Of a DNA stretch of 64,000 nt, positions 1 through 64,000 are shown in pieces. Source of the stretch: Phycisphaera sp. Its GTDB lineage: Bacteria > Planctomycetota > Phycisphaerae > Phycisphaerales > SM1A02. The DNA lies in the NCBI GenBank assembly GCA_016124975.1, contig WGMP01000021.1, positions 1 to 64,000 of the forward strand, written 5' to 3'. How positions within the stretch are numbered: position 1 is the first letter of the stretch; every line of letters begins with the position of its first letter. The notes beneath the pieces are model-generated. The model was not told the DNA's origin, did no database searches, and saw only the letters and a program-made list of their open reading frames with translations. A program made the position numbers and the translations under genes.

Positions 1-240
1 ACGTCGAATCGCGCGGCATCCCGGCTGGCGGCGTCGGCTTCAACTCGCTGTATCGCTGCGGATACAGCTTCGTCTCGCCTCCTTGCCAGCCGGGCGCCGC
101 GCGCTTCTTTGGTCTTCGGGGATCCGTCAGACAGAACCTAGGCGACCCGATCCTCGGGGGACGCGCACCACGAGCCCGAGGGCGCCGTCCCGTGGCGTGG
201 GCCCGCTGCGTCCGAAACCGCCTCGCCGTGTGCCACCCCA

Positions 241-280
241 GCAAAACGAGCCACGCGCCCCATGACGAGGCGCGTGGCAA
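241..280 (-). terminator. Rho-independent-like terminator for the minus-strand RaiA/HPF-like gene
   Basis: Perfect 10-bp stem GCCACGCGCC (250-259)/GGCGCGTGGC (269-278); on the minus strand it is followed by TCGTTTTGC. Lies 45 nt past the 323 stop. Confidence 0.6.
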
Positions 281-322
281 GTAGGGTCGGTGACGAGAAG
301 CGGACGAAAGGCCTGACCTCGG

Positions 323-694
323 TCAGCCGGCCAATTCCTCCGAGAGATGACTCGACATGCGCGCGTCGATCCCGCGCTGGTCGCGCCCGCGGCGGAACGG
401 CCGGTCGAGGGAGCGAGCGAGCGCGCGACGCAGCCGTGACGCCGCCGCATCGATGGCCTCGTAGTAGGTCTCGGCGCGCTCCTCGATGCGCAGCGCGGGG
501 CGATGCGCGCGCGTGAGCAGGATGGCGCAGGTCTTGTCGAGCCCGCCGCGCGGGCCGTTCACGTCGCCGAGGCGGACATCGACATGGCCCGCGGCGTTCG
601 CGATGCGGTCGATCGCGCCGCCGATCCGATCGAGGACATAGCCGAGTTCTGCGTCGCTGGTCTTGATGCTGCCATCGAACAACCGGATATCCAT
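323..694 (-). CDS. RaiA/HPF-like (sigma-54 modulation/ribosome hibernation family) protein
   Basis: Internal start MDIRLFDGSIKTSDAELGYVLDRIGGAIDRI...DVRLGDVNGPRGGLDKTCAILL...YEAIDAAASRLRRAL; matches the HPF/RaiA fold pattern. The 236-aa track start appears overextended. Confidence 0.7.
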   Translation of the reverse strand: MDIRLFDGSIKTSDAELGYVLDRIGGAIDRIANAAGHVDVRLGDVNGPRGGLDKTCAILLTRAHRPALRIEERAETYYEAIDAAASRLRRALARSLDRPFRRGRDQRGIDARMSSHLSEELAG

Positions 695-1444
695 GGAACA
701 CACCCCTTTCAGGCTTTTCGGGTCTGGCATCTGAGGGCGCGCCCCAAGCGCGCCTGCGTCTCGGATGCAAGCCCATACGGACGAGGGATGCCTGGGTTCA
801 TCGAATCGACGCCCAAACAGCCCTCGCGAAGGGTCGCATCCGAACCGCCCGTGGTCTTGGGAAACGCGGCGCTTCTCGTGCACCGCGAGCGGATGCAAGC
901 TGCACACTCCGCACGACGATCTCCGCCCGCATCGGACGGGGCGTTCTCGGAGCATCAAAGGCGTATGTTCAATCCGCGGCGGATGCGCGATCAGGCCCGA
1001 AACGAAGACGCGCGCCGTTCCAGCGCGCGCCACTCATCGGGTCCAGGAATGACCTTTCCCGCATTCATGCAGGGCATCAAGATCGTCACAGCCGAAACGG
1101 CCTCCTGCAGAACCGCATCCTTCGCGGCGGGGACGACGCTCGCCGTGCGACAGAGATCCTCCGAAGAGGACGAGCGGGCTGCGGCATCGGCCGGAGTCTG
1201 TGGAGCGCTCAGGGTGCGGGGAGACATCCGAGGTGATTCCTACCCCCACTTTTCGGCGAGGTCGCGTGTTCGGACGCACAATCCGAACAAAATCCCATTC
1301 CGATCCCTGCGAAACCTGCCGAGATCGCGTCCCCGCCCCCCCCGCAGAGCCCATCTGCGGAACCGCTTCAATCGGCCGTCGACCGGGGGTCGCGTCGCGA
1401 CGGACGCTCCCGAGCCACCGCGGAGCCCTATCATCGCCGCCCCC

Positions 1445-4378
1445 ATGGCAACGCCCGAGAAGTCGATTCGCGTCCGAGGTGCGCGCGAGCACAACCTCAA
1501 GAACCTCTCGGTCGAGATCCCCCGCGACAAGCTCGTCGTGATCACGGGCGTGTCGGGCTCGGGCAAGAGCTCGCTCGCCTTCGACACGATCTTCGCAGAG
1601 GGCCAGCGCAAGTACATGGAGTCGCTCTCCGCGTACGCGCGGCAGTTCCTCGACCAGATGCAGAAGCCCAACGTCGAGGCGATCGAGGGCCTTCCGCCGA
1701 CCATCGCGATCGAACAGCGCTCGGGCGGACACAGCCCGCGCTCGATCGTGGCGACGACGACGGAGATCTGGGACTACCTGCGCCTCCTCTACGCGCGATG
1801 CGGCACGCCGACCTGCTGGCATACGGAGGAGCGCGGCAAGTCCTCGTCGAAGAGCAAGACGAAGGCGGTGCATGTCTGCGGCAAGGAGATCAGCGCCTCG
1901 AACCCGAGCCAGATCGTCGAGACGCTGGTCACGAGGTTCGCGGGAAAGCGCGCGATGCTCTGCGCCCCCGTTGTCCGCGCGAAGAAGGGCTTCCACCGCG
2001 AGGTGCTCGAGGGCCTGCAGAAGCAGGGTCTCGTTCGCGCGCGCGCGAACGGGAAGGTCGTCGACCTGCGCGAGGTTCTCAAGGACGGTGGCGAGAATCC
2101 GCTCGGGTTCGGCCGCTACGAGATGAACGACGTCGACGCGGTCGTTGACCGCATCGTGCTCGAGGAATCCGCCAGGCAGCGGATCGCGGAGAGCGTCGAG
2201 ACGGCGCTGAAGCTGGCGGAGGGCTCGCTCGTCGTCCTGATCGAGGACTCGACGGGAAGGGACGCTGCGGCGAAGGACGGCTGGACCGAGCACCGCTTCA
2301 GCGAGAAGTTCGCGTGCGCGGAGCACCCCGAGTGCGCGCTTGACGAGCTCGAGCCGCGCCTCTTCAGCTTCAACTCGCCGCAGGGCGCGTGCCCCGCGTG
2401 CGCGGGCCTCGGCACCGTGAACGAGTTCGACGAGGCGCTCTGCGTGCCCGACACGACGAAGCCGCTGCGCGAGGCGATCGAGCCCTGGCGCCGCAACGGT
2501 CGTCGCATGAACATCTACTACGCGCGCGCACTGCGCAGCTTCGCGGCGCTCGCGAAGATCGACCTCGACACGCCGTACTCGGAGCTTCCCGCGAAGACCC
2601 GCACCGCGCTCATGTGGGGCTCGTCGGCCGAGGGCGTGAAGCTCGCGTTCGAGTGGGAAGGCGTGCTGCCGCACCTCAAGCGCCGCGCCACCGAGACCGA
2701 GAGCGAGAACGTGAAGGAGCGGCTCATGGCCTACATGAGCCAGGCGCCCTGCCCCGCGTGCGAGGGCCGGCGCCTGCGCACCGAGGCGCTCGCGGTGAAG
2801 CTCAGAAGCGGCACGCTCGCGCTCTCGATCAGCGACATCGCGGCGATGACCGTGTCGCGCGCGCTCGCATTCGTCCAGTCGATCGAGCTCTCGAAGGAGT
2901 CGCGGCAGATCGCGGCGCCGATCCTGAAGGAAGTCGAGGCGCGGCTTGGCTTCCTCGCGTCGGTCGGGCTCGACTACCTGTCGCTCAACCGCACGAGTTC
3001 GACGCTCTCGGGCGGCGAGGCGCAGCGCATCCGCCTCGCGACGCAGGTCGGAAGCGGCCTCGTCGGCGTCTGCTACGTGCTCGACGAGCCGACGATCGGC
3101 CTCCACCAGCGCGACAACGATCGGCTGATCGCGACGCTGCGCCGGCTTTCCGACATCGGCAACACCGTGCTTGTCGTCGAACACGACGAAGACATGATGC
3201 GCGCCGCCGACTGGATCGTCGACATCGGCCCTGGCCCGGGCCGCCATGGCGGCACCCTCGTCGCCGAGGGCGATCTGGCGCAGATCGCTGCGCATCCGAC
3301 GAGCCTGACGGGCGAGTACCTCTCGGGCCGGCGGAAGATCGAGGTCCCGAGGAAGCGCCGCACGGTCAGCGAGTCGAACGCGATCGTGGTGAAGGGCGCC
3401 GCCGCCAACAACCTGCGCGGGATCGACGTGGCGTTCCCGCTCGGCGGGCTCGTCTGCGTGACGGGCGTCTCGGGCTCGGGCAAGTCGACGCTTGTGAACG
3501 ACATCCTGCTCGCGGCCGCGCGCAAGCATGTGCTCGGCGAGAACATCGCCGCAGCCGCACACACGCGCGTGACGGGCTTCGGCAAGATCGCGCGCGTGGT
3601 CGAGGTCGACCAGTCGCCGATCGGCCGCACGCCGCGCTCGAACCCCGCGACCTACACGGGGATCTTCGACGAGATCCGCCGCATCTGGTCGCTCGTCCCT
3701 GAGTCGAAGATCCGCGGCTACGAGCCCGGCCGCTTCTCGTTCAACGTGAAGGGCGGCCGCTGCGAGGCGTGCCAGGGACAGGGCGTGAAGCGCATCGAGA
3801 TGCACTTCCTCCCGGATGTCTTCGTCGACTGCGAGGTCTGCAAGGGCAAGCGGTACTCGCGCGAGACCCTCGAGATCCGCTACCGCGGCCGCACGATCGC
3901 CGATGTGCTCGACGCGACCGTCGAGGACGCGCTGACCTTCTTCGACGCACACCCGAAGATCAACCGCATGCTCGAGTGCCTGCGCGACGTGGGCCTCGGC
4001 TACATCCAGCTTGGTCAGGCGTCGACGACGCTGTCGGGCGGCGAGGCGCAGCGCGTGAAGCTCGCGACCGAACTCGGCACCGCGACCGACGCGCCGACGC
4101 TCTACATCCTCGACGAACCGACGACGGGGCTCCACTTCGCCGATGTGGCGCGTCTGCTCACGGTGCTCGAGCGCCTGGCGGACAAGGGCCACACGCTCGT
4201 CGTGATCGAGCACAACCTCGACGTCGTGAAGTGCGCCGACTGGATCATTGACCTCGGCCCCGAGGGTGGCGACCGCGGCGGCACGGTGGTCGCGCGCGGC
4301 ACGCCCGAGGATGTGGCGCGCGACAAGGCGAGCTGGACTGGACGCTGGCTGAAGCCGCTCCTGCGCGCGAAGAGATAG
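1445..4378 (+). CDS. uvrA: Excinuclease ABC subunit A
   Basis: [69 protein letters not shown]; two ABC ATPase domains, Zn-finger CxxC motifs, [11 protein letters not shown]. Confidence 0.97.
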
Positions 4379-4391
4379 CCCCGCGCCGCGG

Positions 4392-4433
4392 AAAAAAGAC
4401 GCACGGACGGCGGGAGTCCCGCCGTCCGTGCGT
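4392..4433 (-). terminator. Strong (possibly bidirectional) intrinsic terminator between convergent uvrA and the HTH regulator
   Basis: Perfect 16-bp stem ACGCACGGACGGCGGG (4399-4414), loop AGT, CCCGCCGTCCGTGCGT (4418-4433); minus strand is followed by CTTTTTT (4392-4398). Confidence 0.8.
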
Positions 4434-4465
4434 GGCTTGCATCGCGTGAAGGCCGCCGAGCGGCC

Positions 4466-5092
4466 TTACTTGCTCACCTTCGGACGGATGTCGGGGCCGG
4501 GCATGACATGGCCGTCGACGGGCGCGAAGATGACGCCGAGGTGGAAGTTCGCCGCGGGCGCCTTCCGCGAGTTGTTGGCTCGCGAGCGGGCGCGGCGGAC
4601 GAGATCCTCGAGCTCGTTGCAGAGCCCGCGGATGCGGGCGACCTCGTCGTCGGTGAAGTTCTCCCAGTGGAGGGAGACGCGTCGCGCCGAGATGCCGCCG
4701 CCCGAGCGCATGTCGAGCGCGGTCGCGCGCGACTCGTTGAGCCACGGGCGATAGAGGTCGGCGACCTTCTGCGCGTCGCGCTTCGAGTCGTTCTCGACGG
4801 GGAAGGCAAGCTCGTTGATGGCCGCGCGGTAGTAGCGCGGGCGCTTGCCGCGGCGGCCCGGGGTCGCCTCGCCCGCGCGGGAGATCAGGAGCCCCGCCTT
4901 CTCGAGCTGTCGGAGATGGAAGTACAGGGCGGTTCGGTTGAGGCCGACCGCCTGCGCAAGTTCCGTCACCGAGGTCTCGCCGAGGCGGCGCGCGGTCTCG
5001 AAGATGCGAAGGCGGAGCGGAAGGCGCACGGCCTGCCACATGGGAGCGCGGGAAATCTGCATGTTCGGAGTGTCTGTCGTTGATTCTGGCAT
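4466..5092 (-). CDS. ArsR-like winged-helix transcriptional regulator
   Basis: MPESTTDTPNMQISRAPMWQAVRLPLRLRIFETARRLGETSVTELAQAVGLNRTALYFHLRQLEKAGLLISRAGEATPGRRGKRPRYYRAA; HTH plus wing pattern. Confidence 0.8.
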   Translation of the reverse strand: MPESTTDTPNMQISRAPMWQAVRLPLRLRIFETARRLGETSVTELAQAVGLNRTALYFHLRQLEKAGLLISRAGEATPGRRGKRPRYYRAAINELAFPVENDSKRDAQKVADLYRPWLNESRATALDMRSGGGISARRVSLHWENFTDDEVARIRGLCNELEDLVRRARSRANNSRKAPAANFHLGVIFAPVDGHVMPGPDIRPKVSK

Positions 5093-5484
5093 GGTGTCGT
5101 TGCTTCCTGCGGCGTGCGCCGATCGGACGCACGCCTCTGAAAAGTCTCCTACGGCACGACCGTTCGGACCTGGCGGCACGCGCTCTGAGGAGGCCCGTGG
5201 CCTCCGAGCCCTCTCTCGCAGCGGGCCGAGTCCCGTTGCGTGAACCGAGGCGAATCCACGATGGATCCGCCGCGGCGAGGGGCGAGGACCAGGCGTCGGG
5301 CGAACCCTCGCTGATCCTCGACAGCCCGACATGCGCCAGGCCGGAGCGTTCTCGCGCCGAAGTCCGAGCACCGCTTGGAACCGCGGTGTTCCTTCCTCGG
5401 TCGGTGGTGCCCCACGCACGCCCCTGCACACAAGTGACAGGCGACATGCCACGGGAACACCCCAACTCTCTTCCAGAAGGCGCA

Positions 5485-5513
5485 AGCATTCCGCAAACGC
5501 GCCGACTTGTCAA
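5485..5513 (-). promoter_or_regulatory. Sigma70-like promoter reading toward the HTH regulator
   Basis: Minus strand TTGACA (5508-5513), 17-bp spacer, AATGCT (5485-5490). Confidence 0.45.
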
Positions 5514-5541
5514 GCGACTCGGCGGCAAACGCCACACTTCC

Positions 5542-5591
5542 TGTGAATTCACACGATTGTTCGCGGGGAATTCACCCCGTGAATATTCACG
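5542..5591. promoter_or_regulatory. Cluster of palindromic operator-like sites
   Basis: TGTGAATTCACA (5542-5553, perfect 12-bp palindrome), GGAATTCACC (5567-5576), CGTGAATATTCACG (5578-5591, perfect 14-bp palindrome) in an AT-rich patch. Confidence 0.6.
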
Positions 5592-5665
5592 CTTGATCAT
5601 CCAGCGCCATCGGAGACGCAACTGCGGAACCCGATTGTGGTACGCGAACCCGCTACGATCCCTTC

Positions 5666-6085
5666 ATGTCCGATTTCCCGCCCGTTGACGAGCCCCATCT
5701 TGCGCTCCGCGTCCTGATGATGCCGCGCGACACGAACCATCAGGGCACGATCTTCGGCGGGATCATTCTTTCGCATGTCGACCAAGCCGGCTACATCGAG
5801 GCGCGTCGGCACGGCCTGCACCGCTGGGTGACGGCATCGATCGACAGGGTCGACTTCAAGGCCCCCGTCTCGATCGGCGAGGTGGTCGAGTTCCGCACGC
5901 GGACGATCCGCCTTGGCCGGACTTCCGTGACCGTGCAGGTCGTCGTGGACTCCGAGCGCCTCGATGGAAGCTGGGCCCGCGTCACCGAAGCGCAGCTGAC
6001 GATGGTCGCGGTCGACGCAGAAGGCCGCGCCATGCCGTTCCGAGGCGCCCCGCAGCCACCCGATGCGGGCGGACGACGGTCGTAG
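5666..6085 (+). CDS. Hotdog-fold acyl-CoA thioesterase
   Basis: MMPRDTNHQGTIFGGIILSHVDQAGYIEARRH...VTASIDRVDFKAPVSIGEVVEFRTRTIRLGRTSVTVQVVV is typical of the YciA/acyl-CoA hydrolase family. Confidence 0.88.
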   Translation: MSDFPPVDEPHLALRVLMMPRDTNHQGTIFGGIILSHVDQAGYIEARRHGLHRWVTASIDRVDFKAPVSIGEVVEFRTRTIRLGRTSVTVQVVVDSERLDGSWARVTEAQLTMVAVDAEGRAMPFRGAPQPPDAGGRRS

Positions 6086-6146
6086 AATCCGCGGGGCATG
6101 CCCGCGCTGCAGCGGGAGCCCCCGCCGCCGAGCATTCAGGACCGCC

Positions 6147-6755
6147 ATGCACCGACACGCCCGCCTCGGCATCCTCATCTCGGGCAGCGGCCGAAGCGCG
6201 CTGAACATCGCCGACGCCTGCGAACACGGACGGCTCGACGCCACGGTCGCGCTCGTCGTCGCGCACCGCGAGGAGGTCGAGGGGGTCGCGCGATGCCGCG
6301 CGCGGGGACTTCGCGTGGCCGTCGTGCCGACGGGTCCGAATCTCGAGGACCGTCTCGACGCGTGTCTCGAGGCGGCCTCAGTCGAGCTCGTCTGCCTCGC
6401 GGGCTACCTCCGCCGCTTCCGTGTGGGCGAACGGTGGAGGAACCGCGCGCTGAACATCCATCCTTCGCTCCTCCCGAAGTTCGGCGGCGCGGGGATGTAC
6501 GGGCTGCGCGTCCACGCCGCGGTGCTCGCCGCGGGAGAGCGCGAGACGGGATGCACCGTGCACTTCGCGGACGAGGAGTACGACCGAGGCGCGGCCGTCA
6601 CGGTGCGCCGCTGCGCGGTTGAGACGGGCGACACGCCCGAGGCCCTGGCGGCCCGCGTGTTCCGAGAGGAGTGCATCGCCTATCCAGAGGCCATCGCGGC
6701 GGTGCTCTCGCGCCGCACGCGGGGAACCGAGGCCCGTGTGGAGGCGCTTCGATGA
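6147..6755 (+). CDS. purN: Phosphoribosylglycinamide formyltransferase
   Basis: LGILISGSGRSALNIADACEHGRLDATVALVVAHRE...LNIHPSLLPKFGGAGMYGLRVHAAVLAAGERETGCTVHFADEEYDRG. Confidence 0.93.
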   Translation: MHRHARLGILISGSGRSALNIADACEHGRLDATVALVVAHREEVEGVARCRARGLRVAVVPTGPNLEDRLDACLEAASVELVCLAGYLRRFRVGERWRNRALNIHPSLLPKFGGAGMYGLRVHAAVLAAGERETGCTVHFADEEYDRGAAVTVRRCAVETGDTPEALAARVFREECIAYPEAIAAVLSRRTRGTEARVEALR

Positions 6756-8254
6756 ACCCGCGTGCGCTGCGAGCCCTCGTCATGTGCGCAACGGCGCTTG
6801 CTCTCGTCTCCATTTCACAGGGCGAAGCGCTTGAATCGCCGCGAGCACGCTGGTCGCCCGCGCAGGATGGCTCGACGGGCGAGGCCACGCGCCCGCGCGT
6901 GCCTTCGCAGCGCGAGATTGACGACGCGCTGCGCGCCCGCGACTTCACGCGCGCGGAGCCGCTGATCGCGGCGCGGATCGAAGCGGGCGAGCGCGACCCG
7001 ATCCTCCTCTACAACCACGCCTGCGTGCTTGCGCGGCTCGGACGGCTCGAGGAGGCCGAGGGGCGGCTCCTCGAGTCGGTCGAGGAGGGATTCGACGCGT
7101 TCGACATCATGCGCGAGGACGCGGACCTCGAGCCGATCCGCGAGGGCCGCGTCTACAAGGCCATCCTCGAGGCGCATCGGCGCGTCGAGCGCGCGCAGCC
7201 CGAGCGGCCCGCGCGAAGGCCGGCGCGCGATCCGCTCGCGGCGTGGGAGGCGGCGCACGGCGACCGCTACCGCTACGAGCGGGACGAGGCGCGGGGCCTC
7301 CTCTTCGCCACCTTCCTCGACGAGCGCGCCCATGCGCGCATGCGGGCGGACCTCGCCCTGCTCGAGGAGCATCTGCTGAAGACCTACTTCGGGAGGCCGC
7401 CCGACCGACCCGCGCTCGTCGCCATCGTGCGGCCCGAGGACGCGTCGCGCTACCTCGATCGACCCGAGGTCAAGGGCATGTACCTCCACTCCGAGCGGCG
7501 TCTGGTGGCCCGCGACACGGGGCAGAGCCTGCAGCATGAGTTCGTCCATCTCCTCCACTTCGCCGACATGGAGCGGCGCGGCCAGCGGCACCCGATCTGG
7601 ATCCAAGAGGGCCTCGCGAGCCTCTACGAGGACTACACGCTCCGCGCGGACGGGTCGATCGAGTTCCACCCGAACATCCGATTCAACATCGCAAGACGCC
7701 AGGTCTCGTCGAACACGGCGCGGCCGTGGAAGGATCTCTTCGGCTACTCAGGCGAGCGCTTCATGGCGGGCGCAGAGCGGCATTACCCGCAGGTCCGGGC
7801 GATCTTCGAGTTCTTCGCGCGCGAGGGGAAGCTCGAGGAGTTCTATCGCGCGCTCGTCGAGACCTCGCGCGAGGATCCAAGCGGGGTTCGCGCGGTGGAG
7901 CGCACCTTCGGAGAGCCACTCGCGCGGGTCGAGGCGCGCTGGCGCAAGTGGATGCTCGATCGGGGAGCCATCGACGACACGGTCTCGCGCGGCGATCCGT
8001 CGCTCGGGCTCGCGGTCGAGGACGCCGTGGACGGTGCGCGGATCCGAAGCTTCGTGCCCGGATCCGCAGCGCGCGCTGCGGGCCTTCGCGTGGGCGACGT
8101 GATCCTCTCCGTGGCGGGTCGGCCCGTTCGCAACCGCGACGAGCTGATGCTCGCGGTCGCGGGGCTCAAGCACGGCGAGTCGGTCGAGGTCCGCTATCGC
8201 CGGGACGAGAGCGAGCTCGCGGCGATGGTCAGGCCGAGGCCGCTCGGCGGGTAG
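6752..8254 (+). CDS. Secreted HExxH metallopeptidase-like protein with C-terminal PDZ domain
   Basis: ATGA overlap with purN. LQHEFVHLLHFADMERRGQRHPIWIQEGLASLYEDY (HExxH...E pattern); C-terminal GLAVEDAVDGARIRSFVPGSAARAAGLRVGDVILSVAGRPVRNRDEL PDZ; TPR-like N-terminus. Confidence 0.75.
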   Translation: MNPRALRALVMCATALALVSISQGEALESPRARWSPAQDGSTGEATRPRVPSQREIDDALRARDFTRAEPLIAARIEAGERDPILLYNHACVLARLGRLEEAEGRLLESVEEGFDAFDIMREDADLEPIREGRVYKAILEAHRRVERAQPERPARRPARDPLAAWEAAHGDRYRYERDEARGLLFATFLDERAHARMRADLALLEEHLLKTYFGRPPDRPALVAIVRPEDASRYLDRPEVKGMYLHSERRLVARDTGQSLQHEFVHLLHFADMERRGQRHPIWIQEGLASLYEDYTLRADGSIEFHPNIRFNIARRQVSSNTARPWKDLFGYSGERFMAGAERHYPQVRAIFEFFAREGKLEEFYRALVETSREDPSGVRAVERTFGEPLARVEARWRKWMLDRGAIDDTVSRGDPSLGLAVEDAVDGARIRSFVPGSAARAAGLRVGDVILSVAGRPVRNRDELMLAVAGLKHGESVEVRYRRDESELAAMVRPRPLGG

Positions 8255-8452
8255 GCGCCGTCCGGCCGCGAGTGCGAGCCCTCCGACACGCCGCGAAATG
8301 GACATCTCGGTGAAGTTCCCTTCGCGCACGGCCACCTGCTTCGCTACCTTGTGTCGGCGGGCTTCGTCTCGCCGACCGAGGTCGGTGTGGAACCCGCGGC
8401 AAGCGTCATCCGCGCGGCCATCGGCGGCGCAGACCCGAGCGAAAGGCACACC

Positions 8453-8755
8453 ATGCAGATCAACGTCACGGGCAAGCACCTCGAGATCACGGAAGCCATC
8501 GACGCCTATGTGCGCAAGAAGAGCGAGAGGCTCGTGCGCTACTTCGACCAGGTGCAGTCGATCAACTGCGTGATCGAGAAGGAGCCCAACGCCTACCACG
8601 TCGAGTTCATCGTCGACGTGGCGCATCACGAGGACTTCATCGTGAACTACCGCGACGCGGATCTCTACGCGGCGATCGACCTGGCCATCGACCGCGAGGC
8701 GCGGCAGATCATCGACCACAAGAACCAGGTGCGGAACCACAAGCACCACCGCTGA
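8453..8755 (+). CDS. hpf: Ribosome hibernation promoting factor (short HPF)
   Basis: MQINVTGKHLEITEAIDAYVRKKSERLVRYFDQVQSINCVIEKEPNAYHVEFIVDV...YAAIDLAIDREARQI. Confidence 0.92.
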   Translation: MQINVTGKHLEITEAIDAYVRKKSERLVRYFDQVQSINCVIEKEPNAYHVEFIVDVAHHEDFIVNYRDADLYAAIDLAIDREARQIIDHKNQVRNHKHHR

Positions 8756-8860
8756 GGCCGACGCCCGCGCGGGTTTCGCCTATGCTGCACCCGCACAGTG
8801 CGTGCGCCCGTTGTTCGTGCGCGATTGCCGCTGACAGACACCCCCTGCCGTGACCCACCC

Positions 8861-9337
8861 ATGAAGCTGCGAGACATCGTCGTCGAGAAGGCAATCGTCC
8901 CAAACATGGTCGCGCTCAAGCGCGACGACGCAATCCGCGAGCTCCTCGACGCGCTCGTCGCCAGCGGAAAGGTCTCCGAGGACCTCCGCGATGGGTTCGT
9001 CAAGGCGATCATCGCACGCGAGAACAAGGGATCGACGGGACTCAACCACGGCGTGGCGATCCCGCACACGAAGTCCGCGTCGATCAAGTCGCCGATGGCC
9101 GCGATCGGCGTGAGCCGCGCGGGCATTGACTTCAACGCGCTTGACAAGCAGCCCGTCTACTCGATCGTCCTGATGCTCTCGCCCGAGGCGAAGCCGGAGC
9201 TCCACCTCGAAGCGATCCAGGCCGTCTTCTCCCACCTTTCCAAGGACCAGTTCCGCCGCTTCCTGCGCCAGGCGACGACCGTGAAGGACGTCGTCACGCT
9301 GCTCGACGAAGCCGACGCGGGGCAGGTCGCGCGCTGA
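8861..9337 (+). CDS. ptsN: PTS EIIA (nitrogen-type, PtsN-like)
   Basis: MKLRDIVVEKAIVPNMVALKRDDAIRELLDALV...GSTGLNHGVAIPHTKSASI with the active-site His in the AIPHTK motif. Confidence 0.9.
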   Translation: MKLRDIVVEKAIVPNMVALKRDDAIRELLDALVASGKVSEDLRDGFVKAIIARENKGSTGLNHGVAIPHTKSASIKSPMAAIGVSRAGIDFNALDKQPVYSIVLMLSPEAKPELHLEAIQAVFSHLSKDQFRRFLRQATTVKDVVTLLDEADAGQVAR

Positions 9338-9342
9338 CGCCG

Positions 9343-9618
9343 ATGCTCTCGGCAGAGACCACGATCGTCAACCGACTCGGGCTGCATGCGCGGCCCGCGA
9401 TGGCGTTCGTGGAAGAGGCCTCGCGCTTCGCGGCTGCGATCAGCGTGCGAAAGAAGGGCGACGGCGAGATCGTCGACGGGAAGTCGATCCTGCAGATGCT
9501 GATGCTCGCGGGAACCTGCGGCACCGTGATCGAGATCACAGCGGACGGCTCCGACGAACGGAGCGCGCTCGACGCGCTTCTCGCGCTGGTCGCGGCCAAG
9601 TTCGGCGAAGACGAATGA
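9343..9618 (+). CDS. HPr-family phosphocarrier protein
   Basis: MLSAETTIVNRLGLHARPAMAFVEEASRFAAAISVRKKGDGEIVDGKSILQMLML; GLHARPA active-site His and GKSI regulatory-Ser region. Confidence 0.93.
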   Translation: MLSAETTIVNRLGLHARPAMAFVEEASRFAAAISVRKKGDGEIVDGKSILQMLMLAGTCGTVIEITADGSDERSALDALLALVAAKFGEDE

Positions 9619-9640
9619 TGCGCCCTTCCGCGTGCCCGCG

Positions 9641-10669
9641 TCATCCGCGCGCGGGGTCGGGCTCCGCGAGGCGCTCGGTGGCCGCGACGCGACGCATGAG
9701 CTGCGCGAGCGCCTCGCGCGGCGCGAGCCCGTGGTAGACCATCGCCTCGACGGCCTCGCAGATCGGAAGCTCGATTCCGCGCTCGCGCGCGATTCGGACG
9801 AGCGCGCGCGCGGTCGGAACCCCCTCGACCACGGACGCGGTCGCTGAGAGCGCCTCCTCGACCCCGACGCCGCGCGCGAGGCGCTCGCCGAAGCTGCGGT
9901 TGCGGCCCTCGGGCGCGAAGCAGGTCGTGGCGAGGTCGCCGAGCCCTGCGACTCCGAAGAAGGTCTCGAAGCGCCCACCGAGCGCGACGCCAATGCGCGC
10001 GATCTCTGCGAGCCCGCGGGCGAGAAGCGCGCTCTTCGTGTTGACCCCGAGCTCCATGCCGTCGGCGACGCCCGCCGCCACGGCGATCACGTTCTTGCAG
10101 GCGCCCGCGAGTTCGACCCCGACGATGTCGGCGGACTGGTAGATGCGCATCCACTCGCATGTGAACACCGCCGCGACGCGGGCGCGGAGCGCTTCGTCGG
10201 GCGAGGCCGCGACGAGCACGGCGGGGAGCCGCCGCGCCAGTTCCGCAGCGATGGTCGGGCCGCTCAGCGCCGCGATCGGCCTCGACTGGCCGAGGACCTC
10301 GGCGAGTATGTCGCAAGGCAGACGGAAGCTGTCGACCTCGATTCCCTTCGCGATCGACACGATGGGTGCGCCCGCAGGAACGCTGCCCACGAGGCGGGTG
10401 AAGGTGGCTCGGATGAACTGCGTGGGGATGGCGCAGACCACGAGCGTGGCGTGACCGAGCGCCGACGGATCGGCGGTCACCGCGACGGCGTCGGGAAGCC
10501 TGAACCCCGGGAGGCGGCGGCTCTCGCGCGTGGCGTGAAGCGTTCGCGCGTCGTCGGCAAAGGGCGACCAGAGGGTCGTGGCAAGGCCGTTGGCCACGAG
10601 GACATCCGCGAGGACAAGCGCCATCTGGCCGTCCCCCACGATCGCGACGCGCTCGTGCAGCTGGTTCAT
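9641..10669 (-). CDS. gpsA: NAD(P)H-dependent glycerol-3-phosphate dehydrogenase
   Basis: VAIVGDGQMALVLADVLVANGLATTLWS...GPTIAAELARRLPAVLVAAS...VELAGACKNVIAVAAGVADGMELGVNTKSALLARGLAEI...GLGDLATTC. Confidence 0.92.
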   Translation of the reverse strand: MNQLHERVAIVGDGQMALVLADVLVANGLATTLWSPFADDARTLHATRESRRLPGFRLPDAVAVTADPSALGHATLVVCAIPTQFIRATFTRLVGSVPAGAPIVSIAKGIEVDSFRLPCDILAEVLGQSRPIAALSGPTIAAELARRLPAVLVAASPDEALRARVAAVFTCEWMRIYQSADIVGVELAGACKNVIAVAAGVADGMELGVNTKSALLARGLAEIARIGVALGGRFETFFGVAGLGDLATTCFAPEGRNRSFGERLARGVGVEEALSATASVVEGVPTARALVRIARERGIELPICEAVEAMVYHGLAPREALAQLMRRVAATERLAEPDPARG

Positions 10670-10927
10670 CGGCTGCGCGAGATGGGCTGCGTGGGCCTGC
10701 ACGGGTCGGAGGATAGCCGCTCGCCTCGCGGGCCGCGGCGCGGCGGAGGAGGGCCTCTTCCGCGAAACGCCTTTGGGCCGAGGTCGCGCATCGGCCGAAC
10801 CGAGACCGCCCCCGCCGCGAACCCTTGTCCCGACCTGCCCACCCGCCCGACGCGGCGAGGCAGGCTCTGCTACCCTTGCAGGTCATTTCTTGACGGGCGC
10901 CCGCTTGCGGCGCACGGAGGCTCGGAC

Positions 10928-12946
10928 ATGTCGATCATCTCTTCACTCCCGAACACCAATTCGGTGCGGTCCGGCGACGATGCGGGCGGCGCAGAGCGTC
11001 TCGAGCGGCAGCTCTTCGTGGCGCTCTTCGGCGGCGTCCTGCTTCTCGCGGCCTGGATCGCCGACCTCGCGGGCATCGAGTCCACGGTCGCCAGCATCCC
11101 CGCCCTCGTCGGCGCGCTCGTGCTCGTCGTGCCGCTTGCAAAGGGCGCCATCGAGGAACTGCGCGAAGGCCGCGCCTCGAGCGACAGCCTCGCGTGCCTC
11201 GCCGTGTTCGCGGCGATCGCGAACGAGCTCTATCTCGCCGCAGGCTTCCTCGCGTTCTTCCTCTGGTTCAGCGAACTCGTCCTGTCGCGCACCGCGTGGG
11301 GTGCGCAGCGCGCGATCCGCGAGCTGATCGAGCTCACCCCCGACATCGCGCGCCTCGTCGACGAGACGGGTGCAGAGCGCGAGGTCTCGCTCGCGCAGCT
11401 CGGACTGGGCTCGATCGTGCGCGTCCGCCCCGGTGAGAACCTCCCCGCAGATGGCACGGTGCGCGCAGGAACCTCGAGCATCAACCAGGCCTCGCTGACG
11501 GGTGAGGCGGTGCCGATCGAGGTCCAGCCCGGAACCCCCGTCTACGCAGGCACCACGAACCTCACGGGCCAGATCGACATCGAGGTCACGGCCGTCAAGG
11601 GCGAAACGACCATCGGCAAGGTCGAGAAGCTGATCCGCGAGGCGGAGAGCGCGAAGGGCAAGAAGCAGGAGCTGATCGAGCGAATCTCGGCCTACTACGT
11701 GCCCGTGGTGCTGATGGTGGCGCTCATCGTGTGGTTCTTCACCGCGAAGTCGGGCTCGCCCGACGCGAAGGCCGTGGCGGCGGAGCGCGCGATCACCGTG
11801 CTCGTCGTCACCTGCCCGGGCGCCCTGCTCATCGCCTATCCGACCGCGATGGTCGCGGCCTTCGCGGCCGCCGCGCGGCTCGGCGTGATGATCAAGCAGA
11901 CCCGCACGCTCGAGTCCGCGGCCGACATCGACACGGTCGTCATGGACAAGACGGGCACGCTCACGACGGGCAAGTTCGCGGTCAGCCGCCTCGCGCCCGC
12001 CGAGGGCGTCGAAGGCGCGGCGCTCCTGCAGGCCGCGGCCGATGCGGAGCAGTCGTCGAACCACCCGCTTGCGAAGTCGATCCTCGAGACCGCGGAGCGC
12101 GCGCGCATCAAGCCTCAGTCGCTGAGCGCCTACCGCGAGGTCCATGGCCGCGGCGTCGCAGCCACGACCGCGGATGGCGAGATCTTCGCAGGCCGCGGCG
12201 CGTGGATCGTCGAGCTCAATCCCGCGCTTGCGGCCGAGGTTCGCGCGGTCGAAGCCAAGATCGAGGGAATGTCGGGCGTGCATGTGCTGGCGAATGGCCG
12301 CTATCTCGGCGCGGTCGGCCTCGAGGACAAGCTCCGCCGCAACGCAGGCGAGGTCGTGGCGAAGCTCCGTGAGCTCGGCGTGCGGCGCATCGCGATCTTC
12401 ACGGGCGACCGCCTCGCGGTCGCGACCCGCGTCGGCCAGTCGGTCGGCGTCGACTCGATCGAGGCCGAGTGCCTGCCCGAGGAGAAGCACGAGGAGCTCA
12501 AGTACCTCATCCGCAAGGGACATCGCACGCTCGTGGTCGGCGACGGCATCAACGACGGCCCGATCCTCGCAACCGCCGACGTCGGCGTCGCCATGGGCCT
12601 CTCGGGCTCCGACATCGCGACCAACAGCGCGGGCGTCGCGCTGATGAACGACGACCTGCGCAACATCCCGTTCCTTCTCGAGATCGCGCGCAAGGCGAAG
12701 TCCGTGATCGCGCTCAACATCGCGGTGGCGATCCTTCTTGCGATCATCGGCCTCGCGCTCGCCGCGACGGGCAAGCTCTACATCTGGGTGACGCCCTTCT
12801 ACCAGGCCGCGGCCTACATCTTCGTCATCGCGAACTCGCTGCGGCTCGTGCGCTTTGGCGAGGATTTCGCGGCGGCCGAGGAGATCCGACGCGAGCAGGA
12901 GGCCTCGATCGCGGCCAAGCCCACCCGCAAGCTCGCGGGAGCCTGA
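10928..12946 (+). CDS. P1B-type (heavy-metal) translocating ATPase with no N-terminal HMA domain
   Basis: [66 protein letters not shown]. Confidence 0.92.
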
Positions 12947-13041
12947 GCGCCCCGCGACGGAGGCGGTCCCTTTGCTACATTCCGCAGGCGCTCGGTCGAA
13001 CGGGCGCCTGCCTTCTTTTTCGCTCCTTCGCGGGATTCCCC

Positions 13042-14112
13042 ATGTCAACGCTCGCCACCATCCAGTCGCTCCTCGGCTCCGACGCAGACTCGCTCCTTGC
13101 CCACAAGGCGAAGGTCTCGAAGGACATGCTGCACCTGCCGTCGCCGTCGTTCGTCGACGCGGCGTTCGGGCCGAGCGACCGCAGCCCGCAGGTCCTGCGC
13201 AGCCTGCAGGCGATGTTCGGCCACGGCCGCCTCGCGAACACGGGATACCTCTCGATCCTTCCCGTCGACCAAGGCATCGAGCACTCGGCGGGCGCGAGCT
13301 TCGCGAAGAACCCGATCTACTTCGACGGCGAGAACATCGTGAAGCTCGCCATCGACGGCGGCTGCAACGCGGTGGCCACGACCTTCGGCGTGCTGGCGAG
13401 CGTGTCGCGCAAGTACGCGCACCGGATCCCCTTCATGGTGAAGATCAACCACAACGAGCTGATGACCTATCCGAACAAGTTCGACCAGGTCATGTTCGGC
13501 TCGGTGCGCGAGGCGTGGAACCTCGGCGCGTGCGCGGTCGGCGCCACGATCTACTTTGGCAGCGACCAGTCGACGCGGCAGATCGTCGAGGTCGCGCGCG
13601 CGTTCGAGGAGGCGCACGCGCTCGGCATGGCCACGGTGCTGTGGTGCTACATCCGCAACAACGCCTTCAAGACGGGCGGCAAGGACTACCATGTCTCCGC
13701 CGACCTCACGGGGCAGGCCAACCACCTCGGCGTGACGATCAAGGCGGACATCATCAAGCAGAAGCTGCCCGAGCTGAACGGCGGCTACTCCGCGCTGAAC
13801 TCCGGGGACTCGAGCTACGGCAAGCTCGACAAGCGCATGTACGCGGACCTGGCCACCGACCACCCGATCGACCTCTGCCGCTACCAGGTGCTCAACTGCT
13901 ACTGCGGGCGCGCGGGCCTGATCAACTCGGGCGGCGCCAGTGGTTCGAACGACCTCGCGGAGGCCGTCAAGACCGCCGTGATCAACAAGCGCGCGGGCGG
14001 GATGGGGCTGATCTCCGGCCGAAAGGCCTTCCAGAAGCCCATGGACGAGGGCGTGAAGCTCCTCCACGCCATCCAGGACGTCTACCTCTGCGGCGGCGTC
14101 ACCGTGGCGTAA
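13042..14112 (+). CDS. fbaB: Class I fructose-bisphosphate aldolase (FbaB type)
   Basis: [57 protein letters not shown]...[20 protein letters not shown]...[10 protein letters not shown]...[14 protein letters not shown]. Confidence 0.93.
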
Positions 14113-14344
14113 CTCCCTCTCTGTTCGGAGGTTCGGCCGGTAACCCTCTGCGGACCCGTGGCGGCCCACGGCGGTCGCGCGCCCCGCGGCGGCCTTGAAG
14201 GCGCTCACTTGCGGCCGATTTCGTACTTTTCTTCGCCGAGCGTGACACGCGTCGGCCGCCGTTTGCGCTTCTACGGTCGAACAGGACACGCCGCGCAGGT
14301 GCCGGAACACACCAGCGCGGCAGACAGATTTCTCTCTCTCCGCG

Positions 14345-14376
14345 AACACCCCGGATTGCCGGGGTTGTTTGTTTTT
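14345..14376 (+). terminator. Intrinsic terminator
   Basis: AACACCCCGG-ATTG-CCGGGGTTGTT stem with one bulge, followed by TGTTTTT, just upstream of mnmA. Confidence 0.65.
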
Positions 14377-14395
14377 GCACCGTAGACTCCGCGCC

Positions 14396-15505
14396 GTGAA
14401 GGTGCTCCTCGCCATGTCGGGCGGCGTCGACAGCTCGGTCGCCGCCGCCCTCCTCCAGCGCGACGGCCACGAGGTCGTCGGCTGCTTCATGCGGCTCGGG
14501 AGCCCCGGCGACGAACTGGAGACGCCGCGTGCGGACCTCGGCGACGCAAGGCCGCAGGCGAAAATCGGCCATCAGGGATGCTGCTCGATCAACGACGCGG
14601 CCGACGCGCGGCTCGTGGCGGCGAAGCTCGGCATCCCCTTCTATGTCGTCAACTTCCGCAACGACTTCGGCAGGATCATCGAGTACTTCGAGCGCGAGTA
14701 CCACGAAGGGCGCACGCCGAACCCGTGCGTGCGCTGCAACGACTGGCTCAAGTACGGCAAGCTGCGCGCATATGCCGAGCAGCTCGGCTGCGACGCCGTC
14801 GCGACGGGGCACTACGCGCAGGTGGTCGCGACGCCCGAGGGGCCGCGCGTCGCGCGCGGCGTCGACCACGCCAAGGACCAGTCGTATGTCCTGTTCGGCA
14901 TCGGCCCGCAGGCGATCGCGCGCATGTTGCTTCCGATCGGCGGGTTCGAGAAGCCGCGCGTGCGGGAGCTCGCGCGCGAGTTCGGGCTGCCCGTCTCCGA
15001 CAAGCCCGACTCGCAGGAGATCTGCTTCGTTCCCGACGACTACGCGTCGTTCCTCGAGCGGCGCCAGCCCGCGCGATTCGAGTCGGGCGCGATCGAGGAC
15101 GAGTCGGGGCGCGTGCTCGGCACGCACGAAGGGCACCAGCGCTTCACGGTCGGCCAGCGCAAGGGCCTGCGCGTGCCCGCGACGATTCCGCTCTTCGTGA
15201 TCCGCAAGGACGCCGCGCGCAACACGGTGGTCGTCGGGCCGCGCGAGTCGCTCGAGGTGCGCGCGCTGGAGGCTGCCGAGGTGGTCTGGTACGGCGCCGC
15301 GCCCGAGGCGCCGATCGCCTGCACGGCGCAGGTGCGCGCGCACGGAGCGCCCATTCCCGCGCAGGTCTCGCTGTCGGACGGGGTCCTGCGCGTGGCGTTC
15401 GACCGCGCCGAAGCAGGCGTTGCGCCCGGGCAGGCCATCGTCTGCTACGACCGCGAGGACCGCATCCTCGGCGGCGGTTGGATTCGCGCTACATTCCGCG
15501 GGTGA
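14396..15505 (+). CDS. mnmA: tRNA-specific 2-thiouridylase
   Basis: GTG start; MKVLLAMSGGVDSSVAAALLQRDGHEVVGCFMRL...TPNPCVRCNDWLKYGKL...ATGHYAQ...KDQSYVLFGI...SQEICFVPDDYASFL. Confidence 0.95.
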   Translation: MKVLLAMSGGVDSSVAAALLQRDGHEVVGCFMRLGSPGDELETPRADLGDARPQAKIGHQGCCSINDAADARLVAAKLGIPFYVVNFRNDFGRIIEYFEREYHEGRTPNPCVRCNDWLKYGKLRAYAEQLGCDAVATGHYAQVVATPEGPRVARGVDHAKDQSYVLFGIGPQAIARMLLPIGGFEKPRVRELAREFGLPVSDKPDSQEICFVPDDYASFLERRQPARFESGAIEDESGRVLGTHEGHQRFTVGQRKGLRVPATIPLFVIRKDAARNTVVVGPRESLEVRALEAAEVVWYGAAPEAPIACTAQVRAHGAPIPAQVSLSDGVLRVAFDRAEAGVAPGQAIVCYDREDRILGGGWIRATFRG

Positions 15506-16506
15506 TCTACGCTGGGATCGATGAAGCGGGCTACGGCCCCCTGCTTGGGCCGCTGTGCGTCGGAACGAGCTCGTTTCGACTGCGTGCTGCGCCGTCGCCC
15601 GAGCCGTCCTCGCAACCATCGTCGCAACCATCGTCGCCAGTCGACCTGTGGAGGCTGCTCGCGTCGGGTGTGTGCCGCAAGCCGAAGGACGCGCGGCGGC
15701 GCATCGCGATCGCGGACAGCAAGAAGCTCAAGTCGGCGGGCAAGCAGCCGCTCATCCATCTCGAGCGCGGCGTGCTCGCGTTCCTCGGCGGCGACATCCC
15801 CACGGACGATGCGGCGCTGTTCGCGCGCCTCGGCGTGTCGCCCGCCGCTTCCCGCGCGACGCCCTGGCACACGGACGCCCTGCCGCTCCCCGTCGCAATC
15901 TCCGCAGCGGAGGCCGCGATCGCGCGGAACCTCGTGTCGACGGCGCTCGACCGCGCCGACGCTTCGCTCGCCGCGCTCGGCGTGGCCGCGCTCGACCCAC
16001 CCGCCTTCAACGCGCTCTACGACGCGCTTGGGAACAAGGCGTCGATCAACCTGTCGCTCGTCTATCAGGCGCTGCGCGCCGTCGATCTCGCCCGTGGTGA
16101 CGAAGACGCGTTCGTGGCCGTCGATCGCCAGGGCGGCCGCGCGGACTACCGCGAGGGCCTCGCGGAGCACCTCGCCGATGGCCGCGCGGTCCGCGTCCTC
16201 GCGGAGAGCGACGAGCGCTCGACCTACGCGATCGGCGGAAGCGGCGCGGACGGCGACGGGGTCCTTGTCGTCAGCTTCGAGGTCGAGGCGGAGGAGCGCC
16301 ACCTGCCCGTCGCGCTCGCCTCGATGGCTGCGAAGTACACCCGCGAACTCTCCATGCGCAGGCTGAACGCGTTCTTCGCGAAGCATCTCCCCGACCTCGC
16401 CCCGACGGCGGGCTATGTCGAGGATGGGCGCCGATTCCTGCGGGAAGTGAAGCCGATCCTCCTCGCGGAGGCCATTCCCGAACGGGGCTTCGTTCGGGTG
16501 GTCTGA
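15502..16506 (+). CDS. RNase HII-like protein (divergent)
   Basis: GTGA overlap with mnmA stop; VIYAGIDEAGYGPLLGPLCVGTSSF...IAIADSKKLKSAGK...VAVDRQGGRADY...ASMAAKYTRELSM. Confidence 0.75.
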   Translation: MIYAGIDEAGYGPLLGPLCVGTSSFRLRAAPSPEPSSQPSSQPSSPVDLWRLLASGVCRKPKDARRRIAIADSKKLKSAGKQPLIHLERGVLAFLGGDIPTDDAALFARLGVSPAASRATPWHTDALPLPVAISAAEAAIARNLVSTALDRADASLAALGVAALDPPAFNALYDALGNKASINLSLVYQALRAVDLARGDEDAFVAVDRQGGRADYREGLAEHLADGRAVRVLAESDERSTYAIGGSGADGDGVLVVSFEVEAEERHLPVALASMAAKYTRELSMRRLNAFFAKHLPDLAPTAGYVEDGRRFLREVKPILLAEAIPERGFVRVV

Positions 16507-16553
16507 ACCGTCCCGGCGTCTCCGACGGCGGGAAACCCCGTCTGACACGAGGC

Positions 16554-16582
16554 TTGCATCGGGGCGCGGGCTCTTCTACACT
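16554..16582 (+). promoter_or_regulatory. Sigma70-like promoter of fusA
   Basis: TTGCAT (16554-16559), 17-bp spacer, TACACT (16577-16582). Confidence 0.6.
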
Positions 16583-16646
16583 GCCCGACTCGGCAGTTTT
16601 CCCCTTGGAAGCCAGATGCGCAGCGAAGACCCCTCCTGTACCGCCT

Positions 16647-16700
16647 CCGATGGACCCCGCGCACCCGCGCGGCGGGCGCTTTGCGCCTTTGGTCCATCGG
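16647..16700 (+). other. Three-way-junction RNA-structure candidate in the fusA 5' leader
   Basis: P1 CCGATGGACC/GGTCCATCGG (16647-16656/16691-16700); P2 CCGCGC-ACCC-GCGCGG (16657-16672); P3 GGCGC-TTT-GCGCC (16675-16687). Confidence 0.5.
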
Positions 16701-16900
16701 CGCGCGACTGGTTGAGGGAGCGCGTCTGAGCGCGCGCCGCGCGCCCCGCCGAGCCCCTTCGATCGCTCCACAGCAAAGCATGAGCAACGTATGTCCGCCC
16801 GAAGCGCCGAACGCGCGACGGACGGTTCCCCCGATCAAACGACAGACCGTTCGTCCCACAACCCGTCCCGCGCGCGCGGGACACCAGCAGGAAGCAAGCC

Positions 16901-19012
16901 ATGCCCACCGATCTCAAGAGAGTCCGCAACATCGGCATCTGCGCCCACATCGACGCAGGCAAGACCACCGTGTCCGAGCGCATCCTCTTCTACACAGGCC
17001 GCAACTACAAGATCGGCGAAGTGCACGAAGGCATGGCGACCATGGACTTCCTCCAGGAAGAGCAGGAGCGCGGCATCACGATCCAGTCGGCCGCGACCAC
17101 CTGCCCGTGGCAGAAGGACGGCGTCGACTACAAGATCAACCTGATCGACACCCCGGGCCACGTGGACTTCACCATCGAGGTCGAGCGTTCGCTGCGCGTC
17201 CTCGACGGCGCGTGCGCGGTGTTTGACGGCAAGGAAGGCGTCGAGGCGCAGTCCGAGACCGTGTGGCGCCAGGCCGACCGCTACGGCGTTCCGCGTCTCT
17301 GCTTCATCAACAAGATGGACAAGATGGGCGCCGACTGGGACTTCTCCTTCAACTCGATCCGCTCGCGCCTTGGCGCGAACGGCGTGGCGATCCAGCTCCC
17401 GATCGGCAAGGGCAACGACTTCATCGGCATCATCGACCTCGTCACGATGAAGGCGAACTACTTCTCCGCCGAGGACCAGGGCGCGACCATCACCGAGGGC
17501 GAGATCCCCGCCGAGCTCAAGGACAAGGCCGAGCTCTTCCGCGCGGAACTCATCGAGAAGGCCGCCGAGGTCGACGACGCGCTCATGGAGCAGTACCTCA
17601 CCGACGCCTCGAAGATCACGAACGAGCAGATCAAGGCCGCGCTCCGCAAGGGCACCGTCGAGATCAAGTGCTTCCCCGTCCTCTGCGGCGCGGCGCTCAA
17701 GAACGTCGGCGTCCAGAAGATCCTCGACGCGGCGATCGACTACCTGCCGAACCCGACCGAGCGCCCCGACACGAAGGGCGTCAACCCCGACGACGTCAAC
17801 CAGGCGATGACCCGTCCGCACGACCCGAACGCGCCGTTCTCGGCGCTCGTCTTCAAGGTCGTCAGCGACACCCACGGCGACCTCACCTACATCCGCGTCT
17901 ACTCGGGCAAGCTCGACAAGGGCACGCGCGTCCTCAACCCGGGCAACGGCAAGCGCGAGAACGTGAGCCGCATCTTCGAGATGCACGCGAACGACCGCAA
18001 CGCGCTCGAGGAAGTGGACGCAGGCAACATCGTCGCCGTCATCGGCCTCAAGAGCTCGTACACGGGCGACACCATCTGCGACCCCGATCACCCGATCATC
18101 CTCGAGCGCATGACCTTCCCCGAGCCCGTCATCTCGATGGCGATCGAGCCGATCACCGCGGAAGACAAGAAGAAGCTCGGCGACGCGCTCACGACAATCC
18201 GCCGCGAGGATCCCTCGTTCCGCTCGAACTACAACGACGAGACGGGCGAGACGATCATCGCGGGCATGGGTGAGCTCCACCTCGAGATCATCAAGAACAA
18301 GCTCACGCGCGACATGAAGGTCGGCGTGAACGTCGGCAAGCCGCGCGTCTCGTACCGCGAGACGATCACGGGCTCGGCCGACCAGGTCCGCGGCCTCTTC
18401 AAGAAGCAGTCCGGTGGCCGCGGCCAGTTCGGCGATGCGGTCGTCAGCGTCAGCCCGATCACGCCCGAGGAGGCGGAGGCCGAGGGCCTGAAGTTCAAGG
18501 ACGGCGTCGCGTTCGAGGACAAGATCTCGGGCGGCGTCATCCCCAAGGAGTTCATCCCGTCGGTCGAGTACGGCGTCCGCCAGGCTGCGGCGTCGGGCGT
18601 CCTCGGCGGCTACCCGGTCATCAACGTGCGCGTCCAGCTCGTGTTCGGCTCGTACCACGATGTCGACTCGAACCAGGTCGCGTTCGAGCAGGCGGGCATG
18701 CTCGCCTTCCGTGAGGCGGTCATGAAGGCGCGCCCCGCGCTCCTTGAGCCGATCATGAAGCTCGTGGTCACCACCCCCGACGAGTTCTTCGGCAACGTCT
18801 CGGGCGACATCGCCAGCCGCCGCGGACAGATCGTCGACCAGGAGATGCGTGGCAACGCGCGACTCCTCACCTGCGAAGTGCCGCTGTCGGAGCTCTTCGG
18901 CTACACGACCTCGCTGCGCTCGATGACGCAGGGCCGCGCGACGAGCTCGATGGAGCCGCTGACCTACCGCGTCATGCCTGAGAAGCTCAAGGACTCCGTC
19001 CTCAAGAAGTGA
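16901..19012 (+). CDS. fusA: Elongation factor G
   Basis: MPTDLKRVRNIGICAHIDAGKTTVSERILFYTGRNYKIGEVHEGMATMDFLQEEQERGITIQSAATT...LIDTPGHVDFTIEVERSLRVLDGACAVFDGKEGVEAQSETVWRQA. Confidence 0.98.
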   Translation: MPTDLKRVRNIGICAHIDAGKTTVSERILFYTGRNYKIGEVHEGMATMDFLQEEQERGITIQSAATTCPWQKDGVDYKINLIDTPGHVDFTIEVERSLRVLDGACAVFDGKEGVEAQSETVWRQADRYGVPRLCFINKMDKMGADWDFSFNSIRSRLGANGVAIQLPIGKGNDFIGIIDLVTMKANYFSAEDQGATITEGEIPAELKDKAELFRAELIEKAAEVDDALMEQYLTDASKITNEQIKAALRKGTVEIKCFPVLCGAALKNVGVQKILDAAIDYLPNPTERPDTKGVNPDDVNQAMTRPHDPNAPFSALVFKVVSDTHGDLTYIRVYSGKLDKGTRVLNPGNGKRENVSRIFEMHANDRNALEEVDAGNIVAVIGLKSSYTGDTICDPDHPIILERMTFPEPVISMAIEPITAEDKKKLGDALTTIRREDPSFRSNYNDETGETIIAGMGELHLEIIKNKLTRDMKVGVNVGKPRVSYRETITGSADQVRGLFKKQSGGRGQFGDAVVSVSPITPEEAEAEGLKFKDGVAFEDKISGGVIPKEFIPSVEYGVRQAAASGVLGGYPVINVRVQLVFGSYHDVDSNQVAFEQAGMLAFREAVMKARPALLEPIMKLVVTTPDEFFGNVSGDIASRRGQIVDQEMRGNARLLTCEVPLSELFGYTTSLRSMTQGRATSSMEPLTYRVMPEKLKDSVLKK

Positions 19013-19017
19013 TTCTT

Positions 19018-19090
19018 CGCGCTCCGCGGAGCGCGTCTCCAGATGCCTGAACCGCGCCGCCGACCCGAGAGGTCGGCGGCGCGCGTTTTG
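19018..19090 (+). terminator. Terminator region of fusA (two hairpins)
   Basis: 18-bp palindrome CGCGCTCCGCGGAGCGCG (19018-19035), then 12-bp stem GCGCCGCCGACC-CGAGA-GGTCGGCGGCGC (19054-19082) followed by GCGTTTTG. Confidence 0.65.
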
Positions 19091-19171
19091 GCGGCCGAGC
19101 GAACGGGCGCCGCAAGCCTGCGGCGCGGCGCCGAACCACGGCCCGTGAACTTTGCTTTGAACCCGCCTACC

Positions 19172-21055
19172 ATGGCGCCCTCGATGGCGGACCTTCCTGC
19201 CGAACCGACCGAACTGCAGTCAGACCGTGGCGTCTTCCGCGCTGAGTACGAGCGAGAGCTCGGCACCTGGCTGCGGCGACGGCTCGGTCAGCTGTGCGTC
19301 GTCTACGCGGCCTTTCAGATCCTGTCGATTGCGGGGCTTCTGCTCGCAAGCGCCGTGCTCGAGACGGACGAGGCATCGATCACGCTCCACACGCCCGTCG
19401 GACCGATCGAGGTCAACCCGGGGTTGCAGGGCGGGACGGAGCCCGAGTCGACGGACGCGCCGGTGCCGGCAGACGAGCCTGAGCCGTCGGGCGCCGACGC
19501 CGAGGCTCGATCGGATGCCGCGAACGAGCGGTCGATCGACACGGCGGCGGACGAGCAGGCTGCGCCGAAGGCCGACTCGCGCGGCGATGGAACGGTCGAT
19601 GCAACGGCCGATGCAACGGTCGATGCGCAGGTCGACGCGCAGGGAGATGCGCAAGCCGGAAGCGCCATACAGCCCGCTCCATCCGAGCGGCGTGGGCGTC
19701 TCGCGGAGCCATGGGCGCCGAAGGTGCTGCAGCGGTCGCTGAATCCTGGCGTGGCCGCGATCGAGGCCGCGGAAGAGACCTTCGAGATTCCGCTCTGGGC
19801 ACTCGTCATCGCGGGCATCCCCTCCTTCGGCGTGATCGCGTGGTTTGGCCTCGTCATCAGGCCGAAACTCTTCACGCGCTCGGAGCTCGTCGCCGCGGCG
19901 ACGCGCATGATCCTCGCGCTCGGGCTCCTCAACTTCGGCTTCGAGTGCGCGCTCCTCCTCGCGGAGTCGGATGCGCCCGTCACGCCGCTCCTCTCGATCT
20001 TCTTCTGGCACCTGACGGCGTCGCTCTTCCTGCCGTGGACCTGGCGCGAGTCGCTGAAGCCGATCCTTCCGCTCCTCGCATGCTGGTTCCTGCTGCGGCT
20101 CGGTCTCGCGGCGAGCGACGGCAAGTGGCTTCTCTTCCTTGCGTCCGTGGCGGGGGCGCCGTTCCTCTTCGCGCCCGCCCTCATCCTCTGCTACGCGCGG
20201 CTCCGCTGGCACCAGCGGCGCTTCAAGAGCGGCTTCGTCGGTCGGCGGTTCCTCGCGATGCGGCGCGAGTTCCTGCAGGCGCGCGCCGTGCACGAGTCGC
20301 TCTTCCCGAGTCCGATGGACCTCGAGTGGCTGCGCTTCGACTTCGGCTACAGGCCCGCCGCGGACATCGGCGGCGACTTCATCCACGCGTGGGTCGACGA
20401 GTGGGATCGCTTCCATGTCGTCCTGATCGATGTCACGGGCCACGGCCTCGCGAGCGCGATGAGCGTGGCGCGCATCCACGGCGAGATCGAGCGGCTTCGC
20501 GACGAGCACCCCGAGGACGGACCCGCGCGCATGCTGGCGCGGCTCAATCGCTACTTCCACCGCCTGCTGTCGCGACACAAGCTGTTCGCGACGGGCGTCA
20601 TGCTGACGGTCGACCCGCGCACGGGCGAGGTGCGCTATGCGAACGCGGGGCATCCCCCCGTCTTCATCCGCTCGCGCGGCGGATTGCGCGAGCTCGAGTC
20701 GACGACCTTCCTCCTCGGCGCGGTCGACGGCGATCTCTTCGGCGAGGAGGAGCGATCGGTGCAGCTCGAGGAGGGCGACCGAATCATCCTGTTCACGGAT
20801 GGCGCCTACGACGCGCGCAGCCCCCGCGGCGAGCGCTTCGGGCTCGACAGGCTCCGCGACATCCTCGCGCGGCAGGCGACGCCGCCGAAGTGGCCCGCGT
20901 ATCTCATGCGGCTCATCGAGACCTACGAGGCGGGCATGCCCGAGGACGATCTCCTCATCGCGGAGATCGCGTTCCTGAGACGCCGATCGATCTCGAGCGT
21001 GACGGGCGACGAGCTGCCCGTGTCGCGCAGCGCGGCCGTCGGAGCGCGCGCGTGA
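19172..21055 (+). CDS. Membrane SpoIIE/PP2C-type serine phosphatase
   Basis: C-terminus RPAADIGGDFIHAWVDEWDRFHVVLIDVTGHGLASAMSVARIHGEIERL...YANAGHPPVFI...DGAYDARSPRGERFGLDRL; N-terminal TM segments and a low-complexity D/A/V/Q linker. Confidence 0.88.
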   Translation: MAPSMADLPAEPTELQSDRGVFRAEYERELGTWLRRRLGQLCVVYAAFQILSIAGLLLASAVLETDEASITLHTPVGPIEVNPGLQGGTEPESTDAPVPADEPEPSGADAEARSDAANERSIDTAADEQAAPKADSRGDGTVDATADATVDAQVDAQGDAQAGSAIQPAPSERRGRLAEPWAPKVLQRSLNPGVAAIEAAEETFEIPLWALVIAGIPSFGVIAWFGLVIRPKLFTRSELVAAATRMILALGLLNFGFECALLLAESDAPVTPLLSIFFWHLTASLFLPWTWRESLKPILPLLACWFLLRLGLAASDGKWLLFLASVAGAPFLFAPALILCYARLRWHQRRFKSGFVGRRFLAMRREFLQARAVHESLFPSPMDLEWLRFDFGYRPAADIGGDFIHAWVDEWDRFHVVLIDVTGHGLASAMSVARIHGEIERLRDEHPEDGPARMLARLNRYFHRLLSRHKLFATGVMLTVDPRTGEVRYANAGHPPVFIRSRGGLRELESTTFLLGAVDGDLFGEEERSVQLEEGDRIILFTDGAYDARSPRGERFGLDRLRDILARQATPPKWPAYLMRLIETYEAGMPEDDLLIAEIAFLRRRSISSVTGDELPVSRSAAVGARA

Positions 21056-22170
21056 CGCCTGCGGAGCTCGACGCGCTCTATCGCCGCGCCGTGCGGGCCG
21101 CCTCGCGCGGATTCGGCGGGGCGGAACCGAACCCCATGGTCGGATGCGTGATCGTCGACGAGGCGGGCGCGATCGTCTCGACGGGCTTCCATCGTCGCTG
21201 CGGCGGGCCACACGCGGAGGTCGACGCGTTGGCCGCAGCGGGCGGGCGCGCGCGCGGTGCCACGGCGATCGTGACGCTCGAGCCCTGCGCCCATCGCGGC
21301 CGCACGGGCCCCTGCGCCGAGGCGCTCGCCGATGCGGGGGTCGCGCGGGTCTACTTCGCGGTGGCCGACCCGAACCCGTCTGCGGCGGGTGGCGCCGCGC
21401 GTCTTCGTGCGCGCGGCGTCGAGGCGGAGCACCGTCCGCATCCGCTCGCGGCGGAGCTGTCGCTTCCGTTCGTCCACCGCGTGCGCACGGGATTGCCGTG
21501 GATCGCGGCCAAGTGGGCGCAGTCGATCGACGGCGCGGTGGCGCTTGCGTCGGGCGAGAGCCAGTGGCTGAGCTGTGCGCGGAGCAGGCGGGCGGTGCAC
21601 CGCGCGCGCGGCCGCGTTGACGCGATCCTCACGGGAATCGGCACGGTCCTCGCGGACGACCCGCAGCTCACCGCGCGCGGCGTGCGTGTGTCGCGGGTGG
21701 CGCGGAGGATCGTCTTCGACCCCGACGCGATGACGCCGACCGAGGCGCGGGTCCTTTCCAAGGACGCGCCGACTGAGATCCTGGTGCGCGCCGACCTCGA
21801 TGCGCGCGGTGCGGCGCGCGCGGAGCGGCTCGCGGCGCGCGGCGCCACGATCCGCGCGCTTGGGCCGCGCGATTCGATGCGCGAGCCGCTGACGGCCCTC
21901 GCGCGCGACGGAGTCTCGACGGTGCTCGTCGAGTCGGGCGGAGGCGTCGTCGGGAGGCTCCTCGCGGAGGATCTCCTCGACGAGGCGTGGGTGTTCGTGG
22001 CACCGCTCGTTGTCGGCGACGAGGCGGCCATTCGCGCGGTGCGTGGCCTCGATCCGACGGCCCTCGCGGGCATCGCGCGCGCGCGGCTCGTCTCGTTGCG
22101 CCGACGCGGCGCGGACGCGCTGCTTCAGTATCGCTGGCGAACGGCCGACGCGGATCCATCGACCTCGTAA
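21052..22170 (+). CDS. ribD: Bifunctional diaminohydroxyphosphoribosylaminopyrimidine deaminase / 5-amino-6-(5-phosphoribosylamino)uracil reductase
   Basis: GTG start overlapping the phosphatase stop; RAASRGFGGAEPNPMVGCVIVDEAG...GGPHAEVDAL...TLEPCAHRGRTGPCAEAL; WIAAKWAQSIDGAVAL...LTGIGTVLADDPQLTAR. Confidence 0.93.
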   Translation: MTPAELDALYRRAVRAASRGFGGAEPNPMVGCVIVDEAGAIVSTGFHRRCGGPHAEVDALAAAGGRARGATAIVTLEPCAHRGRTGPCAEALADAGVARVYFAVADPNPSAAGGAARLRARGVEAEHRPHPLAAELSLPFVHRVRTGLPWIAAKWAQSIDGAVALASGESQWLSCARSRRAVHRARGRVDAILTGIGTVLADDPQLTARGVRVSRVARRIVFDPDAMTPTEARVLSKDAPTEILVRADLDARGAARAERLAARGATIRALGPRDSMREPLTALARDGVSTVLVESGGGVVGRLLAEDLLDEAWVFVAPLVVGDEAAIRAVRGLDPTALAGIARARLVSLRRRGADALLQYRWRTADADPSTS

Positions 22171-22198
22171 GCGCCGTGGTCGCGTCGCGCCTCCGCGC

Positions 22199-23599
22199 TC
22201 ACGGCGCCGCGGGCTTCGGCTTGAAGCCGAGTTCCGCAGGTGAAAGCGGCAGCTCGATCGCCCCGTGCATGCGCAGCACGCCGTCGCCGTTCTCGAAGGC
22301 GACGCCCGCCGCGCCGCTTGGGTCGCTGCGTGTGGCGATACGCACCGTGTCGATCGCCTCGCCCGCGAAACCGCGCAGCGTCACGGTCGCGATCGCGCGG
22401 TCGCTCGGGAACGGCGCCACCTCGATCGCGGACGCGCGCGTCTCACAGAGCGCGGTGAGCAGGCGCTCGACGGTGGCGGCGTCGACGGCGCCGTCGCGGG
22501 TCGATCCATCGGCGTCCGAGCGCCGCGCCGTCCAGCCCGACACCTCGCGCCGCAGCTCGATGCGCTCCGCTCCGCGCACGATCTCAAGCCCGCCGACATC
22601 GGACGCCCGCGCACCCGTTCCCGTCGGGTCGACCAGTCGATCGACGCGCGGCACCATCGCGACGAGCGACTCGGCGGGCACGCGCACGACGGTGCTCGTT
22701 CCCTCGACGAGGCCGAAGCGGTCCTGCGCGCCGATCGAGACCGGGTCGCCGATCAGGAGGCTCGCGGGCACTCCGCCGCTCGTCACGGAGAGTGTCGCCG
22801 CGGGCGGCGCGAGGCCGTAGGCTGCGAGCTCCGCTGGGCGATCGACGATGAAGCCCGCCGAACGCGCGCGACGGAGCGCGTCGACGAGTTCCTCCGCGCG
22901 CTCGCGGTCCGCCCGCGTGCGCACGACGCCGTCGAGGCGATAGCTTCGGCCCTCGCGGCGGAGCACCGTGGCGACGCCCGCCGACGAGAGCTCGACGCGG
23001 TCGACCTCGCCGAGGCCCGCGAAGAGATCGCGGCTGCGGAACTCGCGTGGGTCGCGGTCGAGCACGAAGTCGTGCAGCACGCCGTCGACGACCTCGTAGC
23101 CCGCTGACGGCGTCGCGGGCGCAAGGCGCGCGAAGGCGCGGCCCGCGAGGCTGCGGCGGCCGAGTTCGAAGACCGTGGTGCGCGCGGCCTCTCCCGCGCG
23201 GGCGCGCTCGACGAAGGTGACGCGCGCAAGCGGTGGGTCGAGTCCGACCTCCGCGAGCCCCTGCCCTTCGCCTTCGCCTGCGCCAGGCGCGGCCGCCGCC
23301 ACGCTCCGCACGCTCTCGAGCTTGAGCGCGCGCACGGCGAGCTGTCGCACGCTCCATCCATCCGCCGCATGCACGACGGGCTCCGTCTGCCACCAGAGCT
23401 CGCCGCGACGCTCGAAGCGGTGGCGCACGCCCTCGCGCTCGACGACGACCTCCGCGAGGTTCTCTGGGTCGAGCGCACCAGTCGAGAGCAGCGCGGTGCG
23501 CGCGCGCGTCGCCTCGGTCGACTCGCGCGGCGCCTTCCACGCCAGGACCCCGAACGCGACCGCGAGAATGAGCGCGATGGGAAGCCGCATGTGCCTCAT
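22199..23599 (-). CDS. DUF4340-like protein of an ABC (Gld-type) module
   Basis: MRHMRLPIALILAVAFGVLAWKAPRES..., VVEREGVRHRFERRGELWWQTEPVVHAADGWSVRQLAVRALKLESVRSV...LADVGLDPP pattern; ATGA overlap with the upstream GldG-like gene. Confidence 0.7.
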   Translation of the reverse strand: MRHMRLPIALILAVAFGVLAWKAPRESTEATRARTALLSTGALDPENLAEVVVEREGVRHRFERRGELWWQTEPVVHAADGWSVRQLAVRALKLESVRSVAAAAPGAGEGEGQGLAEVGLDPPLARVTFVERARAGEAARTTVFELGRRSLAGRAFARLAPATPSAGYEVVDGVLHDFVLDRDPREFRSRDLFAGLGEVDRVELSSAGVATVLRREGRSYRLDGVVRTRADRERAEELVDALRRARSAGFIVDRPAELAAYGLAPPAATLSVTSGGVPASLLIGDPVSIGAQDRFGLVEGTSTVVRVPAESLVAMVPRVDRLVDPTGTGARASDVGGLEIVRGAERIELRREVSGWTARRSDADGSTRDGAVDAATVERLLTALCETRASAIEVAPFPSDRAIATVTLRGFAGEAIDTVRIATRSDPSGAAGVAFENGDGVLRMHGAIELPLSPAELGFKPKPAAP

Positions 23600-26388
23600 G
23601 CGCGCATCCTCCTTCGCCCGACGAACGCCGCGCCAACTGCGAGCGGCGCAAGCGCAAGCACTCCGCCGAAGCCAAACGCCCACGCGCTGCGCGCGCCGTC
23701 GCCGAGCGACTCGATGCGCGGGACCTCTCGTCCGCTCAGGCCGCCGTCGAGGAGATCCTCGCGACCGGAAAGCCACGCGACCGACGCGAGCAGGAGTTCA
23801 CGGTTTCCAGGGTTGACAAGCGCCGTGCGTCCGCCGCCGAGGTCGTCCGACAGATCGGCGACGCTCGTCAGGAGCCATCCGCCGCTCGCGACGACGGCCA
23901 CGCGGTGCAGCGCTCCTTCGAAGGGCCGCTCGGCCAGCACCGCGACGGGCAGCGCGCGGTCGAAGCGCTTCGAGGCGGGCACCTCGCGCACGCCGTCGCC
24001 ATCGCCGCGCCAGTCGTCGGCGAGCCACCGCGACGACGAGGGCTCGATCGAGACCGCTGTCTCGACACGCACGCCCTGCGGCAGCGCGTCGGCGATCTTC
24101 ACAGACATCGGCTGGTTGAGAAGGATCGCCCTCCCCCGCACGCGCGACGCGACAGGCGACGAACCTGCGGGCCTATCGATCAGCTGCCACGGGCGCACCT
24201 CGGGAGTGCCATCGGGCTTCGCGGCGAGTTCAAGCACCACGCGCGCGGCATCGACCTCGACGCCGAACGGCGCCAGGACGCCGCTCCACGGGTCGGGCTG
24301 CCCGAGCAGCGAGAGCAGGCTTCGGCCCGCCGTGAGGAGGATCGGCGCACCATCGCGCACAAGCCCCTCCACCTCGCGGACGAGGAGCTTCTCGTCGCGC
24401 GAGAGGTCGAGCTGCGCGCGGCGAAGCGCGGGCAGCACCACGAAGACCTGCGTCTTTCCCGCGGCGGCCGTCGGGCGCTCGCCGCGGCCGGGCGTCCACT
24501 CGCGCACGCCGTAGCCCGCGCTGCGGAGCGCGTCGGCGACGGCGACGAGGTCGGAGTGGTCTTGCTTCGGCCGCAGGAGCGACTCGCGCTCGCTGTGGAC
24601 GAAGACGACCTCGGGCATCGTGCCGCCTGCGATGCTGCGCACGGCGCCAGAGAGGACTTCCTCGCCGCGGAAGCTCCAGCTGTAGCTGATCCGATCGGCG
24701 CCCTGCGCGGCCGCCGCACGCGGGAAGATCCGCCACGCGGGCACGACCGCGAGACGCCCGCCGCCAGAGACGACCGCAGCCTCGCCGCGCACGAGCTCGC
24801 GCCCGAGCGCGTCGAGCTCGAACGCAGGAAGCGCCTCGAGTTCCTGGCGCGCGGCCTGCATGCGCGCGGAGAAGTCTTCGTAGCGGTCGATGCGCGAGGC
24901 GACGATCTGGCGCACCGTCGCAGGAACACCCGCCTGCGTGCGCCACTCCGAGAAGAGCGTCGCGGCCGACGCGAGCTGGTCGCCCCACACGCGGAACCCG
25001 CGCGCGAGCGAACTGCGCGCCCCCTCGAGGTCGGGAAGCGGCCGCGTGGCGCTCGTGCGCGTCATCTCCTCCACTTCGCCGCGGAACTGACCGCCGTCGG
25101 TCGCGACCTGCGCGAAGAGCGCAGCGACCTGCTCGAGCGTGCGCCGCACGGGGCTCTCGGGCGGCAGCTGCTGTGCGGCCGCGCGAAGCCCTGCAGGTTC
25201 GCCCGCGCTCTCGACGCGGAAGGCGTCGAAGACGGCGAGCGCGCGCGCGATCGCAGCCTCGCTCGACGCAAGCTCGGAAGAGCGGCCCGCGACGAGTTCG
25301 CCGAGCGAGCGGTCGAACTCCCCCGCCTGCGCGGGGTCGCCCGGGTCGATGCGCCGCGCGTCGATCGCCGGGTTCGCCTCGCGGAAGCGGCGCAGGACCT
25401 CGTCGATCTGCCGAAGGACGGCCGGGTCTGCCGCGCTCGCGTCGACGAAGAGAAGCACCTTCCACGGGCCCTCGAGCCCGCGCAGGAGTTCCTCTGTCGA
25501 GGGCGCGAGGCTGTAGGCGCGCGTCTTGGTGGCGTCGGCCTCGATGCGCAGCGCGCCCTGCGAGAGGAAGGCGACCGCGGCCGAGAGGCATGCGATGGTC
25601 GCGAGCGTGAACGAGACCGCCTCCGCCCGCGCGGCGAAGCGCCCGATCGCCGTGCGTCCGCCGCGGCCGCGCACGCGCTCGAGCGAGACGGCCGCCGCGA
25701 CGAGCCCAGCGAGCGCGAGCGCCACGAAGTAGGCGACCGACGCGCTGTCGAAGAGCCCGAGCGAGAAGCCCTCGAGCCTGCGCAACGGATCCGCGGCGGC
25801 CGCGATCGGAGCCCACTCGAGCGGAAGCACCCCGACGAGGAGCCGCGAACCCGCGACGAGCGCAAGCCACAGGAAGAACGCGCCGAGGAACGCCACCGTC
25901 TGGCTCGCGGTCAGCGTCGAGACCGCGATGCCCACCGACGCCGCCGCAAAGCCTGCGAGGAAGAGCCCGAGGAGGCCGCAGGCGATCTCGCCGTAGTCGG
26001 GGCTCGCATGGAGCTCGAGCGGAATCGCAAGGAGCGCGGTCGGCACCAGGCTCGCCGCGACGAGCGCCGCGCAGGCGATGGCCTTTCCCGCCACCATCTC
26101 GGTCGTCGAGAGCGGGCTTGCGAAGAGCGTCTCCCAGGTCTTGACGCGGAACTCCTCGCTGAAAGCGCGCATCGAGATCGCGGGCGCCGTTGCAAGCAGC
26201 GCCCACCCCGCGGCGAGGATCGCCGCGCGGAGCGTCGCGGGCTGCCCCTCCTCGAACGACGCCGAGAAGAACGCGACCGACGCGACGATGCCCGCGATCG
26301 CGAGCACGATCCACGCGGTCGGCGAGGCGAACGCGCTGCGGATCTCGCGCGACGCGACCGAGGAGATGCGGCGGATCGACGCCGTCAT
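23596..26388 (-). CDS. ABC transporter permease fused to a GldG-like auxiliary domain
   Basis: N-terminal six-TM ABC-2 permease (MTASIRRISSVASREIRSAFASPTAWIVLAIAGI...), then KTRAYSLAPSTEELLRGLEGPWKVLLFVDASAADPAVLRQIDEVLRRFREANPAIDARRIDPGD (GldG-like). Confidence 0.8.
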   Translation of the reverse strand: MTASIRRISSVASREIRSAFASPTAWIVLAIAGIVASVAFFSASFEEGQPATLRAAILAAGWALLATAPAISMRAFSEEFRVKTWETLFASPLSTTEMVAGKAIACAALVAASLVPTALLAIPLELHASPDYGEIACGLLGLFLAGFAAASVGIAVSTLTASQTVAFLGAFFLWLALVAGSRLLVGVLPLEWAPIAAAADPLRRLEGFSLGLFDSASVAYFVALALAGLVAAAVSLERVRGRGGRTAIGRFAARAEAVSFTLATIACLSAAVAFLSQGALRIEADATKTRAYSLAPSTEELLRGLEGPWKVLLFVDASAADPAVLRQIDEVLRRFREANPAIDARRIDPGDPAQAGEFDRSLGELVAGRSSELASSEAAIARALAVFDAFRVESAGEPAGLRAAAQQLPPESPVRRTLEQVAALFAQVATDGGQFRGEVEEMTRTSATRPLPDLEGARSSLARGFRVWGDQLASAATLFSEWRTQAGVPATVRQIVASRIDRYEDFSARMQAARQELEALPAFELDALGRELVRGEAAVVSGGGRLAVVPAWRIFPRAAAAQGADRISYSWSFRGEEVLSGAVRSIAGGTMPEVVFVHSERESLLRPKQDHSDLVAVADALRSAGYGVREWTPGRGERPTAAAGKTQVFVVLPALRRAQLDLSRDEKLLVREVEGLVRDGAPILLTAGRSLLSLLGQPDPWSGVLAPFGVEVDAARVVLELAAKPDGTPEVRPWQLIDRPAGSSPVASRVRGRAILLNQPMSVKIADALPQGVRVETAVSIEPSSSRWLADDWRGDGDGVREVPASKRFDRALPVAVLAERPFEGALHRVAVVASGGWLLTSVADLSDDLGGGRTALVNPGNRELLLASVAWLSGREDLLDGGLSGREVPRIESLGDGARSAWAFGFGGVLALAPLAVGAAFVGRRRMRA

Positions 26389-27413
26389 GCGCCGCCCCCC
26401 GCGCCGTGCGGCGCATCGCCGTCGCGGCGCGCCGCATCGTGCACCAGCTCGACGAACACGCTCTCGAGGCTGCGGACCTCGGCGCCCGCCCGGCGCACGC
26501 GAAGGCCCCTAGCCGCGAGCGCACGCACCGCCTCGGCGCGCGCGGCGTCGTCGGCGAGCGCGAGTTCGCTGCGCCACCATCCGTCCGCAAGCGCGCGCGC
26601 GGCGACGCCCGCGGGCGGCGCGTCCGTCTCGACGACGAACGACGAGCCCTCGCTCGCGCGCGCACGGAACGCCTCGAGCGTCTCATGGACGACGAGCCGG
26701 CCACCCGCGATCACGGCCAGTTCGCCGCACACGCTCTCGACCTCGGAAAGGAGGTGCGACGAGAAGAGGACGAGGCGCGATTGGCCGAGCTCCCGCACGA
26801 GCGTGCGGAAGACGAGCGTCTGACCTGGGTCGAGGCCGACCGACGGCTCGTCGAGGATCACGAGCGCAGGGTCGCCGAGGATGGCGGCCGCGAGACCCAC
26901 CCGCTGCTGCATGCCCTTCGAGAGGGTGCCCGCACAGCGATGCGCGAAGCGCGCGACATCGCAGCGGCGCATGCACTCGTCGATCGCGGCGCGCGCCCGC
27001 GCCCCTGAGAGCCCCGCGAGGCCCGCGCGGAAGCGCATGTGCTCGAGCACCGTGAGTTCAGGCGAGAGCGGCGCGGACTCGGGGAGATATCCGATGCGCG
27101 AGCGGACCGTCGCACCCGCGCGCCGCGCGTCGAGCCCGGCGACCTCGAGGACGCCCTCGTCAGGCTCGAGGATGCCCGCGATCATGCGGATCGTGGTCGT
27201 CTTGCCGGCGCCGTTTGGGCCGAGCAGCCCGCACACGCCTCGCGATGGCAGCGCGAGGTCGATGCCGCGCACGGCCGTCACCGCGCCGAACCGCTTCACA
27301 AGCCCGCGCGCGCGGACACCAAGCGGTGCGCCTGCGGCAAGCGCCGATCCCTGTGCGCGTTCGGTGTTGGCGGAGGTCGTCGAGGCCATCATCGCGCGGC
27401 TTTCATCGGGCAC
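26385..27413 (-). CDS. ABC transporter ATP-binding protein (GldA/CcmA-like)
   Basis: GARGLVKRFGAVTAVRGIDLALPSRGVCGLLGPNGAGKTTTIRMIAGILEPDEG...LSKGMQQRVGLAAAILGDPALVILDEPSVGLDP; overlaps the next gene by 4 bp. Confidence 0.92.
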   Translation of the reverse strand: MPDESRAMMASTTSANTERAQGSALAAGAPLGVRARGLVKRFGAVTAVRGIDLALPSRGVCGLLGPNGAGKTTTIRMIAGILEPDEGVLEVAGLDARRAGATVRSRIGYLPESAPLSPELTVLEHMRFRAGLAGLSGARARAAIDECMRRCDVARFAHRCAGTLSKGMQQRVGLAAAILGDPALVILDEPSVGLDPGQTLVFRTLVRELGQSRLVLFSSHLLSEVESVCGELAVIAGGRLVVHETLEAFRARASEGSSFVVETDAPPAGVAARALADGWWRSELALADDAARAEAVRALAARGLRVRRAGAEVRSLESVFVELVHDAARRDGDAPHGAGGGA

Positions 27414-27504
27414 GGAGCGGGCCAGAGTGTACTCCGCGGCCTTGTTCCACAGGGCGCACGCGGCAGACGATGGCTTCTACAATGCGCCCCCGCACGAAGG
27501 CCGC

Positions 27505-29082
27505 ATGTCCACGGAGACGCCATCGCCAGATCCGGCATCGCCGCACGATCCCCGCGCGGCGGGTGTTCATGGCCTCATCGGTCTGCGCGCGCTTGAACTC
27601 CTCGGCGAAGGCGTGGGCGTGGTCGAGCCGTCGGGCGAGATCGTGTGGATGAACAACCGCCTCGCCGGACAGTCGCCTGAGGTGCTTCGGCGTTTCGCGG
27701 ATGCATGCGTCGAGGCGATCTCCGCATGGCGCGCGTCGCCCGCGGCAAGCCAGACGATGCGCTCGGGCTTCCGAACGGGAAGCTCGTGGTTCGAGGTGGT
27801 GATGACGCCGCTTGCCCGAGGCGTCGAGCGCGTGCCTGTGCTCGAGGCCCCCGCGGGTCCGCTGCCCGCGGAGCGCCGCGAGGGCGCCGTGGCGCTGCTC
27901 GTCGACGCGACCCCCGCGCGCCGCATCCACGACCGCCTCGACGCGATCGATGCGGCGGGCGCAGAGTTCCTCAAGCTCGACGCGGAGTCGGTGCGCACGC
28001 TGAATGCCCCCGAGCGCCTGAAGCTCCTCGAAGGGCGCGTCATCGCGGCCACGCGCAGCCTCCTCGGGTTCGACCACTTCGAGTATCGCCTGACCAACCG
28101 CCGCAGCGAGCAGCTCGAGCTCGTCTTCTGCTCGGGCCTCGTGCCGCTTGGAATCGGCGAGCGTATCTTTGCCCGCGCCGAGGGAAACGGGCTGAGCGGC
28201 GTGGTCGCCTCGACCGGCAAGAGCATCGTCTGCCGCGATGTCGCGGCGGACCCGCGCTACATCGGCGGCCTTCCCGGCGCGCGCAGCTCGCTGACCGTAC
28301 CGCTTGTCCTCCACGGCCGCGTCATCGGTGTCCTCAACGCCGAGAGCGAGAAGCCCGCGCAGTTCGACGACGAGGACCGGCTCGCGGCGGAACTGATCGC
28401 GCGCTATGTCGCGCTCGCGCTCAATCTCCTCGACATGCTCGTCGCCGAGCGCGTGGAGACGGCGCGCACGGTCCTCGCGAACCTCGCGCGCGAGTCCACG
28501 CCGCTTCTCGACGCGATCGCCACCGACGCACGCACGCTGCACGGCGCGCTCGGCACAGACGCGGCCGCGACCACCGAGCGCATCATCGAGCGCACCGCGC
28601 GGCTCGACGAACTGGTCCGCAACGGCGCGACGACCCCGAGCGGCGTGCTCGGCGCGGCCGAGGCGCTCTGCGAAGGCGCGCGCGACCCCGTGTTCGCAGG
28701 CCGCCGCATCCTCGTCGCGGACGACGAGCCGTCGATCCGCCGCACGGTGCGGGCGGTGCTCGAACAGCAAGGCTGCGAAGTGTCGGAGTTCGCGGACGGC
28801 GCCACCGCGATCACCGCGATCCGCGAGCTCGTCGCTGCGGGAACGCCGCCCGACCTCGTCATCTCCGATGTCCGCATGCCCGACGCGAACGGCTACGAGG
28901 TCTTCCGCGCCGCGAAGGACGCGTCGCTTGCGATTCCCGTGATCCTGATGACGGGCTTCGGCTACGACCCGAACCACTCGATCGTGCGCTCGAGCCAGGA
29001 GGGGCTGCACTGCTTCCTCTTCAAGCCGTTCCAGGTCACACAGCTCCTCGAGGAATCGCGCAAGGCGCTGCTGCGCGAGTAG
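27505..29082 (+). CDS. PAS-like/GAF sensor with C-terminal response-regulator receiver domain
   Basis: GVGVVEPSGEIVWMNNRLA (PAS-like); SGVVASTGKSIVCRDVAADPRYIGGLPGARSSLTVPLVLHGRVIGVLNAESEKPAQFDDED (GAF); RRILVADDEPSIRRTVRAVLEQQGCEVSEF...PDLVISDVRMPDANGYEVF (REC). Confidence 0.88.
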   Translation: MSTETPSPDPASPHDPRAAGVHGLIGLRALELLGEGVGVVEPSGEIVWMNNRLAGQSPEVLRRFADACVEAISAWRASPAASQTMRSGFRTGSSWFEVVMTPLARGVERVPVLEAPAGPLPAERREGAVALLVDATPARRIHDRLDAIDAAGAEFLKLDAESVRTLNAPERLKLLEGRVIAATRSLLGFDHFEYRLTNRRSEQLELVFCSGLVPLGIGERIFARAEGNGLSGVVASTGKSIVCRDVAADPRYIGGLPGARSSLTVPLVLHGRVIGVLNAESEKPAQFDDEDRLAAELIARYVALALNLLDMLVAERVETARTVLANLARESTPLLDAIATDARTLHGALGTDAAATTERIIERTARLDELVRNGATTPSGVLGAAEALCEGARDPVFAGRRILVADDEPSIRRTVRAVLEQQGCEVSEFADGATAITAIRELVAAGTPPDLVISDVRMPDANGYEVFRAAKDASLAIPVILMTGFGYDPNHSIVRSSQEGLHCFLFKPFQVTQLLEESRKALLRE

Positions 29083-29171
29083 GAGCGCGCGTCATCGACG
29101 CCATAGCCCAGGGGGTCCGAGTGCGTCACGATGCGGACGAAGTCGTGCCAGTCATCGACTCCGACGCGTGT

Positions 29172-29277
29172 CGTTCCGCAGGTTGAAACCTGCGGGCACC
29201 CCTCGTGAGTGACTCCCACGACCTGAACCTTGCGACACGAACATCAGGGGTGCCCGTGGACTTCAGTCCGCGGAACG
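29172..29277. repeat. REP/BIME-like element, copy 1
   Basis: Arm CGTTCCGCAGGTTGAAACCTGCGGGCACCCCT (29172-29203) and inverted arm AGGGGTGCCCGTGGACTTCAGTCCGCGGAACG (29246-29277); each arm contains its own hairpin. Confidence 0.85.
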
Positions 29278-29308
29278 GATGGTGTCAGCCTTCGACTCCG
29301 GCGGTTTG

Positions 29309-29415
29309 CGTTCCGCAGGTTGAATCCTGCGGGCACCCCTGGTGAGTGACTCCCACGACCTGAACCGCGCGACACGAGAATCAAGGGGTGCCCGCATGCT
29401 TCAGCATGCGGAACG
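29309..29415. repeat. REP/BIME-like element, copy 2
   Basis: Arm CGTTCCGCAGGTTGAATCCTGCGGGCACCCCT (29309-29340) and AGGGGTGCCCGCATGCTTCAGCATGCGGAACG (29384-29415); the spacer (GTGAGTGACTCCCACGACCTGAACC...GCGACACGA) is also shared with copy 1. Confidence 0.85.
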
Positions 29416-29422
29416 GATGGTG

Positions 29423-30499
29423 TCAGCCGTCGAGCCCCGAACGCACCGCGACCAGCACACGGTCGATTCCCTCGCCGTCGACGAGGATCTCCGCGTCGCG
29501 CCATGCGCTTCCCGCGACGAGCGCAAGCGCCGACGCGCGGTGCTTCCAGCCGACCTCGACGAGAAGAAGCCCGCCTCGCGCGAGGTGCCGCTCCGCGCCC
29601 GCGACGATGCGGCGCACGAGGTCGAGCCCGTCGCGGCCTCCGCGCAGGGCGATGGCGGGCTCGTAGTCGCGCACGTTCGCGTCGAGCGCCGCATACTCCT
29701 CGTCGGTCACATACGGCGGGTTCGACGCGATCAGGTCGAAGCGCTCGTCAGGTCTCACTGCGGCGAAGAGGTCGCCCGTGCGGAAGTCGATCTCGACGCC
29801 GTGTCGCGCTGCGTTGCCGCGCGCAAGCTCGACGGCCTCGGGCACGATGTCAGACGCCGTCATGCTCGCACGGCGCCGCGCGGCATCGGCCGAGACCGCG
29901 GGTGCGGACTGCTGCTCGCCCGAATCGGGCGACGAGATCACCCGCGCGACCACCTCCGCCTCAGCGCCCTCGGCGCCCTTCGCGCCCGCGGAGATCGGCT
30001 TGCATCCGAGCCCCTCCGGCCGCGCGATCGCGCGCATCCCGAGCGCGATCGACACCGCGATGCACCCGCTGCCCGTGCAGAGGTCGAGGACGCGCGCAGA
30101 CGAGTCGCCCTCCGCGCAGCGGGCCCGATACCAGTCGAGCGCGCGCGTGACGAGCGTTTCCGTCGAAGGCCGCGGGATCAGCGTGCACGGCGCCACCGCG
30201 AAGTCGCGCCCGAGGAACGGCCATCGGCCGACGAGGAACTGGACGGGCTCGTGGCGACCCGCGCGCGCCACCAGCGCCCGCAGCGCCGCGAGCTCCTGCG
30301 GATCAAGCTCGCGTTCAGGCTCCATGTAGAGCCCAAGCCGCTCAACGCGCAGGACCTCGGCGAGCAGGATCTCCGCGACCGCCCGCGGACTGTCGACCGA
30401 GCGTTCCTGGAGATAGGGAACGATCCACGCAAGAAGTGCGCGGACCGTCCAGCGCGTGGGCGCTGCGGCGTCGCCGGCGGGTGCCTTCGGACTCGACAT
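29423..30499 (-). CDS. prmC: Peptide chain release factor N5-glutamine methyltransferase
   Basis: HEPVQFLVGRWPFLGRDFAVAPCTLIPRPSTETLVTRAL...VLDLCTGSGCIAVSIAL...FDLIASNPPYVTDEEYAALDANVRDYEPAIALRGGRDGLDLVRRIV. Confidence 0.93.
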   Translation of the reverse strand: MSSPKAPAGDAAAPTRWTVRALLAWIVPYLQERSVDSPRAVAEILLAEVLRVERLGLYMEPERELDPQELAALRALVARAGRHEPVQFLVGRWPFLGRDFAVAPCTLIPRPSTETLVTRALDWYRARCAEGDSSARVLDLCTGSGCIAVSIALGMRAIARPEGLGCKPISAGAKGAEGAEAEVVARVISSPDSGEQQSAPAVSADAARRRASMTASDIVPEAVELARGNAARHGVEIDFRTGDLFAAVRPDERFDLIASNPPYVTDEEYAALDANVRDYEPAIALRGGRDGLDLVRRIVAGAERHLARGGLLLVEVGWKHRASALALVAGSAWRDAEILVDGEGIDRVLVAVRSGLDG

Positions 30500-30717
30500 C
30501 TCGGCTCCTCGAAATGCGCGCGGACGCGCGGCCTCCGTTCACGCTCCGCGATCCGGGACCGCGCGAGAGGCGCCATCGTACGGCCCGCGCGCGCCGCACG
30601 GACGCCGTGCGACGCATGCCGCGCCGCCAGCGCCGAAGTCCCGCGTTCAGGTGCCTTTCTCCCCTCCTCTCGCGGCGTTCGACGCTACGATGTCCGCCCC
30701 TCATTCAGAGAGAGCCC

Positions 30718-31155
30718 ATGCAGGAAATCTTCCAGTCCGTCCTCCAGGAGGCGACCGCTCGCGGCGTCTTCAGCTCGATCGAGCAACTCCCCGACCGTCT
30801 CCGCTGCCACGCAAAGGACTGCCCCGAGCCCGCGTGGTACGAGCTCGCGGCGACGCGCGACGGCCTGCTCGTCCGCTTCGCGACGCCCGACCGCTGGCTG
30901 AGTGAGTCGATCGAGTCCGACCTGATGCACTTCGGCGACCCGATCGAGGAGCTCGTCGAGGAGGAGCTCGCCGAGCTCGGATGGCGCGGCAAGGTCCCGA
31001 CCATCAAGCACTTCCGCGACGACGACAAGCTCTACACCTTCGAGAACATCGTTCCCGAGGCGGGCGCTGTGACGGCCGCGAAGTTCCTTCTCGCCTACGA
31101 GGCGGCGTTCCGCGCGCTCGGCGATGTCGGCGGCGGCGACGAAGACGGAGACTGA
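30718..31155 (+). CDS. Conserved-looking hypothetical protein
   Basis: MQEIFQSVLQEATARGVFSSIEQLPDRLRCHAKDCPEPAWYELAATRDGLLVRFATPDRWLSESIESDLMHFGDPIEELVEEELAELGWRGKV; balanced composition, upstream TACGAT -10-like box. Confidence 0.75.
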   Translation: MQEIFQSVLQEATARGVFSSIEQLPDRLRCHAKDCPEPAWYELAATRDGLLVRFATPDRWLSESIESDLMHFGDPIEELVEEELAELGWRGKVPTIKHFRDDDKLYTFENIVPEAGAVTAAKFLLAYEAAFRALGDVGGGDEDGD

Positions 31156-31218
31156 GCGGGAACAGGGAATCGGGAACCTCGCGGGGCTCGCCCCGCAGCG
31201 AAGGACTGAAGGCATCGG

Positions 31219-32769
31219 ATGGCGCGACGCGTGCTCATGCTCGGCTGGGAGTTCCCCCCCTTCATCACGGGCGGACTCGGCACGGCCTGCTACGGGCTGA
31301 CGAAGGCGCTGGACCGCCAGGGCCTCGAGGTCACCTTCGTCCTTCCGAAGACGATTCCCGCAGACGGCGCCTCGCATGTGCGGCTTGTCACTCCTGGCGC
31401 GACGGTCGAGCGGAAGACGGGTCGTCTTCCGATGCCCGTCGGCGCGGCGCCGTCGCCCGTGGTCGTGCGCGAAGCATCGCGCTCCGCGCCCGAACCCGCC
31501 GCCGCGAACGCGCCTGTCACCGAGCGCGAGCACGAGACCTGGAACCGCATCGTCGCGGAGTTCCAGTCGACGCGCTTCATCGAGATTCCGGGCGAGTATC
31601 CGTCTGTCTACGCAGAGTCGAGCGGCAACTCCCCCGCCCGCATCGCCGAGGCCGTCCGCATGATGCGCGAGGCGGGATGGAGCATCGAGCGGATCCGCAC
31701 CCTCGCGAAGGCAGGCGCATTCCCGCAGCTCGCGGGCGACCCCGTCGAGCACGCGCTCGCGGCCGCGCTGCCTGAGACCGCGGGCCGCCCCAAGGAGGCC
31801 GTGGGCGCACGCGGCGCGGATGCGGCCGACTACTCGGGCGACCTCCTCGGCATGGCCGACCGCTACGCGCGCTTCGTCGTCGAGGCGACCCGCGGACTCG
31901 AGTTCGATGTGATCCACGCACACGACTGGCTCACCTACCCCGCGGGCCTCGCGGTGGCGAAGCTGTCGGGGAAGCCCCTTCTCGTGCATGTCCACTCGAC
32001 CGAGTTCGACCGCTCGGGCGAGCATCCGCACCAGCAGATCTACAACATCGAGCGCCGCGGCATGCACGGAGCCACGCGCATCATCGCCGTGAGCATGCTC
32101 ACGAAGAATGTGTGCATCAACCGCTACGGCGTCAACGGCCAGAAGATCGATGTCGTCTACAACGGAGTCGACCTCGACCCGTCGGCCGCGGGCGTGGAGA
32201 AGATCGAGTCGAAGGACAAGATCGTCCTCTACTTCGGCCGCATCACCATGCAGAAGGGCCCCGAGTACTTCATCCAGGCCGCGAAGAAGGTGCTCGAGTA
32301 CATGGACGACGTGAAGTTCGTCGTCGCGGGCTCGGGCGACCAGGCGAGCCGCATGATCGAGATGGCCGCCGCGCTGGGGATCGGCAACAAGGTGCTCTTC
32401 ACGGGGTTCCTCCGTGGCCGCGACATCGCGCGCGTGTTCTCGATGGCCGACCTCTATGTGATGCCGAGCGTGAGCGAGCCGTTCGGCATCGCGCCGCTCG
32501 AGGCGATGAGCCACAATGTCCCGGTCCTCATTTCGAAGTCGTCGGGCGTGAGCGAGGTGCTCATGCACGCGCTCAAGGTCGATTTCTGGGACATCGAGGA
32601 CATGGCCGACAAGATCATCGCGGTGCTGCGCCACCCGCCGCTCTCGCGCCAGCTCGTCGAGCACGGGAACTTCGAGATCCGTGGCATCAACTGGGACGGC
32701 GCCGCCACGCGCACGGCGCGCTCGTACGAGCGCGCGATCGCCGCCGCGAGCGCGCGCAGCGGATTCTGA
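31219..32769 (+). CDS. GT4-type glycosyltransferase (glycogen-synthase-like)
   Basis: RVLMLGWEFPPFITGGLGTACYGLTKAL...FDVIHAHDWLTYPAGLAVAKLSGKPLLVHVHSTEFDRSGE...LYVMPSVSEPFGIAPLEAM. Confidence 0.92.
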   Translation: MARRVLMLGWEFPPFITGGLGTACYGLTKALDRQGLEVTFVLPKTIPADGASHVRLVTPGATVERKTGRLPMPVGAAPSPVVVREASRSAPEPAAANAPVTEREHETWNRIVAEFQSTRFIEIPGEYPSVYAESSGNSPARIAEAVRMMREAGWSIERIRTLAKAGAFPQLAGDPVEHALAAALPETAGRPKEAVGARGADAADYSGDLLGMADRYARFVVEATRGLEFDVIHAHDWLTYPAGLAVAKLSGKPLLVHVHSTEFDRSGEHPHQQIYNIERRGMHGATRIIAVSMLTKNVCINRYGVNGQKIDVVYNGVDLDPSAAGVEKIESKDKIVLYFGRITMQKGPEYFIQAAKKVLEYMDDVKFVVAGSGDQASRMIEMAAALGIGNKVLFTGFLRGRDIARVFSMADLYVMPSVSEPFGIAPLEAMSHNVPVLISKSSGVSEVLMHALKVDFWDIEDMADKIIAVLRHPPLSRQLVEHGNFEIRGINWDGAATRTARSYERAIAAASARSGF

Positions 32770-32862
32770 CGACCGGTCGCCCGCCCCGCGGTTTCCCCCG
32801 CGTTTCGGCGCGTTTCCTGCGTCCGCCCGAGGTCTCGCTCCATCTATACTGCGCGGCTTCCC

Positions 32863-35800
32863 ATGGCCCTGTTCTTCAAGCGCAAGCCGTCCGCCGCCCA
32901 GCCCGCACCCGCAGCCGCCGCAGCCCCTGCGGGGCGCGCGGTCGAGCCCGCGGATCCCGCCCTCGAGGCACGCACGCTTGCGATCGGCACCGACTTCCTC
33001 GATCGCGCGCGCAATGCGAAGACCAACATGCTCGCGGTGTGGTCCGAGGGCCTGATGGACTGGGCCATGCAGGACGAGGCCTTCAAGGTCCAGATCTTCC
33101 GCTTCGTCGACTGCTTCCCGACGCTCAAGGACAACGACGCGGTCTACGACCACCTCACCGACTACCTCGCGCAGCCGGGCGTGACGCCGCCGCCCTTCGT
33201 GGCGACCGCGCTCAAGGCGGGCGTCCTCATGAAGGGCGTCGTCACGAAGACGATGTCGACGCAGATCACCTCGATGGCGTCGAAGTTCATCTGCGGCACC
33301 GACGCAGCGAGCTCTCTGCCGACCCTGCGCAAGATCTGGGATTCGGGGCTCTGCTTCTCGGTCGACCTCCTCGGCGAGGCGTGCGTCAGCGACGAGGAGG
33401 CAGAGGCCTATCGCCGCAAGTACCTCGACCTGATCGAGAACCTTCCCGCCACGGTCGCCGGATGGAGCGCGAATCCGCGGCTCGAGAGCGATCACCTCGG
33501 CGCCATTCCGCGCACGAACGTGTCGATCAAGATCAGCTCGCTCTCCGCGCGCGTCGACCCGATCGACACGGAAGGCTCGATCCGCGGGCTCCTCGAGAAT
33601 CTCGGGCCGATCCTCGAGAGCGCAAAGAAGCGCGGCGTCTTCGTCAACTTCGACATGGAGCAGTTCGCGCTCAAGGACCTCACGCTCGAGCTCTTCATGC
33701 GCGCGTGCGAGAAGCACGACTTCCACGCGGGCCTCGCGATGCAGGCGTATCTCCGCTCGGGCGACGACGACGCGCGGCGCATCATCGAGTGGTCGAAGCG
33801 CACGGGCCGCCAGGTCACGGTGCGACTCGTGAAGGGCGCGTACTGGGACTACGAGACGATCCACGCAGAGCAGCAGGGTTGGCCCGTCCCCGTGTGGAGC
33901 CGCAAGACCGACACCGACGCGAGCTTCGAGCGCATGGCGCGCGCGTTCGTCGCGTCGACGCCCGCCACGAAGGGCGAGGGCGGCGTCAAGCTCGCGCTCG
34001 GAAGCCACAACGCGCGCTCGATCGCGGCCACGCTCGCGGCGCTCGAGAAGCGTGGGCTGCCGAAGTCGGCGCTCGAACTCCAGATGCTCTACGGGATGGG
34101 TGACCAGCTCAAGGCCGCGGCGGTCGAGCTCGACCTCCGTCTGCGCGAGTATGCGCCGATCGGCGAACTGATCCCCGGCATGGCGTACCTCGTGCGGCGC
34201 CTTCTCGAGAACAGCTCGAACGAGTCGTGGCTCAAGGCGGGATTCAAGGACAACGCGTCGACCGAGCGGCTCCTCGCGAGCCCGCACCGCGCGCATGATT
34301 CGGACCCCGGCGTCGAGCGCATCGCGAAGGCCCCCGAGCGCCATCGCCTGAGCGCGAGCGCCGCGGGCATCTCGAACGGACGGCCCTTCTACACCGAGCC
34401 GATGCGCAACTTCGCGCGTGCCGACGAGCGCGCCGCGTTCGCAGCCGCGGTCGCGCGCACGAGCGTGCCGCCTGTCGCGAACTCTGGCACCGCCGACGAC
34501 GCGAAGCGCGCGGTCGCGGCCGCGCACGCTGCGTTCGACTCGTGGCGCGACACGCCGTACGCGACGCGCGCGGCGGTGCTCGTCGCGGCGGCCAATGAGA
34601 TGCGCGCGCGACGCGACGAGCTCAGCGCGGCGATCGTCAAGGAATCGGGCAAGGTCTGGCGCGAGGCCGACGCCGATGTCTGCGAGGCGATCGACTTCTG
34701 CGAGTACTACGCCCGCGAGGGCGCGCGGCTCTTCGAGCCCGAGCGGCTCGGCCAGTTCGTCGGCGAGCTCGACGAGCAGTGGTACCAACCGCGCGGCGTC
34801 GCGGCCGTGATCGCGCCGTGGAACTTCCCGCTTGCGATCTGCTGCGGCATGACGGTCGCGGCGCTCGTGACGGGCAACACCGTCGTCGTGAAGCCCGCGG
34901 AGCAGACGCCGTCGATCGCGCGCACCATGTGCGAGATCCTCTGGCGCGCGGGTGCCCCGCGCGAGGCGCTTCAGTTCGTCGCGGGCCCGGGCGAGACCGT
35001 GGGCGCGACGCTCGTGCGCGACCCGCGCGTGGCGATCATCGCGTTCACGGGCTCGAAGGCGGTCGGCCTCGACATCGTGCAGGCGTCGGGCGTCGTCGCC
35101 CCCGGGCAGGAGTTCGTCAAGAAGGTCGTCTGCGAGATGGGCGGCAAGAACGCCGTCATCATCGACACCTCCGCCGACCTCGACGAGGCGGTGCTCGCCG
35201 TCCGCCAGAGCGCGTTCGGATTCTGCGGCCAGAAGTGCTCGGCCGCGAGCCGCGCGATCGTCGTCGGCAGCGCGTACGAGCCGTTCCTCCATCGCCTCGT
35301 CGGCGCGACGCGCGCGCTCGTCGTCGGTGACCCTGCGAACCCCGGCACCGACATCGGCCCCGTCATCGACGAGGAGGCCGCGCGAAAGATCCGCTCGTAC
35401 ATCGAGATCGGAAAGACAGAAGGCAAGCACGAGCTCACGCTCGAGGTGCCCGCAGGGCTCGAGCAGAAGGTCGGGAAGCCGTTCGTCGGCCCGTCGATCT
35501 TCAGCGGGATCCGCGCCGAGCATCGGCTCGCGCGCGAGGAGATCTTCGGGCCCGTGCTCGCCGTGATGCCCGCGAAGGACTTCGACGAGGCGCTCGCGAT
35601 CGCGAACGCGCCCGAGTACAAGCTCACGGGCGGCGTCTTCAGCCGCAAGCCCGCGAACCTCGCGCGCGCGCGGCGCGAGTTCCGCGTCGGCAACCTCTAC
35701 CTGAACCGCGGCATCACGGGTGCCCTCGTCGGTCGCCAGCCCTTCGGCGGCTTCGGCATGTCGGGCATCGGCTCGAAGGCGGGCGGCCGCGACTACCTGC

Positions 35801-35871
35801 TGCAGTTCGTCGAGCCGCGCGCGGTCTGCGAGAACACGATGCGTCGCGGTTTCGCGCCCGGCCTCGAGTGA
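32863..35871 (+). CDS. putA: Bifunctional proline dehydrogenase / L-glutamate gamma-semialdehyde dehydrogenase
   Basis: PRODH part (NVSIKISSLSARVDPID...RLVKGAYWDYET...LQMLYGMGD) and ALDH part (AVIAPWNFPLAICCGMTVAALVTGNTVVVKPAEQTP...CEMGGKNAVIID...FGFCGQKCSAASRAIV). Confidence 0.95.
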   Translation: MALFFKRKPSAAQPAPAAAAAPAGRAVEPADPALEARTLAIGTDFLDRARNAKTNMLAVWSEGLMDWAMQDEAFKVQIFRFVDCFPTLKDNDAVYDHLTDYLAQPGVTPPPFVATALKAGVLMKGVVTKTMSTQITSMASKFICGTDAASSLPTLRKIWDSGLCFSVDLLGEACVSDEEAEAYRRKYLDLIENLPATVAGWSANPRLESDHLGAIPRTNVSIKISSLSARVDPIDTEGSIRGLLENLGPILESAKKRGVFVNFDMEQFALKDLTLELFMRACEKHDFHAGLAMQAYLRSGDDDARRIIEWSKRTGRQVTVRLVKGAYWDYETIHAEQQGWPVPVWSRKTDTDASFERMARAFVASTPATKGEGGVKLALGSHNARSIAATLAALEKRGLPKSALELQMLYGMGDQLKAAAVELDLRLREYAPIGELIPGMAYLVRRLLENSSNESWLKAGFKDNASTERLLASPHRAHDSDPGVERIAKAPERHRLSASAAGISNGRPFYTEPMRNFARADERAAFAAAVARTSVPPVANSGTADDAKRAVAAAHAAFDSWRDTPYATRAAVLVAAANEMRARRDELSAAIVKESGKVWREADADVCEAIDFCEYYAREGARLFEPERLGQFVGELDEQWYQPRGVAAVIAPWNFPLAICCGMTVAALVTGNTVVVKPAEQTPSIARTMCEILWRAGAPREALQFVAGPGETVGATLVRDPRVAIIAFTGSKAVGLDIVQASGVVAPGQEFVKKVVCEMGGKNAVIIDTSADLDEAVLAVRQSAFGFCGQKCSAASRAIVVGSAYEPFLHRLVGATRALVVGDPANPGTDIGPVIDEEAARKIRSYIEIGKTEGKHELTLEVPAGLEQKVGKPFVGPSIFSGIRAEHRLAREEIFGPVLAVMPAKDFDEALAIANAPEYKLTGGVFSRKPANLARARREFRVGNLYLNRGITGALVGRQPFGGFGMSGIGSKAGGRDYLLQFVEPRAVCENTMRRGFAPGLE

Positions 35872-35956
35872 ATGCGGGAAACGCTTGAGGAAAATCCTTC
35901 CTGCAAAAGTGTGGTGAAATCATGGATGCGCTCGGAGTGCGTGTAGAACGCGCTCC

Positions 35957-37516
35957 ATGCAACGCATCCAGAGCTTTGCCCTGAGGGGAATCGACGCGCT
36001 GCCCGTGGAGATCGAGTCGGACGAACGGCTCGTGTCAGACCGCGGGCCCGAAGGCGCCGACCGCCAGCCGCGCACGGTCGTCGTCGGGCTTCCCGACGCC
36101 TCCGTGCGCGAGTCGTGCCAGCGCGTGCGGGCGGCGCTCGGCGCCTGCCGCTTTCCGTCGCCGCGCGGCCACTGCACCGTGAACCTCGCGCCCGCGGATC
36201 TTCGCAAGGAAGGCCCCGTCTACGACCTCCCGATCGCGCTGTCGCTCCTGCGGCTCCAGGGCATCATCGGCGAGCGCGCGGATGAGAAGCTCGACCGCTT
36301 TGCCGTCGCGGGCGAGCTCGCGCTCGACGGCGCGGTGCGGCCGATCCGCGGGTCGACGAGCCTCGCCGCGCTTGCACGCGACAACGGGCTGCGAGGCGTG
36401 GTCGTGCCGATCGACAACGCGCCAGAGGCGGCCGCCGTCGTCGGCACGGAGGTCTACGGCGTGCGCACCCTCGAGGAGGCCGTCGGTTTCTTCAACGGGC
36501 TCTACGACCTCCCGCGCGAGCGGCCGCCCGACGAGTGCCCCCCTCCCTTCGGCGCGGCGACGGACTTCGCCGACATCCGCGGGCAGGAAGCCGCGAAGCG
36601 CGCCCTCGCGCTCGCGGCGGCGGGTGGGCACAACACCCTGCTCATCGGTCCCGCGGGCAGCGGAAAGACCATGATGGCGCGCGCGCTGCCGGGCATCCTT
36701 CCGCCGCTCTCGTCCGACGAGGCGCTCGATGTCACGCGGATCTACTCCTCGGTCGGCGCCGTTCCCCGCGGCGCGGGGCTCATCCGCGAACGGCCGTTCC
36801 GCGCGCCGCACCACAGCGCGAGCGCCGCCGCGATCGTGGGCGGTGGCACGGTGCCGCGGCCAGGCGAAGTGAGCCTCGCCCACCACGGGGTGCTCTTCCT
36901 CGACGAGCTGCCCGAGTTCCCGCGCGTGGCGCTTGAATGCCTGCGCGAGCCGCTCGAGGACGGCTTCGTCACCATCGCGCGCGCCCATGGAACGCTGCGG
37001 TTCCCCGCGCGCACCATGCTCGTCGCGGCCATGAATCCGAGCCATGCCGGCGGCTTCGCCCAAAGCGCGACGGAGCGACGCGCGCAGGAGAAGTACATCG
37101 GGCGGCTGTCGGGGCCTCTTCTCGACCGCATCGATCTTCATGTCGAGGTGCGCGCGGTTCCATTTGCATCGCTCCGCGCAGGGCGCACGGGCGCCAGCAG
37201 CGCCGAGCTGCGTGAACGGGTTCTCGCCGCGCGGGGGCGCATGGAGGCGAGGCAAGGGCCATCGCGACCAAACGCACGGCTCTCCGGCCGCGAACTCGAC
37301 CGCCATTGCACCATCGAAGGCCCGGCGCAACGCCTCGTCGAGGGCGCGATGCGCGACCTCGGCCTCTCAGCACGGGCCTACGACCGCATCCGCCGCGTCG
37401 CACGGACGATCGCAGACTTCGAGAACTGCGACTCGGTCGCCGAAGCGCACATCGCGGAGGCGATCCACTACCGCGTGCTCGACCGCATGCGTGCACCATT
37501 CATGGCACCTGCGTGA
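35957..37516 (+). CDS. comM: YifB/ComM-family Mg-chelatase-like AAA ATPase
   Basis: MQRIQSFALRGIDALPVEIES...RVRAALGACRFPSPRGHCTVNLAPADLRKEGPVYDLPIALSLL...DIRGQEAAKRALALAAAGGHNTLLIGPAGSGKTMMARALPGILPPL. Confidence 0.95.
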   Translation: MQRIQSFALRGIDALPVEIESDERLVSDRGPEGADRQPRTVVVGLPDASVRESCQRVRAALGACRFPSPRGHCTVNLAPADLRKEGPVYDLPIALSLLRLQGIIGERADEKLDRFAVAGELALDGAVRPIRGSTSLAALARDNGLRGVVVPIDNAPEAAAVVGTEVYGVRTLEEAVGFFNGLYDLPRERPPDECPPPFGAATDFADIRGQEAAKRALALAAAGGHNTLLIGPAGSGKTMMARALPGILPPLSSDEALDVTRIYSSVGAVPRGAGLIRERPFRAPHHSASAAAIVGGGTVPRPGEVSLAHHGVLFLDELPEFPRVALECLREPLEDGFVTIARAHGTLRFPARTMLVAAMNPSHAGGFAQSATERRAQEKYIGRLSGPLLDRIDLHVEVRAVPFASLRAGRTGASSAELRERVLAARGRMEARQGPSRPNARLSGRELDRHCTIEGPAQRLVEGAMRDLGLSARAYDRIRRVARTIADFENCDSVAEAHIAEAIHYRVLDRMRAPFMAPA

Positions 37517-37554
37517 AGAGTGCGCGGGGAGCGGCCATCAGGCGACGGCCCCTC

Positions 37555-38349
37555 TCAGTTCGAAGCGCGTCGCTGCCGCCTGAATCCGTTGGGTTTTCCG
37601 TCTGCATACTCCCAGACGGTGACCTCGAGCTCCCGCACACCCCACTGGATCGCCCGCTCATGCGTGGGAAAGAGAACATCGAGCCGTGCGCCCTTGATCG
37701 CGCCCCCGACATCGAGGACGGGAACCACTGCGCCGCCGTCGTACCCTGGCACGCTGACAAGCGACCCAAGCGGAAGAACACGCGGATCGGCCGCCACAAG
37801 CGCACCACCGTTCGTCTCAACCGAGTACCCGCTCGCGGTGATGCCGTCCGCATGCGCACCGCAGCTCCGCTCGTCCGGGCTGTATGCGGTCACGCGCATC
37901 GTCACTGTCCGCACCGCGCGGATCGGGCGTCCGTTGAAGGCGCGTTCCTCGACGGAGGGCGCCGCGACCGCCGCCGTCGTGGGACTTGGGAAGGCAGTTG
38001 GGAAGGCAGTTGGGAAGGCAGTTGGGAAGGCAGTTGGGAAGGCAGTTGGGAAGGCAGTTGGGAGGGGAGCCGGGAGAGGCGCCGCGATCAAGGGCGGCTC
38101 AGTTCGAGACAACACCTCGAAAGCCCCCGCCGTCCGCGCGGAGGGCTCGCTCGATCGCACCTCTTCGAGCTTCGACCGCATCGACTCTGGCGAAATGCTC
38201 GAACTCGTCGCCTCGCGACCGGTGGCGATTCCGATTCCAACGAGGGCCGACGAGGCAAGCGCCGACGCCCCGAAGCCGAAAAGCCGCGCACGGCGCGGTC
38301 CCCGCAGGGGCTTGCCTTCGATGCTCGATGGAGCGGGGTGTTCGTGCAT
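37555..38349 (-). CDS. 3D-domain (double-psi beta-barrel) protein with PTAF-repeat linker
   Basis: C-terminus VTMRVTAYSPDERSCGAHADGITASGYSVETNGGALVAADPRVLPLGSLVSVPGYDGGAVVPVLDVGGAIKGARLDVLFPTHERAIQWGVRELEVTVWEY. Confidence 0.85.
   Translation of the reverse strand: MHEHPAPSSIEGKPLRGPRRARLFGFGASALASSALVGIGIATGREATSSSISPESMRSKLEEVRSSEPSARTAGAFEVLSRTEPPLIAAPLPAPLPTAFPTAFPTAFPTAFPTAFPTAFPSPTTAAVAAPSVEERAFNGRPIRAVRTVTMRVTAYSPDERSCGAHADGITASGYSVETNGGALVAADPRVLPLGSLVSVPGYDGGAVVPVLDVGGAIKGARLDVLFPTHERAIQWGVRELEVTVWEYADGKPNGFRRQRRASN
37988..38059. repeat. Six perfect tandem copies of 12-bp GGGAAGGCAGTT (encodes PTAF repeats)
   Basis: Direct reading: GGGAAGGCAGTT x6, then the degenerate GGGAGGGGAGCC. 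Confidence 0.95.
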
Positions 38350-38653
38350 CGTTCGTCCTCGAGCTCCCGCCGCACCGCATGGTCGGGGCGGGGTCCGTTC
38401 CCGCGCACGACGCCCGATGTGGATGCGCAAGACTACATTCTGTTCCGCGTGCTCCAAGCACGGACCGCGCACTCGACAAGTCTTCCCCATCGAAGGCGGC
38501 GATCGGTCGAGGTTGCCGCAGTTTCTGCCGAACTCCGCACATCCCCGAGCGCTCCGCTATCTTCTGAGAGCGCGTGCCGTGCGATGGCGCGCCCTCGGTG
38601 TCCCGAGGGCGGATCGCACGCGCCGCCAGGCCCCACGCCCGTAGGTTCCCACC

Positions 38654-39475
38654 TTGGACCTCGCCTCGATCCCCGATCTCACCATCATCGCCGCCATCGG
38701 GCTCCTCGGCGGCATGCTCGGTGGAGTACTCGGCCTCGGCGGGTCGCTTCTCATCATTCCCGCGCTCACCCTCGCCTTTGGTCCGAACCAGCACCTCTAT
38801 CAGGCGGCCGCGCTCATCGTGAACGTGCTGGTGGCGATCACCGCCACGCTGCGACACAGGGGTCGCGGCACGATTCGCAGAGACACAGCCCCCATGCTCG
38901 CCGTCACGGCCGGTCTTGCCGCGGTCGGCGGCGTTCTGGCGAGCAACCTCTTCGACGCGAAGCGCCTCATGGCGCTCTTCGGCATCTTCCTCCTGTGCTG
39001 CGCGCTGTCGGAAGTCGTCGGACTCGCGCGCAGGAAGGGGTCCACGGAGTCGGACGGATCGGATGCGCGCGTCGCGAAACCGCGGACAGGTGCCATCGGG
39101 CTGATCGGAGGATTCGCATCGGGGCTTCTTGGCATCGGAGGGGGCGCGATCATGGTGCCTCTCCTGCGCGGCTGGACGCGACTCCCGACAAGGCAGGCCG
39201 TGGCCTGTTCTGCGGCGGCGATGATCCTCGCGTGCATGGTGGGCGCGATCGCGAAGAACGCAACGGTCGGAAACCTGCGATCTCCCGCGGGCGAGGCGCT
39301 CTCGCTGCAGCAATCGCTCACCCTTGCAGCGCTGCTGGCGCCGACGGCGACGGCAGGCGCATCGCTCGGTGCGGCGCTCGTCTACAGGCTTCCCGTCCGA
39401 ACGATCCGAGCGCTCCTCGCGGCGCTCCTGATCGTCGCGGGCACGCGCATGGTGATCGGCGGATTCGCAGCCTAG
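38654..39475 (+). CDS. TauE/SafE (DUF81) family membrane protein
   Basis: AAIGLLGGMLGGVLGLGGSLLIIPALTLAFGPNQHLYQAAALIVNVLVA...GLIGGFASGLLGIGGGAIMVPLL duplicated half motifs; TTG start. Confidence 0.9.
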   Translation: MDLASIPDLTIIAAIGLLGGMLGGVLGLGGSLLIIPALTLAFGPNQHLYQAAALIVNVLVAITATLRHRGRGTIRRDTAPMLAVTAGLAAVGGVLASNLFDAKRLMALFGIFLLCCALSEVVGLARRKGSTESDGSDARVAKPRTGAIGLIGGFASGLLGIGGGAIMVPLLRGWTRLPTRQAVACSAAAMILACMVGAIAKNATVGNLRSPAGEALSLQQSLTLAALLAPTATAGASLGAALVYRLPVRTIRALLAALLIVAGTRMVIGGFAA

Positions 39476-39483
39476 TCACGGCG

Positions 39484-39597
39484 CCACGCGCACCGCAACA
39501 GACCACGCGCGCCGCAACAGGCCACGCGCGCCGCAACAGGCCACGCGCGCCGCAACAGACCACGCGCGCCGCAACAGACCACGCGCGTCGCAACAGA
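39484..39597. repeat. Six tandem copies of a 19-bp repeat CCACGCGCGCCGCAACAGR
   Basis: Unit starts at 39484, 39503, 39522, 39541, 39560 and 39579; only minor substitutions. Confidence 0.93.
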
Positions 39598-39686
39598 CAG
39601 CGCCTCGGGCGATGGCGTCCGATCACAGGACAAGATCACGAACGCGGCTCGGGAGCGCGCGCCCCCGCTCGTGCTCGCGCTCGAAC

Positions 39687-40916
39687 TCACTTGCCGAAGC
39701 AACCCTGCGTTCCCGCAGGAACGACCTGGCCCCAAACGGTCAGCTCCTGGCTGCGCAGGTTGGTGTAGATCGAGAACGGCACGTAGAGAATGCCCTCGAC
39801 TCCCGCTGCAGGCGTGACGCGGAGGGTCATGCTCGTGGTCTTGCCCTCGGTCTCCGTCTTCACAAGCTCCACCTTGGCCTCGGGGACGCTGCTCGCGGCG
39901 GCCGCGATGCGCTCGCCCTCGGGAAGCTCGTTGAGCTCGACCAAGAACTCGACCGAGGTGCCCTGCTCGATCCGACCGAAGGTGTGGCGGTAGTCCGTCA
40001 TCTTGAGGACAGGGCGCGGCATCGTCGTCTCATGGCGCACGAAGACATCCACCAGCGGCGAGTCCGCGCGGTCGGTCTCGATGATCCAGTAGCGCGGGGC
40101 CTTGTTCGGCTCGAAGTCGCGGTTGAAGTCCCACTCGAGCACATACTGGTTTCGGGGCTCGTCCTTCGATGCGTCGAAGCCCACGAGATTCGGCGGCTTT
40201 CCGCCCACCGAGCACACGCGGAACGGCTTCCCATCGATCGACTCGATCACGAGCTTGCCCGTCTTGGGCTGGTCGCGCACCACATTGAGATACGCAGGGC
40301 TCACCCGCACCGGCAACGAGACCTCGTTGCGGAGCGGGATCGTGATCAGCTGCGAGTAGCCGTCGATGAAGACCTTCAGCGACGCGCGCTTTCCGCCAGG
40401 CGCGGACGCGGCCTTCATCGAGGCGCGGATCTCGAGATAGCCGCCGACGGGGATCTTCTGCCCGGAGACGTCTTCAAGCGTCGTGCACTTGCAGTCTGGC
40501 TCCACCGCGAGAACCTCGAGTTCGCGGGTGCCCGTATTGATGAGCTTCACGACGCCTTCCTTGGTGACGGACGGCGGAACAATGCCGAAGTCGAGGACAG
40601 GCGGATCAAGGGTGATCGGCGGCGGCGCATCGACCTGCCCACCTGCGACCTCGGTCACAGCGGCGGGTGCGGGGGGAGTCGGCGCAGCAGAGTCGGCTGC
40701 GGGAGCGGCGGCGGGCGCCTGCGTCGGCGCAACCCCGGAGGTGCCGCCCGTCCCGCCGCGATCGCAACCAACGGCCGCGACGGCTGCGACGATCATCACG
40801 AGGCAGGAAATGGACCGCGCGGCGTGCCGCAGCATCGACGGCGAGCACGGAGCGGCTGCGCGCGCGCTCGGCTCGAGTTCGGTCGCGTGAACGGAGGTCG
40901 TCATGGAGTCGATCAT
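39687..40916 (-). CDS. DUF1573-domain lipoprotein
   Basis: Lipobox MIVAAVAAVGC; ITLDPPVLDFGIVPPSVTKEGVVKLINTGTRELEVLAVEPDCKCTTLEDVSGQKIPVGGYLEIRASM. Confidence 0.85.
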   Translation of the reverse strand: MIDSMTTSVHATELEPSARAAAPCSPSMLRHAARSISCLVMIVAAVAAVGCDRGGTGGTSGVAPTQAPAAAPAADSAAPTPPAPAAVTEVAGGQVDAPPPITLDPPVLDFGIVPPSVTKEGVVKLINTGTRELEVLAVEPDCKCTTLEDVSGQKIPVGGYLEIRASMKAASAPGGKRASLKVFIDGYSQLITIPLRNEVSLPVRVSPAYLNVVRDQPKTGKLVIESIDGKPFRVCSVGGKPPNLVGFDASKDEPRNQYVLEWDFNRDFEPNKAPRYWIIETDRADSPLVDVFVRHETTMPRPVLKMTDYRHTFGRIEQGTSVEFLVELNELPEGERIAAAASSVPEAKVELVKTETEGKTTSMTLRVTPAAGVEGILYVPFSIYTNLRSQELTVWGQVVPAGTQGCFGK

Positions 40917-41436
40917 TTGGTTGGAATCTCGGTCTGGGCGCGATCTGTGTGGACTCAATCTGCCTGAAGTCAGACGCCGCGCGGACGCGCGAAGCATCTT
41001 CTACCGACCCGATCGCACGACGGATTCGCCGTGCGCGGGGCGGTGCATCAGATATCGGTGAATCGGCAGTCTATCTGTCGCCACGCATCGCACAGGGAGG
41101 CTGGCGTCGGCGGAGTTCGTCGGGTCCTCGACGGGCAACGGCCCTGTGCCTCAAGCCCGAGGCCAAAGCCCTCGCCGCGGCGCAGATCGGCCGCCTCCAT
41201 GCATAAGCGACACGGTTGCAGGCACTTACGGAACACACCCTGTCGTGGGCGACACGGGCGCGCCTGGTTCCGTCTGTGCGGTCTGTACGGTCTGTGAGGA
41301 TTTTCTCGGAAAAATGGTCTGGAGCATTTGGAGGAGCGCGGTTCCGCGACATACTGGTGTGTGAGTCGAGTCCCGCAAGACTGAGTCCTCTCAGAACCGC
41401 GAGCTTCCTCCCAAAGAGCCCTTTTCCCTCCCTCCG

Positions 41437-41468
41437 CCCCCGACCTCGGTCGGGGGTCTTTCCTTTTG
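41437..41468 (+). terminator. Orphan intrinsic terminator with no convincing upstream plus-strand ORF
   Basis: CCCCCGACC-TC-GGTCGGGGG perfect inverted repeat (41437-41456) followed by TCTTTCCTTTTG. Confidence 0.7.
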
Positions 41469-41718
41469 TGCTTCAGAGAATCGTGTGGGCGAACCGGCCT
41501 GCTGCCGAAAGTCGTTGGACGCTGCCGAAGGCAGTTGGACACTTCGGGTCTCTCTCAGAGGCGAGAGAGACCAGGGGAAGCCGGGCCGCAGAACCGCGAT
41601 CAGCCCGAAGAAGCATCCGCCGCGGCGCGCATTCGCCTGCGAGCGGCGACTCGGAGACCGGTCGACGCGGCTGATGCCGTCTCATTCTCTGACGGAGGCA
41701 CGGAGGAAGAAGCGGGAG

Positions 41719-41756
41719 AAAGGACGGGAGTGTGGGGAAAGGACGGGAGTGCGGGG
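41719..41756. repeat. Two tandem 19-bp units AAAGGACGGGAGTGYGGGG
   Basis: AAAGGACGGGAGTGTGGGG (41719-41737) and AAAGGACGGGAGTGCGGGG (41738-41756). Confidence 0.9.
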
Positions 41757-42236
41757 AAAGGGGTCGCCGTGCGTGAGAGAACCGAGAGAACGCGCAGAAG
41801 CAGAACGAACGGCGCCTAGCACCGCTTCCGCCATTTCCATCCCTGATGCACCATCGGGTCTCGGCGAGGCCCGTGCTCTGTTCTCCGGCCTCCCTGCCTC
41901 CGTGAGAGACCACGAGACCGCCAGCCGCACGGCGGGAGCGGACGGTTTCGAAACCCACACGAAGGCCTGAAGCCCCTTTCCCTTTACCCACTACGCCCAC
42001 GACCATTGTGGGTCCGAGCGCACTGCCCGGACCGTGTGCCTCGCTCGATCGTTCAGGGCTTTCGTGCATGATCGCCGCAGAAGCGCCTCTCATGGCAAGA
42101 CTTTGCCATGGCGGAGACCGTGGACACAGATTTGCGGATCGGACTTGCTAGGATGTCCGACTCGGCCTCGGTTCGGCGCGAGCCCTGAACTTGCGCCGGC
42201 CAGCCCGCCCCAGCCCCGAACGACAGAGGACGACCC

Positions 42237-42791
42237 GTGAATAGCACCGATCTCAGCCCAGGAATGGCCCTCAAGATGGATGGAAAGTTGTTTCTGGTCA
42301 CCGAGGTCGAGCATCGGACCCCAGGCAACCTTCGCGCGTTCGTGCAGGTCAAGCTCCGCGACCTGAAGTCGGGTTCGCTCATCGACAAGCGCCTCCGCTC
42401 GGGCGAGGATGTCGAGCAGGTCGACCTCGATCGTCGGCAGATGGAGTACCTCTATCAGCAGGGCGACATGGCGGTCTTCATGGACCTCGAGAGCTACGAG
42501 CAGGTCGAGCTTCCCAAGGCGGTGGTCGGCGACCTGACGCTCTATGTGCTTCCCAACAGCCAGATCATCGTGCTGTGGTGCGATGGCAAGCCCATCTCGG
42601 TCGAGTTGCCGTTGGTGGTGACGCTGACTGTGACGGACACGCCCCCCGGCATCAAGGGCGCGACCGCCACGAACCAGCTGAAGGAAGCGACCTGCGAGAC
42701 GGGCCTGAAGACCCGCGTTCCCCCGTTCATCACCACGGGCGAGAAGGTCATCATCAGCACCGCCGACGGGTCGTACCGCAGCCGCGCCTGA
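42237..42791 (+). CDS. efp: Elongation factor P
   Basis: GTG start; MNSTDLSPGMALKMDGKLFLVTEVEHRTPGNLRAFVQVKLRDLKSGSLIDKRLRSGEDVEQVDLDRRQMEYLYQQGDMAVFMD...VVTLTVTDTPPGIKGATATNQLKEATCETGLKTRVPPFITTGEKVIISTADGSYRSRA. Confidence 0.95.
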   Translation: MNSTDLSPGMALKMDGKLFLVTEVEHRTPGNLRAFVQVKLRDLKSGSLIDKRLRSGEDVEQVDLDRRQMEYLYQQGDMAVFMDLESYEQVELPKAVVGDLTLYVLPNSQIIVLWCDGKPISVELPLVVTLTVTDTPPGIKGATATNQLKEATCETGLKTRVPPFITTGEKVIISTADGSYRSRA

Positions 42792-42803
42792 GAGGCCGGC
42801 GAC

Positions 42804-42847
42804 GGTCCTGTCTTCATTGCTCTAGGGTCCTATCTTCATTGCTCTAG
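42804..42847. repeat. Tandem 22-bp duplication GGTCCTRTCTTCATTGCTCTAG
   Basis: 42804-42825 and 42826-42847 differ at one position (G/A). Confidence 0.93.
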
Positions 42848-42878
42848 GAATCGCCGCGTCGATCGACGCGCGCGATGT

Positions 42879-43688
42879 TCAGCGCGCCTCGCCAAACGGC
42901 TGCGCGGACCCAACCATCTTGTCGAGCGCCCGCTTGGCGACTTGCCCGATGATCACGACCACGACGATCGTCGCAGCGACTCCGCCGAGAACGACGGGGA
43001 GTCCCTGCTCCTCGACGAGTTGCCTGAGATTCGACGCGCCCGTCGATGCGCCGGCCGCAGCGAGATAGCACGCGATCGCGGTGCGAGGCAACATTCCCAC
43101 CGCGGTTGCGGCGAGCGTCAGCAGGAAGGGCGCGCCCATCGTTGCGAGCGCGAAGTTGGTCAGGGCGAACGGCGAGTTGGGCGGGAGCCGGATGAGCGAG
43201 ATGATGCCGAAGGTCTTCGCGGTCGAGCCGCCGATCAGCGCACAGCGGATGACATGCGCCCTCGGATGCCGCGCGACCCAGCGCTCGAGAGACGCTCCCG
43301 AGACTGCACGCGAAACGAGGTATCCGATCGCAGCACCCCCGATGAACCCCATCAGGGCGCCCATGACGCCGTGGGTGAAGCCGAAGACCCAGCCGCCGAG
43401 GAAGGCCTGCGAATAGGTGGGCAGGATCCCGAGGCCAGCGCTCAAGGCGAACACGGCCACATATCCCCAGAAGCCGAAGTCGGGATCCTTCTGGAGAATT
43501 CCGGCGATCCGCTCGAGGTCGACGAGGATGTAGGTTCCCGCGATCCCCGGGAAGATCGTCCAGAGGACGCCGAGGATCGTCGAGAAGAGAAGTCGCTTGT
43601 CCCGACCGGCGGGCGCCCCCGACTCCGCGACATCGCGCGGGGCTGACTGACCTTCCGGCGATCGGGGAGACTGGCTCGGTTCGTCCAT
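42879..43688 (-). CDS. TVP38/TMEM64 (VTT/DedA-like) membrane protein
   Basis: FSAGLGILPTYSQAFLGGWVFGFTHGVMGALMGFIGGAAIGYLVSRAVSGASLERWVARHPRAHVIRCALIGGSTAKTFGIISLIRLPPNSPFALTNFALA. Confidence 0.85.
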   Translation of the reverse strand: MDEPSQSPRSPEGQSAPRDVAESGAPAGRDKRLLFSTILGVLWTIFPGIAGTYILVDLERIAGILQKDPDFGFWGYVAVFALSAGLGILPTYSQAFLGGWVFGFTHGVMGALMGFIGGAAIGYLVSRAVSGASLERWVARHPRAHVIRCALIGGSTAKTFGIISLIRLPPNSPFALTNFALATMGAPFLLTLAATAVGMLPRTAIACYLAAAGASTGASNLRQLVEEQGLPVVLGGVAATIVVVVIIGQVAKRALDKMVGSAQPFGEAR

Positions 43689-43851
43689 GCGCGAAGGGTA
43701 TGTGATCGCGGCGCGGTCGTGGCGGTGGGACGCGCCGCGCGCCGAGCCGGCGCTTTCCGCGTCCATCGGGGAACGGTTCTGCGCCCCGCCCCTGTTCTTG
43801 GCCGATACTGACCGCATCGGCGCGATCCGCCGCCGCCTCCCAGAGGTCGCC

Positions 43852-44481
43852 ATGCAGCGCTTCACGATGCCACACTCGATCCCACACATGGTCCAGAACA
43901 CGCTCCACCGCGCACTCCGCTTCGCAAGCCCTTGGCCGCTTGCGACGGGGTCCTCCCGAGGCGCGCTCCCCTTGTTCGCCGCGGTCGCACTGGTCGCCGC
44001 CACGGGCTGTACCTCGCGGACGCAGACCTTCGAGGGCTATTCGGACGACCAGGTCTGGAGCGCGATGGTGGCCGTCAGCCGCGCGCCCGAGTATGACGAC
44101 TGGAAGATCGCGGACAACGATGTCTTCGTCGACGAGGCGGGGCGCCGCATCGAGGTCTATCGCCGCCTGCGCCGGCTCTATGTCTCGCCCTACTCGGAGC
44201 CCCGCAAGGAAGACGAGGAGTGGCGGCTTCAGATGATGCTCGAGCGCGACGACTCGCTCGACGCGCCGACGGTGGAGTTCACGACCCGTCAGGTCACCGT
44301 GCCGGCGCATGTCTGGCGCGAGGCGGACCGATTCTTCGCGCAGGTCCGCGCGCTGCTCGGACCTGTCGAAGAGCCGACCGACGAGCCTGAGTCAGCCGAG
44401 CCCGACCGTGGCATGGACGATGGAGAGACCCTCTCCGACGAAGAGGTCCCCACGCCTCCCCCGCTGCCTGAGCTCGACTGA
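43852..44481 (+). CDS. Putative lipoprotein of unknown function
   Basis: Signal/lipobox LFAAVALVAATGCTSRTQTFEGYSDDQVWSAMVAVSRAPEYDDWKIADNDVFVDEAGRRIEVYRRLRRLYV. Confidence 0.75.
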   Translation: MQRFTMPHSIPHMVQNTLHRALRFASPWPLATGSSRGALPLFAAVALVAATGCTSRTQTFEGYSDDQVWSAMVAVSRAPEYDDWKIADNDVFVDEAGRRIEVYRRLRRLYVSPYSEPRKEDEEWRLQMMLERDDSLDAPTVEFTTRQVTVPAHVWREADRFFAQVRALLGPVEEPTDEPESAEPDRGMDDGETLSDEEVPTPPPLPELD

Positions 44482-44491
44482 CCGAGAGGCG

Positions 44492-45220
44492 TCACGCGAG
44501 GTTGGTGTAGACCTTCTGCACATCGTCGTGGTCCTCGAGCGCATCGACGATCTGCTCGACCTGCGCCGCGGTCGCCGCGTCCGCATCGACCGTCTGCAGC
44601 GGAATCCACACGATCTCCGCGCCCTCGACCTCGAATCCCGCGCTCTCGACGGCCTGACGCACGGCGATGAGGTCGCCGGGCGCCGCCAGCACGCGGAAGG
44701 TTCCGTCGTCGCCCTGGATGTCCTCGGCCCCCGCCTCGAGGGTGCACTCCATCAGGCGCTCCTCCATCGTGTCAGGGTCGGTCGATCCTGAGGTCACGAC
44801 GACCTCCGACTTCTGCATGAAGCCGAAGGCCACGGAGCCAGGGACGCCGATCTTGCCACCGTTCTTGTCGAAGATCACCCGGATGTCCGCAGCCGTCTTG
44901 TTGGCATTCGCGATCAGGCACTCGACGATGATCGCGACGCCGCCGGGGCCATAGCCCTCGTAGCGCGCGGGATCGTAGCGCTCCTCCGTTCCCTCGCCCG
45001 TCCCCTTCTTGATCGCCTTTTCGATCGTCTCGCGCGGCATGTTGGCCGCGCGCGCGGCGTCGACCGCGATGCGAAGCGACGGATTGAAGTGCGGATCGCC
45101 TCCGCCCTTCTGCGCCGCCACGATGATCGCCCGCGAGCACTTGCTCCAGACCTTGCCGCGCTTCTTGTCGACGGCGGCCTTGCGGTGCTTGATGTTCTTC
45201 CACGCGCTGTGTCCTGCCAT
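44492..45220 (-). CDS. yebC: YebC/PmpR-family regulator
   Basis: MAGHSAWKNIKHRKAAVDKKRGKVWSKCSRAIIVAAQKGGGDPHFNPSLRIAVDAARAANMPRETIEKAIKKGTGE...YEGYGPGGVAIIVECLIANANKTAADIR. Confidence 0.96.
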   Translation of the reverse strand: MAGHSAWKNIKHRKAAVDKKRGKVWSKCSRAIIVAAQKGGGDPHFNPSLRIAVDAARAANMPRETIEKAIKKGTGEGTEERYDPARYEGYGPGGVAIIVECLIANANKTAADIRVIFDKNGGKIGVPGSVAFGFMQKSEVVVTSGSTDPDTMEERLMECTLEAGAEDIQGDDGTFRVLAAPGDLIAVRQAVESAGFEVEGAEIVWIPLQTVDADAATAAQVEQIVDALEDHDDVQKVYTNLA

Positions 45221-45277
45221 GGTTGCGTCCCTGTCCGCGGGTGGCGGAAAATCCGAGCATATCCGAGGATCGCCGCG

Positions 45278-48200
45278 TCAGCGGGCGCCGATGCACTCGG
45301 GAATCGAAGGAGCCTCGCCGCGCGCGATCTCCGCGAGCTTTCTCGCGGCGCGATCCATCACGCTCGCGTGCCGCTTTCGGTAGAAGTCGTCCGCGGCGAC
45401 GATCTCGAGGCCGTACTCGCGTCGCTGGAACTCGACGATGCCGCGGCCGACGGCGTCGGGTGGGTAGCGCAGCTCGGCGACCTGCGCGATCTGCTGCCAG
45501 CAGCGGATCGCCGCCTGCTGGTCTCCGTCGCGCCAAAGCGCATCGCCGAGGTGGTCGAGTGTCGCGAGCGACGGATCGTCGGGCCGAAGACGCAGCGCCT
45601 GCCGAAAGAGCGTCACCGCGCCCTGCCCGCGCGCATCGTCGCGGAACCTGCCCTGGTGATACCGCACCACGCCGAGCGTGTCGAGGACGGCGGGGTCGTC
45701 GGGCGCGCGCGCGGCCGCGCGCTCCGCAAGCGCGACGGTCTCCGCGTCGAGCGTGCCTCCGTCGATGCGCATGAACGCGAGGTTGTTGAGCGCGGGTGCG
45801 AGATCGCCGTCCACCGCAAGCGCGGCGCGCAGGAGTTCGGCGCTTCCCGCCTCGTCATCCGCGAGCGAGAACGCGTCCGACGCGCGCAGGAGCGACCGTG
45901 CCAGCGCCTCTTCGCGCGACGCATTCTCGGCTGGCGGCGCCGAGCCCGCGAGCGCGAACGGCTCCGCGCCGTCGGCGTGCAGGTCGCGCACGATCGAAAG
46001 CGCCTCGGACGCGCCGTCGCCTGCGGCGGCCAGCATGGCGATTGCGGCGGCGCCGAAGAACGCGCGGATCCCTCGGTCGAAGCGCCGCTCACGCGCCAGC
46101 GCCAAGGCAAGACGAGCCGCCTGGTATGGGTCGCGCTCGATGGCGACGACGGCGCGAAAGAGCGCCGCGTAGCGATCGCGGTCCTCTGGAGCTGCGTGGC
46201 GTGCTGCGCGGGCGAGCGACGAGAGGCGTCCCTCGAGTTCGGCGCCGCCCACGCGCGCCGCGACGAGAACACGCATGGCCGCGAGGAGATCGTCCTGATC
46301 GAGCGCGGGACGGCGCGACAGGAAGACCTGCGCTGCGGTGTCCATGGAGCGCGCTGATGCGCGGTCCCGCGAGGCGATCTCGGCGCTGAGCACGAGGAGA
46401 GAGCGCGCGGCGCGAGGAGGAATCTCGCCGCTCGAGCCCGCGGCAGACTCGATTGTGCGAGCCGCCTCGTCGATCGACCCGGCGGAGAGCTGCGCGCGCG
46501 CGAGGGCCGCGCTTGCGGAGGAAGTCCTCGGCCGCTTCGCGGCGCGCGCCGCCTCGTCGAGCGCACGCGCGGGCGGATCCATCACGAGAAGCGCGTCATG
46601 CCGCCTCGACAAGGACTGCCCGCCCGCCGGCGCCTGCCCCTCCGGCCGAAGCTCGTCGCCGCGGTCGAACGCGACGAGGAGCCTGCGTCGCGCGGGCAGC
46701 GCGGGGGCGTCCGCCGCGAGTCGTCGCGCCCATGACGGAAGCGTCGTCGGACGCGCGGGCGCTGCCGCGCGGTTCAGCACGCGTTGAATCGTCTCTCCCG
46801 ACGGCTCGAGCTCCTCCGCCAACGCGAGGCATTCGAAGGCGAGCGGAAGCTGCAGACGCTCGAACTCGCGCGCAGCGTCGAGAAGCGCGGCGACCACACC
46901 CGACTCGACGGGCGCCTCTCCCGCCAGTTCCGCAAGGTTTGCGCGCGCCTCGCGCGCGGTCGCGTCGTCGCCCACGGACAGCGCCGCCAGGGCCTCGAGG
47001 GCCTGCGCACGGAGCACAGGATCCTCGAGCGCCGCACGCGCACGGATGAGCGCAGCGCGGGCGTCGCGCGGATCGGCCGCCATGGCCCGCGCGGCGCGGT
47101 CGCGCGCGCGCACGGCGTCGCCGACGCCAAGCCACGCCGCCGCGAGCGTCCGCGCGATCGCGGGGCCCGCCGCGAGCGCCTCTTCGTCGATCTCGAGAAG
47201 GATCGTCTCGTCGCGGAGCTCCGCGGCGGCCATCGCGCACGCCACAAGCGCGTGCGCGGAGGCAGGCGCGCGCTGCCGAGCCGACGATGCGATCAGAAGC
47301 GCGTCCTCCGTGAAGCCGAAGAGCGCATGCACTCGGCTTGCGAGCGCGTCGGCGACGGCCCTGTCGCCTGCCTGCGCCAACGCCGCGAGGATGCGCTCCG
47401 CCTCGAGCCCCGACGCAAGCAGCGCCGCAGCGACGGAGTCGATCTCGTTCGGATTTGCCCGCGCGATCTCGCAGGCCGCCTCGCAGAGAGGATCGGCACC
47501 TGCATCGGCGAGGTGACGAAGGCCGAGGCGCAGCGCGGTCCGATCGCGCGGATCGGCCGCGAGCCGTGCCCGCAAGAGCGCGCGGAGTTCGGGCGACGGA
47601 ACGGACGATCCCAGGCTCTCCGCGAGCGCCATTCGCGCCGCGCTCGCCGGGTCGCCGTCCGCAAGCGCCCTGAGCCGCGGCGCAGCGCGCTCGCGCTCCT
47701 CCTGCGATGCAGCGGGCGAAAGCCAGGCCACGCGGTGCAACGCAAGCGGATCAAGCGGACTGCGGAGACACGCCTCGATGGCGTCGCGATAGCGAGCGTC
47801 GAGCGCGGCCTGCTCGATCGGCAGCGCGTCGAGCCGAAGGCCCGCGAGCGCCGCCACCGCACGGGTCACGGGATCCGACGCCCCGCGGTCCGCCTCCGCC
47901 AGCGCCGCGAGCACCTCGCGCGCCTCCGCATCGAGTTCGAGGGCGTGGAGTGCATCGGCGCGCAACAGCGCGAGCCTCGCCAACGCGCCTTGCGACTCGC
48001 CAGCGAGTACCTCCGCAAGTGCGATCGCCTCGAGCGCAGCCAACGGCTCGCCAAGCCGAAGCGCCGCGAGCGCACACTGCTCCTCGAGCTCGCCGACGGC
48101 GGTCGGCAGCGGAATCGCCGCACCACGCCGCGCCACGGCACCGTCGCCGACGAACCAAGCCAGCGCCGAAACGGCGTCTGCATCGCGGCCATTCTGCACG

Positions 48201-48781
48201 GCCTCGAGCCCCGCGAACGCGAGCGCGATCGGATTGCGCGCATCGAGCGCCGCAAGCCTTCCGATGGTTCCACGCACATCGCCCGCGACGCCTCGCGCGA
48301 GATTCGCAAGCAAGAGCACTTCGAGCGGCTCGCTGTGCGCGGGTGCCAGCCTGGCCGACTCTTCGGCGAGTCGGAGCGCCGTCGCCAAATCCTGCCGCGC
48401 GAGCGCTTCAGCGGCGCGGCCAAGGGACTGCGCCGCGGGCTGCGGCAGCGGCCCGGCGTCCTTCGCAGGCGGAAGTTCCCGGCGAAGGGCGCAGATCCGG
48501 CATGCGTCGGCACGATCGTCGTCCGTGCGCGCGATACGCGCACCGAAAGTCCCAAGGGAGAGCGTGCGCGAGATCGCCGTCGCGTCGGGCGTGTTCTTCG
48601 GCTGCGGAGCGGGCGAAGGCGCGCGCGGCTGGTCCGCGCCCGTCGCGAGCGCTGCGGACTCGGTCCGAAGGGGCGAAGCCGTTCGGGCCGCGCATCCGCC
48701 CTGCGAGAGAACGGCGGCAAGCGCAGCGCCCACGCTGGCCGCGCTGCACAGCACGCGCCGCCGCACGGGCGACCTCGTCAC
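45278..48781 (-). CDS. Large TPR-repeat lipoprotein
   Basis: N-terminal lipobox GAALAAVLSQGGC; C-terminal TPRs (DLAPALNNLAFMRIDGGTLDAETVALAERAAARAPDDPAVLDTLGVVRYHQGR). Overlaps the upstream gene by 4 bp. Confidence 0.8.
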   Translation of the reverse strand: MTRSPVRRRVLCSAASVGAALAAVLSQGGCAARTASPLRTESAALATGADQPRAPSPAPQPKNTPDATAISRTLSLGTFGARIARTDDDRADACRICALRRELPPAKDAGPLPQPAAQSLGRAAEALARQDLATALRLAEESARLAPAHSEPLEVLLLANLARGVAGDVRGTIGRLAALDARNPIALAFAGLEAVQNGRDADAVSALAWFVGDGAVARRGAAIPLPTAVGELEEQCALAALRLGEPLAALEAIALAEVLAGESQGALARLALLRADALHALELDAEAREVLAALAEADRGASDPVTRAVAALAGLRLDALPIEQAALDARYRDAIEACLRSPLDPLALHRVAWLSPAASQEERERAAPRLRALADGDPASAARMALAESLGSSVPSPELRALLRARLAADPRDRTALRLGLRHLADAGADPLCEAACEIARANPNEIDSVAAALLASGLEAERILAALAQAGDRAVADALASRVHALFGFTEDALLIASSARQRAPASAHALVACAMAAAELRDETILLEIDEEALAAGPAIARTLAAAWLGVGDAVRARDRAARAMAADPRDARAALIRARAALEDPVLRAQALEALAALSVGDDATAREARANLAELAGEAPVESGVVAALLDAAREFERLQLPLAFECLALAEELEPSGETIQRVLNRAAAPARPTTLPSWARRLAADAPALPARRRLLVAFDRGDELRPEGQAPAGGQSLSRRHDALLVMDPPARALDEAARAAKRPRTSSASAALARAQLSAGSIDEAARTIESAAGSSGEIPPRAARSLLVLSAEIASRDRASARSMDTAAQVFLSRRPALDQDDLLAAMRVLVAARVGGAELEGRLSSLARAARHAAPEDRDRYAALFRAVVAIERDPYQAARLALALARERRFDRGIRAFFGAAAIAMLAAAGDGASEALSIVRDLHADGAEPFALAGSAPPAENASREEALARSLLRASDAFSLADDEAGSAELLRAALAVDGDLAPALNNLAFMRIDGGTLDAETVALAERAAARAPDDPAVLDTLGVVRYHQGRFRDDARGQGAVTLFRQALRLRPDDPSLATLDHLGDALWRDGDQQAAIRCWQQIAQVAELRYPPDAVGRGIVEFQRREYGLEIVAADDFYRKRHASVMDRAARKLAEIARGEAPSIPECIGAR

Positions 48782-50277
48782 CGCCCGCGCCTCGCCTTCG
48801 CGACGGGACGCGCGCCCTTGGAGGAACTCGAGCTCGAGCTCGGCCTCGGCCTCGGCTTCGGAGTCGGCTTCGACCTCGGAGCCGGCTTCGACTTCGACTT
48901 CAGAGTCGGCTTCGATTTAGGCCTGGCCGTCGACTTCGGCGGCGACGCGGACTTGGCGGACTTCTTCACCGCAGCCCGCCTTGCAGTCGCCTGCTTCGCG
49001 GAGGCCTTCTTCGCGGCGGCTTTCTTTGCAGCGGCCTTCTTCGCGGAGGCCTTCTCCATCGCCGCACGCTTCAACGCTGCCTTCTTGGCAGCGGCCTCGC
49101 GCTGAGCCTCGCGCTTCGCGGCGGCCTTCAGCTTGGCGTCCCTCTTGCGCGCCGCGGCGGCTTCACGCCTCTCGCGCTCGGCGCGCTGCCTTGCCTCGCG
49201 CTTGGCGCGCTCGGCATCGCGCTTCCGCTTGACCTCGGCCTGCGTGGCGGCCCGTGCCGCGTCGCGCAGGCGCTTGGCCTCGCGCTTGGCCTGCTCGCGC
49301 TCCGCCAGCTTCCGCGCGCGCTCGGCCTCCTTCGCACGCTCCGCGGCACGCTTGGCCTGCTCTGCCTCGCGTGCGATGCGGGCCTTCTCACGCGCCTCGA
49401 TGGCCGCGATGCGCGCAGCCTCGCGGTCCGCCTTCGCCTTGATGCGCGCCTCCTCGGCGGCGCGCTTCTCGCGCAGCCGCTCTTCCTCGCGGGCAATCTC
49501 CGCCAGGCGACGCTCTTCAACTACGCGTGCCGCCGCGCGCTCGCGCTCGAGACGCTCTTCCTCGACGCGTCGCACCGCCGCCTCGGCCGCGGCGCGGAAA
49601 CCCGCGTGCCGCGCGAGATACGCGCTCCTGATCTTCACGCCGCCGCGCCCCGCGCCATCCCACGCCGCTTGCGAAAGCGCGGAGAGCGCCGCGTGGACCT
49701 TGGGCAGCTCCTCCATGCGATGGTTGCGGCCGATCCAGGCCACGACCTCTTCGGTCGTCGCCGTCGGCTCGACGATTCCCTCGCGGAAGAGAAGCTCGAC
49801 CGCGGTGTCGTCGACGATCGGAGCGGGCAGTTCGAACGCCACGAACATCGTGCGACCCGCGACGAACGGCGGGATCTCCGCGAGGCCCTCGAGATACGAG
49901 CGCTGGTCCTTCCGCGACGCGTTGCGCAGGTGGTCGAGCGAGGTCCGATGCTGGCGGCGGAAGATGTCGTTGAGCGTGGAGCGCAGCCGTGCCGCGCGTT
50001 CCTCGACGAACGGATACTTCTCGCCGATGGCGTCCACGACCTCGCCCTCGAGCATCACGCGAAGTTCGTTCGCGTCGACGACGATGCGCGAGAGCCGTGC
50101 CAACGCCTCCGCGGCGAGCGCGGGCGTGCTCTCCCAGAGCAAGAAGCTCCCGAGCAGGATGCCGAGCGGATCCTCGGGCTCGTGACCCGCGAGTTGCGGC
50201 ACGGACGGCAGCGAAGACGCACCGAGCTTGCGCACGAGCGCCGAGAACTTGGGTCCGCGGACGGGTTCGACCTTCAT
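48778..50277 (-). CDS. Endonuclease-III/HhH-GPD-like domain protein with Ala/Lys/Arg-rich histone-H1-like tail
   Basis: LLGSFLLWESTPALAAEALARL...YPFVEERAARLRSTLNDIFRRQHRTSLDHLRNASRKDQRSYLEGLAEIPPFVAGRTMFVAFELPAPIVDDTAVELLFREG; C-terminus KKAAAKKAAAKKASAKQATARRAAVKKSAKSASPPKS. Confidence 0.75.
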   Translation of the reverse strand: MKVEPVRGPKFSALVRKLGASSLPSVPQLAGHEPEDPLGILLGSFLLWESTPALAAEALARLSRIVVDANELRVMLEGEVVDAIGEKYPFVEERAARLRSTLNDIFRRQHRTSLDHLRNASRKDQRSYLEGLAEIPPFVAGRTMFVAFELPAPIVDDTAVELLFREGIVEPTATTEEVVAWIGRNHRMEELPKVHAALSALSQAAWDGAGRGGVKIRSAYLARHAGFRAAAEAAVRRVEEERLERERAAARVVEERRLAEIAREEERLREKRAAEEARIKAKADREAARIAAIEAREKARIAREAEQAKRAAERAKEAERARKLAEREQAKREAKRLRDAARAATQAEVKRKRDAERAKREARQRAERERREAAAARKRDAKLKAAAKREAQREAAAKKAALKRAAMEKASAKKAAAKKAAAKKASAKQATARRAAVKKSAKSASPPKSTARPKSKPTLKSKSKPAPRSKPTPKPRPRPSSSSSSSKGARPVAKARRGR

Positions 50278-50765
50278 CGCGTCGTGTTCTCCGTGGGGCC
50301 ATCGGGCAGGCGCAGCGCCTCGTCGAGCGCTGCCTGCCGCTTCATCGAATCATCGAGCTCGAACTCGAGCCTCGGCACGCGGGGAATCCGCGTCTCGTCC
50401 ATCACCCGCCTGCGCAGGAACCCCTTCGCGGCGCGGACGCCCGAGAGCGTGAGCGACGCGCGGTCTGCGGGAAGCACCGACAGCGACACCCGCGCGACAG
50501 AACCGTCGGGCGAAAGGTCGACTTCGGTGACGGACACCATGCCCTGCACGCGAGGATCGTTCAGCCCGCGCACGAACTCCGCCTGCAGCGCACGACGCAC
50601 CTCGCTCGCGACCTGCGCGGAGCGCGGAGACGCGGAGGGAGCTGCATCGAGCGGCCCGAGCGGGCGCGAGGGACGGCGGCCTCCGCGCGACTTCCCGCGC
50701 GGTGCGCCGCCCGCGCCGTCCGCTTCGTCCCGTGAGGGCTTCTTCGATGGACGATCCATCCGCAT
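50274..50765 (-). CDS. rbfA: Ribosome-binding factor A
   Basis: SAQVASEVRRALQAEFVRGLNDPRVQGMVSVTEVDLSPDGSVARVSLSVLPADRASLTLSGVRAAKGFLRRRVMDETRIPRVPRLEFELDDSMKRQ. Confidence 0.9.
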   Translation of the reverse strand: MRMDRPSKKPSRDEADGAGGAPRGKSRGGRRPSRPLGPLDAAPSASPRSAQVASEVRRALQAEFVRGLNDPRVQGMVSVTEVDLSPDGSVARVSLSVLPADRASLTLSGVRAAKGFLRRRVMDETRIPRVPRLEFELDDSMKRQAALDEALRLPDGPTENTTR

Positions 50766-50827
50766 GAACCAACCGACTCCTCTCGCGTCGACCCTGCGCG
50801 CCCGAGGGCGCGCAGGTCGCCACCTTC

Positions 50828-53800
50828 TCAGCTTCGCTGCACGGTCACGGTCTTGTAGCACTCGAGCACGTCGCCGACCTTGATGTCGTCGTAGCCGACG
50901 ATCTTCATGCCGCACTCGTTGCCCGCGCGCACTTCCTTCGCGTCGTCCTTGAACCGCTTGAGCTGCTCGAGCCTGCGGTCCTTCTCGACGACGATGCCGT
51001 CGCGCGTGACGCGGATCTGCGCGTTGCGCTCCACCACGCCGTCGGTGACATAGCAGCCCGCGATCGCGCCGACCTTCGAGATCTTGAACACCTGGCGCAC
51101 CTCGGCGTGACCGAGCACCTCGAGCTTGAGCTCGGGGGCGAGAAGGCCGCGCGCCGCCTTGGTGACATCGTCGATCAGGTCGTAGATCACCTCGTAGAGG
51201 CGGATCTCGATGCCCTTCGACTCGGCCATCTGGCGAGCCTTGCCGCTCGAGGTGACGTTGAAGCCGACGATGATGGCCTTGGTCGCCTCGGCGAGCGTGA
51301 CATCGCTCTCGTTGATGCCGCCCGCGGACGCGCTCTTGACCGACACCACGACCTCTTCGGTCGGAAGCTTGGCCAGCATCGCCTTGAGCGCCTCGACCGA
51401 GCCCTGCACATCGCCCTTGACGACGAGCGCGAGTTCCTTGCGGCCCGCCTTCTCGAGGTGCTTGAAGATGTTGTCGAGCGTGATCTTCGGCGCAGCGAGC
51501 TCACGCTCGCGGTCGATGCGGCGACGCTCCTCGGCGGCCTCCTCGGCGGCGCGGATCGACTCGACCACGAAGGCCTTGTCGCCCGCATCGGGGAGTTCGT
51601 CGATGCCCGAAATCGCCACGGGAGTCGACGGGAACGCCTCAGTCACGCGCTCGCCCCTGTCGTTGATGATGTCGCGCACGCGGCCGTAGCCGCGGCCGAT
51701 CACGATGAAGTCGCCCTTCTTCAGGCGGCCTTCCTGCACCATGACGCGCGCGACGGGACCGCGGCCCTCCTCGATGGAGGCCTCGAGCACCGTTCCGCGC
51801 GCCATGCCGCCGAAGTCGGCCTTGAGTTCGAGGAGCTCGGCCTGGTAGTCGAGCATCTCAAGCAGTTCCTGGATGCCGTCGCCGCGCGTGGCGCTCGTCC
51901 GGATGACTTCGGTCGTCCCACCCCACTCGACGGGGTTGAGCTCGTGCTCGGCCAACTGGCCGAGCAGGCGGCGGATGTTGGCCTCGGTCGCATCGGGGCG
52001 ATCGATCTTGTTCATCGCGACGACGATCGGAACGCCCGCCGCCTTCGCGTGGTTGATCGACTCGATCGTCTGCGGCATGACGCCGTCGACCGCCGAAACG
52101 ACGAGCACGACGATGTCGGTGACCTTCGCGCCGCGCGCGCGCATCGAGGTGAACGCCTCGTGGCCGGGCGTGTCGATGAAGGTGACCACGCGGTCGACGT
52201 TGCCAGCCTTGACGGGCACACTGAACGCGCGCGTCGACTGGGTGATGCCGCCCGCCTCGCCCGCGGCGATGTTGGTGCTGCGGATCCTGTCGAGCAGGCT
52301 CGTCTTGCCGTGGTCGACATGGCCGAGGATCGTGACGATCGGCGCCCGGCGACGCTCGTCGACGCGCTCACGGTCCTTGAAGCGCTCCTCGATGATCTCC
52401 GCGGCGGACTTCGCCTCCTCGACGATGAGGTCGATGTCGAAGTCCATCATGATCTCGATCGCCTTCTCGCGGTCGATGGCGCTGTTCAGCGTCGCCATCG
52501 TTCCGCCGAGGAAGAGCTTCTTGATGATGTCGCTCGTCTTGATGCCGGTCGCGGCCGAGAGCTCCTTGATGGTGAGCGGCTCGGCAACGTGAACCTGCTG
52601 GATTTCGCCAGGCTTTCGCTCCGCGCGCTGTCCGCCGCCACCGCCGAGTCCGCCGCCGCGCATCGACTGATGCGACGACATGAACCCACGCGACGAGGCG
52701 AGGCGCTGCTGCCGGTCGCGGATGTCCTGCGCGCCGTAGGCCTGCCGCGCCGAGTCGCCTGCGCGACCCGTTCGCGACGAACCGATGCCTCCGCGGCCGC
52801 GGACTTCAGGCCGGCCACCTGTGCCGACGCGCCCGCCACGCCCTGCTGGACCTGTCGGCCCCGCGCCAGGGCCCGTTCGGCGCATCGGTGGCGGCGCGGG
52901 AAGGTTGTCCGCCTTCTCGACGCGCACGACCTGCGGCCCGCTCAGCTTGGTCTTCTCGAGCGCACCCAGCTGCGGCCCCACGGGGCCGACGATGGAGGGA
53001 CGCTTCGGAACATTCATCACCGGTGGCGGACCCGATGTGTCGGTCAACGACTGTGGCGGCGGCGGCGGCGCCGTGATGACGCGGCGCGCGGCGACCTGCT
53101 GCACGCTCTCGGCGGGCTTCGCGGGAGCGGCTGGCGCATCCGCCCGCGCGGTGGGGCGTGCGGTGAGGCCCGCGGGAATGCGCTGCGCGGCGGTTCGCGC
53201 GGGAGCTGGTGCGACGACCGCGACCTGCTCTGGCGCTGCGGCGGCCTTCGACTCGGCGGCGCCTTGCGGAGCGACGGCGGGAGCCTCAGCCGACGCCGTT
53301 GGCGCAGGCGTCGCGGGCGCAGCGTGCGCCTGCTCGGCGGCGAGCGCCGGTTCTGCGTGCTGCGAGGGCGCGATCTCTTCGCCTGCACCGCTCTCCGATG
53401 CGGGCTTGCGCTTGGCGCGGCGCGGAGCCGAGGGTTCTGCGGCGACCGACGCGTCGGTGGCGGAGCCCGACTCGGCGCCTGCCTGCTCGGCCGTGTCGCT
53501 GGTCTTCCCAGCCGCCGCCTTCTTGGGACCCGCCTTCTTGGCGGGGGCCAAAGTGGTGGAAGAGCCCGTGGTGGAAGAGCCCGTGGTGGAAGAGCCCGTG
53601 GTGGAAGAGCCCGTGGTGGACGACATCGTGGTGGACGACATCGCGGTGGAAGCCACGCTTGCGGTGGCCGACCCCTCCTCGGCCGCCTCGCCCGAAGCCG
53701 CCGCCTCACCCGATCCACCGCCCGCGTTCTTGAACCACTCGCGCACCGTCAGCGCGAGGCCGACCGACACGGGAGACAGATGGTTCACGATGTCAGGGAT

Positions 53801-53896
53801 CTCTTCCTGCTGACAGCGCGTGACAATATCCTTGGAACTCACACCGAGTTCCTTGGCCAGTTGGTGGACCTTCAGCGACGCGGGCTTCTTCGACAA
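50828..53896 (-). CDS. infB: Translation initiation factor IF-2
   Basis: [33 protein letters not shown]...[33 protein letters not shown]...[60 protein letters not shown]. Confidence 0.97.
53553..53642. repeat. 15-bp in-frame tandem repeat inside infB (encodes SSTTG/MSSTT)
   Basis: GTGGTGGAAGAGCCC x4, then GTGGTGGACGACATC x2. Confidence 0.93.
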
Positions 53897-54035
53897 GCGT
53901 TCCTCCTGACGGCTTCTGGCGGTGGTTCCGACCTTCGGAACCTTGCCGCACTCTCACGACTCACACTCGTTCCCCCACACTCTCCATCGACGCCCCGCGA
54001 AGCCGCGTCGTGCGGCCCCGCGAGGCGCGATGCAA

Positions 54036-55376
54036 TCATCCATCCGCACGACCCGAGCGACCGAACCCGAGGATCGAATCCGCGGCGCTCTCCGCCTCCG
54101 CATCGGGCGTGGCGGCGACGGCGCCGCCCTCCGCACCGAGAATGGCAGCGGTGGCGGCCGCATCCTCCGCGGCGCGCGCGGCTGCTGCCGCGGCCTCGCG
54201 CTCGCGCTCGATCTCGACCTCGCGGGCGCGCAGGCCCGCGGCGGTGCAGATCTGGTCCGCGAGTTCGTCGGAGACGCCGAGTTCCTCGCAGAGGAGCTGC
54301 GGGCCGATCTCCTCGACATCGAACACGCTGATCATGCCGAGCGCGCCGATCTTGTCGAGCATCTCGTCTGTCACGCCCGCGATGGGGCGGAGCGTGTTTC
54401 CAAGGTTCTCGAGGCCCTTTGCGAACTCGGCAGGCGTGAGGATGTCGATGTCCCAGCCCGTGAGGCGCGCGGCGAGGCGGACATTCTGCCCGCGCTTTCC
54501 GATCGCGAGCGACAGCTGGTCGTCGCGCACGATGATCGTGGCGCGGCCGAGCTCGAAGCAGAGGCTGACCTCCTCGACCGCCGCGGGGCGCACGGCGTTC
54601 GAGATGAGAACCTGACTCGACTCGTTCCAGAGCACGATGTCGATCTTCTCGCCGTTCACCTCGTCGACGATGTTGCGGATACGGCTTCCGCGCACGCCGA
54701 TGCACGCGCCCTTTGCGTCGACCTTCGAGTCGACGCTGGCGACGGCCACCTTGCAGCGCTGGCCGGGCTCACGCGCGAGGGCCTTGATCTCGATGATGCG
54801 CTCTGCGACCTCGGGAACCTCCGCCTCGAAGAGACGGCGGATGAAGTCGGGGTTCGCGCGCGACAGGATAATCTTGACCTGGCTCCCGCCGTCGCGGACA
54901 TCGAGCACAAGGCAGCGGATGCGGTCGCCCGGCTTGAACATCTCGCCCGGGATCTGCTCCGACTTCGGCATGAACGCCTCGGCGCGGTCGACCTGCACGA
55001 TGAGCGCGGGGCCCTCCTGGCGGGTGATGGTGCCCGTGACGATCTCGCCCTGCCGCTTCGCGAACTCCTCCATGAGCGAGTTGCGCTCGTCCTCGCGGAA
55101 CTTCTGGATCATGACCTGCTTGGCGGTCTGCGCGGGAATGCGGCCGAGCTTCTCGATCGGGATGTTCTCGCGGGTGCCGTCGGGGAGATTGCGCCAGACG
55201 GTCAGCGCGCCCGAGAGGCGGTCCATCTCGCAGCCGAACTCCTCCGTGTCAAGGGAGTCGAAGTGCTTGCGGGCGGCGCTGACCATCGCCATCTCGAGAT
55301 CTCGGATGAGATGCTCGCGGTCGATGTTGCGGTCGCGGGCGATGGAGTCGAGGAGGCGGAGCGTCTCGGAAGTCAT
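54036..55376 (-). CDS. nusA: Transcription termination/antitermination factor NusA
   Basis: MTSETLRLLDSIARDRNIDREHLIRDLEMAMVSAARKHF...LSRANPDFIRRLFEAEVPEVAERIIEIKALAREPGQRCKVAVASVDSKVDAKGACIGVRGSRIRNIVDEVNGEKIDIV. Confidence 0.96.
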   Translation of the reverse strand: MTSETLRLLDSIARDRNIDREHLIRDLEMAMVSAARKHFDSLDTEEFGCEMDRLSGALTVWRNLPDGTRENIPIEKLGRIPAQTAKQVMIQKFREDERNSLMEEFAKRQGEIVTGTITRQEGPALIVQVDRAEAFMPKSEQIPGEMFKPGDRIRCLVLDVRDGGSQVKIILSRANPDFIRRLFEAEVPEVAERIIEIKALAREPGQRCKVAVASVDSKVDAKGACIGVRGSRIRNIVDEVNGEKIDIVLWNESSQVLISNAVRPAAVEEVSLCFELGRATIIVRDDQLSLAIGKRGQNVRLAARLTGWDIDILTPAEFAKGLENLGNTLRPIAGVTDEMLDKIGALGMISVFDVEEIGPQLLCEELGVSDELADQICTAAGLRAREVEIEREREAAAAAARAAEDAAATAAILGAEGGAVAATPDAEAESAADSILGFGRSGRADG

Positions 55377-55396
55377 TCGGGTTCCCTTGCACTGTC

Positions 55397-55623
55397 CCGA
55401 GGCGCGTGCCTCGGCATCTTGGATTGTCCGAGGCCCTGGCCTCGGTTTGGTTGTCCAGAGGTTTGCTCTGGTTTGGATGTGGCCGCGCCGGGCGCGGATC
55501 TGACGTTCACTTGCGGGCGCCCGGACGAAGGCCCTGGGCCTCGCGTCCAACCGCCCCAAACACACGACCACGCGTGCCCGTGGGCACCCGTGGTCGGACC
55601 GCGGTGCAGGCGCGCACGCCTGC
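55397..55623 (-). repeat. Cluster of about seven hairpins in the nusA upstream region
   Basis: Hairpins at 55397-55414, 55428-55445, 55455-55471, 55483-55497, 55523-55548, 55565-55596 and 55606-55623; the second and third share flanks TTGTC...TTTGG. Confidence 0.7.
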
Positions 55624-56132
55624 GGGAAACTCGGAGATTCTCAAGCCTGCAAAGGCGCCTCCGGCTTCCAGCCGAGTCCGAACTGTCCGCCAGCCCTGCC
55701 AGCCATCGCCTTTCGCGGCGAAGCTTCTGACAGGAATGGCCTTGCACACGCAGCCGTCGCCGTCGGCACCGCGGGCGAGCCTCGGCTGCCCGGCATCGAG
55801 GGCTTGGATCCCGAATCGGAACCCTGCCCACATGCTGGGGTGCCAAAGAGCACCCTCAAGCGCACCGCGCCCGACCCGCCGCGAGGATGAGACCCGAACG
55901 GCCTCATCGCCAGCGCCCGGACCGAACGGTCTTGCCACACGAGAGCTTCCAACGCATCGAAGGCTGTGACATGCGAGACACACCTCCATCGGACGAGGAA
56001 TGAAGCGACACCTCGAGGGCGCGTGTTTCAACAACACCGCTCTCGAATGCGCCGAAGCATCCGCGACCGCTCGGTTGCAGACCTACAACGACCTCGACGC
56101 CCGCACACCATGCGCGGCGCGCCGAGGCGTGG

Positions 56133-56161
56133 AAGATATCGCTCCAACGCCTTCAGGTCAA
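56133..56161 (-). promoter_or_regulatory. Sigma70-like promoter reading toward nusA
   Basis: Minus strand TTGACC (56156-56161), 17-bp spacer, TATCTT (56133-56138). Confidence 0.5.
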
Positions 56162-56299
56162 ACATTTCCGCGTCCGCGGTGGAAACTGGGGCCACGGGAG
56201 AGCCTGCCGCCGCCAGAAGAGGACAGGCGCGCCCCACAGGAACCCGTGCGCCAGACGCGAGCTTTGGAGCCACAGATTGGCGTTCTCGGACCAGAGGCC

Positions 56300-57343
56300 T
56301 CAGTGGATGCCCGTTCCGCCGAGATCGATGCGCTCGTGTGGATGGACGGCCCGCTCGATGCGGAGGGCCCTGCCGCCGCGGTACTGGCCGATCTGGGCGA
56401 AGAACTTCGGGCGCCCCTCGACCCCGAGAACCGCCGGCGAACTGGCGGGCCGATGGGTGACGATCAGATCGCCCACTTCGAGCGCCTTCAGCTCGCTCAG
56501 CGTGATCGAGGTCGTCGCGAGCGTGGCCTCGAGCTCCACCATGGCGCCCGACAGGCCGCCCGCGATCCGCTCGGTGGTGTCAGTGCCCGACTTGCTCGAG
56601 CCCGTCACGAACCAGCTCTGCGCCGAGAGATCCTCGACGAGCGGCTCGATGACGTTGTACGGGATGCACAGGCTCATCGGGCCCGCGCGGTTGGTCATCT
56701 TCACCTCGAAGCCGATCACGACGACGACTTCGTTCGGCGGCACGATCTGGACGAGCTGCGGGTTCGACTCCATGTCGCCGAGCACGAAGTCGATGTGGCG
56801 GATGCCCGCCCACGCCTCGTGAAGGCCGATGGTCGCGCGCTGGAGGATCTTCTGGATCAACCGCGTCTCGATGATGGTCATCGGGCGCTGCGGGATGAAG
56901 AGCTCCTTGTTCGAGCCGCCGAGGAGGCGGTCGATGATCGGGTAGTTCACGAACGGCGAGATCTCGAGGCAGATCTGGCCCTCGAGCGGCTGGCACCGCA
57001 GCAGGTTGAAGCTGGTCGGGTTCGGCAGCCCCGAGATGAACTCGGAGTAGGTCATCTGCGCGGCCTCGACGACCTTGACCTCGACGATGGTGCGGAGGAA
57101 ACCGGAGAGCGACGCGCCGAAGTTTCGCGCGAAGGTCTCGTGCAGCATCTCGAGCGCGCGCATCTGGTCCTTCGAGATGCGCTCGGGGCGCTTGAAGTCG
57201 TAGGGCTGGATGTCGATCTGGTCGTTCGACCGCCGCACGCGCGAGAAGATCTGGCGCGGGCGGCCATCGCCCTGCGAGCCGTTCTGCTCGGCCGCGCTCA
57301 TCAGCTCGTCGACTTCGTCTTGGTTGAGGAGTTCGGCACCCAT
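56300..57343 (-). CDS. fliM: Flagellar motor switch protein FliM
   Basis: MGAELLNQDEVDELMSAAEQ...IQPYDFKRPERISKDQMRALEMLHETFARNFGASLSGFLRTIVEVKVVEAAQMTYSEFISGLPNPTSFNLL. Confidence 0.96.
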   Translation of the reverse strand: MGAELLNQDEVDELMSAAEQNGSQGDGRPRQIFSRVRRSNDQIDIQPYDFKRPERISKDQMRALEMLHETFARNFGASLSGFLRTIVEVKVVEAAQMTYSEFISGLPNPTSFNLLRCQPLEGQICLEISPFVNYPIIDRLLGGSNKELFIPQRPMTIIETRLIQKILQRATIGLHEAWAGIRHIDFVLGDMESNPQLVQIVPPNEVVVVIGFEVKMTNRAGPMSLCIPYNVIEPLVEDLSAQSWFVTGSSKSGTDTTERIAGGLSGAMVELEATLATTSITLSELKALEVGDLIVTHRPASSPAVLGVEGRPKFFAQIGQYRGGRALRIERAVHPHERIDLGGTGIH

Positions 57344-57549
57344 GTGGACTTTCCAAGCCTCCGAGCGTGCGGGCGCCCTGCCGCGGCGCCTTCCCTGCTT
57401 CCCCTCGCGGTTCCCCGGGCTCCGCCCGAGGCTGCGCGGACGAACCCGCGCGCCCGCGTTCATCGGCGCTTTCGTTCGGGGCGCTTGAACGGCCGCCTGC
57501 CCCCGCCGATGCGGCAACGCGTCGCCGCTCGGGCCGTAGGATGCCCGCC

Positions 57550-59631
57550 ATGAGCAGTACAGAGCGGACCCGTCAGACCTTCACCGAGAGAAGCCCCGCC
57601 ACAGCGAGCGCCTTTCCGATCGCGCCCCGCGGGACGCGAAAGGTCGCGGACGGCGCGGCGCGCGGGATTCGAGCCCTTGTGTGGCTCGTGCTTCTCCTGA
57701 CCGCTCCCCTTCTCGCGGACACTGCCATGGCGCAAGGGATCCCGGGACGGCCCTCGATCCCGGGGCAGCCCGCGATCCCGGGGTTCACGCCGCCGGGAGC
57801 GCGCGCGACGGCCCCGATGGAATCGGACGAGGTCCTCACGGTGCGCGCCGTGCCCGCCACATCGGTGGTCGCCCCCGGGGGCGATGTCGCGATCGCCGTC
57901 GAGTTCACGCTCGCACCAGGCTGGCACATCTGGCCCGTCGAGGGCGCTGCCCCCGTCGACACCTCCGACTTCATGCCGATCTGGACGGAGCTCGCCTCGC
58001 CGACGCCGCCTGCGGGCATCGATCTCAACCTCGGGTTCGCGCAGTGGCCCGCCACAAAGTCGGGAACGATGGACTTCGGCACGGGCCCGATCGAGCTCCC
58101 CTATCACGAGGGAACATTCGTCGTCTACATCCCCGCCACGCTCCGCGCAGACGCACCCGAGGGCGCGCTGACGATCCCGCTGCGCGTCGACTTTCAGGCC
58201 TGCGACGACACGACCTGCAAGCCGCCCGACTCGATCGAGCTCGCGGTCACCCTCACGGTCGGCCGCGGCTCCGGCGAAGCCGCGCCCGCAGAGCTCCTCG
58301 CGGGCTTCGACCCGTCGGTCTACGCGCGCATCCGCTCGGGCGAGAAGCCAAGCGAACGGCTCGAGTTCAACCTCTTCGAGCTGAAGTTCTCGATCGACCC
58401 GACGGGCGCGGGCTTCGCGCTTCTCCTCCTGATCGCGGCCGCGGGCGGGCTTCTCCTCAACTTCACGCCGTGCGTGCTGCCCGTGATCCCGATCAAGATC
58501 ATCGGCCTCTCGCAGGCCGCGCAGGGAAGCCGCGCCAAGTGCTTCGCGCTCGGATTCGTGATGTCGCTCGGCGTCGTCGCGTTCTGGCTCGCGCTCGGCA
58601 CGCTGATGGCGACGGTGAAGGGATTCACGAGCGCCAACCAGCTCTTCCAGGAGCCGCTCTTCACGATCGGCGTCGGCGTCGTCATCGGCGTCATGGCGAT
58701 CGGCATGGCGGGCCTCTTCTCGCTGCGCCTCCCCGACTGGGTCTACATGGTCGAGGCGAAGCACGATTCGTATCCGGGCTCGTTCGGCTTCGGCATCATG
58801 ACCGCCGTCCTCTCGACCCCGTGCACGGCGCCGCTGATGGGCACGGCCGTCGCATGGGCGACGACGCAGGGCCCCGCGACGATCCTCACGGTCTTCGGCG
58901 CGGTCGGCGCGGGCATGGCGGTCCCCTACCTCGTCCTCTCCGCGTTCCCGTCGCTCGTCGACAAGATGCCGCGCACGGGTCCCGCGAGCGACCTCATCAA
59001 GCAGGTGATGGGCCTCCTCCTTCTCGCGGCGGCCGCGTACTTCGTCGGCGCGGGCCTCTCGGGCCTCCTCGTGACGCCGCCCGAGCCGCCGAACACCGCG
59101 TACTGGTGGGTTGTCGCCCTCCTCGGCGCGGCGGCGGGCGGATGGCTCGTCGTCCGCACGGTCTCGCTCACGAAGAAGCCCGTCAACATGATCGTGTTCG
59201 GCGGGATCGGCGCCTTCATACTCGGAGTGAGCGTCCTCATCGGCCTCTCGCAGACGGCGAAGGGGCCGATCGACTGGACCTACTACACGCCCGAGCGTCT
59301 CGCCAGCGCACGCGCGGAGGGCAAGGTCGTCGTCATCGACTTCACGGCCGAGTGGTGCGCCAACTGCAAGACGCTCGAGGCGCTCGTCCTCAATCTGCCG
59401 TCGGTCGCGAAGGAGCTCAACGCCGAGGACGTGGCCGCGATCAAGGTCGACCTCACGGGCAACAACACCGACGGCAACAAGCTCCTCAAGGACTCGAACC
59501 GCGCGACGATCCCGCTTCTCCTCGTCTACGACCGCGAGGGGCGCGAGATCCTGAACGCAAGCGACTACACGCCGCAGCAGGTGATCGACGCGATCAACGA
59601 GGCGCGCGCGGCGGGCGGCTCCTCAAGCTGA
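57550..59631 (+). CDS. dsbD: DsbD-family thiol:disulfide interchange protein
   Basis: N-terminal DsbC/D-type domain; LLLNFTPCVLPVIPIKIIGLSQ TM domain; C-terminal thioredoxin VVVIDFTAEWCANCKTLE. Confidence 0.93.
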   Translation: MSSTERTRQTFTERSPATASAFPIAPRGTRKVADGAARGIRALVWLVLLLTAPLLADTAMAQGIPGRPSIPGQPAIPGFTPPGARATAPMESDEVLTVRAVPATSVVAPGGDVAIAVEFTLAPGWHIWPVEGAAPVDTSDFMPIWTELASPTPPAGIDLNLGFAQWPATKSGTMDFGTGPIELPYHEGTFVVYIPATLRADAPEGALTIPLRVDFQACDDTTCKPPDSIELAVTLTVGRGSGEAAPAELLAGFDPSVYARIRSGEKPSERLEFNLFELKFSIDPTGAGFALLLLIAAAGGLLLNFTPCVLPVIPIKIIGLSQAAQGSRAKCFALGFVMSLGVVAFWLALGTLMATVKGFTSANQLFQEPLFTIGVGVVIGVMAIGMAGLFSLRLPDWVYMVEAKHDSYPGSFGFGIMTAVLSTPCTAPLMGTAVAWATTQGPATILTVFGAVGAGMAVPYLVLSAFPSLVDKMPRTGPASDLIKQVMGLLLLAAAAYFVGAGLSGLLVTPPEPPNTAYWWVVALLGAAAGGWLVVRTVSLTKKPVNMIVFGGIGAFILGVSVLIGLSQTAKGPIDWTYYTPERLASARAEGKVVVIDFTAEWCANCKTLEALVLNLPSVAKELNAEDVAAIKVDLTGNNTDGNKLLKDSNRATIPLLLVYDREGREILNASDYTPQQVIDAINEARAAGGSSS

Positions 59632-60585
59632 CGGAACGGCTCGGGCGGCGCGCAGACGAAGCGTCGACGCCAAACGCCAGAGCGCGAGGGCAACGACCAG
59701 GCAGAGAGCAGCGCCGAGCTGCGCCCGACGCTTCCACGCGTCCAACCGCCTCTGGTTCGAGCCGATGAAGTCGACCGCGTACTCCGCGTTGCCGGCGGGC
59801 CCGAAGGTGGCCGCCGTCTCCGCGGCCATCACGGGCCACGCGCCGACCGCGAGGTAGGCCTCGAGCATGCCCTCGGGATCCTCGCCGGCCTCGGCGAGTG
59901 AGCGGGGAACGACGAGCGCAAAGTCGGGATCGACGATCCACTCGCCAGCAGCCGTCCTCGCCAACGCCACGACATGACCGCCAAGTCCGAACGGCCTCGC
60001 GTCGACGCCGCGCTCGCGAAGGTAGTCCGAGATCGCGATCGCCTGATGCGAGCACGCCCCGACGCCGATGCGGATGGCGGAGCGCCACCTCCCTCGCTCG
60101 AGCCATGCGAGACGCCGCCACTCCGCGAGGTCGCCGCGCGCGCGCGCGGCGATCATGTCGCACCAGAGCGGCAGGTCCTCGTAGAAGCGCATGACCCTGT
60201 CCGGCACGGCGCTCTCGACATCAGACGGCCAGTCGTGCAGAATGGCAGCGGCAAAGATGCGCGTGGCCTCGATGAGCCCTTCCTCGGTGTTCGGATCGAT
60301 CTCCCCGAGGCGCCGCACGGCGTCGTCGGCATCAATGCACGCGAGGTCGCGCACGCGTCCGCGCCTGCACTCGGTCGCCTCGAGGCGGCGCGGATGAGGT
60401 TCGAGCGAACGATCGGCGAACGCAGGGCCATACGCCACGATCCCCGCGACAGCACCAAGCAAGACTGATGTGCCGAGAAGTGCGCACGCGATCGCTTTCG
60501 AGAGCGATGCAGCGGGCGCCCTGCCCTCGCTCCGTGACCCCGCGGGCTTCACCGCGCGCTGTGACTCCTGCTTGACCCTCACCAT
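59623..60585 (-). CDS. Membrane-anchored transglutaminase-like protein
   Basis: Cys-His-Asp order: GVGACSHQAIAISDYLRERGVDARPFGLGGHVVALARTAAGEWIVDPDFA; N- and C-terminal TM segments. Confidence 0.65.
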   Translation of the reverse strand: MVRVKQESQRAVKPAGSRSEGRAPAASLSKAIACALLGTSVLLGAVAGIVAYGPAFADRSLEPHPRRLEATECRRGRVRDLACIDADDAVRRLGEIDPNTEEGLIEATRIFAAAILHDWPSDVESAVPDRVMRFYEDLPLWCDMIAARARGDLAEWRRLAWLERGRWRSAIRIGVGACSHQAIAISDYLRERGVDARPFGLGGHVVALARTAAGEWIVDPDFALVVPRSLAEAGEDPEGMLEAYLAVGAWPVMAAETAATFGPAGNAEYAVDFIGSNQRRLDAWKRRAQLGAALCLVVALALWRLASTLRLRAARAVPSA

Positions 60586-60595
60586 CAGTGGGCGA

Positions 60596-62881
60596 TCATA
60601 GCGAATCACTCGCGCCAAGCGGGCCGCCGAGCCGTTCGATCGCGGCGCGGATCGCCGCAACCTCGCGGTCGGAAAGCTGCGCGAGCGGATCGAGCGCGAG
60701 CGCCTCGTTCACATCGAGCGCGCGCTGGTAGAACTCGCGCGGATCGTCGTCCACCCCGAACCCCGCCCTTTCGCGGATCGCGCCCGCCGCCTCGCGTGCG
60801 GCGCCCGCGTCGGCCCAGCGGCGCGGGCTGTAGGGGAACACGCGCACGGCGTCCTCGACCGCCTGAACGGCGCTCAGGATCGAGACGATCTCGTCGTCGC
60901 CGAGCCGCTCGCGTGCCGCCATGTGTCGCAGCTTCCGCAAGGCGATGTCGCCCTCGATCGCCTTCTTGCGCGGCGGTCGCAGCTGCCGCGTGGCCGCGAT
61001 CCGCTCCGCGTAGGCGAACGCCTCGCCCGCGCGGGCCGCGTCGGCCGCTGCCGCGGCGAGCGACTGCCCGATGGCGGCCTCGAGCGCGAAGCGAGACCAC
61101 CAGTACGGACTCTCGAAGAGTTCGCGCGCGGCGGCCATGCGCAGGTCGAACTCCTTCGCGGGTTCGTCGCGCACGACCGCGAGCATGCGCGCGGCGCGCT
61201 CGAGATGCGTCGCGCGCGTCGTGGAGCGCCAGAGGCTCGCGCCCATCGAGATCGCGGCGACCACCACGCACACGGCGAGAAGCGGCGCGAGCACAGCGTT
61301 GTCCGCCTTCGCGGCGGTCGGGGCGGCTGTTTCCGCCTGCCCACGCCCTGCAGGAAGCTCGGCGGCGCAGGCGATCAGGAGAAGCGCCAGCACGCACGAC
61401 CCCGGAAGCCACGCGACCATCTCGATCTGGGCATGGACAAGGACGAGCACGCCGACCGCGAACAGCGCGGCGCGCAGCGCGCGCGGAGGAGCCGCCATCG
61501 CAGCCGTGGCGGCGCAGCCCGCGACGAGCACGCACGCGAAGACGCCGAGAACACGCGTCGCGAGCCAGAACCCGTCGACAAGCGGCGCTTCGGCGCGCAT
61601 GGCGATGGCCGTTCCCGCGACCCCCGCGACGGCCGCGGTCGCGAGCGCGAGCATGCGTGCGCGGGCCTCGCCGCCGTCGTCGGGCTCGCACGATGCCTCG
61701 GCCATGCCTCGTTCGCCGTCGTCGCCCTCGCGGCTCGGCCAGAAGAAGCGCCAGATCACGGCGATCCACGCGACGCCCGACAGGCCGAGCGCGATGATCC
61801 AGTCCGCGAAGATCGAATGCAGGCTCTTGACATCCTCGGGGCAGTTCGGCGGCTTGGAGGCGGCGAAAAACTCCTGGACCCGCTCCGCTCCGAGGCCGAG
61901 AGGACCGGCCCCCTGCCCGAGCATGCGCACGCCCGCCTCGAGATAGAACCCGCGGAAGAGGAGGCTCGTCTCGCCGATCCGCGTGCCGACGAGCCATCGC
62001 GCGAAGACCGCACCGAGCGCGCACGCCGCGAGGACGAGCGCCCAGCGCGGCGAGGGAAGCCGCGCCGCGCGCAGCGAGACGAAGAGCACGGCGATCGCGA
62101 CGATGGTCGCAAGCAGCGCGCCCTTGCCGCCGTTCACGACGAGAAGCACCACGCTCGCCACCGCCGCAAGCGCGAGGAGCAGCGTGTTTCCCGATGGCTG
62201 CGCGCGACGCGCTGCGAAGGCGAGCGCGCCGCACCCGACGAGCCCGACGCCCATCATGGTGGAGAACGGGTTCGACAGCTTGAACCAGCCCGTGGCTTCG
62301 GCCTGGTAGAGGCGGCGCTCATAGGTTCGTGCAGCGCTCGAGTCAGGAAGCCATCCGCGGTCCGCAAGGAACGCCTCGCGCGTCTCCTCGTAGAAGGCGA
62401 CGGTCGCGGGATGCTCGACGAGGACCTGCACGAATCCGCGCACGGCGAGGAGCGCGATCACGCCGAGAAAGACGCCGAGCGCCGCCGCGCGGAACCTTCG
62501 ATCACGCCCGAGGTGCGCGAGCGCGACCGCTGCGAACATCGCCGCGATCCAAGTGTCGGTGCGGAAGCCGTTCTCGGGAATGATCCCCGTGTGCGCGTGC
62601 ATTGCTGCAACGGGCACGGGAACAAGCGCGAGGAAGACGAGCCCCCAGTGGACCCCGCGGCGCGCCACCACCTCGCCGAGGATCGCAAGCGCCGCCGAAA
62701 GCAGAAGCACGAGATCGAGCGCGTGCGACCCCGCCGCCCCGAGCGAGAGGAGCGGCATCTGGTCGCGCGCGGGGTCGACATCCGCGAACCACAGGTTCGG
62801 CTCGATCGAGACCATGCTGCGGATCGCGGCGACGGCGGCGATGCCGGCGAAGCCCGCGATGCGAAGCAGATCGGCCTTCAT
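60596..62881 (-). CDS. O-antigen ligase/polymerase-like membrane protein with C-terminal repeat region
   Basis: Many TM segments; MGVGLVGCGALAFAARR...GNTLLLALAAVASVVLLVVNGGKGALLATIVAIAVLFVSLRA; ends in a TPR-like region. Confidence 0.75.
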   Translation of the reverse strand: MKADLLRIAGFAGIAAVAAIRSMVSIEPNLWFADVDPARDQMPLLSLGAAGSHALDLVLLLSAALAILGEVVARRGVHWGLVFLALVPVPVAAMHAHTGIIPENGFRTDTWIAAMFAAVALAHLGRDRRFRAAALGVFLGVIALLAVRGFVQVLVEHPATVAFYEETREAFLADRGWLPDSSAARTYERRLYQAEATGWFKLSNPFSTMMGVGLVGCGALAFAARRAQPSGNTLLLALAAVASVVLLVVNGGKGALLATIVAIAVLFVSLRAARLPSPRWALVLAACALGAVFARWLVGTRIGETSLLFRGFYLEAGVRMLGQGAGPLGLGAERVQEFFAASKPPNCPEDVKSLHSIFADWIIALGLSGVAWIAVIWRFFWPSREGDDGERGMAEASCEPDDGGEARARMLALATAAVAGVAGTAIAMRAEAPLVDGFWLATRVLGVFACVLVAGCAATAAMAAPPRALRAALFAVGVLVLVHAQIEMVAWLPGSCVLALLLIACAAELPAGRGQAETAAPTAAKADNAVLAPLLAVCVVVAAISMGASLWRSTTRATHLERAARMLAVVRDEPAKEFDLRMAAARELFESPYWWSRFALEAAIGQSLAAAAADAARAGEAFAYAERIAATRQLRPPRKKAIEGDIALRKLRHMAARERLGDDEIVSILSAVQAVEDAVRVFPYSPRRWADAGAAREAAGAIRERAGFGVDDDPREFYQRALDVNEALALDPLAQLSDREVAAIRAAIERLGGPLGASDSL

Positions 62882-64000
62882 CGCGGCGCGTCTCCGCCAC
62901 CGCCTGCGGACGGCGGCTCGATCCGCGCCACGCTCGTCTCAAGGACCAGCATCACGAGGAAGATCCCGAAGAGCTGGAGCCCGACGAGCGCGGCCTGCCA
63001 CGGCTTCATGAGGCCGAGGCCGATTCCGCTCATGGCGGTCACAGCGGTCAGGAGCCAGAGCACGACCACCGCGCGCCGCTTCGAGAGCCCGAGCTGCACG
63101 AGCCTGTGCGAGATGTGCTCGGGCCCGCCCACGAACGGGCTCTTCCCGCGGCGCACGCGCCACACCGTGACATAGACGCCGTCGTAGAGCGGCACCGCGA
63201 GGACGAGGAGCGGCATGAACACGCCGTACCACGCCGTGCCGAGCGCGTAGTCGGCGTGCTCCGCGTCGACGAAGGTGGTGCGCGCCGCGAGGCACGCCAG
63301 CATGTAGCCGACGAAGAGCGACCCGCCGTCTCCCATGAAGATCCGCGCGGGCGGGATGTTCCACACGAGGAACCCCGCGAGCGAACCCGCGAGGAGCGCG
63401 AGCGCCGAGGCGATGAACCACTGTTCGTTGAGGATCGTCGCCGCCATGAAGCAGAGCGCCGCGACCATGCCGATCCCCGCCGCGAGCCCGTCCATGTTGT
63501 CGATGAAGTTGACGGCGTTCACAATGACCACGATCCACGCCACCGTGAGCACGATGCTGATGACCTCGCCCCCCGGGATCGGCTCGAGCAGGTTGTGCAG
63601 GAGCCGCACGTCGGAGAAAAGCGTGGTCGCGACGGCCACCCCGACCTGCAGGAAGAGCTTCGGCCACGCCGAGAGCGCCCGTCGGTCGTCGTAGAGCCCC
63701 ATCAGATGGAGCGCGAGCGCGCCGAGCAGGATGACCCCCCAGTCCCCCGCCGTCTCGCGCGCGCGCCCGAGATGGGGCTCGACGGCGGGCGCCCACGCGA
63801 CGACCTGCGACGGGAACAGCGCCAGCGCCCCGAGCGCCGCCGCGATGGGCAGCACGGTCGACCAGAAGATGGCGATGCCGCCGATGTTCGGCACCTTGCG
63901 CAGTTCCTTGACATGGCCCGCGGCGCCAGGGGTGTCGAGCGCGCCCACGCGCATGCCGAGCCGCGCGAGGAGCCCCGTGAACGGAGCCGAGAGCGCGAAG
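62878..64000 (-). CDS. WecA/MraY-type undecaprenyl-phosphate sugar-1-phosphate transferase, N-terminus cut by window edge
   Basis: KVPNIGGIAIFWSTVLPIAA...AVNFIDNMDGLAAGIGMVAALCFM...RIFMGDGGSLFVGYMLA; reading frame stays open to the edge (FALSAPFTGLLARLGMRVGALDTPG). Confidence 0.9.
   Translation of the reverse strand, partial: FALSAPFTGLLARLGMRVGALDTPGAAGHVKELRKVPNIGGIAIFWSTVLPIAAALGALALFPSQVVAWAPAVEPHLGRARETAGDWGVILLGALALHLMGLYDDRRALSAWPKLFLQVGVAVATTLFSDVRLLHNLLEPIPGGEVISIVLTVAWIVVIVNAVNFIDNMDGLAAGIGMVAALCFMAATILNEQWFIASALALLAGSLAGFLVWNIPPARIFMGDGGSLFVGYMLACLAARTTFVDAEHADYALGTAWYGVFMPLLVLAVPLYDGVYVTVWRVRRGKSPFVGGPEHISHRLVQLGLSKRRAVVVLWLLTAVTAMSGIGLGLMKPWQAALVGLQLFGIFLVMLVLETSVARIEPPSAGGGGDAPR

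Follow-up and report, generated by a model that had tools for sequence, protein, structure and literature searches.

The 64,000-nucleotide stretch of Phycisphaera sp. DNA analyzed here (the window) carries, at 29152–29433, two 137-bp units of a high-copy repeat of the REP/BIME type. Sequence comparison makes it highly likely that we are dealing with a BIME of two units, from a REP family restricted to the genus and dispersed, we infer by transposition, by a single-copy RAYT encoded elsewhere in the genome (C15:38529–39065). The evidence lies in the copy number and fixed frame of the repeat, the covariation of its stems, its adjacency to a RAYT gene in two species, array-free orthologous sites in congeners and placement at gene 3' ends. 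Compensating stem changes and heterodimers are not new, because both have been published for GTAG and CGTC REPs; what we describe is a new family within a kind of repeat that is already well known. New are the family itself, a tag outside both described super-families and the many stems held in one frame beside one RAYT, together with three further details: the assignment of hairpin classes to particular positions, the absence of units with both arms of one class, and the ending of arrays inside linkers.

The array in the window

A preliminary description of this DNA, made from the letters alone, had proposed four hairpin arms that share one frame and stand in inverted pairs within a duplicated unit of ~137 bp. 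All four arms were located (table 1), with 4 matches to the frame pattern in the window against 0 in 100 shuffles, and the direct repeat has a period of 137 nt with 77% identity between the window copies. The extent first assigned to the element, 29172–29415, is covered by the array but falls slightly short of its true span of 29152–29433, because half an outer linker flanks both ends. Stem compensation, likewise proposed from the window, is real (AGGTT/AACCT versus ATGCT/AGCAT), with small corrections to two stems: that of arm 2 (CCGTGGACT/AGTCCGCGG) contains a G.T pair (C.A on the other strand) and that of arm 3 (CCGCAGGTT/ATCCTGCGG) a T.T mismatch adjoining the loop. Rfam returned no match within the window, and phage and plasmid collections held nothing similar to the array. 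The final residues of prmC and its TGA stop, on the opposite strand, come from the array's right end (29423–29434 read against the open reading frame at 29423–30499); REPs that supply stop codons have already been reported (Di Nocera et al. 2013, PMC3733652).

Table 1. Repeat array and flanking genes, in window coordinates.
Feature	Position	Strand	Basis
Flanking gene, GAF and response-regulator domains; start uncertain; 3' end towards array	26881..29082	+	Pfam PF00072, PF13185
Outer linker, left half (tcatcgactccgacgcgtgtc); left end of array	29152..29172	+	Fits end of outer-linker consensus from the genome's arrays
REP arm 1, position P1, class C: GTTC-CGCAGGTTGAAACCTGCG-GGCACCCC	29173..29202	+	Frame match; fold -15.7 kcal/mol
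Inner linker, 50 nt, also present in other arrays	29200..29249	+	Array comparison
REP arm 2, position P2, class B: GTTC-CGCGGACTGAAGTCCACG-GGCACCCC	29247..29276	-	Frame match; one C.A pair, G.T on other strand
Outer linker, 33 nt (ggatggtgtcagccttcgactccggcggtttgc)	29277..29309	+	Length, 33 nt in 62/63 outer linkers
REP arm 3, position P1, class C with one substitution	29310..29339	+	Frame match; T.T mismatch beside loop
Inner linker, 51 nt	29337..29387	+	Array comparison
REP arm 4, position P2, class A: GTTC-CGCATGCTGAAGCATGCG-GGCACCCC	29385..29414	-	Frame match
Outer linker, right half (ggatggtgtcagccgtcga); right end of array	29415..29433	+	Array-end comparison
Flanking gene prmC (release-factor methyltransferase), convergent	29423..30499	-	Pfam PrmC_N PF17827

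Stem classes, unit anatomy and covariation

Rather than being single copy, the element is abundant in its host: the genome (G000; 3.61 Mb, 59 contigs) has 126 matches to the exact frame GTTCCGC..GGGCACCCC, and 0 to a reversed-pattern control of the same frame. Some 180 arms of all classes were found in the 509 kb read around frame matches (arms outside these 509 kb were counted by pattern only), and they fall into seven main stem classes. Between GTTC and GGCAC, these are A (CGCATGC-TGAA-GCATGCG), B (CGCGGAC-TGAA-GTCCACG), C (CGCAGGT-TGAA-ACCTGCG), D (CTTGGAC-TTC-GTCCAAG), E (AGCAGAC-TGAA-GTCTGCT), F (CGGGGAC-TTC-GTCCCCG) and G (CGTGGAC-TTC-GTCCACG). Both GTTC and GGCAC are invariant in 16 distinct arms, which were picked by GTT and GCAC; sampling anchored on the linkers agrees with this invariance. 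The arms thus have the hallmarks of REPs, being palindromes of 20–40 bp at high copy with a conserved unpaired 5' tag beside the stem, and, as in BIMEs and REPINs, they form clusters of alternating inverted copies with conserved linkers. The tag itself (GTTC/YGTT) is neither GTAG nor CGTC nor a listed degenerate form of these.

Read along the outer linker, the order of the unit is P1 arm, inner linker, P2 arm, outer linker, with a period of ~137 nt; inner linkers are mostly 50–51 nt long. The arms of a unit are two different REP hairpins, inverted and with their tags outside, so that each unit is a head-to-head heterodimer. Class is tied to position, with A (30), E (16), F (15), C (14) and G (8) at P1 and B (45), A (36) and D (13) at P2, and the same tie is seen in linker-anchored sampling. 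Class A alone is common at both positions, yet A never faces A; indeed, same-class pairs number 0 of 64 across inner linkers (5.6 expected by shuffling) and 0 of 63 across outer linkers (7.1 expected), a statistic that is weaker than its figures look, since units are copied whole. Where arrays give way to unique DNA, the junction falls not at the tag but in a linker, either the outer one around GTCGACTCC or the inner one.

The stems covary strongly. In a set of 16 distinct arms drawn from four congeneric species, seven of the eight stem pairs change on both sides, and cells with a double change number 25 against 6.3 ± 2.6 after shuffling (0 of 500 shuffles as high), a count of arm types whose copies are related by descent and are not independent events. 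Relatedness of this sort, with few independent changes among 16 arm types, would fit a reading in which the stem differences are drift and compensation is an artefact of choosing matching pairs, as would the fact that our first arm finder demanded pairing. The search was rerun with the frame alone, and without any demand for pairing it gave 199 matches in the 509 kb, of which 179 have 6–7 of 7 pairs; the remaining 20 are mostly unlike any arm class and are apparently chance matches in flanking sequence. Linker-anchored sampling, which takes the positions beside the 33-nt outer linker, found an arm at 171 of 194 positions. Both samples, neither of which requires pairing, return the same classes, and the frame-only search confirms the covariation; sliding the partner by 1–3 columns abolishes the signal; we hence regard drift and artefact as a barely credible account. 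In the linker-anchored sample, arms differ from their nearest class at 1.6% of sites, and linkers differ at 12% of sites around one consensus or at 5.7% when nine representatives are used.

The one C.A pair of class B (G.T on the other strand) is kept in 39 exact copies, for example at 29247–29276 of the window, and class-B-like arms of a second species, G006 (arrays L165, L166 and L173), keep the same mismatch with the outer pair changed from C.G to A.T. This persistent mismatch may mark the strand that is read.

The RAYT gene and the family in congeners

Matches to Y1_Tnp in the genome lie on contigs C15, C30 and C14. The protein encoded on C15 scores 89.9 bits against NF047646 (the NCBIfam equivalog for REP-associated tyrosine transposase; cut-off 80) and 31.2 against PF01797 (Y1_Tnp; cut-off 23) and carries the motifs NHVH and YIHLNP. 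It is therefore a Y1 transposase with HUH and Y---NP motifs above the curated cut-off for a RAYT, and the HUH and Y-x-x-x-N-P residues are invariant across three aligned RAYTs. A PDB sequence search gave a single match, E. coli TnpA_REP bound to REP DNA (4er8; E 0.0039), which is also the best fold match of the predicted model, as supporting evidence only given the model's low confidence (mean pLDDT 60.7). A look for a Y1 or RAYT gene elsewhere in the genome had been proposed as a check, and this one adjoins the window's own family: an A-C-A array stands directly upstream, on the 5' side of the gene. The G006 RAYT is 61% identical, and its locus repeats the host's arrangement of acsA, regulator, RAYT and array; in both genomes family REPs flank the gene on its 5' side, and no array was found on its 3' side. 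More distant relatives of the protein come from records labelled Phycisphaerales, Phycisphaeraceae and Planctomycetaceae.

The transposase also bears on whether the arrays arose by plain tandem duplication or as a MITE of an ordinary DDE insertion sequence whose terminal inverted repeats are the hairpins. Inverted arms and dispersed copies would suit such an origin, which is nevertheless very unlikely: the hairpins are short and internal rather than long terminal inverted repeats, the arrays end in linkers and not at inverted-repeat ends, and the transposase beside them is of the HUH/Tyr and not the DDE type.

Two further genes of this kind have other repeats around them. The second RAYT-like gene (L092 1850–2661, on C14), also above the NF047646 cut-off, has on both sides a different hairpin (CCACCACTGGAAGTGGTGG then CACCC) and long repeated flanks, and the third Y1 transposase gene (L091 1900–2900, on C30) is flanked by long GGTGCCAAGCACGTGCC..GGCACGTGCTTGGCACC palindromes.

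An exact-frame search of 80 relatives gave only two single, unrelated-looking matches outside the host genome. With a covariance model, arms number at least 119 in the host genome, 63 in G006, 46 in G008, 44 in G003, 11 in G004 and 3 in G014, with essentially none outside the genus. Arrays in G006 share the frame and use three stems: E, a CGCAGAC form (rare in the host genome) and the B-like form. At the acsA locus, G003 has an array without a RAYT and G004 a different RAYT (39% identical); an acsA-type RAYT locus was not found in G008. No orthologous RAYT was found in these three genomes, which hold 11–47 arms in assemblies only 82–88% complete, and since three congeners thus carry arms without a detected orthologue, the link between RAYT and repeats is not a strict one. 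Arrays may persist after the transposase has been lost, or the G003 and G008 assemblies may be incomplete. Covariance-model matches in G012 were set aside, as a frame-only search of seven loci gave no clean GTT..GCAC hairpin arms; a few hairpins there carry GTT..GCAT and may be a diverged relative of the family.

The gene pair around the window's array is conserved in congeners, in five of which the aligned blocks are separated by 45–165 bp of array-free DNA, against ~350–390 bp here. Because the orthologous site is shorter and array-free in these five, the array was probably inserted in the host's lineage, which backs the earlier suggestion of a mobile family in an intergenic region. The intergenic DNA flanking the array is highly diverged between species, which precludes comparison of target-site duplications.

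Gene placement, proposed mechanism and known REPs

Apart from small overlaps with gene ends, the array groups are situated between predicted genes. The convergent setting noted for the element is enriched among the genome's arrays by the gene calls of our own codon model. Of the 18 array groups whose neighbours could both be read, 10 lie between convergent genes and 8 between genes in tandem, with 0 divergent cases; background intergenic regions of 50 bp or more divide into 22, 107 and 35 in the same order (p = 1.2e-4 for the convergent class). Gene 3' ends face arrays at 52:15 against 151:177 in the background (p = 1.9e-6). The element had been suggested as a possible bidirectional terminator, for which we find no support in the form of an intrinsic terminator: the arms have no U-tract or T-run, and array orientation relative to genes running into arrays, counted by hand, has no clear bias (14 same, 10 opposite).

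Such placement might instead mean that the hairpins are retained because they serve the host (in protection of mRNA 3' ends, structure- or Rho-dependent termination, or binding of protein to DNA) and spread mainly by recombination and gene conversion, with the RAYT incidental or itself domesticated for that role. Arms far more conserved than linkers, and repeats that persist in congeners lacking a detected RAYT orthologue, point the same way. However, 3'-end and convergent placement is also explained by selection against harmful insertions, such as those into promoters, and the missing U-tract, the unbiased orientation and the adjacency of RAYT and arrays in two species all count against a host function, which we judge unlikely, if less so than the alternatives above.

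Under dispersal by the RAYT, arms would fold while the DNA is single-stranded, probably during lagging-strand replication, and the RAYT would recognize the invariant foot (GTTC on the 5' side, GGCAC on the 3' side) together with the shape of the fold, not the sequence of the stem. Its HUH/Tyr site would cut at a nearby dinucleotide in a linker, and the unit would be moved or copied into another intergenic site, where local tandem growth by recombination could produce arrays and copies landing at gene 3' ends would survive selection. Binding, cutting and movement by the C15 RAYT, and any benefit to the cell, are what we infer here. Besides the arms in congeners with no orthologous RAYT, the tag outside GTAG and CGTC and the presence of an array on the 5' side only of the host's RAYT count against this account. 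A more speculative elaboration, which we put forward with low confidence, is that one RAYT accepts at least seven stem sequences via foot and shape, that GTTC guides cutting at GA in the repeated outer-linker motif GTCGA.CTCC, that the mobile unit is the 137-bp segment with its ends outside the tags, and that the avoidance of same-class arms stops the arm pair of a unit from collapsing into one long perfect hairpin. TnpA_REP cuts tagged single-stranded REPs at CT, with the tag as guide (PMC8266576), and by analogy the GTTC tag yields a sharp prediction of that model, namely cutting at GA. Several array ends near GTCGA are compatible with it; at least two ends (L045 and L052) are not.

Most REPs have been sorted into the GTAG and CGTC super-families, with GTTC unmentioned; tandem clusters, head-to-head heterodimers and sub-families whose stems differ by complementary changes are known (Di Nocera et al. 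2013, PMC3733652). Like GTAG REPs and E. coli BIMEs (PMC3733652, PMC8266576), the present repeats are short 5'-tagged palindromes, intergenic and at high copy, that form head-to-head heterodimers, tandem clusters and complementary stem sub-families with G.T pairs and have a cognate HUH/Tyr RAYT, whereas their tag is GTTC (or YGTT, with the closing C.G pair assigned to the stem) and they have a fixed 3' foot, GGCAC. With CGTC REPs (PMC3733652) they share a 3' unpaired tail besides the 5' tag and a prevalence of head-to-head dimers, yet the tags differ, the tail is GCACCC rather than CCA, and the stem opens with C.G rather than A.T pairs. RAYT groups with atypical hairpins have also been described (PMC6006769): both subclass 2.6 and class 3 have flanking hairpins without GTAG, and class 3 occurs in Planctomycetes. 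The C15 RAYT (NHVH, WQ, YIHLNP) resembles subclass 2.6 (NH[LIV]H, WQ, YIH[QN]NP) in its motifs; subclass 2.6, however, is mostly found in Bacteroidetes, and class 3 differs in its Y----Q motif and in its foot, CnGA. In REPINs (Bertels and Rainey 2011, PMC3116915) an inverted REP pair with its spacer is likewise the repeating unit, but here no unit in the host genome has both arms of one class, and the arrays end past the tags, in linkers. The family contributes a well-sampled REP/RAYT pair whose host belongs to the planctomycete order Phycisphaerales and whose tag fits neither described super-family, and its seven stem classes in one frame with one RAYT amount to a natural experiment on transposase recognition.

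The true arrays are probably longer than assembled, because 31 of the 49 array groups sit at contig ends (C1, C5, C15, C16, C25, C27, C33 and others). A second palindromic repeat, GGAAGCCGCCGCAGCGGCGACCGCT, has 78 copies with up to 2 mismatches in the host genome (for example at C29:42434–42558, C48:38662–38786 and C49:1–125, and within arrays L043, L062 and L090). Part of it forms ~50-bp tandem arrays of its own, and it is often met within REP arrays or at their ends; its stem also varies with compensation (GCCGC/GCGGC, GCAGC/GCTGC and GCGGC/GCCGC).
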